46,492 nucleotides of DNA from Bacteroidales bacterium (GTDB taxonomy: Bacteria; Bacteroidota; Bacteroidia; Bacteroidales; M50B96), in assembly GCA_021740905.1 (NCBI GenBank), contig JAIOYV010000053.1, positions 1-46,492 of the forward strand, read 5' to 3'. The notes under the pieces were generated by a model. That model ran no database searches. It was not told the DNA's origin and saw nothing but the letters and a program-made list of their open reading frames with translations. The position numbers and the translations under genes were made by a program. Of this stretch, positions 1-46,492 are shown one piece after another. The first letter of the stretch is position 1. The number at the start of each line of letters is the position of its first letter.

Positions 1-98
1 GTGTTATCTTTAGCCCAGGGTGTATTTTTTGACGAAGTCAAAAATAGCCCTGGGACACATAAGGTATCAGATAGACCAAGCCCCAAAGGGGTGCTATC
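1..98. repeat. Palindromic (REP-like) repeat remnants
   Basis: Two adjacent hairpin-forming units are visible. The first has outer arms CCCAGGG (14-20) and CCCTGGG (48-54), and inner arms TTTTTGAC (26-33) and GTCAAAAA (37-44) around a GAA loop. The second has a CCCC-AAA-GGGG core near 80-90, flanked by GATAG and CTATC. The inner TGACGAAGTCA and the CCCC/GGGG core resemble units in the repeat cluster at 25815-25974, so I read this as the same kind of extragenic palindromic repeat, cut by the window edge. No coding sequence is seen. Confidence 0.5.
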
Positions 99-521
99 AT
101 AATTCCTTAATGTAATCACTGCGGTAATTTATCCCGTTTTATGTATAAATTGAATTTATTATGACATTCAAACGATAGGTGAAATTATCCTTGCTTTTAG
201 TGAACGGATAAATGAAAAAGCCTCGAAAATTCAAATATTAATGAATAAGGTGCATAGAACCAAACATTGAAAGAAATACATTTAGTATGACTTACCGTGT
301 TCAGAATTCAAAAATCCCACCTCAAACCCTTACTTTTATTCAATTCAAATAAGAATTGCGTTTTGAGCTAAATCTGTTTCTATTGTCGTTCACGACTTTA
401 TGGATTTTAACCCAACAAAATTCCAATGTTTAGATAATTAGATATTCAAATATTTGAATGATTATATACTTTCGCAAGGTTTTTTAGAGAAATACAGGTT
501 TAACCCTGAAATTTATTAAAA
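99..521. other. Non-coding leader region upstream of the nuo operon
   Basis: This AT-rich stretch has no convincing ORF on either strand. It precedes the first gene of a long operon, so the operon promoter is probably here. The visible candidates are a 16-bp palindrome at 444-459 and a -7-like box directly after it. Nothing else could be identified. Confidence 0.5.
444..474 (+). promoter_or_regulatory. Palindrome and possible -7 box before nuoA
   Basis: ATTCAAAT and ATTTGAAT form a perfect 16-bp palindrome (444-459). It is followed at 465-474 by TATACTTTCG, which resembles the Bacteroidota -7 element TAnnTTTG. A TTTG lies inside the palindrome (453-456) but is too close to serve as the usual -33 element. 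The arrangement would suit an operator overlapping the operon promoter, but this is inference from position. Confidence 0.3.
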
Positions 522-872
522 ATGACTAGTGAAAGTTTAATTCTGTTCTTTATCGTAGGACTCGTACTGGTTGGTGGAGCAATCTTGTTTTCTTCATACA
601 TTGCTCCTACATCGACCAATCTCCAGAAATCGGAAGCTTATGAATGTGGTGTACCTACCAAAGGTATTACCTGGCTTCAGTTCAATGTGGGCTATTATTT
701 ATTTGCTCTGCTTTTCCTTGTTTTTGAGGTGGAGACAGTATTTATTTTCCCTTGGGCAGTAATGATGAAATCAATGGGCATGGTTGCCTTTGTTGAAATA
801 TTGATATTCTTTGCTGTGCTGGGTTTAGGCTTGTTGTACGCCTGGAAAAAACATGCTTTGATATGGGAATAA
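522..872 (+). CDS. nuoA: NADH-quinone oxidoreductase subunit A
   Basis: Membrane subunit of respiratory complex I, at the junction of the peripheral and membrane arms. The 116-residue protein has the expected three transmembrane segments (about residues 5-30, 60-82 and 88-110). It carries the NuoA signature: a YECG stretch after the first helix and a conserved acidic FEVE segment in the second. It is the first gene of an operon running to nuoN, and its stop codon overlaps the start of nuoB by ten bases. The length is normal for the family. Confidence 0.96.
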
Positions 873-1414
873 AATCGATGAAAGAAGAAGACTTCAAGGA
901 CAATGAAACCCTGGAGCTTTTTAAAAAGGAAGGTGGGAATGTCCTTTTATCTACAGTAGATTCCCTCATAAACTGGGGACGGTCGAATTCGATCTGGCCC
1001 CTTACTTTTGCCACCAGTTGTTGTGGAATCGAAATGATGGCCGCCGGAGCCTCGCGTCACGACTTTGCCCGTTTTGGGATTGAGGTTTATCGTGCCAGTC
1101 CCCGTCAGGCTGATGTAATTGTTGTGGCTGGAACGGTTACCAATAAAATGGCTCCGGTGTTGAAACGCTTGTACGATCAGATGGCCGATCCGAAATATGT
1201 TATTGCCATGGGGGCATGTGCCATTTCGGGTGGTCCGTTTTTTTACAACTCCTACCATGTAATTAAAGGTGTCGATCATGTGGTTCCGGTTGATGTGTAT
1301 ATTCCTGGTTGTCCTCCGCGCCCCGAAGCATTATTATATGGCGTGATGCAACTTCAGCGTAAAATTAAGCTGAATAAAATCAACGATATGGACGACCCGT
1401 CTGCTAATTTTTAA
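863..1414 (+). CDS. nuoB: NADH-quinone oxidoreductase subunit B (N2 cluster)
   Basis: Peripheral-arm subunit that holds the terminal [4Fe-4S] cluster N2, which passes electrons to quinone. The four ligand cysteines are visible: a tandem Cys53-Cys54 (SCCGIE), Cys119 (MGAC) and Cys150 (PGCPP). The 183-residue length is normal. The first ATG (863) overlaps the end of nuoA; an in-frame ATG at 878 would also work and avoid the overlap. Translational coupling with nuoA is likely. Confidence 0.96.
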
Positions 1415-1434
1415 TGTAGTTATTGTCCTGCGAT

Positions 1435-1893
1435 ATGGAAAAAGAAAAATTAAAAGAAATCATCCTAGGGTTTATACCGGAAGCAGAAATCAGCACCGAC
1501 ACCCAATTTCTGACTGTAAATGTGGATAAAGGGCAATTGGTGAAGCTGGCTACTTTCCTTAGAGATTCTGATGAAATGGCTTTCGATTACTTGTTTTGTG
1601 AAAGTGCAATCGACTATCCCGATCATCTTATGATGGTGTACCATCTCGATTCAACCAAGCACAGGCACCAGCTCGTGGTAAAAACCAAAATCGCTGACAG
1701 GGAAAATCCTGTGATCGATTCGGTATGCCCTATTTGGATTGGTGCCGATTATCACGAAAGGGAAATCTTCGACCTGTTTGGGATTCATTTTACCAACCAT
1801 TACGATCTACGCAAGATTTTTCTAGATAACGACTGGGTTGGATTCCCGCTTCGGAAAGATTATACGGATCCGGTAAACATTGTTGAAAGGTAA
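1435..1893 (+). CDS. nuoC: NADH-quinone oxidoreductase subunit C
   Basis: Peripheral-arm subunit of complex I, 152 residues from the ATG at 1435; an upstream TTG at 1423 would add only four residues and is less likely. The C-terminal third carries the family signature EREIFDLFGIHF, followed by a GFPLRKDY motif. NuoC contacts NuoB and NuoD near the quinone site. Here it is a separate gene, not fused to nuoD as in E. coli. It ends five bases before nuoD. Confidence 0.95.
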   Translation: MEKEKLKEIILGFIPEAEISTDTQFLTVNVDKGQLVKLATFLRDSDEMAFDYLFCESAIDYPDHLMMVYHLDSTKHRHQLVVKTKIADRENPVIDSVCPIWIGADYHEREIFDLFGIHFTNHYDLRKIFLDNDWVGFPLRKDYTDPVNIVER

Positions 1894-1898
1894 GAGAT

Positions 1899-3020
1899 AT
1901 GGTAGAAGAAATTACAAAAGGCAAATTGGAAGAACAGGAGTTCTCCATCAACATGGGGCCACAGCATCCTTCCACTCACGGTGTTCTTCGGATGATGCTC
2001 AAATTAAAGGGTGAAACAGTTAAGGAAGTGAAACCACAACTTGGATATATCCACAGGGGTATTGAAAAAATGTGCGAGAAACTTACTTATCAGCAAATTA
2101 TTCACCTCACCGACCGGCTCGATTATATGTCGGCCAACATCCTGAACGAGGCGGTTTGCCTTACTGTTGAGGATGCCCTCCAAGTGGAAGTTCCCGAGCG
2201 CGTGCAGTACATTCGTACCATTATGGGTGAGCTTAACCGTATTGCTTCCCACCAGTTGTGGTGGTGTGCTTTCGGGATGGACCTGGGTGCGCTGACTACC
2301 TTTTTCTATGGTCTTCGTGACCGGGAAAAGATTCTCGATATTTTTGAAGAAACCATCGGTGCACGGTTGCTTTTAAGCTACAATGTGCCAGGTGGACTTA
2401 TGAATGATATTCATCCTAACTTCCAGAAAAAGGTAAAAGAATTCATAACCTATTTCAGAAAGAAACTACCAGAATACGATGCGCTGTTAACCGGCAATCC
2501 TATCATGCAGCAACGCACCAAAGGAATAGGAATGTTGACAAAGGAGCAAGCGATAGCTTATGGTGTAAGCGGCCCTTCCGGAAGAGGTTCGGGTTTTTCA
2601 TGTGATGTCAGGATTCATCAGCCATACAGCGCCTACTCAAAGGCCGACTTCAAAGAAATACTGTATCACGAAGGGGATACTTTTGCCCGCTACAAAGTGC
2701 GGATTGACGAAATGTGGGAGTCGATGAATATTATTGAACAACTGATAGACAATATCCCGGAAGGAAACTATACAGCCAAAATGAAACCTGTCATCAAGTT
2801 ACCGGTGGGTGAATATTACACTAGGGTTGAAGCTGTACGTGGCGAGTTTGGGGTGTACATTGTCAGCGACGGGAACAAAACGCCTTACCGGGTGAAATTC
2901 AGGTCGCCCAATTTCAGCAACCTTTCTGCCCTTGACCTAATGGCCAGGGAACAGAAGATTGCCGACTTGATCGCCATTGGCGGTTCCATGGATTATGTAA
3001 TCCCAGATATGGACAGGTAA
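1899..3020 (+). CDS. nuoD: NADH-quinone oxidoreductase subunit D
   Basis: 49-kDa-type subunit that forms the quinone-binding pocket with NuoB. It is related to the large subunit of [NiFe] hydrogenases but lacks the nickel ligands. Visible marks are MGPQHPSTHGVLR near the N-terminus, a GYIHRGIEK stretch, and the C-terminal SPNFSNLSAL region that ends with a short acidic tail. At 373 residues it is slightly short but complete. It is co-transcribed with nuoC and nuoH. Confidence 0.96.
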   Translation: MVEEITKGKLEEQEFSINMGPQHPSTHGVLRMMLKLKGETVKEVKPQLGYIHRGIEKMCEKLTYQQIIHLTDRLDYMSANILNEAVCLTVEDALQVEVPERVQYIRTIMGELNRIASHQLWWCAFGMDLGALTTFFYGLRDREKILDIFEETIGARLLLSYNVPGGLMNDIHPNFQKKVKEFITYFRKKLPEYDALLTGNPIMQQRTKGIGMLTKEQAIAYGVSGPSGRGSGFSCDVRIHQPYSAYSKADFKEILYHEGDTFARYKVRIDEMWESMNIIEQLIDNIPEGNYTAKMKPVIKLPVGEYYTRVEAVRGEFGVYIVSDGNKTPYRVKFRSPNFSNLSALDLMAREQKIADLIAIGGSMDYVIPDMDR

Positions 3021-3057
3021 ATTTTGCGGTTTAACAGAAACATAACAGCATTAGAAT

Positions 3058-4146
3058 ATGGAATTTAATATTTACGATCTCACTTCATTTACAAGCAGCT
3101 TCGATCAATTATTGATGGAGAACCTTTCTCCGTTTTGGGCCGTGGCTATTGAAATGATCCTGATTGGCGTTGCCATTCTTGCATTTTATGCCGTCGTAGG
3201 TTTGTACTTGGTTTATGCCGAACGAAAGGTTTGTGCTTTTATGCAATGCCGTGTGGGGCCAAACAGGGTAGGACCTTATGGCTTTTTTCAAACCATTGCC
3301 GACCTGATCAAACTTCTGATGAAAGAGTTGATCCCCATTAAAAATGCGGATAAATTGCTTTTCAACATTGCCCCCTACATTGTGATCATTGCTTCGTTTA
3401 TGGCCATTGCAGCTATTCCGTTTGCAAAAGGCTTGCACGCCATCGACTTCAATATTGGGATATTCTATATCATGGCGGTTTCGTCGCTTGGTGTGATTGG
3501 AATTCTGATTGCAGGATGGTCGAGCAATAATAAATATTCATTGATTGGAGCTATGCGTAGCGGGGCACAAATCGTGAGCTATGAATTATCGGTTGGGCTT
3601 TCGTTGATTACCATTGTGATCCTGTCAGGGAGCCTTCAGCTTTCAACCATAGTAGAAGGGCAACGCGATGGATGGTTCCTCTTCACCGGGCATATCCCGG
3701 CACTCATCGCCTTTTTGGTGTTTTTAGTGGCAGCAACTGCCGAAACCAACCGTGGACCTTTTGACTTGGCCGAAGCTGAATCGGAATTGACTGCCGGTTT
3801 CCACACCGAATATTCGGGGATTAAGTTTGCCTTCTTTTTCCTTGCCGAATACATGAATATGTTTATTGTAGCTTCGATAGCCGTCACTATGTTCCTAGGT
3901 GGTTGGATGCCGTTCCATGTGGGCGGTTGGGAAGCTTTCAATAATATAATGGATTATATCCCGCCATTTTTCTGGTATGCTGGAAAAACAGCTTTTATTA
4001 TATGGGTGATGATGTGGTTTAAATGGACTTTCCCCCGTTTGAGGATCGACCAACTGCTCACATTGGAGTGGAAATACCTGCTTCCAATCAACCTTGTAAA
4101 TATTATTATAATGGCATTTGTAGTATTAATGGGCTGGCACTTTTAA
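3058..4146 (+). CDS. nuoH: NADH-quinone oxidoreductase subunit H
   Basis: Membrane subunit of complex I that closes the quinone chamber and couples it to proton translocation. The 362-residue protein has about eight hydrophobic segments and the family motifs [20 protein letters not shown] (near residues 55-76) and [20 protein letters not shown] (near 230-250). The gap to nuoD is 37 bp, one of the larger ones in the operon. Confidence 0.96.
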
Positions 4147-4148
4147 TC

Positions 4149-4628
4149 ATGAGAAGTATTATCAATTATCTGAAAGAAATATTTGGTGCGGTTGCTGCCT
4201 TATTTAAAGGGATGAGGGTCACTGGATATTATTTCTTTCATCCAAAGGAAATCGTCACACAGCAATATCCCGAAAACCGGGCCACACTGACCATGTTCGA
4301 TCGTTTCAAGGGCGAAGTAATTATGCCCCATAACGAAAATAACGAGCATAAATGTACAGCCTGTGGGATATGTGAAATGAATTGCCCCAACGGCTCCATC
4401 GAAATCATCAGCGAGATGAAAGTAAATGAAGAGGGCAAGAAAAAGAAAGTACTGTCGAAACACATCTATCATTTGGGCATGTGCACGTTTTGTAATTTGT
4501 GTGTAAAGACTTGTCCGTCGAACGCCCTGGCAATGGGACAGGACTTTGAACATGCTGTTTTCGATCGTTCAAAATTGAATAAAGTGTTAAACAAACCGGG
4601 ATCGGTTTTAATGAAAGGGACCGAATAA
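4149..4628 (+). CDS. nuoI: NADH-quinone oxidoreductase subunit I (2x[4Fe-4S])
   Basis: Ferredoxin-like peripheral subunit carrying clusters N6a and N6b. The 159-residue protein has two Cx2Cx2Cx3CP motifs, CTACGICEMNCP and CTFCNLCVKTCP. The reading frame is open upstream to 4023, but that part lies inside nuoH; the ATG at 4149, two bases after the nuoH stop, gives the usual NuoI N-terminus with an amphipathic helix. Its stop codon overlaps the nuoJ start by one base. Confidence 0.95.
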   Translation: MRSIINYLKEIFGAVAALFKGMRVTGYYFFHPKEIVTQQYPENRATLTMFDRFKGEVIMPHNENNEHKCTACGICEMNCPNGSIEIISEMKVNEEGKKKKVLSKHIYHLGMCTFCNLCVKTCPSNALAMGQDFEHAVFDRSKLNKVLNKPGSVLMKGTE

Positions 4629-5140
4629 TGAGCATTCATGAACTAATGTTTTACCTGTTTTCGGGAATGATACTTTTGTTCTCGGTGTTGACAGTTACAA
4701 GCCGCCGAATTTTGCGGGCAGCTACCTACCTCTTATTTGTATTGATATCCACTGCAGGGATTTATTTTATGTTGAATTACCAATTCCTGGCTGCGGTTCA
4801 ATTAACATTGTATGCTGGAGGTATTGTGGTGTTGATCATCTTTTCAATTTTATTGACAAGCCACATCACCCACAAGTTCGAACCAATCGGAATCAAAAAA
4901 ATGGTTTTTACTATTGTGGCGGTGGCCGCCGGAGCTATCCTGACTATTACGACCGTTCTGAATTATGGATTCAATACGGTGGTGGCCTCGTCTCAAAACC
5001 CCGATATGCAATTGATCGGTGGTAGTTTACTGGGCTACGGCAGAGATGGCTATGCACTGCCTTTCGAGGTTATCTCTGTCCTGTTGCTGGCTGCTATATT
5101 TGGTTCTATCGTAATTGCTAAAAAAGAAAAATCGAAATAA
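4628..5140 (+). CDS. nuoJ: NADH-quinone oxidoreductase subunit J
   Basis: Small membrane subunit (170 residues) with five predicted transmembrane helices. It shows the family pattern of a glycine-rich third helix (QLTLYAGGIVVLIIFSILL). Its ATG shares a base with the nuoI stop (TAATG), so translation is probably coupled. The C-terminus is lysine-rich (KKEKSK), as expected for a cytoplasmic tail. Confidence 0.95.
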   Translation: MSIHELMFYLFSGMILLFSVLTVTSRRILRAATYLLFVLISTAGIYFMLNYQFLAAVQLTLYAGGIVVLIIFSILLTSHITHKFEPIGIKKMVFTIVAVAAGAILTITTVLNYGFNTVVASSQNPDMQLIGGSLLGYGRDGYALPFEVISVLLLAAIFGSIVIAKKEKSK

Positions 5141-5141
5141 T

Positions 5142-5459
5142 ATGCTATCACAAATTCCCTTATCGTATTTTCTCGTTGTCAGCACCTTGATGTTTTTCAT
5201 CGGTATTTATGGTTTCCTGACCCGGAAAAACCTGATCACTATTTTAATGGCTATCGAATTGATCCTGAACTCGGTGAATATCAATTTTGTGGCATTCAAC
5301 CGCTATTTATACCCCGATCAACTTCAGGGACATTTCTTCTCGCTCTTTATCATTGCTGTGGCGGCTGCCGAAGCGGCTGTTGCCATTGCCATCATAATCA
5401 GCGTGTACCGGCAGTATTTTAATATTGATGTAGAACGGGTTGATACGATGAAATATTAA
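5142..5459 (+). CDS. nuoK: NADH-quinone oxidoreductase subunit K
   Basis: Small antiporter-like membrane subunit of 105 residues with three helices. The two membrane glutamates important in proton pumping fit the visible MAIELILNSVN and AAEAAVAIAI segments. I chose the ATG at 5142, one base after the nuoJ stop; an upstream TTG at 5115 lies inside nuoJ and adds only a charged stretch. Confidence 0.95.
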   Translation: MLSQIPLSYFLVVSTLMFFIGIYGFLTRKNLITILMAIELILNSVNINFVAFNRYLYPDQLQGHFFSLFIIAVAAAEAAVAIAIIISVYRQYFNIDVERVDTMKY

Positions 5460-5499
5460 TATGCCACGAGTAGGTTTAAACTTTTAAAGATTGATTACA

Positions 5500-7419
5500 A
5501 TGATTGATTTTGGTTATACTATATGGATTCCGCTTATTCCTTTCTTCATGTTTTTGATTTTGGGATTATTCGGTGGGAAAATGAAGCCCATGATCTCCGG
5601 CTACCTCGGTACCCTGGGATTGTTAGTGACAACCGTTCTGTCTTTTTTTGCCGCTTATCAGTATTTCTTTCAGCGCACTGGTGAGGAGGCTTTCGAGAAA
5701 ATAATCGCATCCAATACTGTTTGGTTAAACATTACCGATAAACTGCACATCGACGTGGGGGTCATGCTTGATCCAATTTCAGTGATGATGTTGATTGTGG
5801 TTTCCACTGTTTCGTTCATGGTGCATATTTACAGTCTTGGATATATGAAGGGCGATTTCGGCTTTTCACGGTTTTATTCATTCTTGTCGCTGTTTAGTTT
5901 TTCGATGTATAGTTTGGTAGTGGCTACCAATTTGTTCCAAATGTATATGTGTTGGGAATTGGTGGGGGTTTCTTCTTATTTGCTGATCAGTTTTTACTAC
6001 GAAAAGCCTTCTGCCGTATTAGCGGGTAAGAAAGCTTTTATTGTTACCCGATTTGCCGACCTGGGTTTCCTCATCGGGATTCTTATCCTTTCGTATATTA
6101 GCGGAACTTTCGATTTTGAAGAGTTGACCAATCCCGAAGGAGCAATGATTAGCCAGGGTACTGCACTCACGTTCATGGGCTTTTCTGCAATCTCCGTAGC
6201 CTTGACACTTATTTTTATTGGTGGTGCAGGAAAATCGGCTATGTTCCCCTTACATATTTGGTTGCCCGATGCCATGGAAGGCCCGACACCGGTTTCAGCC
6301 TTGATCCATGCAGCAACAATGGTTGTGGCCGGGGTATTTCTGGTGGCCCGCTTGTTCCCTTTGTATTATTTAGGCGCCCCCGATGTATTGACTATTGTGG
6401 CTTATGTTGGTGGATTCACTTCGCTTTTTGCCGCCATCATTGCCTGTACACAGCTAGATATAAAACGGGTGCTGGCATTCTCAACCATGTCACAGATTGG
6501 TTACATGATGCTGGCACTTGGTGTTTCGGGTTATGGCGATCATGATGGGCTTGGATTTATGGCTTCCATGTTCCATTTGTTCACCCACGCCATGTTCAAG
6601 GCCCTCTTGTTCCTTGGTGCCGGTGCCATTATCCATTCCGTTCATTCCAATATGATGACGGATATGGGCGGCCTACGGAAATACCTGCCGATTACACATA
6701 TTACTTTCCTCATTGCCTGTCTTACGATTGCCGGGATACCACCTTTTTCAGGGTTCTTCAGTAAAGATGAGATTTTAGTGGCCGCTTTCCACCATGACAA
6801 AGTGTTATTCTTTATCGAATGGGCAGTAGCCGGGATCACCGCATTTTATATGTTCCGTTTATATTTCGTTGTTTTCTGGGGAAAGGAAACCCATTATCAC
6901 CACACACCTCACGAGTCACCGTTGACCATGACCATTCCTTTGATGATATTGGCCCTTGCTTCTATTTTCTCAGGTTTTATTCCATTCAACGAACTGGTTA
7001 CGTCCGACGGTCATGGATTTCATATCCATACCGAATGGGCAATAGCAATTCCTTCCATTCTAGTAGGGATTGTAGGTATTGCAGTAGCCTGGATTTTTTA
7101 CAAAAAAGAAAGCGGTATCCCTGCAAAGCTCGCAGCCAGTTTAAAATTACTTTATGTGGGTTCATTCAATAAGTTTTATATTGATGAGCTCTATATGTTC
7201 ATCACCAAGAAAATTATTTTCAATCGTATTTCAGCGCCTATTGCCTGGTTCGACCGGCATGTGGTTGATGCTTCGATGAACGGTATCGCTTGGGTAACCA
7301 ATTCTATTTCTGATCAGATCAAGGAATTACAATCCGGACAGTTGCAGAAGTACGGATATGTATTTATTTCAGGTGTGATTCTATTGACTTTTGCTTTCGT
7401 TTACTTATGGTTTAATTAG
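5500..7419 (+). CDS. nuoL: NADH-quinone oxidoreductase subunit L
   Basis: Largest antiporter-like (Mrp-type) proton-pumping subunit of complex I, about 639 residues. The core antiporter motif is clear: a CWELVGVSSYLLISF stretch with the key glutamate, then GGAGKSAMFPLHIWLPDAMEGPTPVSALIHAATMV read in parts around residues 245-280. The C-terminal region would supply the long lateral helix and final membrane helix. The ATG at 5500 is preferred over an in-frame TTG at 5491. Confidence 0.95.
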   Translation: MIDFGYTIWIPLIPFFMFLILGLFGGKMKPMISGYLGTLGLLVTTVLSFFAAYQYFFQRTGEEAFEKIIASNTVWLNITDKLHIDVGVMLDPISVMMLIVVSTVSFMVHIYSLGYMKGDFGFSRFYSFLSLFSFSMYSLVVATNLFQMYMCWELVGVSSYLLISFYYEKPSAVLAGKKAFIVTRFADLGFLIGILILSYISGTFDFEELTNPEGAMISQGTALTFMGFSAISVALTLIFIGGAGKSAMFPLHIWLPDAMEGPTPVSALIHAATMVVAGVFLVARLFPLYYLGAPDVLTIVAYVGGFTSLFAAIIACTQLDIKRVLAFSTMSQIGYMMLALGVSGYGDHDGLGFMASMFHLFTHAMFKALLFLGAGAIIHSVHSNMMTDMGGLRKYLPITHITFLIACLTIAGIPPFSGFFSKDEILVAAFHHDKVLFFIEWAVAGITAFYMFRLYFVVFWGKETHYHHTPHESPLTMTIPLMILALASIFSGFIPFNELVTSDGHGFHIHTEWAIAIPSILVGIVGIAVAWIFYKKESGIPAKLAASLKLLYVGSFNKFYIDELYMFITKKIIFNRISAPIAWFDRHVVDASMNGIAWVTNSISDQIKELQSGQLQKYGYVFISGVILLTFAFVYLWFN

Positions 7420-7427
7420 TTAGTGAT

Positions 7428-8933
7428 ATGGATTTTTTAACCTTATTCGTTGTTGTCCCGGTTCTTACAATTGTTGGGATTATCTTTACGAAGGACATGA
7501 AACAAACCCGGATGGTTTCGGCCATTGGAATGAGTATCCAGCTACTTCTGTCCGTAGCATTGGTTTTTATGTATTTGGCCGAACGAAGGGCTGGTAATAC
7601 ATCCGAAATGCTTTTTGCCCATTCATACATCTGGTTCGAGAGTTTGAATATTAGTTACAATATTGGAGTGGATGGAATTTCGGTGGCCATGATCATGCTT
7701 ACCGGGGTTGTAATCTTTACGGGAATTTTTGCTTCCTGGACTGTTGAATATTTATCGAGAGAATTCTTTATTTCCCTGATATTTCTTTCCACCGGGGTGT
7801 TTGGATTCTTTATTTCCATCGACCTTTTTACCATGTTTCTCTTTTATGAGATTGCGGTAATCCCGATGTACCTTTTGATTGGGATATGGGGGACAGGCCC
7901 CAAAGAGTATTCGGCCATGAAATTGACCTTGATGTTGATGGGTGGCTCTGCACTCTTGCTGGTTGGCCTTTTAGGTATCTATTTCAATTCGAACGCTGGG
8001 GGTGGCGACCTTACTTTCGATATCCTCGAAATTGCCAAGGTGAATATCCCTATCGAAGCACAGCGGTTGTTTTTCCCGATGACTTTTATAGGATTTGGTG
8101 TACTGGGTGCATTGTTTCCATTTCATACCTGGTCGCCCGACGGTCATGCTTCCGCACCTACGGCAGTGTCCATGTTACATGCCGGTGTATTGATGAAACT
8201 TGGGGGCTACGGCGCTTTCCGTGTGGCTATGTTTTTAATGCCTGAAGCGGCCCACGAAATGGCTTGGTTCTTTTTAATCCTTACAGGGATCAGCGTAGTG
8301 TATGGCGCATTTGGCGCAATCTTCCAGAAAGACCTTAAATATATCAATGCTTACTCTTCGGTGAGCCATTGTGGTTTGGTTTTGTTCGCCATCCTCATGA
8401 TGAACCAAACGGCCCTTAACGGCGCCATTCTCCAAATGATTTCGCACGGTTTGATGACAGCCCTTTTCTTTGCCTTGATTGGGATGCTTTACGGTAGGAC
8501 GCACACCCGGATGATCGACCAGATGGGCGGTTTAATGAAAGTTATGCCTGTGCTTTCGGTAAGTTATGTGATCGCAGGTTTGGCTTCTTTGGGTCTTCCA
8601 GGATTGAGCGGTTTTGTGGCCGAAATGACCATTTTCTTTGGTGCTTTCCAACATCCCGATACGTTCCACCGCATCCTCACAATCACTGCTGCTGCATCCA
8701 TTGTGATCACAGCTGTGTATATTCTTCGTGTGGTTGGACAAATATTATACGGCCCAATCAAAGATGAAAGCTATAAGAAATTCGACGATGCCAGGTGGTA
8801 CGAAAGACTTTCGACCGGTGCCCTGATTGTTGCCATTGCCGGGATCGGTTTAGCCCCTCTCTGGCTTTCGGATATGATAAATGAAAGTTTGAACCCAATT
8901 GTTGATCAGCTCGTGCAGGTGATCATTAAATAA
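7428..8933 (+). CDS. nuoM: NADH-quinone oxidoreductase subunit M
   Basis: Antiporter-like membrane subunit, 501 residues with about 14 hydrophobic helices. Conserved residues visible include the glutamate in FLFYEIAVIPMYLLIG and the FPFHTWSPDGHASAPTAVSM motif around residues 225-250. It starts eight bases after the nuoL stop, and nuoN follows 15 bp downstream. Confidence 0.95.
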   Translation: MDFLTLFVVVPVLTIVGIIFTKDMKQTRMVSAIGMSIQLLLSVALVFMYLAERRAGNTSEMLFAHSYIWFESLNISYNIGVDGISVAMIMLTGVVIFTGIFASWTVEYLSREFFISLIFLSTGVFGFFISIDLFTMFLFYEIAVIPMYLLIGIWGTGPKEYSAMKLTLMLMGGSALLLVGLLGIYFNSNAGGGDLTFDILEIAKVNIPIEAQRLFFPMTFIGFGVLGALFPFHTWSPDGHASAPTAVSMLHAGVLMKLGGYGAFRVAMFLMPEAAHEMAWFFLILTGISVVYGAFGAIFQKDLKYINAYSSVSHCGLVLFAILMMNQTALNGAILQMISHGLMTALFFALIGMLYGRTHTRMIDQMGGLMKVMPVLSVSYVIAGLASLGLPGLSGFVAEMTIFFGAFQHPDTFHRILTITAAASIVITAVYILRVVGQILYGPIKDESYKKFDDARWYERLSTGALIVAIAGIGLAPLWLSDMINESLNPIVDQLVQVIIK

Positions 8934-8948
8934 TAGAAAAGATAAGAT

Positions 8949-10364
8949 ATGAATCTGCAAAGTTTTCTTTTAATGAGGCATGAAATCATGCTGACCCTCG
9001 CACTGGTAATTCTGCTGATAGCCGAATTATCCACCGAGAATAAAAAAGGCATTATCAACTTGGCCATTCTAATCTTCCTCGTGGTTACCGTGGTGGGTTT
9101 CGTGCCTGTGCCCGAAGGTTCGCTTTTCGGCGATATGTACAGGACCAGCCCATTGACGGTGATGATGAAGAATATATTAAACATCGGTGTCTTGATCTTG
9201 TTCTTTCAATCGGCCGAATGGATTAAACAACCCGAATACAATAACAAGGTCAGCGAGTTTTATTTGCTGATTATTTCCACCCTGATTGGGATGAGTTTTA
9301 TGATTTCATCGGGTCACTTCCTGATGTTTTATATCGGCCTTGAATTGGCCACTATCCCGATTGCTGCGCTTGCAGCTTACGACCGTCTTAAAAACATAAG
9401 TGCCGAAGCCGGGATTAAACTCATCCTTTCGTCCGCTCTTTCTTCGGGGATCCTGCTTTATGGCCTGTCGATGTTGTATGGAACTATTGGGTCGCTTTAT
9501 TTTACCGATATGGGCGAAGCCTTTATGAACACGCCACTTCAGGTTATGGGCTTTATCTTTTTCTTTGCCGGGATGGGTTTTAAAATCTCTTTGGTGCCTT
9601 TCCATTTATGGACTGCCGATGTGTACGAAGGAGCCCCTATCAACGTGGCTTCCTATCTTTCTGTAATTTCGAAAGGGGCGGCTGTGTTTATTTTCACCAT
9701 AATCCTGTTTACTGTTTTCCATTCCATCGCCCCGATGTGGAAAAACTTATTGTATGTGATTGCCATCCTTACTATGACTGTGGGTAACTTGTTTGCCCTA
9801 AGACAGAAAAACCTGAAACGTTTCCTCGCTTTCTCATCCATTGCCCAGGCCGGTTTTATCCTGTTGGGGATTATTGATGGAGGTGAACTCGGAATGGCCT
9901 CAGTGCTGTATTTTGTACTGATTTATATTTTTACTAACCTCGGAGCATTCGGCGTGGTTTCAGCCGTTTCGGTAGCATCAGGCAAAGAAAATATGGACGA
10001 CTACAACGGATTGTACCATACCAATCCAAAACTTAGTCTCCTGCTGATGTTGGCCTTGTTTTCATTGGCAGGTATCCCACCTGTTGCTGGTTTCTTCGGA
10101 AAATTCTTCTTGTTTACTTCGGCGGCACATTCGGGTTATTACTGGCTGGTATTTATTGCAGTAGTAAACGCCACCATATCATTGTACTATTATCTGCTGG
10201 TCATAAAAGCCATGTTCATCAACAAAAACGAAGAGCCTATTGCTTTTTTCAAAAGTGGCCTGACCACTCGGATCGGTTTGTTAATGTGCGTGGCAGGTAT
10301 ATTTATCATAGGCTTGTTAAGCCCCATCTTTGAAATTCTACGATCGCTCAGCATTGGAATATAA
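8949..10364 (+). CDS. nuoN: NADH-quinone oxidoreductase subunit N
   Basis: Third antiporter-like subunit of complex I (471 residues) and the last nuo gene of the locus. Marks include YIGLELATIPIAAL with the conserved glutamate, and a VPFHLWTADVYEGAPINVASYL motif near residues 215-237. The order A-B-C-D-H-I-J-K-L-M-N is complete apart from nuoE, nuoF and nuoG. Confidence 0.95.
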   Translation: MNLQSFLLMRHEIMLTLALVILLIAELSTENKKGIINLAILIFLVVTVVGFVPVPEGSLFGDMYRTSPLTVMMKNILNIGVLILFFQSAEWIKQPEYNNKVSEFYLLIISTLIGMSFMISSGHFLMFYIGLELATIPIAALAAYDRLKNISAEAGIKLILSSALSSGILLYGLSMLYGTIGSLYFTDMGEAFMNTPLQVMGFIFFFAGMGFKISLVPFHLWTADVYEGAPINVASYLSVISKGAAVFIFTIILFTVFHSIAPMWKNLLYVIAILTMTVGNLFALRQKNLKRFLAFSSIAQAGFILLGIIDGGELGMASVLYFVLIYIFTNLGAFGVVSAVSVASGKENMDDYNGLYHTNPKLSLLLMLALFSLAGIPPVAGFFGKFFLFTSAAHSGYYWLVFIAVVNATISLYYYLLVIKAMFINKNEEPIAFFKSGLTTRIGLLMCVAGIFIIGLLSPIFEILRSLSIGI

Positions 10365-10382
10365 ATTTTGAATAGTAAGATT

Positions 10383-10772
10383 ATGCCACTAAATAAAGGA
10401 AAACATATCGTTCAGGAAATCGACGGCGTATTATGCACAGTTGTTGAATCTGGCATTAATTCCGATCGTTTAACGTTTTTAAAAGAGCTTCTTGAATTCA
10501 ATCAATTTGAGGTAAAGGTAGTAGAAGTGCCTGGTGAAGAAGGTCATGCTACGACCTACACGATTGGTGTTACCGATCTTGTATTTAACCCTGTGATTGC
10601 GGTGTACGAAAAATCATTGAAGCATCCCAACGGTAGAAAAGTATCGCCGGCCTCCTGGGATCAGGAAAAGGAAGTTGAGCATTTACCTTATTTCGATTAC
10701 CGCGAGAAAAACCCAGATGCGGTTAACGAAGATGACTTTGTTCAAAACCCCTGGGCCTACAGGACTGTGTAG
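10383..10772 (+). CDS. Conserved-looking small protein of unknown function
   Basis: I do not recognise this 129-residue, acidic, soluble protein. It has no signal peptide, membrane segment or metal-binding motif. The N-terminal part looks like a mixed alpha/beta fold, and the C-terminus contains WDQEKEVEHLPYFDYREKNP and a final NPWAYRTV. The ATG at 10383 lies 18 bp after nuoN, so it may be co-transcribed with the nuo operon; a TTG at 10368 would add five residues. A role linked to complex I is only a guess from position. Confidence 0.6.
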   Translation: MPLNKGKHIVQEIDGVLCTVVESGINSDRLTFLKELLEFNQFEVKVVEVPGEEGHATTYTIGVTDLVFNPVIAVYEKSLKHPNGRKVSPASWDQEKEVEHLPYFDYREKNPDAVNEDDFVQNPWAYRTV

Positions 10773-10902
10773 AGATTAATTTTTTATTTGATCTTGTAGA
10801 TTCGAGGCAAGAGAAAAATAATTTTGGACTTTTTCTACAACGAATCAGATTGTTTTCTCTTTTCCTTTATGGAATAATCGTGGGTTAAAGACCTACTATT
10901 CC

Positions 10903-11685
10903 ATGAAAGCAAAAAATCTTATCCTATTCATTGTTGCAGGAATACTCCTTGCTTGTGCCAATAATTCTGAAAAGAAGATTGATATTAAAGGATTGACCTT
11001 TGAAGAACTATTCAATTATTCCTTGTCAGTCGCAGATTCGTGTCTTTTCGATTCCATAGCCCGGATATTGGACGATTCGATTCTTTCATACAGCTGCCCT
11101 GTTTTAGTTTCCTATAATACAGAAGATTCAATACACAATTATATTGGATGTCAATTCAATATCGAAGAATCCAATTTTTTTGAGTGGGATATCAAGGAAC
11201 GAAACATATTTGTCTTTCAGATTACTGAATTCGATACCCTTTTTGCGGAGGGGGAAAAGGTAGATAATATTGATTCCATTCACGAAAGTATAAAAGAATT
11301 TATTTCAAACCCTTTTGATTTGGAGCACCTGCCAGAAAAAAAGGATATTGTGATTAAATATTTTGATACAATTTCAATTCCTAAATGTGCCTTTTTTATC
11401 AATAGCCTTATGTACCCCGATTCTTTGGGAAACAGGACATCATGGAAAAAGCTGGTTCTGGCAGTCAATAAAATTTGTGACGTAATCGAAGAATCACGAA
11501 ATGATTTATCCCAGGCAAGATGGGGAATGGATTTTAAGGATTTGCCATTTGATCAACAAGTTTCCATATCAACGATTTATCCTTTTCGGATTTGGATTTT
11601 CACAAATAATTTTTGGAATCCTGTTCCGCCACCACCCCGCCCTCTCTATATCAATAAAAACCTTTTAAAACAGCTAATGGAATAG
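10903..11685 (+). CDS. Hypothetical lipoprotein
   Basis: A 260-residue protein with a lipoprotein signal peptide ending in GILLAC (lipid-modified Cys18). The mature part is acidic and rich in aromatic residues, with no motif I recognise; it ends with a proline-rich VPPPPRPL stretch before a short helix. A TAATTTTG -7-like box lies at 10819-10826, about 75 bp upstream, so it may have its own promoter. It precedes the FGE-like lipoprotein by 78 bp. Confidence 0.6.
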   Translation: MKAKNLILFIVAGILLACANNSEKKIDIKGLTFEELFNYSLSVADSCLFDSIARILDDSILSYSCPVLVSYNTEDSIHNYIGCQFNIEESNFFEWDIKERNIFVFQITEFDTLFAEGEKVDNIDSIHESIKEFISNPFDLEHLPEKKDIVIKYFDTISIPKCAFFINSLMYPDSLGNRTSWKKLVLAVNKICDVIEESRNDLSQARWGMDFKDLPFDQQVSISTIYPFRIWIFTNNFWNPVPPPPRPLYINKNLLKQLME

Positions 11686-11763
11686 CCTCCTTCCGGTTAA
11701 AGCGAAATAAGAATTATTGATAGTTTATTAATTTCTCACGGAATTTCCGTTCTTTTATCGTCT

Positions 11764-12753
11764 ATGAAACCGAACATATTTTTTAGAACAGCATTCACTT
11801 TTGCTATAATCGTATTTTTGATAACAGCTTGCGACAAAAATGACGACTCACCCGAAGAAACAACCCCGTCCATACCATCCAGTATTCTGATGAAGGACAT
11901 TCCCGGAGGGTCATTCACAATGGGAGGATCAAATGCGGCCAATGATGCTCCCCTTGTAAATGTGACAGTTTCCTCATTTAAAATATCTGAAAAGGAGATT
12001 ACAAATCAAGAGTATATCGAGTTTTTAAATGCAGCTTATGCCGATGGTTGGATTTCTGTGGAATTGCAGCAAACAAGCGACCCTTGTGGAGCCTATATGG
12101 AAAAAATGGTCTTGGGTAAAGGGGATGCCCCAAATGCTGGCCAGATTTATTTACAACTGGGTGAAACCGGTGGATGTACGAGTGGGGGAGAGCCTGAGCA
12201 TTTCAACAACAGAAGTTGGATTTATTTCAACTCCACGAATAATCAATTTGAATTACTAGATGACACGAAAGCTAATTGGCCGGTAAACTGGGTAAAATGG
12301 TATGGAGCTGATGCTTTTGCTCAGTTTTATGGAGTTAGCTTACCCACCGAAGCGCAATGGGAATATGCAGCCCGGGGTGGGCAACAATTGGAATATCCCA
12401 CCGACGATGGTACACTGAATGAGACCAAAGCCAATTACAATGGGGATGTACCTGGAGTTTATAATCCTACAGGACATTCTATTGAAGTAGGCTCATACTC
12501 GCCAAATCCTTTTGGATTATACGATATGGGAGGCAATGTGTGGGAATGGTGCCTCGATTACTATAATGCGAATTTTTATACTGATGCAGCCATAGACCCC
12601 ATCAATCTAAACTCTGGCACAGATGCTAAAAGGGTCAGGCGTGGAGGCTCCTGGAATTACCATGCTGCCACTTTATTGACTTATGCCAGAGCTTCTGACA
12701 AAGAGGATCGGGGCAACAACCATTTTGGATTCAGGATAGTGAAGAATGAATAA
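11764..12753 (+). CDS. FGE/SUMF1-fold lipoprotein, catalytic cysteines absent
   Basis: A 329-residue lipoprotein (signal peptide ending LITAC, Cys23) whose mature part is a formylglycine-generating-enzyme (sulfatase-modifying-factor) domain. Family signatures in order: GGSFTMGG near residue 50, a KISEKEITNQEYIEFL segment, LPTEAQWEYAARGG, MGGNVWEWCLDYY, and a final RRGGSWNY...FGFRIV. The last block is where true FGEs carry their two active-site cysteines (GGSxxC...C); here it reads GGSWNYHAATLL, with none. It is therefore unlikely to oxidise sulfatases. FGE-like lipoproteins without the cysteines include the gliding/T9SS proteins GldJ and GldK. The nitrilase gene starts 11 bp after it, suggesting one transcript. 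Confidence 0.8.
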   Translation: MKPNIFFRTAFTFAIIVFLITACDKNDDSPEETTPSIPSSILMKDIPGGSFTMGGSNAANDAPLVNVTVSSFKISEKEITNQEYIEFLNAAYADGWISVELQQTSDPCGAYMEKMVLGKGDAPNAGQIYLQLGETGGCTSGGEPEHFNNRSWIYFNSTNNQFELLDDTKANWPVNWVKWYGADAFAQFYGVSLPTEAQWEYAARGGQQLEYPTDDGTLNETKANYNGDVPGVYNPTGHSIEVGSYSPNPFGLYDMGGNVWEWCLDYYNANFYTDAAIDPINLNSGTDAKRVRRGGSWNYHAATLLTYARASDKEDRGNNHFGFRIVKNE

Positions 12754-12764
12754 TCAGAAAAAGC

Positions 12765-13724
12765 ATGATGAACAATTCCCATTTATTAAACATAGCCTTA
12801 GCACAGATTTCACCTGTTTGGTTGAACAAGCATAAAACCATAGACAAAATCAAAGGCTACATTGCTGAAGCTGGAGATAAAGGAAATGACCTTGTTGTTT
12901 TTGGCGAAGCTCTGCTCCCAGGCTATCCATTTTGGTTGGGATTAACGAATGGTGCTGAGTGGAATTCCAAAATTCAAAAAGAAATACATGCCCATTACAT
13001 CCGAAATTCTGTTCAGATTGAGGCCGGTGATATTGATGATATTTGTGCGCTTGCAAAGGACAAGAATATTGCCGTATATCTCGGTATGATTGAGCGTGCG
13101 CAAAACCGGGGTGGGCATAGTTTGTATTGTTCTTTGGTTTATATCGATCAGTTGGGTGAAATAAAGTCAGTTCACCGAAAGCTTCAACCTACCTACGATG
13201 AACGCCTGACTTGGTCGCCGGGCGATGGGAATGGCTTACAGGTTCATTCATTGAAAGGATTTACTGTGGGCGGGCTTAATTGCTGGGAAAACTGGATGCC
13301 TCTTCCACGAACCGCTTTGTATGGCCAAGGTGAGAACCTGCATGTTGCCGTATGGCCTGGATCGGTTCGCAACACTCACGACATTACCCGCTTTATGGCG
13401 AAAGAAGGAAGGTCGTTTGTAGTTTCTGTTTCAGCACTCATGCGAAAAGAGGATTTCCCAAAAGATACCCCTCACCTGGACTTGATCCTGGAAAATGCCC
13501 CTGATGTGCTTACCGATGGAGGATCGTGCATTGCCGGCCCCGATGGGGAGTGGATCATTGAGCCAATTGTAAACAATGAGGGTTTGTTTACAGCCACTAT
13601 TGATTTAAATCGAGTTTTTGAAGAACGCCAGAACTTTGATGTTTGCGGACACTACTCGCGCCCCGATGTAACAAAACTGACCGTAAATAGGGAAAGGCAA
13701 TCGGTGGTAGATTTTACTGATTGA
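12765..13724 (+). CDS. Nitrilase / carbon-nitrogen hydrolase
   Basis: Cytoplasmic enzyme of the nitrilase superfamily, 319 residues, which would hydrolyse a nitrile or amide. The Glu-Lys-Cys catalytic triad is visible: Glu48 in VVFGEALLPGYP, Lys139 in SVHRKLQPTYDER and Cys173 in GLNCWENW. The CWEN context is that of branch-1 (true aliphatic/aromatic) nitrilases, not of amidases or NAD synthetase domains. Two adjacent ATGs (12765 and 12768) could start it. Its substrate cannot be told from the sequence. It follows the FGE-like lipoprotein closely. Confidence 0.88.
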   Translation: MMNNSHLLNIALAQISPVWLNKHKTIDKIKGYIAEAGDKGNDLVVFGEALLPGYPFWLGLTNGAEWNSKIQKEIHAHYIRNSVQIEAGDIDDICALAKDKNIAVYLGMIERAQNRGGHSLYCSLVYIDQLGEIKSVHRKLQPTYDERLTWSPGDGNGLQVHSLKGFTVGGLNCWENWMPLPRTALYGQGENLHVAVWPGSVRNTHDITRFMAKEGRSFVVSVSALMRKEDFPKDTPHLDLILENAPDVLTDGGSCIAGPDGEWIIEPIVNNEGLFTATIDLNRVFEERQNFDVCGHYSRPDVTKLTVNRERQSVVDFTD

Positions 13725-13906
13725 ATCTCTGTGTAACTTTGTGGCTTCTTTGTGTAACTCTGTGTAATAGCTATTATACAGTACCAGTTCAAAAGAAGCT
13801 TCCTTGTAAAATTGCTATATTTTTGCAAACCAAACCACCTTCTTTTTGTTTATAATTTTAGATAATGAAAATAGAAATGGCGTTATAGGCCGAAAAACAA
13901 AAAAAT

Positions 13907-14614
13907 ATGACACTCGACGAAGTTATGAAGGAGCTGGAAAGCTATGGAAACGAACAAACCAAAAAGGTATTGGTGAAACATGGAGCCAAAGAACCATTTT
14001 TTGGAGTTCGGGTGCAAGACCTGAAAAAGATAGTCAAAAAGATAAAGAAGGACCACGAACTTTCGCTGGAACTTTATGCAACAGGGAATTCCGATGCCAT
14101 GTACCTGGCCGGCCTTATTGCCGATGCAGATAAAATCTCGAAAGAAGACCTAAGGAGATGGGCCAATGAAGCCTATTGGTATTATTTAAGCGAATTTGCA
14201 GTGCCATGGATTGCTGCCGAAACCAAGTACGGATTTGAGCTGGGCCTCGAATGGATTGAATCCGAAGATGAACGGATTGCTGCCTGTGGATGGGCTACCC
14301 TGTCAAGTTGTGCATCCGTAAAACCCGACAGTGATCTTGATATTGCAAAATACAAAGAGCTTTTAGATCGTGCCCAAAATACTTTGCACGCTTCCCAAAA
14401 CAGGGTTCGTCATACCATGAATGCCTTTGTTATTGCCGTTGGGTCATATATTAAGGAATTAACCGCAAAGTCGATGGAGGTGGCTGGTAAGATTGGCAAG
14501 GTGAAAGTCGACATGGGTGGCACAGCGTGTAAAGTTCCCCTGGCCACCGAATATATCCAAAAGGTTGCCGACCGAGGAGCAATTGGGAAAAAGAGAACGG
14601 CTGCCCGATGCTAA
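13907..14614 (+). CDS. AlkD-like DNA alkylation repair protein
   Basis: A 235-residue all-helical HEAT-repeat protein of the DNA alkylation repair family (AlkC/AlkD type), which removes positively charged alkylated bases. Marks are an N-terminal FGVRVQDLKKIVKKIKKDHEL segment, the YWYYLSEF stretch and the HTMNAFVIAVGSYI region followed by a lysine-rich C-terminus. It stands alone, 182 bp after the nitrilase, and ends at a terminator shared with pckA. Whether all the DNA-binding residues are kept was not checked. Confidence 0.82.
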   Translation: MTLDEVMKELESYGNEQTKKVLVKHGAKEPFFGVRVQDLKKIVKKIKKDHELSLELYATGNSDAMYLAGLIADADKISKEDLRRWANEAYWYYLSEFAVPWIAAETKYGFELGLEWIESEDERIAACGWATLSSCASVKPDSDLDIAKYKELLDRAQNTLHASQNRVRHTMNAFVIAVGSYIKELTAKSMEVAGKIGKVKVDMGGTACKVPLATEYIQKVADRGAIGKKRTAARC

Positions 14615-14629
14615 AAAATAGATAACTAA

Positions 14630-14658
14630 AAAAGCCTGCAACAACGTCGCAGGCTTTT
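14630..14658. terminator. Bidirectional intrinsic terminator
   Basis: AAAAGCCTGC (14630-14639) pairs perfectly with GCAGGCTTTT (14649-14658) across a nine-base loop. The A-run on one side and T-run on the other let it work on both strands. It lies between the convergent alkD-like gene and pckA. Confidence 0.85.
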
Positions 14659-14679
14659 CTTATATCAAATTAACTTGAA

Positions 14680-16326
14680 TTATTTTCCGGGACACTGGCT
14701 CACAATAGCCTTGTCAATGTTCTGCGATCCGTAGTTTTTGTCGAATGAAGCCACAAATTTCTCAGCCAATTTCTTCGCTGTCTCTTTATAAGCGGCTTTG
14801 TCGGCCCAGGTGTTTATTGGGTTCAACATTTCCGAAGGCACATTGGGGCAAGTTTTCGGAACGTTCACGTGGAACAATTTGTCTTCCTCATACTCTACAT
14901 TTTCGAGTTGGCCATTCAATGCAGCATTTACCATGGCGCGGGTCAATGGAAGGTCGATACGGGAACCTACGCCATAAACGCCACCGCTCCAGCCGGTATT
15001 GATTAAGTACACGTTTGTGTTATGCTGTTCCATTTTCTCACCCAACATCTTGGCGTACACTTCTGGTTTTCCGGGCATAAATGGCTGTCCAAAGAAACGG
15101 GAGAAAGCAGCAGTTGGCTCGGTAACTCCGGTCTCGGTGCCGGCCAATTTACTGGTATATCCCATTAGGAACCATAACATGGCTTGCTCGCGGTTTAGTT
15201 TTGAAACAGGAGGAATTACACCATAAGCATCGGCAGTAAGGAAAAGAATTGTATTTGGATGCCCGGCAACACTGGATTCTTTAATATTTTTCAGATAGCG
15301 TAAGGGATAGGAAGCCCTTGAATTGGGGGTGAAACGATCATCGTAATAATCGAAATTTCCTGTTGGGTACATCATTGCATTTTCTACAATCGCGCCATGA
15401 TCCATATAGTCATCCTCGTGCATTACCGCATCAAAAATATCGGGCTCTTTCTTTGGATTGATATCGATCATCTTGGCATAGCAACCGTTTTCAAAGTTAG
15501 CAATACCATCTTTGCTCCAGCCATGCTCATCATCGCCTAACAGTGCCCGTGAGGCATCGGCAGACAATGTGGTTTTTCCTGTTCCTGAGAGTCCTAATAA
15601 AAGAGCTGTTTTTCCGTCGGCACCTTCGTTTGCCGAACAATGCAAAGGAAGGATCCCTTCGAATGGAAGCAAGTAGTTCATAACAGTGAACAACATTTTC
15701 TTCATGCTGCCCATATAAGCTGAACCAACAATAACTCCAAGTTTGCGGTCAAGATCGACAGCAACAACCATGTCGGATGCTTGTCCGTTAGGCATATCTC
15801 TTAAACGGCCTTTGTATTTCGAGGCATCGAGTTTTTCGTATGGTATATGCAATAATTGAAAGCCATTTTCGAAGTAGATGCTTTTGTTGATATTTTCAGG
15901 GATTGGCCGGAACATATTATCGGCAAATACCCCTGCAAGAGCATGAGTAGTTACAACCTTAACTGGTAGTGCATATTTTGAGTCGGCACCAATAACCCGG
16001 TTCACAACATACATCTTGTCTTTTTTTGCCATTATATCCAAAGCCTCGTTGAAAATAATGTCGAATGTTTCTTCCGTGATGGGAATATTGTTGGGAGAAG
16101 TCCAATCAATCGTATTCTCACTCTTGGCACGTTTCACAATAACGGTGTCTTTTGGGCTACGACCTGTCGACTCAGTTGGGGTCCAGGTAGCCAAAGCACC
16201 ATTAGCAGAAACAAAAGCTTCGCGGTCAGCAACCGCAGCCATTATCATTTCCTTTCTTGGAATGTTAACAAAAACATTGTTATGTGCCCTTACAGCATCC
16301 GATAATTTAGCTTTCATATTTTCCAT
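14680..16326 (-). CDS. pckA: Phosphoenolpyruvate carboxykinase (ATP)
   Basis: Cytoplasmic enzyme that interconverts oxaloacetate + ATP with PEP + CO2 + ADP; in fermentative Bacteroidota it may run in the CO2-fixing direction. The 548-residue protein has the PEPCK-specific P-loop GLSGTGKTTLS at residues 245-255, and the SANEGADGKTALL and LLGDDEHGW stretches that surround the metal and nucleotide sites. Arg56 sits in the STGRSPKD substrate-binding motif. The start at 16326 or the ATG nine bases downstream are both plausible. A TATATTTG -7 box lies upstream. Confidence 0.97.
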   Translation of the reverse strand: MENMKAKLSDAVRAHNNVFVNIPRKEMIMAAVADREAFVSANGALATWTPTESTGRSPKDTVIVKRAKSENTIDWTSPNNIPITEETFDIIFNEALDIMAKKDKMYVVNRVIGADSKYALPVKVVTTHALAGVFADNMFRPIPENINKSIYFENGFQLLHIPYEKLDASKYKGRLRDMPNGQASDMVVAVDLDRKLGVIVGSAYMGSMKKMLFTVMNYLLPFEGILPLHCSANEGADGKTALLLGLSGTGKTTLSADASRALLGDDEHGWSKDGIANFENGCYAKMIDINPKKEPDIFDAVMHEDDYMDHGAIVENAMMYPTGNFDYYDDRFTPNSRASYPLRYLKNIKESSVAGHPNTILFLTADAYGVIPPVSKLNREQAMLWFLMGYTSKLAGTETGVTEPTAAFSRFFGQPFMPGKPEVYAKMLGEKMEQHNTNVYLINTGWSGGVYGVGSRIDLPLTRAMVNAALNGQLENVEYEEDKLFHVNVPKTCPNVPSEMLNPINTWADKAAYKETAKKLAEKFVASFDKNYGSQNIDKAIVSQCPGK

Positions 16327-16366
16327 CTTAAAATCTAAATTTAGTTAATTATTATAAAAAAGATAA

Positions 16367-16374
16367 CAAATATA
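16367..16374 (-). promoter_or_regulatory. Candidate -7 box for pckA
   Basis: On the minus strand this reads TATATTTG, an exact match to the Bacteroidota -7 consensus TAnnTTTG, about 40 bp upstream of the pckA start. No clear TTTG -33 element sits at the usual distance. Confidence 0.45.
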
Positions 16375-16554
16375 CGCGAATCGTTCTACATTTCATTATG
16401 AATATATGTAAATAGATGGCAAAGTAAATACAATTAAAGTTTGTATGCAATCCTGTAAACTGTGGTTTGCAAGTAATCTATTCTGAAAGAACGGGATACA
16501 GGTGGAATTTAAGTTGATACACAATGTGATATATGTTTCAAAACATATTTTTAC

Positions 16555-16584
16555 TTGGCGGATGGACGAAATAAACTAATTTTG
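16555..16584 (+). promoter_or_regulatory. Candidate promoter for queC
   Basis: TAATTTTG at 16577-16584 matches the -7 consensus TAnnTTTG, and a TTG at 16555-16557 lies 19 bases upstream, close to the usual -33 position. It is 63 bp before the queC ATG and would drive the queuosine genes. Confidence 0.45.
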
Positions 16585-16647
16585 CCATTATAAAAATGTA
16601 AATAAGACAGTTCGAAACCATCCTGTCTATAATTAAAACTAAGGGTA

Positions 16648-17322
16648 ATGAAAGCAGTTGTACTTTTATCGGGCGGGCTAGATTCGGCCACGGCCCTGTA
16701 CCTCGCCAAATCAAAGGGATTTGAAGTGTTTGCGTTGTCGTTTGAATATGGACAAAAACATAAGCGCGAACTGGAAGCTGCCCAAAAGCTGGCTTCGAAG
16801 ATTGGGGTGACCGAACATAAAATAGTTAGCTTGAATTTGTCGGGGTGGGGAAGTTCTTCCCTGACTAACCAGGATGTTGAGATAAGTCAGGGTCATATAG
16901 ATTCGGGTGAAATCCCGGCCACTTATGTCCCAGCCCGTAACATGATTTTCCTTTCGGTTGCAGCTTCATACTGCGAGGCTCTTGGGGCACAAGATATTTT
17001 TATAGGGGTCAGCGAGGTAGATTATTCGGGATATGTCGATTGCCGCCGGGAATTTATAGATGCCATGGAAGCTGCTATAAACAAAGGTACCGTGTGCGCT
17101 GTCGAAGATGACCGGCCCATTAAAATCCATGCTCCATTCATCAATATGACCAAAGCCGAAGAGATAAAACTAGGGGTAGGAATGGGTGTAGATTATTCGC
17201 TCACCTGGTCGTGCTATCGGGGCGGTGACAAACCCTGCGGCTCCTGCGATAGTTGCCTTTTGCGCGCAAAAGCATTTTCAGAGGCGGGATACCGCGACCC
17301 TGGTTTGAATAAGATTGATTGA
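16648..17322 (+). CDS. queC: 7-cyano-7-deazaguanine (preQ0) synthase
   Basis: Converts 7-carboxy-7-deazaguanine to preQ0 with ATP and ammonia, in the queuosine tRNA-modification pathway. The 224-residue protein starts with the PP-loop SGGLDS (residues 8-13) and ends with a zinc site of four cysteines, Cys189, Cys197, Cys200 and Cys203 (CGSCDSC). The internal [10 protein letters not shown] and [14 protein letters not shown] stretches are typical of QueC. It is the first of four que genes on this strand. Confidence 0.96.
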
Positions 17323-17429
17323 GATTGAACACGTCCGGAAAATTTAAATATTAAAATACCCACTCAACCATTCAACTTTTAAACTCTTTAACTTTGAACT
17401 CAGAACTTTTGAACTCAGAACTATAAAAA

Positions 17430-18014
17430 ATGAAAATACGGAAACTATTCAAATTCGAAGGTGCGCACATTGTGCGGAATTGCTCGTCGGAGCACTGTAA
17501 ATACAACATACACGGACATAGCTATCAGGTTGAGGTGTTCCTTTCGTCGAACAAATTGGACAAGGGCTATATGGTGGTCGACTTTATTTTGTTGGATAAA
17601 ATAAAGGAATTTATAGTTGGTTTCGACCACAGCTATTCCTTGTGGGATAAAGAAGAAAAGGAGTTCAAAGATTTCATATACAAATACAATAAACGGGTAG
17701 CTGAAATCCCTGTTTCGCCAAGTGCCGAGGGCTATGCGCTAATGTTCTTTTATGCGACCGAAAAAATCCTTGAAAACACCCGTTTCAAAAATGGTGAAGG
17801 TGAAATAAAGCTATCCGCTGTCCGTGTTCACGAAACAGCCACTGGTTATGCTGAAGTATCAGAAGAAGACCGCCACATGATGGATTTTACTTTAGATGAT
17901 ATAAGATTCAGTCCAGGTATACAGGAGGAATGGAAAGATCTTGGCTGGTGGCAAAACCTGAAAGATGATAAGCCATTTGAAAATCCTGAGGTGGAGTTGA
18001 ATTTGCCGTATTAA
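17430..18014 (+). CDS. queD: 6-carboxytetrahydropterin synthase (PTPS family)
   Basis: Makes 6-carboxy-5,6,7,8-tetrahydropterin from 7,8-dihydroneopterin triphosphate, the first dedicated step to preQ0. Zinc ligands His13, His28 and His30 (the HGH motif) are present, as are Cys23 as candidate catalytic cysteine, Asp66-His67, and a C-terminal HETATGYAEV segment with the substrate-binding glutamate. At 194 residues it is longer than E. coli QueD (about 120), with extra C-terminal sequence and one more residue between the cysteine and HGH than in E. coli. Its position between queC and queE supports the QueD role over other pterin synthases. Confidence 0.88.
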   Translation: MKIRKLFKFEGAHIVRNCSSEHCKYNIHGHSYQVEVFLSSNKLDKGYMVVDFILLDKIKEFIVGFDHSYSLWDKEEKEFKDFIYKYNKRVAEIPVSPSAEGYALMFFYATEKILENTRFKNGEGEIKLSAVRVHETATGYAEVSEEDRHMMDFTLDDIRFSPGIQEEWKDLGWWQNLKDDKPFENPEVELNLPY

Positions 18015-18033
18015 TTTTGCTTGAAAAATATTT

Positions 18034-18912
18034 ATGTTGAAATCAACACAAAAAATACGGCTCGTCAAAAACGGGATTTTCCCGATTACGAAAAACCTTA
18101 AAGGGGAAGCCTTACCAGGGCTTCCTGCCACCGGCCAAAATTTTCCAGGAACTTTTCAGGGCGAAGGAAAGTTGCTGGGAGTGCCCGTACTCTTTGTCCG
18201 AATGGCAGGATGCAACCTTCGTTGTGTTTGGTATATGCCCGACGGAACTGTTTCTCCATGCGATACCCCACTTTCATCCTTCGATTTAAGAGGATCGGAG
18301 TACTGGCTCGTTGGGGATGTAGTGGAAACACTTGCACAAAACCTTGGGCTCATTAGGCACGTAGTAGTTTCTGGTGGCGAACCTTTGTTGCAGAAAGAAG
18401 CCCTTCGTGAGCTTTGTCAATTGCTAAAATCGAAGTTGGGGGTGCATATCACAATAGAAACAAATGCCACGATTTATGATGATGAGCTGGCAAAGTATGT
18501 CGATCTTTTCAGCCTTTCGCCCAAGCTAAAAAGCTCGGTGCCCGACATAGCAAAAATGGAAAAGCTGAATTTGTCAGGCTTTGAGAATTTTTCGCTCCTT
18601 CACGAAAAGCGACGCATGAACATAGAGGTTATCCAGAAATTTTTCGACCTTAGGAAAAATACAAACCTTCCCAATTTTGATCTTCAATTAAAATTTGTAA
18701 TTACTTCCGAGGAAGAAGAAGCTGAAGTGAAGAGGATTCTGAGAAGGATGATAGGCTGGAAAGTGGATGATGTAGTACTGATGCCTGTGGGGTTAAATAC
18801 AAAGGAGCTGGTTGTCTCCACACAAATTTGCTGGACAATGGCAGTGCGCAATGGCTGGCGTTTTAGCCCACGGCTGCATATCGATTTGTTTGGGGATAAG
18901 CAAGGGGTATGA
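18034..18912 (+). CDS. queE: 7-carboxy-7-deazaguanine synthase (radical SAM)
   Basis: Radical SAM enzyme that contracts 6-carboxytetrahydropterin to 7-carboxy-7-deazaguanine. Before the cluster motif there is a TFQGEGKLLGVP stretch, typical of QueE. The cysteines are Cys60, Cys64 and Cys76 (AGCNLRC ... PCDTP), spaced CX3CX11C, which differs from CX3CX2C (Bacillus type) and CX14CX2C (Burkholderia type). A VVSGGEPLLQ SAM-binding motif follows. The 292-residue length is larger than the usual 200-245. It starts 19 bp after queD. Confidence 0.9.
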   Translation: MLKSTQKIRLVKNGIFPITKNLKGEALPGLPATGQNFPGTFQGEGKLLGVPVLFVRMAGCNLRCVWYMPDGTVSPCDTPLSSFDLRGSEYWLVGDVVETLAQNLGLIRHVVVSGGEPLLQKEALRELCQLLKSKLGVHITIETNATIYDDELAKYVDLFSLSPKLKSSVPDIAKMEKLNLSGFENFSLLHEKRRMNIEVIQKFFDLRKNTNLPNFDLQLKFVITSEEEEAEVKRILRRMIGWKVDDVVLMPVGLNTKELVVSTQICWTMAVRNGWRFSPRLHIDLFGDKQGV

Positions 18913-18957
18913 AAACGCTTTGTGGAAAAATTGTAATATGCTTCGCGTAAAATGTTG

Positions 18958-18965
18958 TAAATTTG
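18958..18965 (+). promoter_or_regulatory. Candidate -7 box for the toxin-antitoxin pair
   Basis: TAAATTTG matches the consensus TAnnTTTG and lies 22 bp before the antitoxin ATG. A TTG further upstream is somewhat too distant for a standard -33 element. It suggests the pair is transcribed separately from the que genes. Confidence 0.35.
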
Positions 18966-18987
18966 GCAGTAGTTATAAATTGAATCT

Positions 18988-19173
18988 ATGATGTTGACAA
19001 AAAACACGCTAAGACAGCAAATTGAAACATTTCCCGAACAGTTTTCAATTGATGATTTAATTGAAAAATTAATATTGATTGAAAAAATTGAAAATGGAAA
19101 CATGCAATCTGATAAAGGGGAAGTGATTTCAGAAACTGAGCTTGATAAACAAATCGAAAAGTGGTTCGAATAA
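18988..19173 (+). CDS. Putative type II antitoxin
   Basis: A 61-residue (or 60 from the second ATG) acidic, helical protein. It lies directly before a ParE/RelE-type toxin gene and overlaps it by 13 bases. The sequence FSIDDLIEKLILIEKIENG followed by an acidic SETELDKQIEKWFE tail fits the short antitoxins that accompany ParE toxins in Bacteroidota, in which the C-terminal helix blocks the toxin. No recognisable DNA-binding domain is seen, so autoregulation is uncertain. Confidence 0.65.
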   Translation: MMLTKNTLRQQIETFPEQFSIDDLIEKLILIEKIENGNMQSDKGEVISETELDKQIEKWFE

Positions 19174-19460
19174 ATTGGACAACTCAAGCCAGGGAAGATC
19201 TTAAAAGCATTGCTGATTATATTTCAATTGATTCCAAGCAATATGCAAGGCTTCAAATTCTTAGAATTAGAAATCAAACTCATATTTTACGAAATCATAA
19301 TTATATTGGTAGAATTGTACCTGAAATCAACAAGGATGATTTTCGGGAGTTAATCGTAGGTCGATATCGGATTATTTACAAAATTGTATAAGCCAAACAA
19401 ATTGATATTTTGACAATCCATCATTCATCCAGGGATTTAACTCAAAGAAAGATGGATTAG
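19161..19460 (+). pseudogene. ParE/RelE-family toxin interrupted by an in-frame stop
   Basis: Starts at a GTG overlapping the antitoxin gene. The first 76 residues have the ParE pattern: INWTTQAREDLKSIADYI at the N-terminus and FRELIVGRYRIIYKIV in the beta-sheet. A TAA at 19389-19391 then stops translation. The same frame continues as AKQIDILTIHHSSRDL, the exact last strand and HHSxRxL tail expected of ParE, up to a TAG at 19458. Read through, it would be about 99 codons, the normal family length. The gene is therefore probably inactivated by one nonsense change, or a sequencing error is present. Confidence 0.75.
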
Positions 19461-19505
19461 CTTGTATGGATAACAAATTTGAATAGAAAGTTGTAGAAAA
19501 TATAG

Positions 19506-20390
19506 ATGTTTTCAGACCCAAAAAATATGGAATCGAAATACCTTGGGAAAAAGACGAAATATCCTGATAGTTACCAACCGAATGTTTTGTTGCCACTCCC
19601 CCGCTTCGATAATAGGAGGGAATATGATATGCCCGAACATCCTGCCTTTTTTGGAGCCGATGTGTGGCATGCTTATGAATTTGGATTCCTTACCAACAAA
19701 GGCTTACCGGTAACAGGGATCCTGAAAATTGTATATCCCTCCTCCAATCTTTTTATTGTCGAAAGCAAATCGCTGAAACTGTATCTCAACTCCTTCAACA
19801 TGGCCCGTTTTGGCGATACCAGAACCGAAGGATTGAAAATAGTTTTGGAGCTAATTAAAGTTGATCTGGAGAAAGTCCTTCAAACCAAAGTTGAGGTCAA
19901 TTATTTTGAAGTGGAAGGAAGCCCGGTTTCTGACTTCGACCATTATAAACGGCTTGAAGACTTAGTTGATATTGATGGACTTTTCTTTTATCAATATAGT
20001 GAAAACAAACATATCCTTGCTATTGAAAGCCATGATGCACAAGAGATACGGGTGTTTTCTGATGTCTTGCGCAGCAATTGCAAAGTAACCCACCAACCCG
20101 ACTGGGGCAGTGTTTTCATCCACCTAAAATCATCTAAAAAATTGGACATGGGAAGCCTTCTCCAATACCTGGTCTCGTTCCGAAACGAAAACCATTTTCA
20201 CGAAGAGGTCTGTGAGATCATCTTCAAACGCTTATTCGACCTTCTTCAACCAGAAGAACTTATGGTAGCCTGTATTTACACCCGGAGGGGAGGGATAGAC
20301 ATTTGCCCGGTGCGCGCAAATAAAGTGGATTTGTTGCCAAAGTTCTTGATTAATCCTGGGGTAATGGATAAAAAATTGTTGCGGCAATAA
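19506..20390 (+). CDS. queF: NADPH-dependent preQ0 reductase (long form)
   Basis: Reduces the nitrile of preQ0 to the aminomethyl group of preQ1. The 294-residue length matches the two-domain E. coli-type QueF. The QueF motif E86-SKSLKLYLNSFN is present, as is the active-site Cys192 in SNCKVTHQPDWG with Asp199. Start at 19506 or at the ATG at 19527; the second gives an N-terminus closer to the family. It follows the broken toxin gene by 46 bp and abuts the convergent membrane-protein gene with a one-base gap. Confidence 0.95.
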   Translation: MFSDPKNMESKYLGKKTKYPDSYQPNVLLPLPRFDNRREYDMPEHPAFFGADVWHAYEFGFLTNKGLPVTGILKIVYPSSNLFIVESKSLKLYLNSFNMARFGDTRTEGLKIVLELIKVDLEKVLQTKVEVNYFEVEGSPVSDFDHYKRLEDLVDIDGLFFYQYSENKHILAIESHDAQEIRVFSDVLRSNCKVTHQPDWGSVFIHLKSSKKLDMGSLLQYLVSFRNENHFHEEVCEIIFKRLFDLLQPEELMVACIYTRRGGIDICPVRANKVDLLPKFLINPGVMDKKLLRQ

Positions 20391-20391
20391 T

Positions 20392-20790
20392 CTACTTTCT
20401 CATTAACAAAAAATTCCCTAGCCAGGCAAACGGGATAAAAACAGCTATCCCCACTATCCAAAACCATAATGGATGGGGAAAGGATGTCATATTTAGAATC
20501 CCAAAAACCATCAGTATTGCACCCACAAGCAAGGCAAGATGTTGCTGTCGGGTTTTGGCAATCAAGGTGGTCACTATGGCTGCCACAAACGACCCGGTTG
20601 CCCAGGCAAGGATGACCATCCATTTTGCTGCTATGGGGACAGATCCCATGTATGCTGTCATGGCTTCTTTATCGGCAAAATCCAAGCCTGGTGGGTAGGG
20701 AAATAAAAAATGGCTGAAGCCTTCCACTATCATTATGGCTACCGTTCCGGCTACAATGCCGGCTAATACTGCAAGAATATTTTTCCACAT
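20392..20790 (-). CDS. Small membrane protein of unknown function
   Basis: A 132-residue hydrophobic protein with four predicted transmembrane helices (about residues 5-25, 56-78, 82-102 and 108-128) and a short extracytoplasmic loop containing FPYPPGLDF. I do not recognise a functional family. It is tail to tail with queF, and 38 bp upstream lies the end of the racemase-like gene, so both may be co-transcribed. Confidence 0.65.
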   Translation of the reverse strand: MWKNILAVLAGIVAGTVAIMIVEGFSHFLFPYPPGLDFADKEAMTAYMGSVPIAAKWMVILAWATGSFVAAIVTTLIAKTRQQHLALLVGAILMVFGILNMTSFPHPLWFWIVGIAVFIPFAWLGNFLLMRK

Positions 20791-20828
20791 AGTTTTTTGC
20801 TTTAGTTGGTTTTTAGGTTGAATCTAAA

Positions 20829-21515
20829 TTACAGACTATTTCGAACGATGCTGTTTACATGAATTTGAAGGGTATCGAGATAATTGATACCAGGTAATTT
20901 CTTTTTCAGGATAAGGGGCAATTCGGTGCAGCCAAGAATTGAAGTATCCACATCAAATTCTTTTTTCATTCCTATTATGATGTTCTCCAGGACACGACGG
21001 CTTTCATCTTTAAAAATACCTATGGCGAGTTCATCAAAGATAATGGTATCAATTATCTGTTGATCCTTTTCTGATGGAACAAACACTTGCAGTCCAAATC
21101 CTGCAAAGCAATCCTGATAAAAACTATTGCTCATGGTAAACTTTGTGCCGAGCAAGGCAATCCGCTTGTTGGAAGAAATGTTTTGAGCCACTTTAGCTGT
21201 TTCTTCCACAATGCTGATTAAGTTTTTTTGGGTCAGTGTTTTAAGATCATAGAAAATAGTATGGGGCGTATTGGCTGTTATTGCAATGATTTCGGCCCCG
21301 GCATATTCGAGTTTCCTGATCCTGTCGATGAATAATTCAATCAAAGTCTCGCGGGGTTTTTCCAGCGTCACCTTTTTTGTGGCAAATAAGTCGAGGCTGA
21401 TCAGTATTATTTCTGGGAAATGGCCTGTCTCTTCAAGTACCATTTTATTGATCAGCCGGTAATATTCCTGCGTTGCTTCGGGAGTAAGCCCGCCAATAAG
21501 CCCAATCTTCTTCAT
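20829..21515 (-). CDS. Aspartate/glutamate racemase family protein
   Basis: A 228-residue cytoplasmic protein of the Asp/Glu/hydantoin racemase superfamily, starting with the typical KKIGLIGGLTPEATQEYY. The second catalytic cysteine is present (Cys196 in ILGCTELP). The first, normally the residue before NT.H, is Ala81 here (ITANTPH). An E. coli homologue (YgeA) has Thr at this position and is still active, but Ala cannot act as an acid/base. It may be one-sided, use another residue, or not be a racemase. The gene follows the SRPBCC gene with a nine-base gap. Confidence 0.8.
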   Translation of the reverse strand: MKKIGLIGGLTPEATQEYYRLINKMVLEETGHFPEIILISLDLFATKKVTLEKPRETLIELFIDRIRKLEYAGAEIIAITANTPHTIFYDLKTLTQKNLISIVEETAKVAQNISSNKRIALLGTKFTMSNSFYQDCFAGFGLQVFVPSEKDQQIIDTIIFDELAIGIFKDESRRVLENIIIGMKKEFDVDTSILGCTELPLILKKKLPGINYLDTLQIHVNSIVRNSL

Positions 21516-21524
21516 TCAACAAAG

Positions 21525-22049
21525 CTACTTCTTTTCAATATAAGTTTTAAAATTGCTTAAGCCTTCCTCAAAGTCTTTCCCGATGGCTTTATCCATGTTC
21601 ATGAAAAGCATCATTATCGACATGGGGAATTTGCTTTTGCCCGAAAAGCCCCAGGTAACATGCGTTCCGTTGCCTTCTGCTTTCAGATCGAAGTATCCCA
21701 TATTTGTTGCTTTCCAGGGTTTCAGGAATCGCAATTCAGATTCGACCCGGGTCATGGGCACTAATTTGGTCAGTTCTTGCTCGCCCTCGCCAACTTGTTT
21801 GTTCCCAAACCAGAGGTGGATAGCGCCAACTTCGCCATCTGTGCCTTTAAATTCAGTCCGCATATTGGGGTCGCGGGTTCCCCAAACCGACCATTCTTGC
21901 TGTTCTTTTAGGGATATTAAACTATCCCAAACTGCCTTTTGTGGTTTATTCACTACTATGTCCCTCGAAACGGCAAATTCAGAAGGGGCAATCATTCCAA
22001 GTATTAAAATCAAAAGTACCAATCCGGCAATAATGTATAAAATGATCAT
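21525..22049 (-). CDS. SRPBCC (START-like) family protein with N-terminal membrane anchor
   Basis: A 174-residue protein with one N-terminal transmembrane helix (residues 2-21) followed by a helix-grip SRPBCC domain, the polyketide cyclase/AHSA1 type. Typical features are the VSRDIVVNKPQKAVWDSLISL opening and the TRVESELRFLKPW and HVTWGFSG strands. Such domains bind hydrophobic ligands; no catalytic residue can be assigned. It heads a short minus-strand group with the racemase-like and membrane-protein genes. Confidence 0.78.
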   Translation of the reverse strand: MIILYIIAGLVLLILILGMIAPSEFAVSRDIVVNKPQKAVWDSLISLKEQQEWSVWGTRDPNMRTEFKGTDGEVGAIHLWFGNKQVGEGEQELTKLVPMTRVESELRFLKPWKATNMGYFDLKAEGNGTHVTWGFSGKSKFPMSIMMLFMNMDKAIGKDFEEGLSNFKTYIEKK

Positions 22050-22181
22050 CTTTTTAAGATTTAGTTCATATTATCAACTAAAACAATTTAATGTTGATTT
22101 AGTTGGCAGGGGGAGTTGAGAATTTGAAATTTGAAACTGGAAATTCGCATTTCGCTAATGGCAGGAAGAATTTTATGGTGT

Positions 22182-22628
22182 CTAAAACACATCCAATAAC
22201 TTAAATTTCTTTCCATTGAATTGAAATTCATCATCCTTCTTCAAATCTTCAATGGCATTGTAAATTGGTACCTTGGCTGAAATTGCAAAGTAGTCCTGGC
22301 CATCGACCGTAATTTTCCCCAGGCTGATTGAAATGAAAAGTTTGTGTGCGTTGGTTATCACAACTGCTCCGAATTCAGCTTTTTCGCAATTGATTTTCGG
22401 ATCGATCTTTTCAAGGATTTGAATATCCTCTAGAGCACGTTGGTATTGCTTGGCAAATTGGTCCCGTTTACGCAACATCTGGTTTCGGAAGGCATCGTAC
22501 CTGTCCTTTGGAGCGCCATAATCGTTGGCCATCTTCTGATGCTTCTGCATTTCTGCTTTTGCGGTTTCGGCCAGCTTCTGTTGCTGGGCAAGGCACCCCT
22601 TGATTATTTTACTTTTTAAATCTGTCAC
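22182..22628 (-). CDS. GreA/GreB-like coiled-coil protein
   Basis: A 148-residue protein with an N-terminal helical hairpin rich in Lys, Gln and Glu (about residues 5-85) and a C-terminal FKBP-like half ending KKDDEFQFNGKKFKLLDVF. This resembles the small GreA/B-like proteins of Bacteroidota often annotated as 3-oxoacyl-ACP synthase. A GTG at 22628 is the likely start; the frame is open to a TTG at 22661, but those 11 residues come from low-complexity intergenic DNA. Binding to RNA polymerase is inferred from the fold only. Confidence 0.6.
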   Translation of the reverse strand: MTDLKSKIIKGCLAQQQKLAETAKAEMQKHQKMANDYGAPKDRYDAFRNQMLRKRDQFAKQYQRALEDIQILEKIDPKINCEKAEFGAVVITNAHKLFISISLGKITVDGQDYFAISAKVPIYNAIEDLKKDDEFQFNGKKFKLLDVF

Positions 22629-22703
22629 TTTACTCGAAATTGGAAACTTGAAATTTGGCAATATGTAGATAACTCAGAACTCTTCTGACTCAGAACTTCA
22701 CAA

Positions 22704-24281
22704 CTAAAACTCCGAAGTGAAAAAGAACTCAATATCCTTAAAGTTTTGCTGGGCCATTTGCAAACCATAGGAGGTGTCGGAAAGAAATACATCCCTGTCG
22801 TGTTTATCTTTGGCCATGTATTGGTATTTGCGCTTTTTAAAATCGTCCAGTTGGGCTTTATTCTCGCTTCTGATCCAACAAGCTTTGTGGAGTTGGATTG
22901 GCTCATAGCGGCAGGTGGCATTGTATTCGTGCTTCAACCTGTATTCGATCACCTCGAACTGGAGCGCGCCCACTGTGCCAATAATTTTACGGCCATTAAA
23001 CTGATGCACGAAAAGCTGTGCCACCCCTTCGTCCATCAACTGATCGACCCCTTTTCCCAACTGCTTCGATTTCATGGGGTCGGCATTTTCGATGTACCGG
23101 AACAATTCGGGGGCGAAATTGGGGATGCCCACAAATTTTAGTTTTTCGCCTTCGGTCAAAGTATCGCCGATAATAAAGTTGCCCGTGTCGTGCAGGCCTA
23201 CGATATCCCCTGCGTAAGCTTCATCAATAATCGATTTTTTCTCGGCCATAAATGCCGTTGGGTTCGAGAATTTCATAAACTTGCCATTGCGCACATGCAG
23301 GTAGTTTTTATTCCGTTCGAATTTGCCCGAACATATCCTAACAAAAGCAATCCTGTCGCGGTGGTTAGGGTCCATGTTGGCATGGATTTTAAACACAAAG
23401 CCTGTAAATTTCTCTTCGGTAGGTTCGATATGGCGCTGAACTGTCTCCACATCGCGTGGCGTAGGGGCTATGTCGATGAAGCAATCCAATAGCTCCTGCA
23501 CTCCGAAATTATGCAAAGCGCTCCCAAAAAATACGGGAGATATTTTAGCTGCCCGGTAATCCTCTAAATTGAACTCCGGATAGACGGTATTCACCAGCTC
23601 CAATTCATCAAGCAATGCTTCGGTGCCCGAGCCAATGTATTTCTGCAAATGTTCCACATCCAGTTTCGATACTTTCACAGGTTCTTCCTTGTGTTGTTTG
23701 TCGTCGCTGTCGTAAAAATTCAGTTGTTTATCTGGGATGTAATATACGCCTTTTAGGCTTTTTCCCATCCCTATGGGCCAACTTAAAGGCCTGACCGTAA
23801 TCCCTAATTTATCTTCAATATCGTCCAACAATTCAAATGGGTCTTTCCCATCGCGGTCGAGTTTGTTGATGAAAACGATGATTGGAATATCGCGCATACG
23901 GCACACGCTCACCAGCTTTTCGGTTTGAGGCTCCACGCCTTTAGCCACATCAACCACCACAATTACGCTATCGGCTGCTGTGAGTGTGCGAAAAGTATCT
24001 TCTGCAAAATCCTGGTGGCCTGGCGTGTCGAGGATATTTATTTTGACTCCCTTGTATTCGAAACCCATCACCGAAGTGGCAACAGAAATTCCACGCTGCC
24101 GCTCGATCTCCATAAAATCGGAGGTGGCTGTTTTTTTTATTTTGTTCGATTTTACTGCTCCCGCCACATGAATGGCTCCGCCAAAAAGTAGCAACTTTTC
24201 GGTAAGGGTAGTTTTCCCCGCATCGGGGTGACTTATGATGGCGAAGGTCCTCCGCCGTTTTATTTCTTTTTCAAAACTCAT
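22704..24281 (-). CDS. prfC: Peptide chain release factor 3
   Basis: GTPase that removes RF1/RF2 from the ribosome after peptide release. The 525-residue protein has all the GTPase motifs: SHPDAGKTTLTEK (G1), the ERQRGISV switch region (G2), DTPGHQDF (G3) and NKLDRDGKD (G4). The CGMM-like C-terminal half with LQFEVIEYRLKHEYN is specific to RF3 as against EF-G. Full length; monocistronic by appearance, followed by 75 bp of low-complexity DNA. Confidence 0.96.
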   Translation of the reverse strand: MSFEKEIKRRRTFAIISHPDAGKTTLTEKLLLFGGAIHVAGAVKSNKIKKTATSDFMEIERQRGISVATSVMGFEYKGVKINILDTPGHQDFAEDTFRTLTAADSVIVVVDVAKGVEPQTEKLVSVCRMRDIPIIVFINKLDRDGKDPFELLDDIEDKLGITVRPLSWPIGMGKSLKGVYYIPDKQLNFYDSDDKQHKEEPVKVSKLDVEHLQKYIGSGTEALLDELELVNTVYPEFNLEDYRAAKISPVFFGSALHNFGVQELLDCFIDIAPTPRDVETVQRHIEPTEEKFTGFVFKIHANMDPNHRDRIAFVRICSGKFERNKNYLHVRNGKFMKFSNPTAFMAEKKSIIDEAYAGDIVGLHDTGNFIIGDTLTEGEKLKFVGIPNFAPELFRYIENADPMKSKQLGKGVDQLMDEGVAQLFVHQFNGRKIIGTVGALQFEVIEYRLKHEYNATCRYEPIQLHKACWIRSENKAQLDDFKKRKYQYMAKDKHDRDVFLSDTSYGLQMAQQNFKDIEFFFTSEF

Positions 24282-24494
24282 TTATGCTGAAATTTTTGGC
24301 CTGCAAAAGTAGTTAAATGGTTTAAGCATAAAAAAGGATGAATTGAGGAATTTGAAAATGTCAGGTGAGCTATGCTTTTGATACAAATTCTAAAGAAACT
24401 CCAAATGTCAGTATCCAAATTTCAAATAATATCCAATGTCAAAAATTTCAAATTTGAAACTGTTTGAATTATTGTAATTTGATCATTGTGATTT

Positions 24495-24528
24495 ATTTGT
24501 CTTTTGTGATTTGTCTTTTGTGATTTGT
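24495..24528. repeat. 14-bp direct tandem repeat
   Basis: The unit ATTTGTCTTTTGTG occurs twice in tandem (24495-24508 and 24509-24522), followed by a partial third unit. It lies in the 277-bp low-complexity gap between ddl and prfC, which also holds AT-rich words of the TTTCAAATTTGAAA type. No gene is seen in the gap. Confidence 0.7.
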
Positions 24529-24558
24529 AAGACTAAGGTGTATCCTAAAAAGTCAATA

Positions 24559-25536
24559 TCAAATTATACAATCCTCGATTACCACATCCCACAAATCGCT
24601 CATTTCGAAGCCGGCAGTGCGGGCCATTTTTGGAACAATGCTGTTTTCGCTCATGCCTGGCACTGTGTTGATCTCAAGAAAATAAAATTTGCTGTCGCGA
24701 AGGATGTAGTCGATACGGACCAATCCTTTGCACATTAGTTTGTCGTAAACTTCTGATGAAATGGCCTTGCACTTTTCTGTTAGTTCATCAGAAATCCGGG
24801 CAGGGGTAATTTCATCCACCAGGCTTGCCGTGTATTTGGCATCGTAATCGAAAAAATCGTTTTTGCTGACAATTTCGGTGAGGGGTAAAATATAGTCCTT
24901 GTCAAGTGTTTTCATCATGCCACAGGTAATTTCATCCCCTTTTATGAATTCCTCAATAATTACCTGGGAGCTTTCGAGGTAAGCTTTTTCAATAGCAAGC
25001 AATAGTTCTTCTTTATGCTTCACTTTAGTAATGCCAAAACTTGATCCTCCCTCGTTGGGTTTTACAAAAACAGGCAAGCCAAGTTTTTCTATTATTTCAT
25101 GCATCGAAATAATATCTCCTTTTTGAACAAGTACTGACTTGGCCAGGGAGACAGATGTTCCCCACAAGTGGTTTTTGGTGGCATCCTTGTTAAATGTAAG
25201 AGCCGATGAGAGCACATTCGACGAGGTGTAGGGAAGTTTCATCATATCAAAATAAGCCTGGAGCTTGCCATCTTCGCCTGGAGTTCCATGAATGGCTATC
25301 AGTGCGCAATCGAACGTCACCTTTTGCCCATGTTGCACAAAGCTAAAATCATTTTTGTTGATGGTGAGGTAGCACAAATCATCGCCACAAACCTCCCAGT
25401 CTTTTCCTTTGATGATCACTGTGTATGCCTTATACTTCTCAGGGTCGAGCCATTTTTTAATCTGGTCGGCACTTTGGATTGAGATCACATATTCCGATGA
25501 ATCCCCTCCTGCTATTATTGCGATGGTCTTTTTCAT
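24559..25536 (-). CDS. ddl: D-alanine--D-alanine ligase
   Basis: ATP-grasp enzyme that makes the D-Ala-D-Ala dipeptide for peptidoglycan. The 325-residue protein (from the ATG at 25536; an earlier start at 25557 is possible) shows the N-terminal IAGGDSSEYVISIQSA motif, the IAIHGTPGEDGKLQAYFD segment, the NEGGSSFGI loop and the metal-binding FLEINTVPGMSENS at the C-terminus. It is transcribed in the same direction as the rluD-like, T9SS and PASTA genes upstream, a grouping familiar from Bacteroidota. Confidence 0.95.
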   Translation of the reverse strand: MKKTIAIIAGGDSSEYVISIQSADQIKKWLDPEKYKAYTVIIKGKDWEVCGDDLCYLTINKNDFSFVQHGQKVTFDCALIAIHGTPGEDGKLQAYFDMMKLPYTSSNVLSSALTFNKDATKNHLWGTSVSLAKSVLVQKGDIISMHEIIEKLGLPVFVKPNEGGSSFGITKVKHKEELLLAIEKAYLESSQVIIEEFIKGDEITCGMMKTLDKDYILPLTEIVSKNDFFDYDAKYTASLVDEITPARISDELTEKCKAISSEVYDKLMCKGLVRIDYILRDSKFYFLEINTVPGMSENSIVPKMARTAGFEMSDLWDVVIEDCII

Positions 25537-25814
25537 TTCCTTTAAGTTTGAGAGCAAAAGTAGGGAATTAGTTGATTGGGGAATTAAGAAAATTAGGAAA
25601 TTGGGGAAATAAGTAAATTAGGAAATTGGGGTGAGTAAGGTGAGTAAGGTGGCAAAGTTGCTGGCACCACTTCAAAAGTTCAATCGTAATTGCCTGTTTC
25701 CTTGCGGCGGTCGAGGTTCAGAACTCATCATTTGAGTAAATTTTCCTAAAGCAAATCGCAAATATTCTTTTAATTAATATTTTATGTAAAGCCCTGAAAG
25801 GATTTAATTTAAAT

Positions 25815-25974
25815 AACCGTGGGCGAAGCCCACGGTTGAAGGGCATAGCACATTCCAGCCCCGAAGTGGGCTGAACATTGATACTTCAGTTCAACCACTT
25901 CGTGGCTGGTGTCTTATAACATCAGGTTCCGTGGGCTTACGCCCACGGTTATTGAGATTTAGTCACTTCGTGAC
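25815..25974. repeat. BIME-like cluster of four palindromic repeat units
   Basis: Four hairpins follow each other. Unit a: AACCGTGGGC / GCCCACGGTT with GAA loop (25815-25837). Unit b: an imperfect inverted repeat with arms CCAGCCCCGAAGTGG (from 25856) and CCACTTCGTGGCTGG (to about 25910). Unit c: CCGTGGGC / GCCCACGG (25929-25948), an inverted copy of unit a. Unit d: GTCAC-TTC-GTGAC (25962-25974). The mirrored layout resembles repeats mobilised by REP-associated (RAYT) transposases; no such transposase is in the window. Confidence 0.75.
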
Positions 25975-26250
25975 AATTGTTCTTCAACCCTTGATTCGAG
26001 TTTATAGTAAGAGATTACGAAACATGCCAGAAGCTCCACTCGGATCGACATATTCAAATGATCATTGATGGTTTGCATTTAAATGAATATTTGCGATTTC
26101 TTAAAAATTAATATTTATGAATGCTTTTGTGATAAATGCAAATATGATGAGTTCTGAGGTCAGGCACAGTTCTTACTTTTTAGCAAAAGGGGGCAAACTT
26201 TTGAAGTGGCTTGAGTAAATGGTTCTCAATTCGCTTTCCATTGGTTTTCC

Positions 26251-26271
26251 GAGACGCAAGCCTTGCGTCTC
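26251..26271. repeat. GAGACGC-type palindromic repeat, copy 1
   Basis: GAGACGCAA (26251-26259) pairs with TTGCGTCTC (26263-26271) around a three-base loop. The second copy in the window is at 30995-31016. The family is known from many bacterial intergenic regions. Confidence 0.7.
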
Positions 26272-26518
26272 TACCACCTTGCGATCCATCTTTGTCCCCA
26301 ATTCCTGAGTCCGGTCAAAAAAGCATCTTTCTCGCTCAACTCGGCGCCTGCCAGCCGCAGGCTGGTTGTAGATAATTTTTGAATCCTCATTAACAAAAGG
26401 TTAACTGCGGTTCAAAAATCATCTCCGCCTTGATTTGAACGAAAATCTTGCTTTTTAGACTCGACTCATTCCTCAATTTTCACCCTTCGAAGCTTTAGCG
26501 CAGGAGGGCCCCAATTCC

Positions 26519-27571
26519 CTATTCTTCCCGATTAACAATATAGTTTCTCCACTTATCAAAAGTGCTTGCCATATCTTCCGGGATTTCAGAATCGAAAAAC
26601 AATCGTTCCCCGGTTACAGGGTGGTTAAGTGCCAGTGATTTTGCATGAAGTGCCTGGCGGGGCAGCATCTTGAAACAATTCTGGACATATTGCTTGTATT
26701 TGGTGAAGGTGGTCCCTTTCAGGATTTGGTCGCCCCCATAAGTCGCATCATTAAACAATGGATGGCCCACGTATTTAAAATGGGCGCGGATCTGGTGTGT
26801 CCTTCCGGTTTCGAGCTTACATTCAACCACCGAAACGTAACCTAATTCCTCCAAAACTTTATAATGTGTGATGGCAGGTTTTCCATATTCCCCATTTGGG
26901 AACACTGTCATCATTTTTCTGTCTTTCAGGCTGCGGCCTATGTGTCCTGTGATAGTTCCTTCCGGTTCGTTAAAACTTCCCCACACCAGGGCAATATACT
27001 TGCGGTCGGTGGTGCGGTCGAAAAATTGTTTACTAAGTTTGTTTTTGGCATCCTCGGTTTTTGCGATTACAAGAATCCCAGAGGTATCCTTATCGATCCG
27101 GTGCACCAGGCCGGGGCGTGCATCACCTGTTTTGAACAAGGGCAAATCCTTGAAATGCCAGGCAAGGGCATTTACCAAAGTACCGGAATAATTTCCGTAG
27201 GCCGGGTGTACAACCATGCCAGGTTCTTTGTTTACAATAACAAATGAATCGTCTTCGTAGACTATATTGATAGGGATGTCCTGCGGGATCAGCTCTATTT
27301 CGCGGGGTGGTTGCGCCATTACCACGCTAACCACATCGCCGGGTTTTACTTTGTAATTTGATTTTACAGGCGTGTCGTTTACCAAAATACAATTGGCATC
27401 GGCAGCCTGCTGTATTTTGTTGCGTGAGGCATTCTCGATACGGTTGACCAAAAACTTGTCGATGCGCAAAAGTTTCTGGCCTTTGTCTATTTCAAATCGG
27501 TGATGCTCGAATAATTCGGCATTTTCCTCCGGTCCGTCTTCAATTTCTTCTATGTCGTTAAATTCGTTCAT
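26519..27571 (-). CDS. rluD: RluA/RluD-family 23S rRNA pseudouridine synthase
   Basis: Isomerises uridine in rRNA to pseudouridine. From the ATG at 27571 the protein has 350 residues: an acidic N-terminal extension (1-28), an S4 RNA-binding domain (about 33-95) and the catalytic domain with GLVHRIDKDTSG, in which Asp160 is the catalytic aspartate, and the later GRTHQIRAHF motif. The frame is open to 27595, which would add eight residues. The S4 domain plus length suggests RluD over RluA, but the exact target uridines are not shown by sequence. Confidence 0.92.
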   Translation of the reverse strand: MNEFNDIEEIEDGPEENAELFEHHRFEIDKGQKLLRIDKFLVNRIENASRNKIQQAADANCILVNDTPVKSNYKVKPGDVVSVVMAQPPREIELIPQDIPINIVYEDDSFVIVNKEPGMVVHPAYGNYSGTLVNALAWHFKDLPLFKTGDARPGLVHRIDKDTSGILVIAKTEDAKNKLSKQFFDRTTDRKYIALVWGSFNEPEGTITGHIGRSLKDRKMMTVFPNGEYGKPAITHYKVLEELGYVSVVECKLETGRTHQIRAHFKYVGHPLFNDATYGGDQILKGTTFTKYKQYVQNCFKMLPRQALHAKSLALNHPVTGERLFFDSEIPEDMASTFDKWRNYIVNREE

Positions 27572-27884
27572 ATTCCATTCAATTGTCAATTGCACAGAAT
27601 CAATCTTTTGATTGATTAATTCGAGTCAATTTTAAGCCATGTTTTCAAACTTAAATCTGTTGCTGCAAATACTACTCGAGATAAGCCACAGATTCGCAGA
27701 TATTTTAATATTTTATTAAATTTGTTGTGAAGTCGCCCTGTAATAGATGATTTTATAAAGTTACCTCCCAACTCAAAAGTCACCTTTGCAAACTACAAAT
27801 CAAGCTACTGCTTTCAAATATTGTCGGGCAAGCCCAATATATACTGAGTATTGTGTACTGCCTACTGCTTACTGAAGACTGGCC
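27572..27884. other. Intergenic region with a leader hairpin
   Basis: About 310 bp between the T9SS gene and rluD. Just upstream of rluD, AATCAATC (27598-27605) and GATTGATT (27610-27617) form an eight-base stem with a TTTT loop. Next to the T9SS stop codon lies a (GCCTACT)-like repeat word (27855-27882). No gene is seen. Confidence 0.5.
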
Positions 27885-29825
27885 TCAACGGACCACCATC
27901 AATTTCCCTTGCATAAGAATCTTCCCTTCGCTGTTTGCCCTAAGGAAATAAATCCCGGGAGGAAATTCCCGCAAATCGAGCTGGGATTTTTCTTCTGAAA
28001 TTTGTTTCGACATCACCAATTGTCCAGTTGAGGAATATACATCAATTGAAATATCCGAAGCAAATTGGGTATCACTAATTTCAATAGAGAACATTCCAGA
28101 CGAAGGATTGGGATATACAACGAGTTTGGAAAGTTTTTCGGTAGGTTTATGAATCCCCACAATGGCTTGCTCCGAGAACACAGGTCTAATCATGATGGCA
28201 CCAACCTTTGATGAGGCTTGCCAACCACCTGAAGTATTAGAGAATATCCAGGGGTTGTGCCAATTCGTTGCACCTTCGGGTGGTGTGCCATTGTTTTTGT
28301 CGAAACCAATATTTAGCAAATCGGATGTTGTTTGTTTCCATCCTACATAAAATGTGTCGGGCACATTTATAGCTGTGTCCTGACCCAAACTACCCTTGAT
28401 AAAATACCGATGAAACTTGTACAAGCTATCATGAAATTCTGGCTTTTCGCCCAATTGCGAATAAAGCAAGTCGCCCGGCAAACCTGTCGTTGGATCGTGT
28501 GCCCAAATCCTTAGGATGAAATATTTTTGATTGGCATCTCCAATGGTCCGATTGAAGTACATATCGACGGCCCGTAACGAATCGTTTGTTTTGTAATTGT
28601 AAAACTTGACAGCCATCATTCCATTTTGAGCACCTTCGCCAGCAAGCCCAATACCACTTTCTGGTGCACCATCGTCGTGGGCATAGTAGTTATCAAAAAT
28701 TTGCACATAACCTGCCGTGTCGTTGCTTTGCGAAAAATCGGCTGCGATTTCGCCAGGTTTTAGATAAGCCTGGACAAGAAATTCTGCCCTATCGGTGGAG
28801 GCTGACGAAAAGGTATAGTTGGGGCTATGGTAAATGGTGAAATCGCCCGGGGGAAAATTATTTGATGCACCTCCACCACCAATCACTTCAAAAGGAGGGT
28901 CGCCTGTTATCAGGTCATAAATCTCTATCTCACGGATAATAATGATGCCATTTGTCCGATGGTTGGCAAAAGTAAAACTAAATTCATCGACCATTTGAGA
29001 GTTGTTGACCAGAAAATGAGACCAGGGCATGGAGGTATAGTCTTTCAATAAAAAAGAGGGGCCGGATAAAAAAGCCAAATCAGTAAGAACAGTATCTGTG
29101 GCAGTCCTGCCAGTGTCGAGATAAATATAGTCGAGGTGCCATTGATCGGCATTGCTGGCAAAACTCGCATTTGAAAGACTGGTCAAACTGGCATAATTCT
29201 TAAACCGGAATTGAAATCCCTTTTGATAAAATAAAGTATCGAAAGGGATATGAAGGATTACCGGTTTAAAGCTTTGCAGCGGCGAACCTGTTTTGCTCCA
29301 TGCCCAATGCCATTCCTCCGTTTTGGGGGCATAATACTCAAGCACCAGCGAATCTTTTGCTTCGGGGTCGTCGCCCAAGCCTTTTGGTTGATAGAAAAAA
29401 CTTAGGTATAGGCTATCTGCTTCGCTAAGGCCACTTAAATTTATTGGAAGCGAGGTAAGATGATCGGCAATAAATGGGGCTGTGCCAGCATCCTCATACA
29501 TGGCGCCCACATTATTGATGGCATCGAGTGTGGCCACTCCAATGGACGGGGGGTGCACAGCATAACCATTATTGATAAAGGCATCGCGGTCGGCCCAGGT
29601 AGTGTCGGCAGGAAAAATGCTATAACTCGAAAAATCATCAAAAAATGGCAATTCAAGAGTATCTGTGCTTTGGGTTGATTTGTGCAGTATTGAGGGGTTT
29701 TCTCTTAGATGCTTGATTATTGAAGGGTTTTCCTGTAAACCAATTTCAACCTCTTGGGCATAAACCGTACTATTGGTCAAAAAAATGACCGTAAAAATGG
29801 AAATATATAAAAGCCTGTTCATCAT
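27885..29825 (-). CDS. T9SS-sorted secreted or surface protein
   Basis: A 646-residue exported protein. It has a Sec signal peptide (cleavage after VYA, about residue 23), a large beta-rich middle region with jelly-roll-like features and no recognised catalytic motif, and a C-terminal type A sorting domain (about residues 572-646) with VVYPNPSSGMFSIEI and a final GIYFLRANSEGK...GKLMVVR. It would cross the outer membrane by the type IX system and be attached or released. The PASTA gene ends nine bases upstream, so the two are probably one operon. Confidence 0.85.
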   Translation of the reverse strand: MMNRLLYISIFTVIFLTNSTVYAQEVEIGLQENPSIIKHLRENPSILHKSTQSTDTLELPFFDDFSSYSIFPADTTWADRDAFINNGYAVHPPSIGVATLDAINNVGAMYEDAGTAPFIADHLTSLPINLSGLSEADSLYLSFFYQPKGLGDDPEAKDSLVLEYYAPKTEEWHWAWSKTGSPLQSFKPVILHIPFDTLFYQKGFQFRFKNYASLTSLSNASFASNADQWHLDYIYLDTGRTATDTVLTDLAFLSGPSFLLKDYTSMPWSHFLVNNSQMVDEFSFTFANHRTNGIIIIREIEIYDLITGDPPFEVIGGGGASNNFPPGDFTIYHSPNYTFSSASTDRAEFLVQAYLKPGEIAADFSQSNDTAGYVQIFDNYYAHDDGAPESGIGLAGEGAQNGMMAVKFYNYKTNDSLRAVDMYFNRTIGDANQKYFILRIWAHDPTTGLPGDLLYSQLGEKPEFHDSLYKFHRYFIKGSLGQDTAINVPDTFYVGWKQTTSDLLNIGFDKNNGTPPEGATNWHNPWIFSNTSGGWQASSKVGAIMIRPVFSEQAIVGIHKPTEKLSKLVVYPNPSSGMFSIEISDTQFASDISIDVYSSTGQLVMSKQISEEKSQLDLREFPPGIYFLRANSEGKILMQGKLMVVR

Positions 29826-29834
29826 TCTTTATAT

Positions 29835-30674
29835 TTACTTTATCGGAACCTTCTTTACAGAATTGGATAAATCGAAATTTATTGTGTCGGAAAGAAATTT
29901 TAACGTATCGATAGTCATCCACAGATCAATAGAAGAGCCCAATTTTATGTATGAGTCCTGCCCCGATTGGGGATCCTGATAAAACACCTTTGCCCTTGCC
30001 GAGTCTATGGCATTTTCAATAGTTTCATCGTAAATTACTCCACCAATGTTTAAATAGGTATGGCTTGCCAACAAGCGGGCCGAATCGAGAGATAGGGTCA
30101 CTAACATAGGCACCAAGGTTACTTCATCGCTTAGTCCTCCGCCCAGTACCAAGTCAATCATAGCTCCCTTCGAAACCAGGTTGCCGGCTGGTAATTCCAC
30201 GCCATTGTTCATTTGTCTGAGAACGATATCCCTTGCCAAATCGGGTTGGTAGCTAATTGTTCCTACTACCAGGCCAATGTTTTCGAGCATTGTTATGGCT
30301 TTCCTGAACGATAAGTCAATTAGGTCTGGCATGAGCACTTTTTCGGCTTCGAACGCATTTATGGTGAAATAAATGGTGCGGTTTTTCTTTACAAAAAAAC
30401 CCGAATCGGGATACTGTTCTATAATGGTTCCGCCAGGCCAACCACTAACAAATACCGAGTCGATAATGGAATAGCGTAGGTTCTGCTCGTGGCATATCGC
30501 AACAGCTGAGTCAAGACTTATGTTCTTAAAACCGGGCACCGGATAGGCTTTCCCATGAAGGGTGTAAATCCGCAATCCCCACAAAGAGCCAGCTACAAGT
30601 ACAATAGCAATCAGCAAAGCGACAAGTAGGTGCTTAAGAAATTGACGGCTTATCAAAAATTTCAGAATTTCCAT
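29835..30674 (-). CDS. Membrane-anchored PASTA-domain protein
   Basis: A 279-residue protein with one N-terminal transmembrane helix (about residues 12-30) and three extracytoplasmic PASTA repeats (about 45-110, 111-180 and 181-255). The repeats show the usual PxxxxxSLDSAVAIxxxxxL and VLMPDLIDLSFRKAITML patterns. PASTA domains bind peptidoglycan or beta-lactam-like ligands in kinases and PBPs; here there is no kinase or transpeptidase part. An upstream GTG (30701) would add nine residues, but it lies at the edge of a repeat element. The nearby ddl fits a peptidoglycan role. Confidence 0.85.
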   Translation of the reverse strand: MEILKFLISRQFLKHLLVALLIAIVLVAGSLWGLRIYTLHGKAYPVPGFKNISLDSAVAICHEQNLRYSIIDSVFVSGWPGGTIIEQYPDSGFFVKKNRTIYFTINAFEAEKVLMPDLIDLSFRKAITMLENIGLVVGTISYQPDLARDIVLRQMNNGVELPAGNLVSKGAMIDLVLGGGLSDEVTLVPMLVTLSLDSARLLASHTYLNIGGVIYDETIENAIDSARAKVFYQDPQSGQDSYIKLGSSIDLWMTIDTLKFLSDTINFDLSNSVKKVPIK

Positions 30675-30703
30675 CTGGTTTATATTGTCATTTATATCCA
30701 CCC

Positions 30704-30742
30704 AAGCCCTGTCTGCCGACAGGCAGGCTTAGCGCAGGTGGG
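30704..30742. repeat. Hairpin element with TTAGCGCAGG word
   Basis: AAGCC (30704-30708) and GGCTT (30726-30730) enclose an inner stem CCTGTC / GACAGG (30708-30723). The following word CTTAGCGCAGGTGGG (30728-30742) is nearly repeated at 26494-26508 (TTTAGCGCAGGAGGG), so two copies of one repeat family are likely. Confidence 0.5.
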
Positions 30743-30747
30743 CAGTT

Positions 30748-30846
30748 GTTATTCAATTGTCATTCGGTTGTCATTCAATTGTCATTCTGTTGTCATTCAA
30801 TTGTCATTCTGTTGTCATTCAATTGTCATTCTGTTGTCATTTATTG
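30748..30846. repeat. 11-bp tandem repeat array (nine units)
   Basis: Nine consecutive 11-bp units, mostly alternating GTCATTCAATT and GTCATTCTGTT, so the array also reads as a 22-bp repeat. The first and last units are degenerate. The array begins 74 bp upstream of the PASTA gene start on the opposite reading direction, i.e. inside its promoter region. Confidence 0.9.
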
Positions 30847-30994
30847 TAATTCATTATCAACAATAAATGTGTGGCAAAGATAAAATTTTAGATGGATGTT
30901 TATTAGAAGTTGAGAGTTGAAAAGTTTGGGAGTTGAAAAGTTTAAAAAGTTCAAAGTTGAAAGGTTCTGAGTTTGTTGATTATCCGAACTAGTA

Positions 30995-31016
30995 GAGACG
31001 CGATTTATCGCGTCTC
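30995..31016. repeat. GAGACGC-type palindromic repeat, copy 2
   Basis: GAGACGCGAT (30995-31004) and ATCGCGTCTC (31007-31016) form a perfect ten-base stem with a TT loop. Same family as the copy at 26251-26271. Confidence 0.75.
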
Positions 31017-31115
31017 CTCAATTTTTCGATCGGGGTAAGGGTATTGATGCGATTTTTGCCTACTGCCGATTACCTGCCTTCCACCGCCGTATGTCTACTG
31101 AAGACTGCCTACTGC

Positions 31116-33257
31116 CTACTGCTCCACATCTTTCATCGATAGCTGTATCCTTTTTCGTTGAACATCGACCTCGATTACCTTTACCTGCAAATGCTGGTGA
31201 AGTTTTACCACCTCGGAAGGGTTGGAGATAAATTGGTTGGCCATGTTCGAAATATGGACGAGGCCATCCTGCTTGGCTCCAACATCGACAAATGCACCAA
31301 AGTTTGTGATATTCGTGACTATGCCCGGTAACACCATGCCAACCTCTAGGTTGTGGATCGATTCCACATCTTTCGAAAACTCAAATACTTTGGCTTTTTT
31401 GCGTGGGTCGCGGCCTGGTTTTTCTAATTCCTTTATTATATCGGTAAGGGTGGGCAGGCCGATGGTGTTGGTAATATAGTTTTCCAGTTTTATGGCTGAA
31501 TGAAGGGTTTTGTTGCCGATCAACCCATCTATTGTAACCCCCAAATCTTTGGCCATTTTTTCAACTATCGGGTAGCTTTCCGGGTGGACAGCAGAATTGT
31601 CGAGAGGATATTCAGCTCCCGATATCCGAAGGAAACCGGCACATTGCTCAAACAATTTTTTACCCATACGGGGTACGTCCATTAGTTGTTTGCGTGAAAT
31701 GAACGGCCCATTATCCGAGCGGAGCTTCACAATATTTTCGGCAAGTTGTGGCCCTAAACCCGATACATAAGTAAGGAGGTGTTTGCTGGCTGTGTTCACT
31801 TCAACGCCCACCTGATTTACTGCACTCTCCACCACCATGTCGAGGCTTTGCTTTAATTTGGCCTGATCCACATCGTGCTGGTATTGCCCAACACCAATCG
31901 ACTTGGGGTCAATCTTTACCAGTTCGGCCAAGGGGTCCATCAAGCGGCGACCGATGGAAACTGAACCACGCACCGTGACATCGTACTGAGGAAACTCCTG
32001 CCGGGCAATCGAAGAGGCCGAATATACCGAAGCCCCGTCTTCGCTCACCATAAAAACTTTTACCTCGCGGTCGAGCTTCAAACGTTTCACAAACGATTCG
32101 GTTTCGCGGCTCGCCGTCCCATTCCCGATGGCAATGGCTTCGATTTTATACGTGCTCACCAAATTCGTCACTTTCTTATAGGCCATCGCAACCTGATCTT
32201 GTGGCTTGTGTGGATAGATTGTTTCGTTATGCAACAGGTCGCCTTGTTCGCTTAGGCAAACTACCTTGCAGCCAGAACGATAGCCCGGGTCGATGGCCAA
32301 TACCCGTTTTTGTCCAAGTGGGGCAGCCATCAACAATTGGTGCAGGTTTAGGGCAAAAACCTTTATGGCTTCCAGGTCTGCTTTTTCTTTTGATGATTGG
32401 GCAAACTCGGTTTCGATGGTGGGGGCAAGCAAACGTTGGTACGAGTCTTTCACAGCTAGGGCAACCTGGTCGGCAGAATCATTGTCCCCTTTCACAAAAA
32501 ATCGGTCCAACATTTCGAGGGCCTTTTCTTTCGATGGAGATATGGACACCCGCAGAAAGCCTTCCTTTTCGCCCCGTCGGATGGCCAACAGCCGATGCGA
32601 TGGGATTTTGGAGATTTTTTCCTCAAAACCGAAATAGTCCTTGTACTTGTTCCCTTCTTCCTCTTTATCTTTCAGTACCTTCGAGGTCAACATGCCCTCG
32701 CGCTCGAACATTCGACGGAGCGAATTCCTTGCCTTAATATTCTCACTGATCCATTCGGCGATAATGTCGCGCGCCCCGGCCAGGGCATCTTCTTCGGTTG
32801 CTACTTCTTTGTTCAGGAATCTTGCAGCCTGTGCGTAAATATCCTGGTTGTGCTGTGCCATTATTATTTTTGCCAAAGGCTCCAGTCCTTTCTCGCGGGC
32901 CATGGTGGCGCGGGTTTTCCGTTTGGGTTTGTAGGGCAGGTACAAATCTTCGAGATCGGTTAAATTGGTACAGGCTACAATTTGGGCTTTCAGTTCGGGA
33001 GTCATTTTGCCCTGCTCTTCAATGGTATTTAGTACGGTTTCTTTGCGGCTTTCAAGCTCCAGGATTTTTTCGTTGCTCAGTTTTATTTCTGCTATGGCCA
33101 CTTCATCGAGGTTTCCTGTACGCTCTTTTCTGTATCGCGAGATAAAAGGGATGGTCCCCCCTTCTGCAAATAAATCGAGGCAGGCTTTTACCTGCCATTC
33201 TTTGATCAGTAATCTATCTGCTATTTGTTGAGCTATTGATTTTGTCATTTTATTCAA
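31116..33257 (-). CDS. tex: Tex, S1-domain RNA-binding protein
   Basis: A 713-residue nucleic-acid-binding protein of the Tex family (transcription accessory protein). Domains in order: helical Tex N-terminal region with FISRYRKERTGNLDE, a YqgF/RNase H-like domain starting near VLAIDPGYRSGCKV (about residues 320-440), a helix-hairpin-helix part near LRSDNGPFISRKQLMDVPRMG, and a C-terminal S1 domain with VGMVLPGIVTNITNFGAFVDVG. Either the ATG at 33257 or that at 33248 may be the start. A TATATTTG -7 box sits close upstream. Confidence 0.96.
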   Translation of the reverse strand: MNKMTKSIAQQIADRLLIKEWQVKACLDLFAEGGTIPFISRYRKERTGNLDEVAIAEIKLSNEKILELESRKETVLNTIEEQGKMTPELKAQIVACTNLTDLEDLYLPYKPKRKTRATMAREKGLEPLAKIIMAQHNQDIYAQAARFLNKEVATEEDALAGARDIIAEWISENIKARNSLRRMFEREGMLTSKVLKDKEEEGNKYKDYFGFEEKISKIPSHRLLAIRRGEKEGFLRVSISPSKEKALEMLDRFFVKGDNDSADQVALAVKDSYQRLLAPTIETEFAQSSKEKADLEAIKVFALNLHQLLMAAPLGQKRVLAIDPGYRSGCKVVCLSEQGDLLHNETIYPHKPQDQVAMAYKKVTNLVSTYKIEAIAIGNGTASRETESFVKRLKLDREVKVFMVSEDGASVYSASSIARQEFPQYDVTVRGSVSIGRRLMDPLAELVKIDPKSIGVGQYQHDVDQAKLKQSLDMVVESAVNQVGVEVNTASKHLLTYVSGLGPQLAENIVKLRSDNGPFISRKQLMDVPRMGKKLFEQCAGFLRISGAEYPLDNSAVHPESYPIVEKMAKDLGVTIDGLIGNKTLHSAIKLENYITNTIGLPTLTDIIKELEKPGRDPRKKAKVFEFSKDVESIHNLEVGMVLPGIVTNITNFGAFVDVGAKQDGLVHISNMANQFISNPSEVVKLHQHLQVKVIEVDVQRKRIQLSMKDVEQ

Positions 33258-33270
33258 TGTTTATTATTGG

Positions 33271-33278
33271 CAAATATA
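33271..33278 (-). promoter_or_regulatory. Candidate -7 box for tex
   Basis: The minus strand reads TATATTTG, an exact match to TAnnTTTG, 13 bp before the first tex ATG. This would give a very short leader and slightly favours the second ATG at 33248. No convincing -33 element is seen. Confidence 0.45.
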
Positions 33279-33468
33279 GCTCTATGAAAAATTATATCTT
33301 TCATATTTTTTAAAGTAATCGGTCATGCATTTGAAATCTTAGAAAATGGGTACCAAATATTTTGTTGAAAGTTGATCTCCATATTGAAAATCCTCGAAAA
33401 GGATTTTTTTGTTTGCTAAAACATTTTTAATTTTAAAGAAAAATTAAACTTGAATTAATTCCACTAAA

Positions 33469-34176
33469 ATGAAATATTGTCTTGCTGTTTTTATCTGCGT
33501 TGCTGCTTTTTCTCCTCAACTAAAAGCACAAATAAATACGTATTCAAACCAAGGGTCGGCAGTTAAACCCTTTGGTGAAGCTATAAATCAAGCCACTTTT
33601 CTTTATGAAACAAAATATAATCCCCAATTGATTGGAAATTATTACATCGAAAAGGATTGGCAAAAAGCAGATGTTGTTTTTATTTATGATAGTTTATTGG
33701 TAAAGGACTTGCAAATTAAAGCCAATGTGTGGAACAATACCATAGAGATTTTAGTGGATAATGAAATAAAAGTCCTGAATGCGGACCAATTATTGAGCTT
33801 TACAACAAAGGAAACGAACGAGGTTTTTATTTCCCATATTACCATAAATGTTTCTGAACCAAAAGGCTTTTTTAAGTTATTGTACAATAAGAAATCCGCT
33901 ATATTATGCCATTACTCGACAATTGTTAAAGAAGGCAATTATAATATTGCGTTGAATGTTGGAAATAAAGACAATAAGATTAGCATTGTAAAGAATTATT
34001 ATGCGTTTATAGATAGTGAATTAATTAAATTGCCTAAGAATCGTAAAAATTTATTGAAACAATTTCAAGGAAACAAACTCGTCAGGGATTTCATCAGAAA
34101 GGAAAAAATACGCCCATCAAGAGAAACTGATTTGATCCAAATGATAAACTATTATGACAAAATCATGTCAAAATAA
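33469..34176 (+). CDS. Hypothetical secreted protein
   Basis: A 235-residue protein with a Sec signal peptide (MKYCLAVFICVAAFSPQLKA, cleavage before QIN). The mature part is basic, rich in Lys, Asn and Ile, and beta-strand rich in the middle with a helical C-terminus. I do not recognise a family. It lies 101 bp before the barrel protein and may be expressed with it. Base composition is clearly more AT-rich than in the housekeeping genes, as in the next gene. Confidence 0.6.
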   Translation: MKYCLAVFICVAAFSPQLKAQINTYSNQGSAVKPFGEAINQATFLYETKYNPQLIGNYYIEKDWQKADVVFIYDSLLVKDLQIKANVWNNTIEILVDNEIKVLNADQLLSFTTKETNEVFISHITINVSEPKGFFKLLYNKKSAILCHYSTIVKEGNYNIALNVGNKDNKISIVKNYYAFIDSELIKLPKNRKNLLKQFQGNKLVRDFIRKEKIRPSRETDLIQMINYYDKIMSK

Positions 34177-34277
34177 TCTAAGGATAAATCACCATTAATC
34201 AATAAAAGTTGTGCATCAAAAATTTCTTTTAAGATACCTATTGTTTTATATTTAATAATAATCTAATAAAAACACAA

Positions 34278-35492
34278 GTGAGATTTATATTGTTCATATC
34301 CATACAGTTGCTCTTTTTGGGCACATATTCTCAGAATACAATCAACGTGCGGTTTTCTGATGATAAAACGAATGAGTATCAATTAGACAAAAACAAGCTA
34401 ACTTATTCGGCAGACAGTGTGGTTTTGGAAAAGGATGGGCTTACGCGGTATTTTTATCCCAGCGAAATTAAATCCATTAAAACGGATAAGCTTTTATTAG
34501 TATCAAAAGATGTTAGCAAAAATGGAGATATTAAACGACAGTTACTTGAACCTATCATTGAGGGTACCATAAGTTTGTATCAGAGCAGAGTCCACAAGGG
34601 TGAGGTATGTTATTATCTTCAAAAAGGAGATTCTATAATCTATGCATTGCCTAAAAAGTATTTTGTGGGTTTTATAAATCTATTATTTGCTGATTGTGAA
34701 GAACTCAATATTACAATGGCGCCGGAATCGATGAACAAATATAAATATAACCTAAGAAGCTTCTTTGAATTGGTGCATACTTATAATGGGTGCTTTGACC
34801 CAAATGCTGAGACAGTAATTTACAAAGTGCCCAAAGTTAAATTTAAGTCATATTTAACCGCAGGAATCGCAATCCCTTTCATCAAAATTGATTCTTATCC
34901 TTATAAAAACCAGGAGTTTTCGAAGATTCCAAGTCCGTATTTCGGTGGTGCTATGGGTTTTGAATATTTTAAAACTATTGGTCTTTATATAGGTGTAGAC
35001 TATTCCAAAATTAGAAGCAAATCAAGTTTTACAGCTACAGGAGTACGTTTTAACAGCGAATTGGAACAGATTGATGTGGATGTAGATATTGACCTTGATT
35101 ACTCATTTCATCTTTTAAAACTGCCCTTTACTTTGCAAATAAAAACTTTTCCATCAAAAAGGATTTCGCCTTTTTTTGAAATTGGTGCTTCGGCCAATGC
35201 GATATTCCTAAATAAATCAACAGCTATTGCCGATGATGACTATACCCAAGGAGTAGGATATACAAGTGAAATATTTTTGAATGACCTTAACATTTCAAAA
35301 TTCTTCAATGTAGGTCTTGAATTTAAGAAATACAAAAAACCTTTTTCATTGAATTTTGGTATGACAAATACAAAATATTCATCTACTCCTATTACTAATT
35401 ATGGGTTTTCGGTTGATATGTTTAAACTAGATGATGCCAGACCCCAGTTGGTTATCAATCAGTTTGTAATTTCATTAAGAATGTTTTTGTAG
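34278..35492 (+). CDS. Outer-membrane beta-barrel protein
   Basis: A 404-residue exported protein with a signal peptide (to about residue 18) from a GTG start. The first half has alternating short strands with LEKDGLTRYFYPSEIKSI-like segments; the second half (about residue 190 onward) is a chain of amphipathic strands such as GLYIGVDYSKIRS and PFFEIGASANAIFL, ending in FVISLRMFL. This fits an eight- to twelve-stranded outer-membrane barrel. Function and ligand are unknown. Confidence 0.65.
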   Translation: MRFILFISIQLLFLGTYSQNTINVRFSDDKTNEYQLDKNKLTYSADSVVLEKDGLTRYFYPSEIKSIKTDKLLLVSKDVSKNGDIKRQLLEPIIEGTISLYQSRVHKGEVCYYLQKGDSIIYALPKKYFVGFINLLFADCEELNITMAPESMNKYKYNLRSFFELVHTYNGCFDPNAETVIYKVPKVKFKSYLTAGIAIPFIKIDSYPYKNQEFSKIPSPYFGGAMGFEYFKTIGLYIGVDYSKIRSKSSFTATGVRFNSELEQIDVDVDIDLDYSFHLLKLPFTLQIKTFPSKRISPFFEIGASANAIFLNKSTAIADDDYTQGVGYTSEIFLNDLNISKFFNVGLEFKKYKKPFSLNFGMTNTKYSSTPITNYGFSVDMFKLDDARPQLVINQFVISLRMFL

Positions 35493-35517
35493 TTGATCCC
35501 TGAATATATAAAAAATT

Positions 35518-35541
35518 GCCTTCAGGATTATTCCCCAAGGC
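35518..35541 (-). terminator. Terminator of the 427-residue lipoprotein gene
   Basis: On the minus strand GCCTT and AAGGC form a stem followed by AATTTTTTATA. It lies 48 bp past the stop codon at 35589. The sequence resembles the terminator at 36886-36908, also 48 bp after its gene. Confidence 0.55.
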
Positions 35542-35588
35542 CATTGATTTTATCTCATTATTGAAGAAATATCTTCAAATGTCAGCTT

Positions 35589-36872
35589 TTACTTGAAGAA
35601 TTCAGCTTTTTTTCCTTTAGTATGCACAGTCATTTTCGTGCCGGTAGGTGAAAATTCATGATGGGTTGCATAAGCTGTTCCTTCATACCAAACATCACAA
35701 TCACAGACAAAAGTATGGGTCCAGGCATTATAGGTGCCAGTTCCATCGACGGAACCAACTTTTCCATCCCCAAATGTAAAAGGTTGATCAGGAATCACAA
35801 TTGTCTGGTATTCATCATCAGAGAAATCGTAATAAACAGTAGCTCCTGATCCTGGCCAGTCCCAGAAATTTGTATTATGGATACGATTTTCGACAACAGG
35901 ATCAAGTGTGAAAAATACGCCAGACACTCCATAACCGGCTTCGTCACAATCAAAAAACCCGGTAAAATATTCCATGTTAAAAATGTCGATGTAAGGTTTA
36001 TTGATGGTAAGCACTGCCTCCGAGTGTAAAGGGATAGTGTCAAACTCTCCGGGTATCAATTTTATCTTTAAGATGGACGATTTATTGAGGGGAAGAGAAT
36101 CATTGTAAAAAGTAAGGGACAATGTTCCAACATTCGAATTTGCAGGGATAATATTTTCAGTTTCTGAGATTGTAAAGTGTGTTCCCTCTATCATATTTAC
36201 CACTTCGACTGTTTCGGCGACTGATACGATTTCAAATTTTACCGGCACATCGTAAGGCCTTACCGAACCTGTAGTTGATAAGGATAGTTGAAAGACGGTT
36301 GTTTTGTAGATTCCGCTTGAATCTGGTTCGATTGTGAAGTCATGGATGGAGGTGACAAATGAAACAAAGGTCAAGTAAGGCTTTGATACGGTAATGATTG
36401 CCTCAGAACCATTGGGTGCTGGGTCAAATTTGCCAGGGAGCAAGTTTATTTTCAAAACGACATCTTTGTCGAATGGGATATTATTGTAAAGCAAGGTAAG
36501 AGAAATTTTGCCCTCATTTGAATTTGCCGGAACAATGAAACTATCGGCTGATAAGGTATAATGTACCCCCTTAATCATATTAATGTTATCTTCAGTTTCG
36601 ATTATTGTCCTGATTTCAAAATTTACTATCACATCATGAGGCAGTATTGGCCCCGTTGAGGAAATTGAAATTTCGATTTCACTCGTATTACCAACCCAAT
36701 CAATTGTGTGGGTTACAACAGGATTTATAAAAGACACATAAGTTGGGTCGGGTGGGTTCGTTTCATCTTTTTTGCAAGATGTTACTACTGAAATTAAAAT
36801 TACGGAGAAAAGGATCAGGTATGTTCTCAGGGTGTTTTTTTGATTTATTTTAGCAAATATAACGAAATACAT
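35589..36872 (-). CDS. Surface lipoprotein with two tandem domains and a shared C-terminal domain
   Basis: A 427-residue lipoprotein (lipobox ending VVTSC, Cys33). It contains two similar domains in tandem (about residues 44-165 and 166-294), each with a G.HYT/HFT...IPANSN.G..SLT core resembling Calx-beta/DUF4843-type folds. A third domain (about 301-427) is homologous to the C-terminus of the 308-residue lipoprotein next to it. It is the last gene of the Sus-like region and probably sits on the cell surface. A TATATTTG box lies inside its first codons, which raises doubt about the start. Confidence 0.7.
   Translation of the reverse strand: MYFVIFAKINQKNTLRTYLILFSVILISVVTSCKKDETNPPDPTYVSFINPVVTHTIDWVGNTSEIEISISSTGPILPHDVIVNFEIRTIIETEDNINMIKGVHYTLSADSFIVPANSNEGKISLTLLYNNIPFDKDVVLKINLLPGKFDPAPNGSEAIITVSKPYLTFVSFVTSIHDFTIEPDSSGIYKTTVFQLSLSTTGSVRPYDVPVKFEIVSVAETVEVVNMIEGTHFTISETENIIPANSNVGTLSLTFYNDSLPLNKSSILKIKLIPGEFDTIPLHSEAVLTINKPYIDIFNMEYFTGFFDCDEAGYGVSGVFFTLDPVVENRIHNTNFWDWPGSGATVYYDFSDDEYQTIVIPDQPFTFGDGKVGSVDGTGTYNAWTHTFVCDCDVWYEGTAYATHHEFSPTGTKMTVHTKGKKAEFFK
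36854..36861 (-). promoter_or_regulatory. Candidate -7 box overlapping the lipoprotein start
   Basis: The minus strand reads TATATTTG, matching TAnnTTTG exactly, but it lies 11 bases inside the ORF from the ATG at 36872. If used, translation must begin downstream, where only non-standard codons give a lipoprotein signal. Confidence 0.3.
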
Positions 36873-36885
36873 GAAATAAAAATGA

Positions 36886-36908
36886 CCTTCAGTTTTTATT
36901 CCTGAAGG
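36886..36908 (-). terminator. Terminator after the 308-residue lipoprotein gene
   Basis: On the minus strand CCTTCAG and CTGAAGG form a seven-base stem with an A-rich loop, followed by TCATTTTTATTT. It lies 48 bp past the stop codon and 14 bp before the ATG of the next gene, so it may reduce expression of the last gene of the operon. Confidence 0.6.
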
Positions 36909-36955
36909 CCATTGATTTTATTCAATCGTTGAAATCAATTTACATCAATTCCAGA

Positions 36956-37882
36956 TTATTTCATTAGATCAGCTTTCCTACCTTTATAGTAAGTGAATGT
37001 TTTTGTTCCCAAAGAAGAAAACTCGTGATACGTGGCATAAATCCCACCGCCGTATTCGGCATCGGTTTGAGTCCAGAATGTACCGGTGCAAGCATCGTAT
37101 TCGCCATATCCTTCAACCGAACCAACAGTTCCGTCACCGTAAGTAAATACTTGGTTCGGAATATCAATAGTTTGGTAAATATCCCCAGAGAAATTATAAT
37201 AGATCAGAGATCCTGAAGCTGCCCAATCCCAGTAATTATCATTGTAAATCCTATTCTCGAAAGTTGGATCTACTGTGAAATTAACAGGGTAATCGCCGTA
37301 TCCTTCTTCATAACAATTAAATGCACCCGTAAAATCTTCAATTACCAGATTGCAAAGTGTTTTATAAAGAGTAGAAATGGATGCACCTGGCAATGTTTGT
37401 ATATCAGGGCTTGCATTTACCCTGCCATCATTAAGGAACATTTCGTACACATCGCCGTCCAAAGTATTTACCCAACCATAAAAGCGGAAGGCCATACCTT
37501 CGGTGATATCATTTGGAGAATTGAGTGCGGAAAACATGCCCAATATGTCATTCATGTTTATCCCAATATAAGAGGGAAAGGTAGAAACATTGGTTAATGT
37601 CCCCACTTCTTTTACTTCACCAGACAAGATATAAGCACATTTTACATCAACAGAAACTACATTGTTGTAGGGGATGGTTACTGTGAAACCGCCTTCAAAA
37701 ATTGCTGCATCTTCAGGCAGGAAGTTCAAGTTGAATTGCGCATCGGGAGCTACAAAAGCAACAGCATCCACAATCATATCATCATAGTTTGGCATTCTTA
37801 GGTCAGGCTCTTTATTGCAAGAAATAAAGAAAGCCAAAACAGCCAGACTAATGACCAATATTATATTTATTTTTTTCATCAT
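36956..37882 (-). CDS. Sus-operon surface lipoprotein
   Basis: A 308-residue lipoprotein (signal peptide ending FFISC, Cys22) encoded 25 bp after the SusD-like gene. The N-terminal half is a beta-rich domain; the C-terminal half (about residues 180-308) contains FTGAFNCYEEGYGDY, ENRIYNDNYWDW and a closing YYKGRKADLMK, and is homologous to the end of the 427-residue lipoprotein. By position it is a SusE/F-like accessory binding protein, though sequence similarity to SusE/F is not evident. Confidence 0.72.
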   Translation of the reverse strand: MMKKINIILVISLAVLAFFISCNKEPDLRMPNYDDMIVDAVAFVAPDAQFNLNFLPEDAAIFEGGFTVTIPYNNVVSVDVKCAYILSGEVKEVGTLTNVSTFPSYIGINMNDILGMFSALNSPNDITEGMAFRFYGWVNTLDGDVYEMFLNDGRVNASPDIQTLPGASISTLYKTLCNLVIEDFTGAFNCYEEGYGDYPVNFTVDPTFENRIYNDNYWDWAASGSLIYYNFSGDIYQTIDIPNQVFTYGDGTVGSVEGYGEYDACTGTFWTQTDAEYGGGIYATYHEFSSLGTKTFTYYKGRKADLMK

Positions 37883-37907
37883 ATTCTATTTTTAGTTTTC
37901 ATTAATC

Positions 37908-39551
37908 TTATAAATCCCAAAATACACCATCGGTAGCAATTACTTTTTGACCCGGGGCATTCGTGTTCAAATCAAGTTCATCCTGATCGTAAGGGAATGA
38001 CAATGGATAACTTCTTGTACACTGAGTTGGTACGGGGCCATTCCCATCGGGGCCTCCATTTGCCGCATCATTATTCGCATCAAACAAAACAGGATATCCT
38101 GTTCGCCTGTAATCATTGTACTGATCGACATGGCTGCCACCATAATTGGCAATCCACTTTTGAGTCATGATAATTTCCAGTTGCTTACTCGCGTTTGCCG
38201 CATCGTATTTGGCCAACACAGCCGCAATGTAATCATCCACTTCAGTAGAACCAGACAATACAGGAACAACCTGGCCACCCACTTTTGTAACCATATCACA
38301 AACATCATCGACCTGGGCAAAAGAAGCAACCATTGCTTCTTCTAGTAAAGCACGGGCATCACCACCAACACCGTCATGTGCCAGCTCTGCCTGAATGTAT
38401 AATGCATCGGCATAAGTAAGCCAACGAACCGGTGCATCACCAGCACCACTGTTTGCATTTGCCTGTCCACCTGTACCATCGTCGAATTTACCACCACAAG
38501 CATACATTCCCATTACAGTAAATGTAGAACGGCCTGCATGATCTTTATTAACCCCAACAGATCCAAAATAAATTGAAATAAAATCGCCATCCCGGTATTC
38601 AACAGGATTTTCTGAATCAGCACCCCCAGCTTTTTGATTATAAAAGTAATATGGGATACGAGGATCTTCAATATTGGTAAAGATATTTGGGTTGATGCCT
38701 TTTAGAATCTCAAAAAACCATGGGCTGATGTAATTGCTGATTTGACTTCCGTTCCATTCGCCGGCAAATGCAGGATGCCTGTTTTCGGGGTTATCGGCAG
38801 TGCCAAATTGAACCATCATACTTCCATCGGCTTGCATTAAATCACCGGCAAGCAAACTTGTAACTGCACCGGCATCCCACAGGCTAGTACTTCTTACCTG
38901 ATTATATAACTTTAATTTAATCGTATTTGCAGTGCGTACCCATTTGTCAAGGTTTCCACCGAAAACCAAATCGTCAGCACCAGGAGTTTTGATATTGGCA
39001 GCTTCTTCGTTTAAAATATCAGCTATACCATCATCAATCATTGCAAACAACTGAGGGTAGATTGCTGCATCATCATCAAAATTAGGATTAAAGTTATCTT
39101 TCTGGTTCGCTTCAGAGAAAGGTATGTTACCCCATAAGTCAACCATTTGGCTAAAAACATAAGCCTTGAGGATTTTAGCAATACCGCGGTATTGTAAAGC
39201 ATCTTCTTCAGTTCCTAATGCAATTAGCAGATCAATATCCGGAATTATACCATAATATAAATCCTGCCAGAAAGTACCAATACAATAATCATTACCGGAG
39301 ACACCATATTGGTCTACCGATTCGCGTGTGGAAAGCTGGTGGGTATATACTGCACAAAGCCAACCGAGTTTATTGTAGTCTATCGAAAAATCATCCGAAA
39401 TATCATACTCAATACCTGGGAGCAACTGATCAATCTGTGCTACGGTAGGTTGATTCGGATCTTCATTCACATCGAGAAAGTCTTTTGTACATCCAAAGAA
39501 TACAAAAGCGATTGCAAATGAAACTATTATATATTTTTTCATTTTTTCCAT
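37908..39551 (-). CDS. SusD/RagB-family nutrient-binding lipoprotein
   Basis: A 547-residue outer-membrane lipoprotein (lipobox ending VFFGC, Cys21 from the first ATG) that binds the substrate and closes the SusC channel as a lid. The start after the cysteine, TKDFLDVNEDPNQPT, and the long helical TPR-like body fit the SusD-like_2 subfamily, as do the late QWIANYGGSHVDQYNDYRRTGYP residues (in part ITQKWI...). The gene is 21 bp downstream of the SusC-like gene. SusD-like_2 proteins serve varied substrates; none can be named here. Confidence 0.92.
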   Translation of the reverse strand: MEKMKKYIIVSFAIAFVFFGCTKDFLDVNEDPNQPTVAQIDQLLPGIEYDISDDFSIDYNKLGWLCAVYTHQLSTRESVDQYGVSGNDYCIGTFWQDLYYGIIPDIDLLIALGTEEDALQYRGIAKILKAYVFSQMVDLWGNIPFSEANQKDNFNPNFDDDAAIYPQLFAMIDDGIADILNEEAANIKTPGADDLVFGGNLDKWVRTANTIKLKLYNQVRSTSLWDAGAVTSLLAGDLMQADGSMMVQFGTADNPENRHPAFAGEWNGSQISNYISPWFFEILKGINPNIFTNIEDPRIPYYFYNQKAGGADSENPVEYRDGDFISIYFGSVGVNKDHAGRSTFTVMGMYACGGKFDDGTGGQANANSGAGDAPVRWLTYADALYIQAELAHDGVGGDARALLEEAMVASFAQVDDVCDMVTKVGGQVVPVLSGSTEVDDYIAAVLAKYDAANASKQLEIIMTQKWIANYGGSHVDQYNDYRRTGYPVLFDANNDAANGGPDGNGPVPTQCTRSYPLSFPYDQDELDLNTNAPGQKVIATDGVFWDL

Positions 39552-39572
39552 ATTTAAGAATTGTTATAATGT

Positions 39573-42500
39573 TTAAAACCTAACTTTCAAGTTAAAACTA
39601 ATCCTCCGTACCGAAGGTGCAGCAGAATACTCAATACCTTGAACGTTGGTAGCTCCGTAGGTATTCAATTCCGGGTCTATGTTGCAATACTCAGGAATAC
39701 CAGGTGCATAGAACCACAAGTTTCTGCCGGTCACACTAAGATTAATTCCTCCGAATGGTAGCTTGTCGATTAATTTTTTCGGTAAATCGTAGCCAAGAGT
39801 AATTTCAGAAACACGGAAAACAGTAGCGTCATATATATTCCACTCACTTGCAGCGTTGATAGCAAAAGAGTTTCCAAAGTATAGGTTATTTGATGAAACT
39901 TGAGTTGTATTTGGAATTTTATTTCCTCCCTCATCTAAAAGAGGTTCTCCTGTATTCGGATCGCCATAGAAACCAGGTATTACAAAGGAGTGCTCACGAT
40001 CTTCAGTATCTTTTGTCACACCACGTCCTAACATACTAAGGATAGAATTGGAGTAAAATTCACCACCGTGAGTGTAATCCAATAATACATTCAGGTAAAA
40101 TCCTTTATACGTAAATGTATTGGCAATGCCCAGTCGATAATCCGGGTTAGGATCGGCTATGGTAGCATTTTCGATATCCAGGATTAATAATCCGGTTTGT
40201 TGGTCAATTAATAAATTGCCTTCATCATCGCGATAATTTTGTGTACCTCTTAAAACACCATAGGGTTCGCCAACTTCAAATACAGGTTGTGGATCACCAA
40301 AAAGACCTGATAAAATCATTCTTTCATTCCCTTCAGCGATGGCTAAAACCTCTGAGTTATTTTTGGTATAGGTTGTATATATATTCCAACCAAATCCATT
40401 CGGGTTGTCAAAAGGAGTGATGTTGAGACCAATTTCAATACCCTTATTCTCCATTTCACCAGCATTGGTAACTTTACTAAAATAGCCTGATGAAGCTGCA
40501 GTACGGATAGCTACAATTTGATCTGTCGTTTTCCTGTCGTAGTAGGTGAAATCGAGTCTTAATTTGTTTTGGAAGAAAGCAATATCGGTACCTACTTCAA
40601 CTTCTGTGGTAAACTCAGGCTTTAAGCCCGAAGAAAACGCTACGTCTGGCACTTGCATGGCAGGAATCCCCAAAAATGGAAATACAGGTGTATCGGTTAG
40701 CTTACTACTTCTAAGCTGATAGATATTGTGTATTTGGTAAGGATCGGCATCATTACCGGTTTTCGCCCACGAAGCCCTAATTTTTCCAAAGCTAACTATG
40801 TCTTTTGGTAGGTCGAACACTTCGGTGAAAATGAAGGAGGATGAAACAGACGGATAGAAATAGCTGTTTTTGTCTTCGGGCAATGTGGATGACCAATCAT
40901 TACGTCCTGTAAAGTTCAAATAGAATAATCTTTTGTATCCCATCGAAACATCAGCAAACATCCCATAGAGCCTTCTTTCCGAGAAGTCGCCTCCAAATGG
41001 GGAAACATTGATTGTATTATCAAGATCGTAAATACCAGGAACCCTCATTACGGTTCCAATATACGCCTGACGGTCGGTAGTTCTTTGGTTTACATTATGC
41101 CCTAAAATGGTGCGTATGTTCAAATCCTCTGAAATATCTTTGTCAATGGTCAAGAGTAAATTTGACTCAATTTCCTGCGACCAAATATCGTCATCAATGA
41201 TAGCACCATTACCAGCATAAGCCCTGGAACCCTGGTCAACAATTTGCTGCCTTCTTTGTACAAGGGTATTCACCCCCAACTGATAAGAGAAGCTCAACCA
41301 GTCTGTGAAATCGTAACCAATGTTGGCACTTCCGATAATCCGGTCCATATTGGTAATAACCTTGTTATGTTCCCACGACCAGAGTGGATGGTCAAATTGA
41401 CCAGGACCGTTTGGGGTTAAGTTTTCTCCTGTTACCGGATCGGTATACGGTAATGACATATCCCATGTGCGGCCTAACCAAAGCGTACGTGCAAACGAGG
41501 AGGCAGTACCTGCATCCGATGCCTGGTTATTCCCAAAAAGACCACCTTGCTGGGTCCCTTTTGAATAGGAGAAATTCCCGCCAACTTTCAAGCCATTGTC
41601 CAACTCGGTACTTCCACCAAGGCCAATACTATTTCTGTCGAAACTTGAATGGGGGATATAACCATCATTCGAAAGGGCAGAAGCGGTAAGGCTAAAAGCC
41701 GATTTTTCATCACCACCGGATATTGAAACAGAGTTCTCAAATACATGTCCTGTCCTGAATAAACTTTTAACATTATCAGGCTGGGCTACATAAGCAACGC
41801 TATCACCCATTTCGGGAAAGGCATTGGCATACATGCCCCAGGTAGGGATTGAATCGAGAGAATCGAAACGGGGACCCCACGAACCATTTGCATTGGCATA
41901 ACTAAAGTTTACACCATTCCCATAAGTATTCTGATAATCTGGCAAATTAGAGATATTCTCGGTAGAGTACGAGCTCGAGTAAGTGACCTCAAGGCCTTTT
42001 TTCCCTTTGGTTGGATTACCCGACTTTGTACGGATGACAATAACCCCATTGGCAGCCCTCGAACCATACAGCGCAGCTGCAGCAGCACCTTTCAATACAC
42101 TAACCGAAGCAATGTCGTTAGGGTCTAAGGTAGAGATACCACTACCATAAGCACCACCTGTCGAACTTTGGTCGGTAGTGTTGAATTGTTGGTTACTATA
42201 TGGGATACCATCAACCACAAACAGGGGTTGGTTATCGCCATAAAACGAAGAATTACCACGGATGGTAATCCGGGTAGCTGTACCAGGCGCACCAGACGAA
42301 TTGTTTACTTGCACACCGGCGACCTTGCCTTTTAAGCTCCTTAAAACGTCAGGTTCGGCTTTCTGTGCAATTTTGTCTTCACTAACAGTGGCCACCGCGT
42401 ATCCCAACGCCTTTTCGGAACGTTTAATACCGACCGCCGTCACGACCACCTCTTCAACTTTAAGTGCATCCACTTCCATAGCTACATCAATAGTACTTGA

Positions 42501-42764
42501 TGCACCTATGGGTATTTCCATCATCTTCATCCCTACGAAAGTATACTGAAGCGTTTTAGCATCAGCCGGAACTTCGAGGGAGTATTTACCATTGGCATCA
42601 GTAACCGTCCCGATGGTTGCACCTTTCACAACCACAGAGACCCCGGGAAGGGTAGTGCCATCATCGGCACCGGTCACTGTTCCTGAGATTTGACGCTTCT
42701 GTGCGTGGACAAGAGTAGTGCCCACAATCACAAAGAAGGCCAAGAGCAGAGTAAACTTTCTCAT
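39573..42764 (-). CDS. SusC/RagA-family TonB-linked outer-membrane transporter
   Basis: A 1063-residue TonB-dependent transporter. Signal peptide to Ala21 (LVHA), then a carboxypeptidase-regulatory-like domain (about residues 25-112), a plug domain opening with VEEVVVTAVGIKRSEKALGYAV and containing GNSSFYGDNQPLFVVDGIPYSN, and a long 22-strand barrel ending in aromatic Phe1063. It imports its substrate with energy from TonB. It is the first gene of an operon with the SusD-like and two lipoprotein genes. No sigma/anti-sigma pair or hybrid sensor is adjacent. Confidence 0.95.
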   Translation of the reverse strand: MRKFTLLLAFFVIVGTTLVHAQKRQISGTVTGADDGTTLPGVSVVVKGATIGTVTDANGKYSLEVPADAKTLQYTFVGMKMMEIPIGASSTIDVAMEVDALKVEEVVVTAVGIKRSEKALGYAVATVSEDKIAQKAEPDVLRSLKGKVAGVQVNNSSGAPGTATRITIRGNSSFYGDNQPLFVVDGIPYSNQQFNTTDQSSTGGAYGSGISTLDPNDIASVSVLKGAAAAALYGSRAANGVIVIRTKSGNPTKGKKGLEVTYSSSYSTENISNLPDYQNTYGNGVNFSYANANGSWGPRFDSLDSIPTWGMYANAFPEMGDSVAYVAQPDNVKSLFRTGHVFENSVSISGGDEKSAFSLTASALSNDGYIPHSSFDRNSIGLGGSTELDNGLKVGGNFSYSKGTQQGGLFGNNQASDAGTASSFARTLWLGRTWDMSLPYTDPVTGENLTPNGPGQFDHPLWSWEHNKVITNMDRIIGSANIGYDFTDWLSFSYQLGVNTLVQRRQQIVDQGSRAYAGNGAIIDDDIWSQEIESNLLLTIDKDISEDLNIRTILGHNVNQRTTDRQAYIGTVMRVPGIYDLDNTINVSPFGGDFSERRLYGMFADVSMGYKRLFYLNFTGRNDWSSTLPEDKNSYFYPSVSSSFIFTEVFDLPKDIVSFGKIRASWAKTGNDADPYQIHNIYQLRSSKLTDTPVFPFLGIPAMQVPDVAFSSGLKPEFTTEVEVGTDIAFFQNKLRLDFTYYDRKTTDQIVAIRTAASSGYFSKVTNAGEMENKGIEIGLNITPFDNPNGFGWNIYTTYTKNNSEVLAIAEGNERMILSGLFGDPQPVFEVGEPYGVLRGTQNYRDDEGNLLIDQQTGLLILDIENATIADPNPDYRLGIANTFTYKGFYLNVLLDYTHGGEFYSNSILSMLGRGVTKDTEDREHSFVIPGFYGDPNTGEPLLDEGGNKIPNTTQVSSNNLYFGNSFAINAASEWNIYDATVFRVSEITLGYDLPKKLIDKLPFGGINLSVTGRNLWFYAPGIPEYCNIDPELNTYGATNVQGIEYSAAPSVRRISFNLKVRF

Positions 42765-43133
42765 AGACTTTAATTTTAGGTTAGTTAAAAAATGGTATTA
42801 GTTAATAAACAATCATTCTAATCTTTACATAAACTTAATATTAAAATAATAAATGGCTAATGTATAAAAAAAAATAATACAAAATGATATATGTCAGTAA
42901 AAGATATGAATCGTAAGCCCTAATTTTATTGACATTCAACATAAAGAATTAGAGTATAAAGGTTTTATGTTTAGCTAAATCATTACCCATCAATATTTTG
43001 AATTTTACAACAAGAAGCTGAGGAAATGTTGATATTTTGTTATTTAGAATGAAGAATGCCCTGTCAGCGGGTATTCTGGGGTGTTAAGGAAGGCAAAACG
43101 GAGTGAATTGCCCGTCAAATAATCGTTCAGAAC
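42765..43133. other. Intergenic region upstream of the Sus-like operon
   Basis: About 370 bp, AT-rich near the susC start, with no ORF. The promoter of the operon should be here, but no exact TAnnTTTG box was found on the minus strand. The only clear structure is the hairpin at 43054-43076. Confidence 0.5.
43054..43076 (-). terminator. Hairpin downstream of the GT9 gene
   Basis: GAATGCCC (43054-43061) and GGGTATTC (43069-43076) form an eight-base stem with one G-T pair and a seven-base loop, 58 bp past the GT9 stop codon. It lacks a good T-run, so terminator function is uncertain. Confidence 0.35.
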
Positions 43134-44117
43134 CTAGAGTCCGGCAAGCATCTCAGTTATTTTGATGTGGTATGCACAATCGAAGCTTCCGATTTTGCAT
43201 GATGTTAAGCCATGTAATCCACAAGGCCGACATGCTAGTTCTTGATCAATCTGAATAATTTTTGAATTATCGGACAAGGGTCCAAAGCCAAATTCGGGGA
43301 TGGTTGAACAGAATATCGCACGTACAGGGGCATTCATTGCCGAGCAAAGATGCAAGGGAGCCGAATCGTTTACATAGTTCATCGTGGCATCCTTCATTAA
43401 CGCTGCCGATTGCAACAAACTGAGGTGGCCTGCCAATAGATGGCAGTTTGGATTGCCCGAATCAAGCCTTATTTTTTCGCAGGCATCTACATCGCCAGGC
43501 CCGCCGAGTAGGTATACCATAAAATTATGGGGCACTTGCTTGATAAACTCGACCCATCGATCGGCAGGGTATTGCTTGGTGTACCATACAGAAGTGGGAG
43601 AAACGGTAATAAATGCTTGATTTTTATATTCAGCTACTTTCAGAAAATCCTTTTCAGAAGGATAAAGCTTTGGTTGTTTTGTAACGCTGCCCACGAAATC
43701 GGCTATCAGCATTTGGTTTCGCTCAACCTCATGCTTGCCGGTGCCTATTTCGTGTTCAATTTTTTTTGAAAAAAGGAATGAGAAAGGGTTCTTCCTGAAA
43801 CCTATCCTTTCGTTTGCCCCCGAACAGGCAGTGAGCATACCAGTAGATGCAAACCTTTGCAAATTGATTACCTGATCGAATTGCTCTGCACGTACTTGCC
43901 TGATTATCCTCAAAAGTTCGGGGTATTTGGCTTGTTTTTTATCCCAAATCCAAACTCTGGACAGATGTGGATGATTTTGAAGGAGGGCTTCATTTCCTTT
44001 TCGCAAAAGGAAATGAATTTTTGTTTTGGGCTGATGTTCGTGCAGGGCTTCAATCAATGATGAAGCAAGGATCACATCGCCAATAAATGCTGTTTGTATG
44101 AGTAGGATCTTTTGCAT
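43134..44117 (-). CDS. Glycosyltransferase family 9 (heptosyltransferase-like)
   Basis: A 327-residue cytoplasmic GT-B glycosyltransferase of family 9, which builds lipopolysaccharide core or similar envelope glycans. It opens with KILLIQTAFIGDVILASSLIEAL, has a HFLLRKGNEALLQNHP segment, and in the nucleotide-sugar domain shows VSPTSVWYTKQYPADRW and NDSAPLHLCSAMNAPV. The C-terminus has the cysteine set CRPCGLHGLTSCKIGSFDC seen in many family members. It is the last of a group with small lipoproteins; the PKD-type gene ends ten bases upstream. Confidence 0.9.
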   Translation of the reverse strand: MQKILLIQTAFIGDVILASSLIEALHEHQPKTKIHFLLRKGNEALLQNHPHLSRVWIWDKKQAKYPELLRIIRQVRAEQFDQVINLQRFASTGMLTACSGANERIGFRKNPFSFLFSKKIEHEIGTGKHEVERNQMLIADFVGSVTKQPKLYPSEKDFLKVAEYKNQAFITVSPTSVWYTKQYPADRWVEFIKQVPHNFMVYLLGGPGDVDACEKIRLDSGNPNCHLLAGHLSLLQSAALMKDATMNYVNDSAPLHLCSAMNAPVRAIFCSTIPEFGFGPLSDNSKIIQIDQELACRPCGLHGLTSCKIGSFDCAYHIKITEMLAGL

Positions 44118-44127
44118 GAAAGATTTT

Positions 44128-44739
44128 TCACAGATTTATCCTATTCGCAGAAATGGAAAGCAGGTCCTCATTTCCTTCAAAATCCTGTACCAAAAAGTCG
44201 ATTTCTAATTGAGATTCCAATAAGGCCCCTACACCACTTATAATAGTGACATATTCGACTGTCCAGAAATTTTGTTGATCCACCTCAATCACATTCTCAA
44301 AACAAGAGGCATTGCAAAATATCTTACCGTCCAAAAATAAAAGGAGGGAGTTGCGGCTGCCACCAGCTTCAATCCGCAATAAATAATCTTCTGGACCAAA
44401 GCTTGCCTGATACAGTCCAACGAACTTTGCCGAAGGATTTTCAATTCGCAATTCTTGTGAATAAATGTCCTGGCTCCCCCCAAAATCGCTGATCGCCATT
44501 AACTGAACCTGAAATAAACCAGTGTCGGAAAAAGCATGGACAGGGTTTACATCTGTTGAGGTATTCCCATCGCCAAAGTCCCATTCATATTGGTCGCTAT
44601 CGGCAGAACAATTTTGGAAATGGATGGGTTGAAAAACCTCCGCCTTTTCAACTTCTGCATCGAAACATGCTACAGGATTTTCTGAGCAAGCCCAGAAACC
44701 AAGGGCAAACAGAAAAATGATATGTTTAGGTTTCAACAA
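44128..44739 (-). CDS. PKD-domain lipoprotein
   Basis: A 203-residue lipoprotein (signal peptide ending GFWAC, Cys18) with one PKD immunoglobulin-like domain (about residues 25-100), recognised by YEWDFGDGNTSTDVNPVHAF and GLFQVQLMAI. The second half is a beta-rich stretch with two cysteines (FCNASCFE) of unknown role. It is probably in one transcript with the GT9 gene downstream and the lipoprotein upstream. Confidence 0.82.
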   Translation of the reverse strand: MLKPKHIIFLFALGFWACSENPVACFDAEVEKAEVFQPIHFQNCSADSDQYEWDFGDGNTSTDVNPVHAFSDTGLFQVQLMAISDFGGSQDIYSQELRIENPSAKFVGLYQASFGPEDYLLRIEAGGSRNSLLLFLDGKIFCNASCFENVIEVDQQNFWTVEYVTIISGVGALLESQLEIDFLVQDFEGNEDLLSISANRINL

Positions 44740-44784
44740 AAGTCTATGTGTTTTATGGGATTATTTGAATTTCCCATTTCATGA

Positions 44785-45240
44785 TTACTTGCACGACCAA
44801 GTTGCAGGGTTCAGCAATGTTGTATCGACAACCCACTCAACATCAAGCTCGGAATAAGTTGTCGTTTTTAGGGTGTCGAGGCCATATTCAAATTCTTTAA
44901 ATTGGATCGGCCCTCCACAATAAATCATAGTGGCAATAGTGTCTAAACTGGGGATTTTCCGAAAAGCATAAATTCTACACTCCCTGCTTTCGGCATTGAA
45001 CCTAACATCGGACTCGAAAGCTTCCCGTTCCGATTTCGACCCGCAAAACTCGGGGTAAAACTTATTGTTGGTATCGAGAAAACCTGAAACACCAGCTTTT
45101 AAAAAGAGGTTGGTGTCGTTTACCATGAATGAGGTATCGGGTATATTTCCGATAATCTCGCACTTGATACATTGTTCGCACGAAACGAATCCGAGGGATA
45201 GGACTAGCCCAAAAGCTATAAGAAGAATATTCTTTTTCAT
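44785..45240 (-). CDS. Hypothetical lipoprotein
   Basis: A 151-residue lipoprotein (signal peptide ending LGFVSC, Cys21). The mature part is small and has six further cysteines, including CIKC near the start and a final TWSCK, so disulfides are possible. No family is recognised. It lies 45 bp before the PKD lipoprotein in the same direction. Confidence 0.65.
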   Translation of the reverse strand: MKKNILLIAFGLVLSLGFVSCEQCIKCEIIGNIPDTSFMVNDTNLFLKAGVSGFLDTNNKFYPEFCGSKSEREAFESDVRFNAESRECRIYAFRKIPSLDTIATMIYCGGPIQFKEFEYGLDTLKTTTYSELDVEWVVDTTLLNPATWSCK

Positions 45241-45340
45241 GTTGTTGAATTATTCTGTTTAAACGATTAAAACTGCACCAAAGATAGGAAAATTATTTGT
45301 TTGGTCTTGGGGTAGGGAAATAGCGATACAGAGATATGAG

Positions 45341-45432
45341 AGAGATTCCTCACTTTGTTCAGAAAATCCATGGGATTCATCACTTTTCACCTTAATCGAA
45401 GCCCGACTTTCCGGACGAAGTGAGGAATCTCT
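45341..45432. repeat. Imperfect inverted repeat, 20-bp arms
   Basis: AGAGATTCCTCACTTTGTTC (45341-45360) pairs with the arm at 45413-45432, with 15 perfect bases at the outer end. A weaker third copy of the ATTC.TCACTT word lies between them. It sits between two lipoprotein genes and resembles the intergenic ATTCCTCACTTCGTTCGG-type repeats of Bacteroidota. Confidence 0.65.
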
Positions 45433-45451
45433 TTATCTTTTACCCACCTCC

Positions 45452-46141
45452 TTAATATTGATAATCAAACTGCCCACCATAGCTTGATGGCGGAAAATTC
45501 TGTCGCAATTGAAATGTAGTTGAGGTGCTGTCCATTTGCTGTAATAGCGACAAATCGAAAGTGACTGTTTCTGTGATATATGCCTCGCATAAGTCGCCAT
45601 TCGCATTATGGCACAAATACAAAACAGGAGGGGGTACTGGTGGGGTGCCACATTCGGGCCAAACCACCCCTAGCATAAAATCGTGTTCTGTACAGCCACC
45701 CGAATAACCTACGGTGACATAAATGCAGTCGCCCAAAATTTCAACTTCGGAAATCGCAAAACCATCCTGTGGGTAATCTTCAGGATTGAAGAAGAAACCA
45801 AAATCCTGAATGGCCGTGCTGCACAATTCTGAGATGCAGGTAATATGTACAACAGTGCCAACCATACAAACACTTCCATATTCTGCTGGCACAGTATAGC
45901 TAAGAGTGATTGGTTTGCCATCTTCAAAAATAAAAGTTGAATCATCAATAAATTGCGGCTCTAAAACGTGTCCATCGGTTAGCTCAATTACAAAGCCGCA
46001 ACCATCAAGGCCTGTGTAGTCGTGGATAATTCCGGTTTCATCGCAAGTATATTTAAGATAGACCGGTGCATTTGTTTCTTTTTCATCACAGGCCGATAAT
46101 CCAAAAATCAATATAATAAATAACAATGCCGGTGTTTTCAT
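45452..46141 (-). CDS. Hypothetical cysteine-rich lipoprotein
   Basis: A 229-residue lipoprotein (signal peptide ending GLSAC, Cys18). The mature part has about a dozen cysteines spread through a beta-rich sequence, for example YTCDETG, DGCGFVIEL and VVWPECGTPPVPPP. The C-terminal 40 residues (SLLQQMDSTSTTF...) look like a separate strand-rich tail. No family is recognised. It follows the barrel remnant by 28 bp. Confidence 0.62.
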   Translation of the reverse strand: MKTPALLFIILIFGLSACDEKETNAPVYLKYTCDETGIIHDYTGLDGCGFVIELTDGHVLEPQFIDDSTFIFEDGKPITLSYTVPAEYGSVCMVGTVVHITCISELCSTAIQDFGFFFNPEDYPQDGFAISEVEILGDCIYVTVGYSGGCTEHDFMLGVVWPECGTPPVPPPVLYLCHNANGDLCEAYITETVTFDLSLLQQMDSTSTTFQLRQNFPPSSYGGQFDYQY

Positions 46142-46169
46142 TATCGTACCTCCTTTCTGTATTTAAAGT

Positions 46170-46358
46170 TTAGAAATGAACATTTAACGAAAGTATTCCG
46201 ATAGGGCCAAACCGGCAATTGATGCCTTCATTCCAACTTTTTGAACTTTGGCCATTCGAAGTATATTTCGATTCGCTTTTGTAAAGCCCAATTGAGTAAT
46301 TGGTTTCAACACCAAGAGATAAGTTTTCGTTGAAAAAGTATTTCACTCCAATCAACAG
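46170..46358 (-). pseudogene. 3' fragment of an outer-membrane barrel gene
   Basis: About 61 residues of amphipathic strands (LLIGVKYFFNENLSLGVET ... GPIGILSLNVHF) end in aromatic Phe, the C-terminus of an outer-membrane barrel. Upstream, the frame is closed by a TAG at 46359-46361, immediately before the first residue that still fits a barrel strand. The remaining 130 bp to the window edge do not encode barrel sequence in any frame. The 5' part of the gene has thus been removed or replaced. Confidence 0.65.
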
Positions 46359-46492
46359 CTATTCCTTATGAATTTAACTTTTGCCCTAACAGCCTGACAG
46401 CAAAGCCTTATAGTGAGCACCCTAAAAAACAATCTTCGCGCTATTTTTAAGGGATTTGAGGCGGCATCTCAGGTTTTTTGATACAAATTGCG
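46359..46492. other. Unassigned sequence at the right edge
   Basis: These 134 bp are unlike the neighbouring barrel remnant. One minus-strand frame is open from the edge to a TAG at 46422-46424 and ends KNSAKIVF; it could be the C-terminus of an ORF entering from outside. AGCCTGACAGC-type words hint at an insertion-sequence end, but no terminal inverted repeat can be proven. Confidence 0.3.

Follow-up and report, generated by a model that had tools for sequence, protein, structure and literature searches.

A shared C-terminal domain and like terminators in two lipoprotein genes 3' of a Bacteroidales SusC/SusD pair

Two neighbouring lipoprotein genes of a Bacteroidales bacterium, here called A and B, follow a SusC/SusD pair on the same strand, end in the same domain, and are each followed by a terminator hairpin of like sequence. 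We consider it probable that the two encode anciently related accessory surface lipoproteins of one SusC/SusD importer, and that their terminators were copied later and locally. The most likely role for both, a predicted one, is that of surface subunits of this importer. Passages of a study of SusCD-type systems (PMC7618045) describe such importers as working with accessory lipoproteins, some of them without an assigned role.

The locus and its two lipoproteins

The four genes lie on the minus strand of a 46,492-nucleotide stretch of DNA, the whole of which is referred to as the window, in the order SusC - SusD - B - A. The SusC/RagA TonB-dependent transporter occupies 39573..42764 (TIGR04056, E 9.9e-185) and the SusD-like lipoprotein 37908..39551 (PF12771, E 1.4e-50); B, an open reading frame of 308 aa at 36956..37882, is the first gene 3' of SusD, and A, of 427 aa at 35589..36872, is the second lipoprotein 3' of SusD in the window. 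As judged by open reading frames, Pfam and NCBIfam, this order matches the BT2261-2264-type layout, and neither database gave a glycoside hydrolase match for any gene of the operon's four. Upstream of SusC, the genes at 43134-44117 and 44785-45240 are 56% and 43% identical to genes upstream of the SusC of genome G002, and the products of 29835-30701 (PASTA-like by eye) and 31116-33257 (Tex-like by eye) are 51% and 63% identical to those of genes in G003, where the counterparts lie about 6 kb from the barrel-bearing lipoprotein of that genome. These flanking matches in two genomes suggest that the A/B locus is a conserved site within the family.

Each of the two proteins would be anchored by a lipidated cysteine, as a lipobox can be recognised by eye in both (...VVTSC followed by CKKDET in A, ...AFFISC followed by CNKEPD in B). 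Parts of a study of Capnocytophaga canimorsus (PMC5080379) give the surface-export signal of that species as C-X-K-(D/E)2-X; by this C. canimorsus rule the C-K-K-D-E-T of A fits, and the C-N-K-E-P-D of B fits in part.

That the two proteins differ in their N-termini had been proposed in a sequence-only reading of the window, and the N-terminal partners of the shared domain do vary. The N-terminal part of A consists of two Calx-beta/DUF4843-like repeats (residues ~39-166 and ~167-298, 'Calx-beta' being our own label) that precede the shared domain. The repeats are 43% identical to each other over 126 residues, and the first is 56% identical to a 304-aa protein of G087, a genome of another family. 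Against PF16132 (DUF4843) in Pfam, A scores 20.8 bits (E 3e-4), below the curated cut-off of 34.5 bits, and a remote kinship with DUF4843 is possible. The N-terminal domain of B matched no Pfam or NCBIfam model at E up to 1, and among 295 genomes searched it was present in its own genome only. It is colinear over about 100 residues with the third lipoprotein of G140, a likeness that is suggestive only (91 of 1000 shuffles score as well; profile P 0.09). The N-terminal part of a protein from G294 showed no relation to that of B (900/1000 shuffles) nor to the G140/G574 profile.

The shared C-terminal domain

Aligned without gaps, residues 300-427 of A and 181-308 of B are identical at 72 of 128 positions (56%, E 4e-45), slightly above the half or so that had been estimated earlier from the letters. 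The domain lies at 35592..35981 in A, as placed by the A/B protein alignment and profile search, and at 36959..37348 in B (both minus strand), where AlphaFold2 and fold search predict an eight-stranded beta-barrel. No sequence family of Pfam, NCBIfam or the PDB could be assigned to it, in keeping with the earlier proposal of an undescribed module. Searched by sequence, the PDB gave best E values of 0.19 (B), 1.5 (A) and 0.33 (domain profile), none convincing, and with a full-length profile the matches at E <0.01 were confined to profile positions up to 136. No Pfam model exceeded its cut-off inside the domain in the 11 barrel proteins for which match regions were shown. The 34 collected members match 21 Pfam families at E up to 0.1, PF16404 not among them; six match DUF4843 and one PF08522 at that threshold, and the clear matches, in Pfam and NCBIfam, are to Ig-like and DUF4843-type models (match regions not displayed). 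NF047446 (OmpL47-type) matches 3/34 members, with a best E of 4.3e-5; as three members also match the Ig-like PF16403, these hits are taken to fall in the N-terminal part. In the open-licence literature, no title among the matches listed named the barrel domain or terminator-bordered lipoprotein genes.

The domain is part of a diverse Bacteroidota family. At E up to 0.01 the genome itself holds two copies. With the own genome included in each count, a two-row profile matched 8 of 149 genomes and, across the phylum, 5 of 395; within the order, a 12-row profile matched 30 of 393. Two of the five phylum genomes, G251 and G298, probably match by chance and were dropped, as their hits lie inside frames that resemble SusC by eye. 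Searches of genome contigs yielded 27 pattern stretches with the B domain alone, none of them confirmed, and three loci with a 7-row profile. Among the distant members are lipoproteins encoded next to SusD, others of 135-144 aa that stand alone, and proteins that join an Ig-like domain (PF16403) to the barrel.

The domain had also been suggested as a possible module of Sus-like operons, and it is indeed often found in lipoproteins encoded directly 3' of SusD. The upstream open reading frame is a SusD over the Pfam cut-off in seven of the eight relatives scanned (loci L017, L018, L019, L065, L066, L068 and L069), and at the eighth, L020, it matches SusD below the cut-off (E 0.0056); at L014, L055 and L015/L056 it is 24-29% identical to the window SusD. 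In G574, an N-terminal domain of the G140 type is joined to the barrel (0/1000 shuffles for each half). Given this fusion and the differing SusCD pairs, the barrel is a module that has been employed repeatedly, with various N-terminal domains and various SusCD partners. At least three kinds of N-terminal domain carry it, and the barrels are 51-63% identical while the window SusD is 24-25% identical to its G087 and G002 counterparts, the corresponding values for SusC being 35-37% (for G002, 25% in SusD and 37% in SusC). This recurrence on varied N-termini and beside distant SusCD pairs suggests that the barrel is a common docking or ligand-binding part.

The fold was predicted with AlphaFold2 from a 5-row alignment of the B domain (pLDDT 81.4, pTM 0.77, eight strands); a single-sequence model of B (pLDDT 41.8) was discarded. 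In VIA-align comparisons the model matched 3n91 (Z 9.4), 3rwx (8.9), a designed barrel (9.6) and streptavidins (8-9), as well as BT_2261 (3h3i, Z 9.3), the 146-residue SusCD-complex chain 5fq6_E (Z 9.0) and BT_2262 (5fq8_G, Z 8.6, rmsd 2.5 over 101 residues; 5fq7_G and 5fq8_G are BT_2262 by entry name). Foldseek returned nothing at E 1e-3 or less with this model, and nothing at E 1e-3 against viral models. When its profile was compared with one built from the C-terminal regions of six lipoproteins of the Ig-like kind, the match was weak (probability 8.5%, P 0.004), and 3/5 scanned Ig-like lipoproteins from PF12888 loci match PF16404. Since the genes occupy the same operon position, a fold-level kinship with BT_2261 and BT_2262 is plausible, one that the model does not separate from barrels in general; the equally good matches to streptavidins and designed barrels (Z 8-9.6), the Foldseek result and the weak profile match count against the explanation favoured here, as does the partial fit of B to the surface-export rule.

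Age of the kinship between A and B

At the DNA level the two genes are alike in two separate blocks (blastn), one of 205 nt of coding sequence at 69% identity and one of 44 nt at the terminators at 84%. Of the 70 residues of the domain that are identical, Met and Trp left aside, 35 use the same codon, where 29.3 would be expected from the codon usage of nine window genes including A and B (P 0.09), and third positions agree at 42%. Synonymous sites are thus close to saturation, hardly above the expectation from codon usage, and do not mark A and B as a recent tandem duplicate. Domain DNA is 61% identical between A and B; between A and genes of other genomes it is 65% (G087, 304 aa), 66% (G087, 303 aa), 65% (L055), 62% (G087, 289 aa) and 60% (G002). 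Because codon identity is about that expected and A is equally near to genes of other genomes, the coding likeness of A and B is an old one, maintained by selection at the protein level.

Nor is the architecture of A a later graft, as its N-terminal domain and barrel are jointly related to those of two G087 genes: with the Calx-beta-like N-terminal domain included, A is 47% identical to the 304-aa protein over 277 residues and 50% identical to the 303-aa protein over 262. In view of these full-length relatives and the near-saturated synonymous sites, it is unlikely that the 3' half of a gene was simply copied in tandem.

A tree of 17 of the 34 collected domains is mostly unresolved. In the best tree A and B form a branch, with support (66/84) too low to establish them as sisters, and a constraint that unites the three G087 copies as one clade is not rejected (p 0.44), so that local duplication separately in each genome is possible; both results count against the favoured explanation.

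The terminator hairpins

The hairpin 3' of B (36878..36921, minus strand) folds with a 12-bp stem, a 9-nt loop and a T tract (-17.2 kcal/mol). That 3' of A (35511..35553, minus strand), located by blastn and whole-genome search, is 84% identical to it and has uncompensated mismatches in its stem. Counted from the last stop-codon base, the elements extend over 35-78 nt (B) and 36-78 nt (A); the equal distance noticed earlier therefore holds, the end lying at 78 nt and not at 48. The 3' untranslated parts had been described as alike, which is true of the 44-nt hairpin and not of the leader between stop codon and hairpin, where the likeness is at chance level (287 of 2000 shuffles score as well).

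In the 6.54-Mb genome, a search with the 3' stretch of either gene found, besides the query itself, that of the other and nothing else of significance (E 1.1e-5 and 1.2e-5, the next being 0.02), and no third copy of the longer terminator element was found. A repetitive element as source of the hairpin was ruled out by these whole-genome searches. In a scan of neighbouring hairpins in the window the A/B pair scores 47 and the next of 17 pairs 19, and the sequence was absent 3' of nine genes, seven of them for barrel lipoproteins, in six other genomes (between 75 and 883 in 1000 shuffles did equally well).

A neutral hairpin as old as the kinship of the genes should not have stayed 84% identical, and with coding sequences this old and saturated the likeness of the terminators needs a cause of its own, either later copying or an unusual constraint in this lineage only. 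We favour copying, although the equal spacing from the stop codon, within 1 nt, speaks against it. The copied terminator would then represent an event separate from the duplication that related A and B, with a cause that is partly unexplained.

Origin of the gene pair

One version of the favoured explanation also fixes the origin of A. It holds that an old whole-gene duplication, preceding the split of the families, gave rise to first-position and second-position lipoproteins, that the N-terminus of B then diverged or was replaced, and that gene conversion made the hairpins alike. This is a credible scenario, if at somewhat less than even chances. The order SusC-SusD-lipoprotein-(111 aa)-lipoprotein recurs in G087, the repeats of A group with those of the G087 303-aa and 304-aa proteins in a tree of N-terminal domains (64/93), and a constraint that holds the A barrel with these two is not rejected (p 0.40). 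The operons are, however, not simple orthologues: the window SusC and SusD are nearer to those of G140, again a genome of another family (52% and 41% identity), where the third gene, of 368 aa, gave no sign of a barrel (130/1000 shuffles score as well). Moreover, the placement of B in one clade with the first-position genes is neither shown nor rejected (p 0.12). At L055 and in G003 (L016/L057) there is no A-type gene 3' of the barrel lipoprotein; in G002 the contig ends at that lipoprotein.

A different kind of proposal is that accessory lipoprotein genes of SusCD operons are cassettes bounded by direct repeats of a terminator, at which they could be added, exchanged or lost by recombination. 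G087 holds two such candidates, each made up of a 111-aa and an A-type lipoprotein gene (L014, ~3440-4890; L013, ~2010-3470), one 3' of a SusCD operon and the other on a 12-kb contig without SusCD; the 303-aa gene is preceded by genes for a barrel lipoprotein of 289 aa and a lipoprotein of 111 aa. Both cassettes lie between hairpins of one sequence type, which differs from that of A and B. The hairpin 3' of the 289-aa gene served as query against L013 and L014, 30 kb in all. The best match (score 62) lies 3' of the 304-aa gene; the second (37) lies 5' of the other 111-aa gene, the third (35) 3' of the 303-aa gene, and no other site exceeds 28. Query and matches together thus mark four sites, each of them the border of a cassette. 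Within 989 kb, roughly one fifth of the G087 genome, the exact stem is confined to two of these borders; the other two have diverged, and their 37 and 35 are modestly above the background of 28. In addition, the 289-aa and 303-aa genes have an exact run of 28 nt in common over their last codons and stop. The A-type gene was found in two genomes, both times between like terminators whose sequence differs by genome. Two genomes are too few to establish a mechanism, the second cassette of G087 would also follow from an ordinary segmental duplication that took in the gene and both terminators, and we regard the proposal as unlikely. If terminator repeats truly border such genes, they would offer uptake operons a simple route to gain or lose surface proteins.

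The sequence-only reading itself had explained the locus by a tandem duplication that took in the gene's 3' half and the terminator, each copy then acquiring an N-terminus of its own. Placed in this lineage, and with the terminator kept alike by constraint on its sequence, this is now distinctly improbable. Such an event would account for the gapless alignment of the domain, for a stop-to-hairpin spacing equal within 1 nt, as expected of colinear and constrained copies, and for the weak sister branch (66/84), and the open reading frame of A begins, at its ATG, only 5 nt past the B hairpin. It is at odds with near-saturated synonymous sites and a chance-level leader next to an 84% hairpin, with the full-length relationship of A to G087 genes, with the unrelated terminator sequences of nine genes in other genomes, and with stem mismatches in A that lack compensation.

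Lastly, it is barely credible that the hairpins resemble each other by chance, or because they represent a terminator type widespread in this genome: hairpins with AAGGC-type stems are ordinary, and a 13-letter piece is found with one mismatch at 20 places versus 9 for a reversed control, but the longer element has no third copy in 6.54 Mb, unpaired positions are as alike (17/19) as paired ones (20/24), and neighbouring hairpins are seldom so alike. A scan of 989 kb of G087, which misses weakly paired hairpins such as the one 3' of the 303-aa gene, gave 541 pairs of neighbours on one strand, of which 540 score 26 or less and one 58, as against 47 for A/B.

We return to A and B as probable old relatives within one importer, whose terminators came to resemble each other afterwards. 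A is a full-length relative of a lipoprotein type that also stands 3' of a SusCD operon in G087, and B a protein with a different N-terminus; both end in the same domain, a predicted small beta-barrel, carried by different N-terminal domains. By analogy with BT2261-2264, the two may sit on the outer rim of SusC and aid the capture or hand-over of the substrate. The later local copying of the hairpin could have been gene conversion, or the hairpin could have been duplicated as an A-type gene was joined behind the terminator of the operon; in either case it would be separate from the duplication that related A and B. The terminator between B and A, which bears on the co-transcription of A, is a point against this explanation.

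Comparison with known systems

The predicted barrel resembles avidin- and lipocalin-type (calycin-like) barrels in its eight strands, with avidins at Z 8-9 and both lipocalins and avidins among the Foldseek matches listed. It differs from avidins in that the aligned identity is 9-12%, and a common fold is no proof of a common function. Proteins with DUF4843 (PF16132) or BT_3987-like N-terminal (PF08522) domains offer a parallel for the repeats of A, which match DUF4843 weakly; unlike in those proteins, the match is below the cut-off, the domain is doubled, and the barrel lies outside both models.

The surface glycan-binding proteins of the levan and dextran utilisomes are described, in passages of PMC7618045, as SusCD-associated lipoproteins located on the lip of SusC. 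A and B are likewise lipoproteins encoded with SusCD genes; a difference is that no gene of this operon matches a glycoside hydrolase in Pfam or NCBIfam.

The closest parallel is BT2261-2264 (PDB 5fq6/5fq7/5fq8, 3h3i), in which two accessory lipoproteins accompany SusC and SusD, the assignment of these genes to SusC, SusD and lipoproteins being in part our presumption. We also take this Bacteroides thetaiotaomicron complex to be the same as the structure known to have contained a peptide. Parts of PMC7782687 report that the BT2261-64 structure held an oligopeptide. In relatives, SusD - Ig-like + BT_2262-like_C - Lipid_bd is a repeated gene order. Neither A nor B matches, at E up to 1, the PF16404 of BT_2262 or the PF12888 (Lipid_bd) of BT_2261, the tie of PF12888 to 3h3i resting on E 0.0057, and in the own genome PF12888 has no match at 1e-5. 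The N-termini differ too, being Calx-beta-like in A and of no matched family in B, as against the PF16403 Ig-like domain of BT_2262-like proteins. Like A and B, in which the barrel is predicted, BT_2262-like proteins consist of an N-terminal domain and a C-terminal barrel, and the predicted B barrel aligns with BT_2261 and BT_2262 at Z 8.6-9.3; while a separate family is assigned to each of the BT_2261-like and BT_2262-like proteins, A and B carry barrels of one.

Origin of the SusC/SusD pair

The SusC and SusD genes of the window (37908-42764) are closer to the pair in G140, a genome of another family (L098, 3163-8042), than to the pair in G002, which belongs to the window's own family and seems to occupy the same site, and it is therefore likely that the SusCD pair at the window's site has been replaced.

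Gene start and upstream repeat

The sole ATG ahead of the signal peptide of gene A, the 427-residue lipoprotein, lies 5 nt past the terminator element of its 308-residue neighbour, gene B (the stretch concerned is window 36770-36877), and by eye the hydrophobic part of a protein initiated there is preceded by a long stretch. A CTG start (LRTYLIL...) would, on the same visual inspection, give an ordinary lipoprotein signal peptide. Elsewhere, five copies of a 22-bp tandem repeat (94% match; 30745-30853), located upstream of the gene at 29835-30701, give rise to three identical sigma-70-like matches.

Related lipoproteins in other genomes

In G087, from another family, a pair composed of a 111-residue lipoprotein and a relative of gene A is present twice (L014, 3477-4902; L013, 2105-3426), one copy behind SusCD and the other on a contig without SusCD, with nucleotide identities of 81% and 72%. 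Two barrel lipoprotein genes of L014 (4900-5769 and 3477-4388) have diverged except at their 3' ends, where 28 nt spanning the last codons and the stop are exactly identical.

Stand-alone barrel lipoproteins of 135-144 residues occur at L071, L073, L077, L079, L080 and L084, in a gene cluster that by eye looks similar across several Bacteroidota genomes, with no SusCD seen within the 3.3 kb examined. At L089, L090, L092, L094 and L095 the end of a SusD-like ORF is followed by a PF16403 Ig-like lipoprotein and then by a PF12888 lipoprotein; the C-terminal part of the Ig-like protein falls short of PF16404 in L090 and L095.
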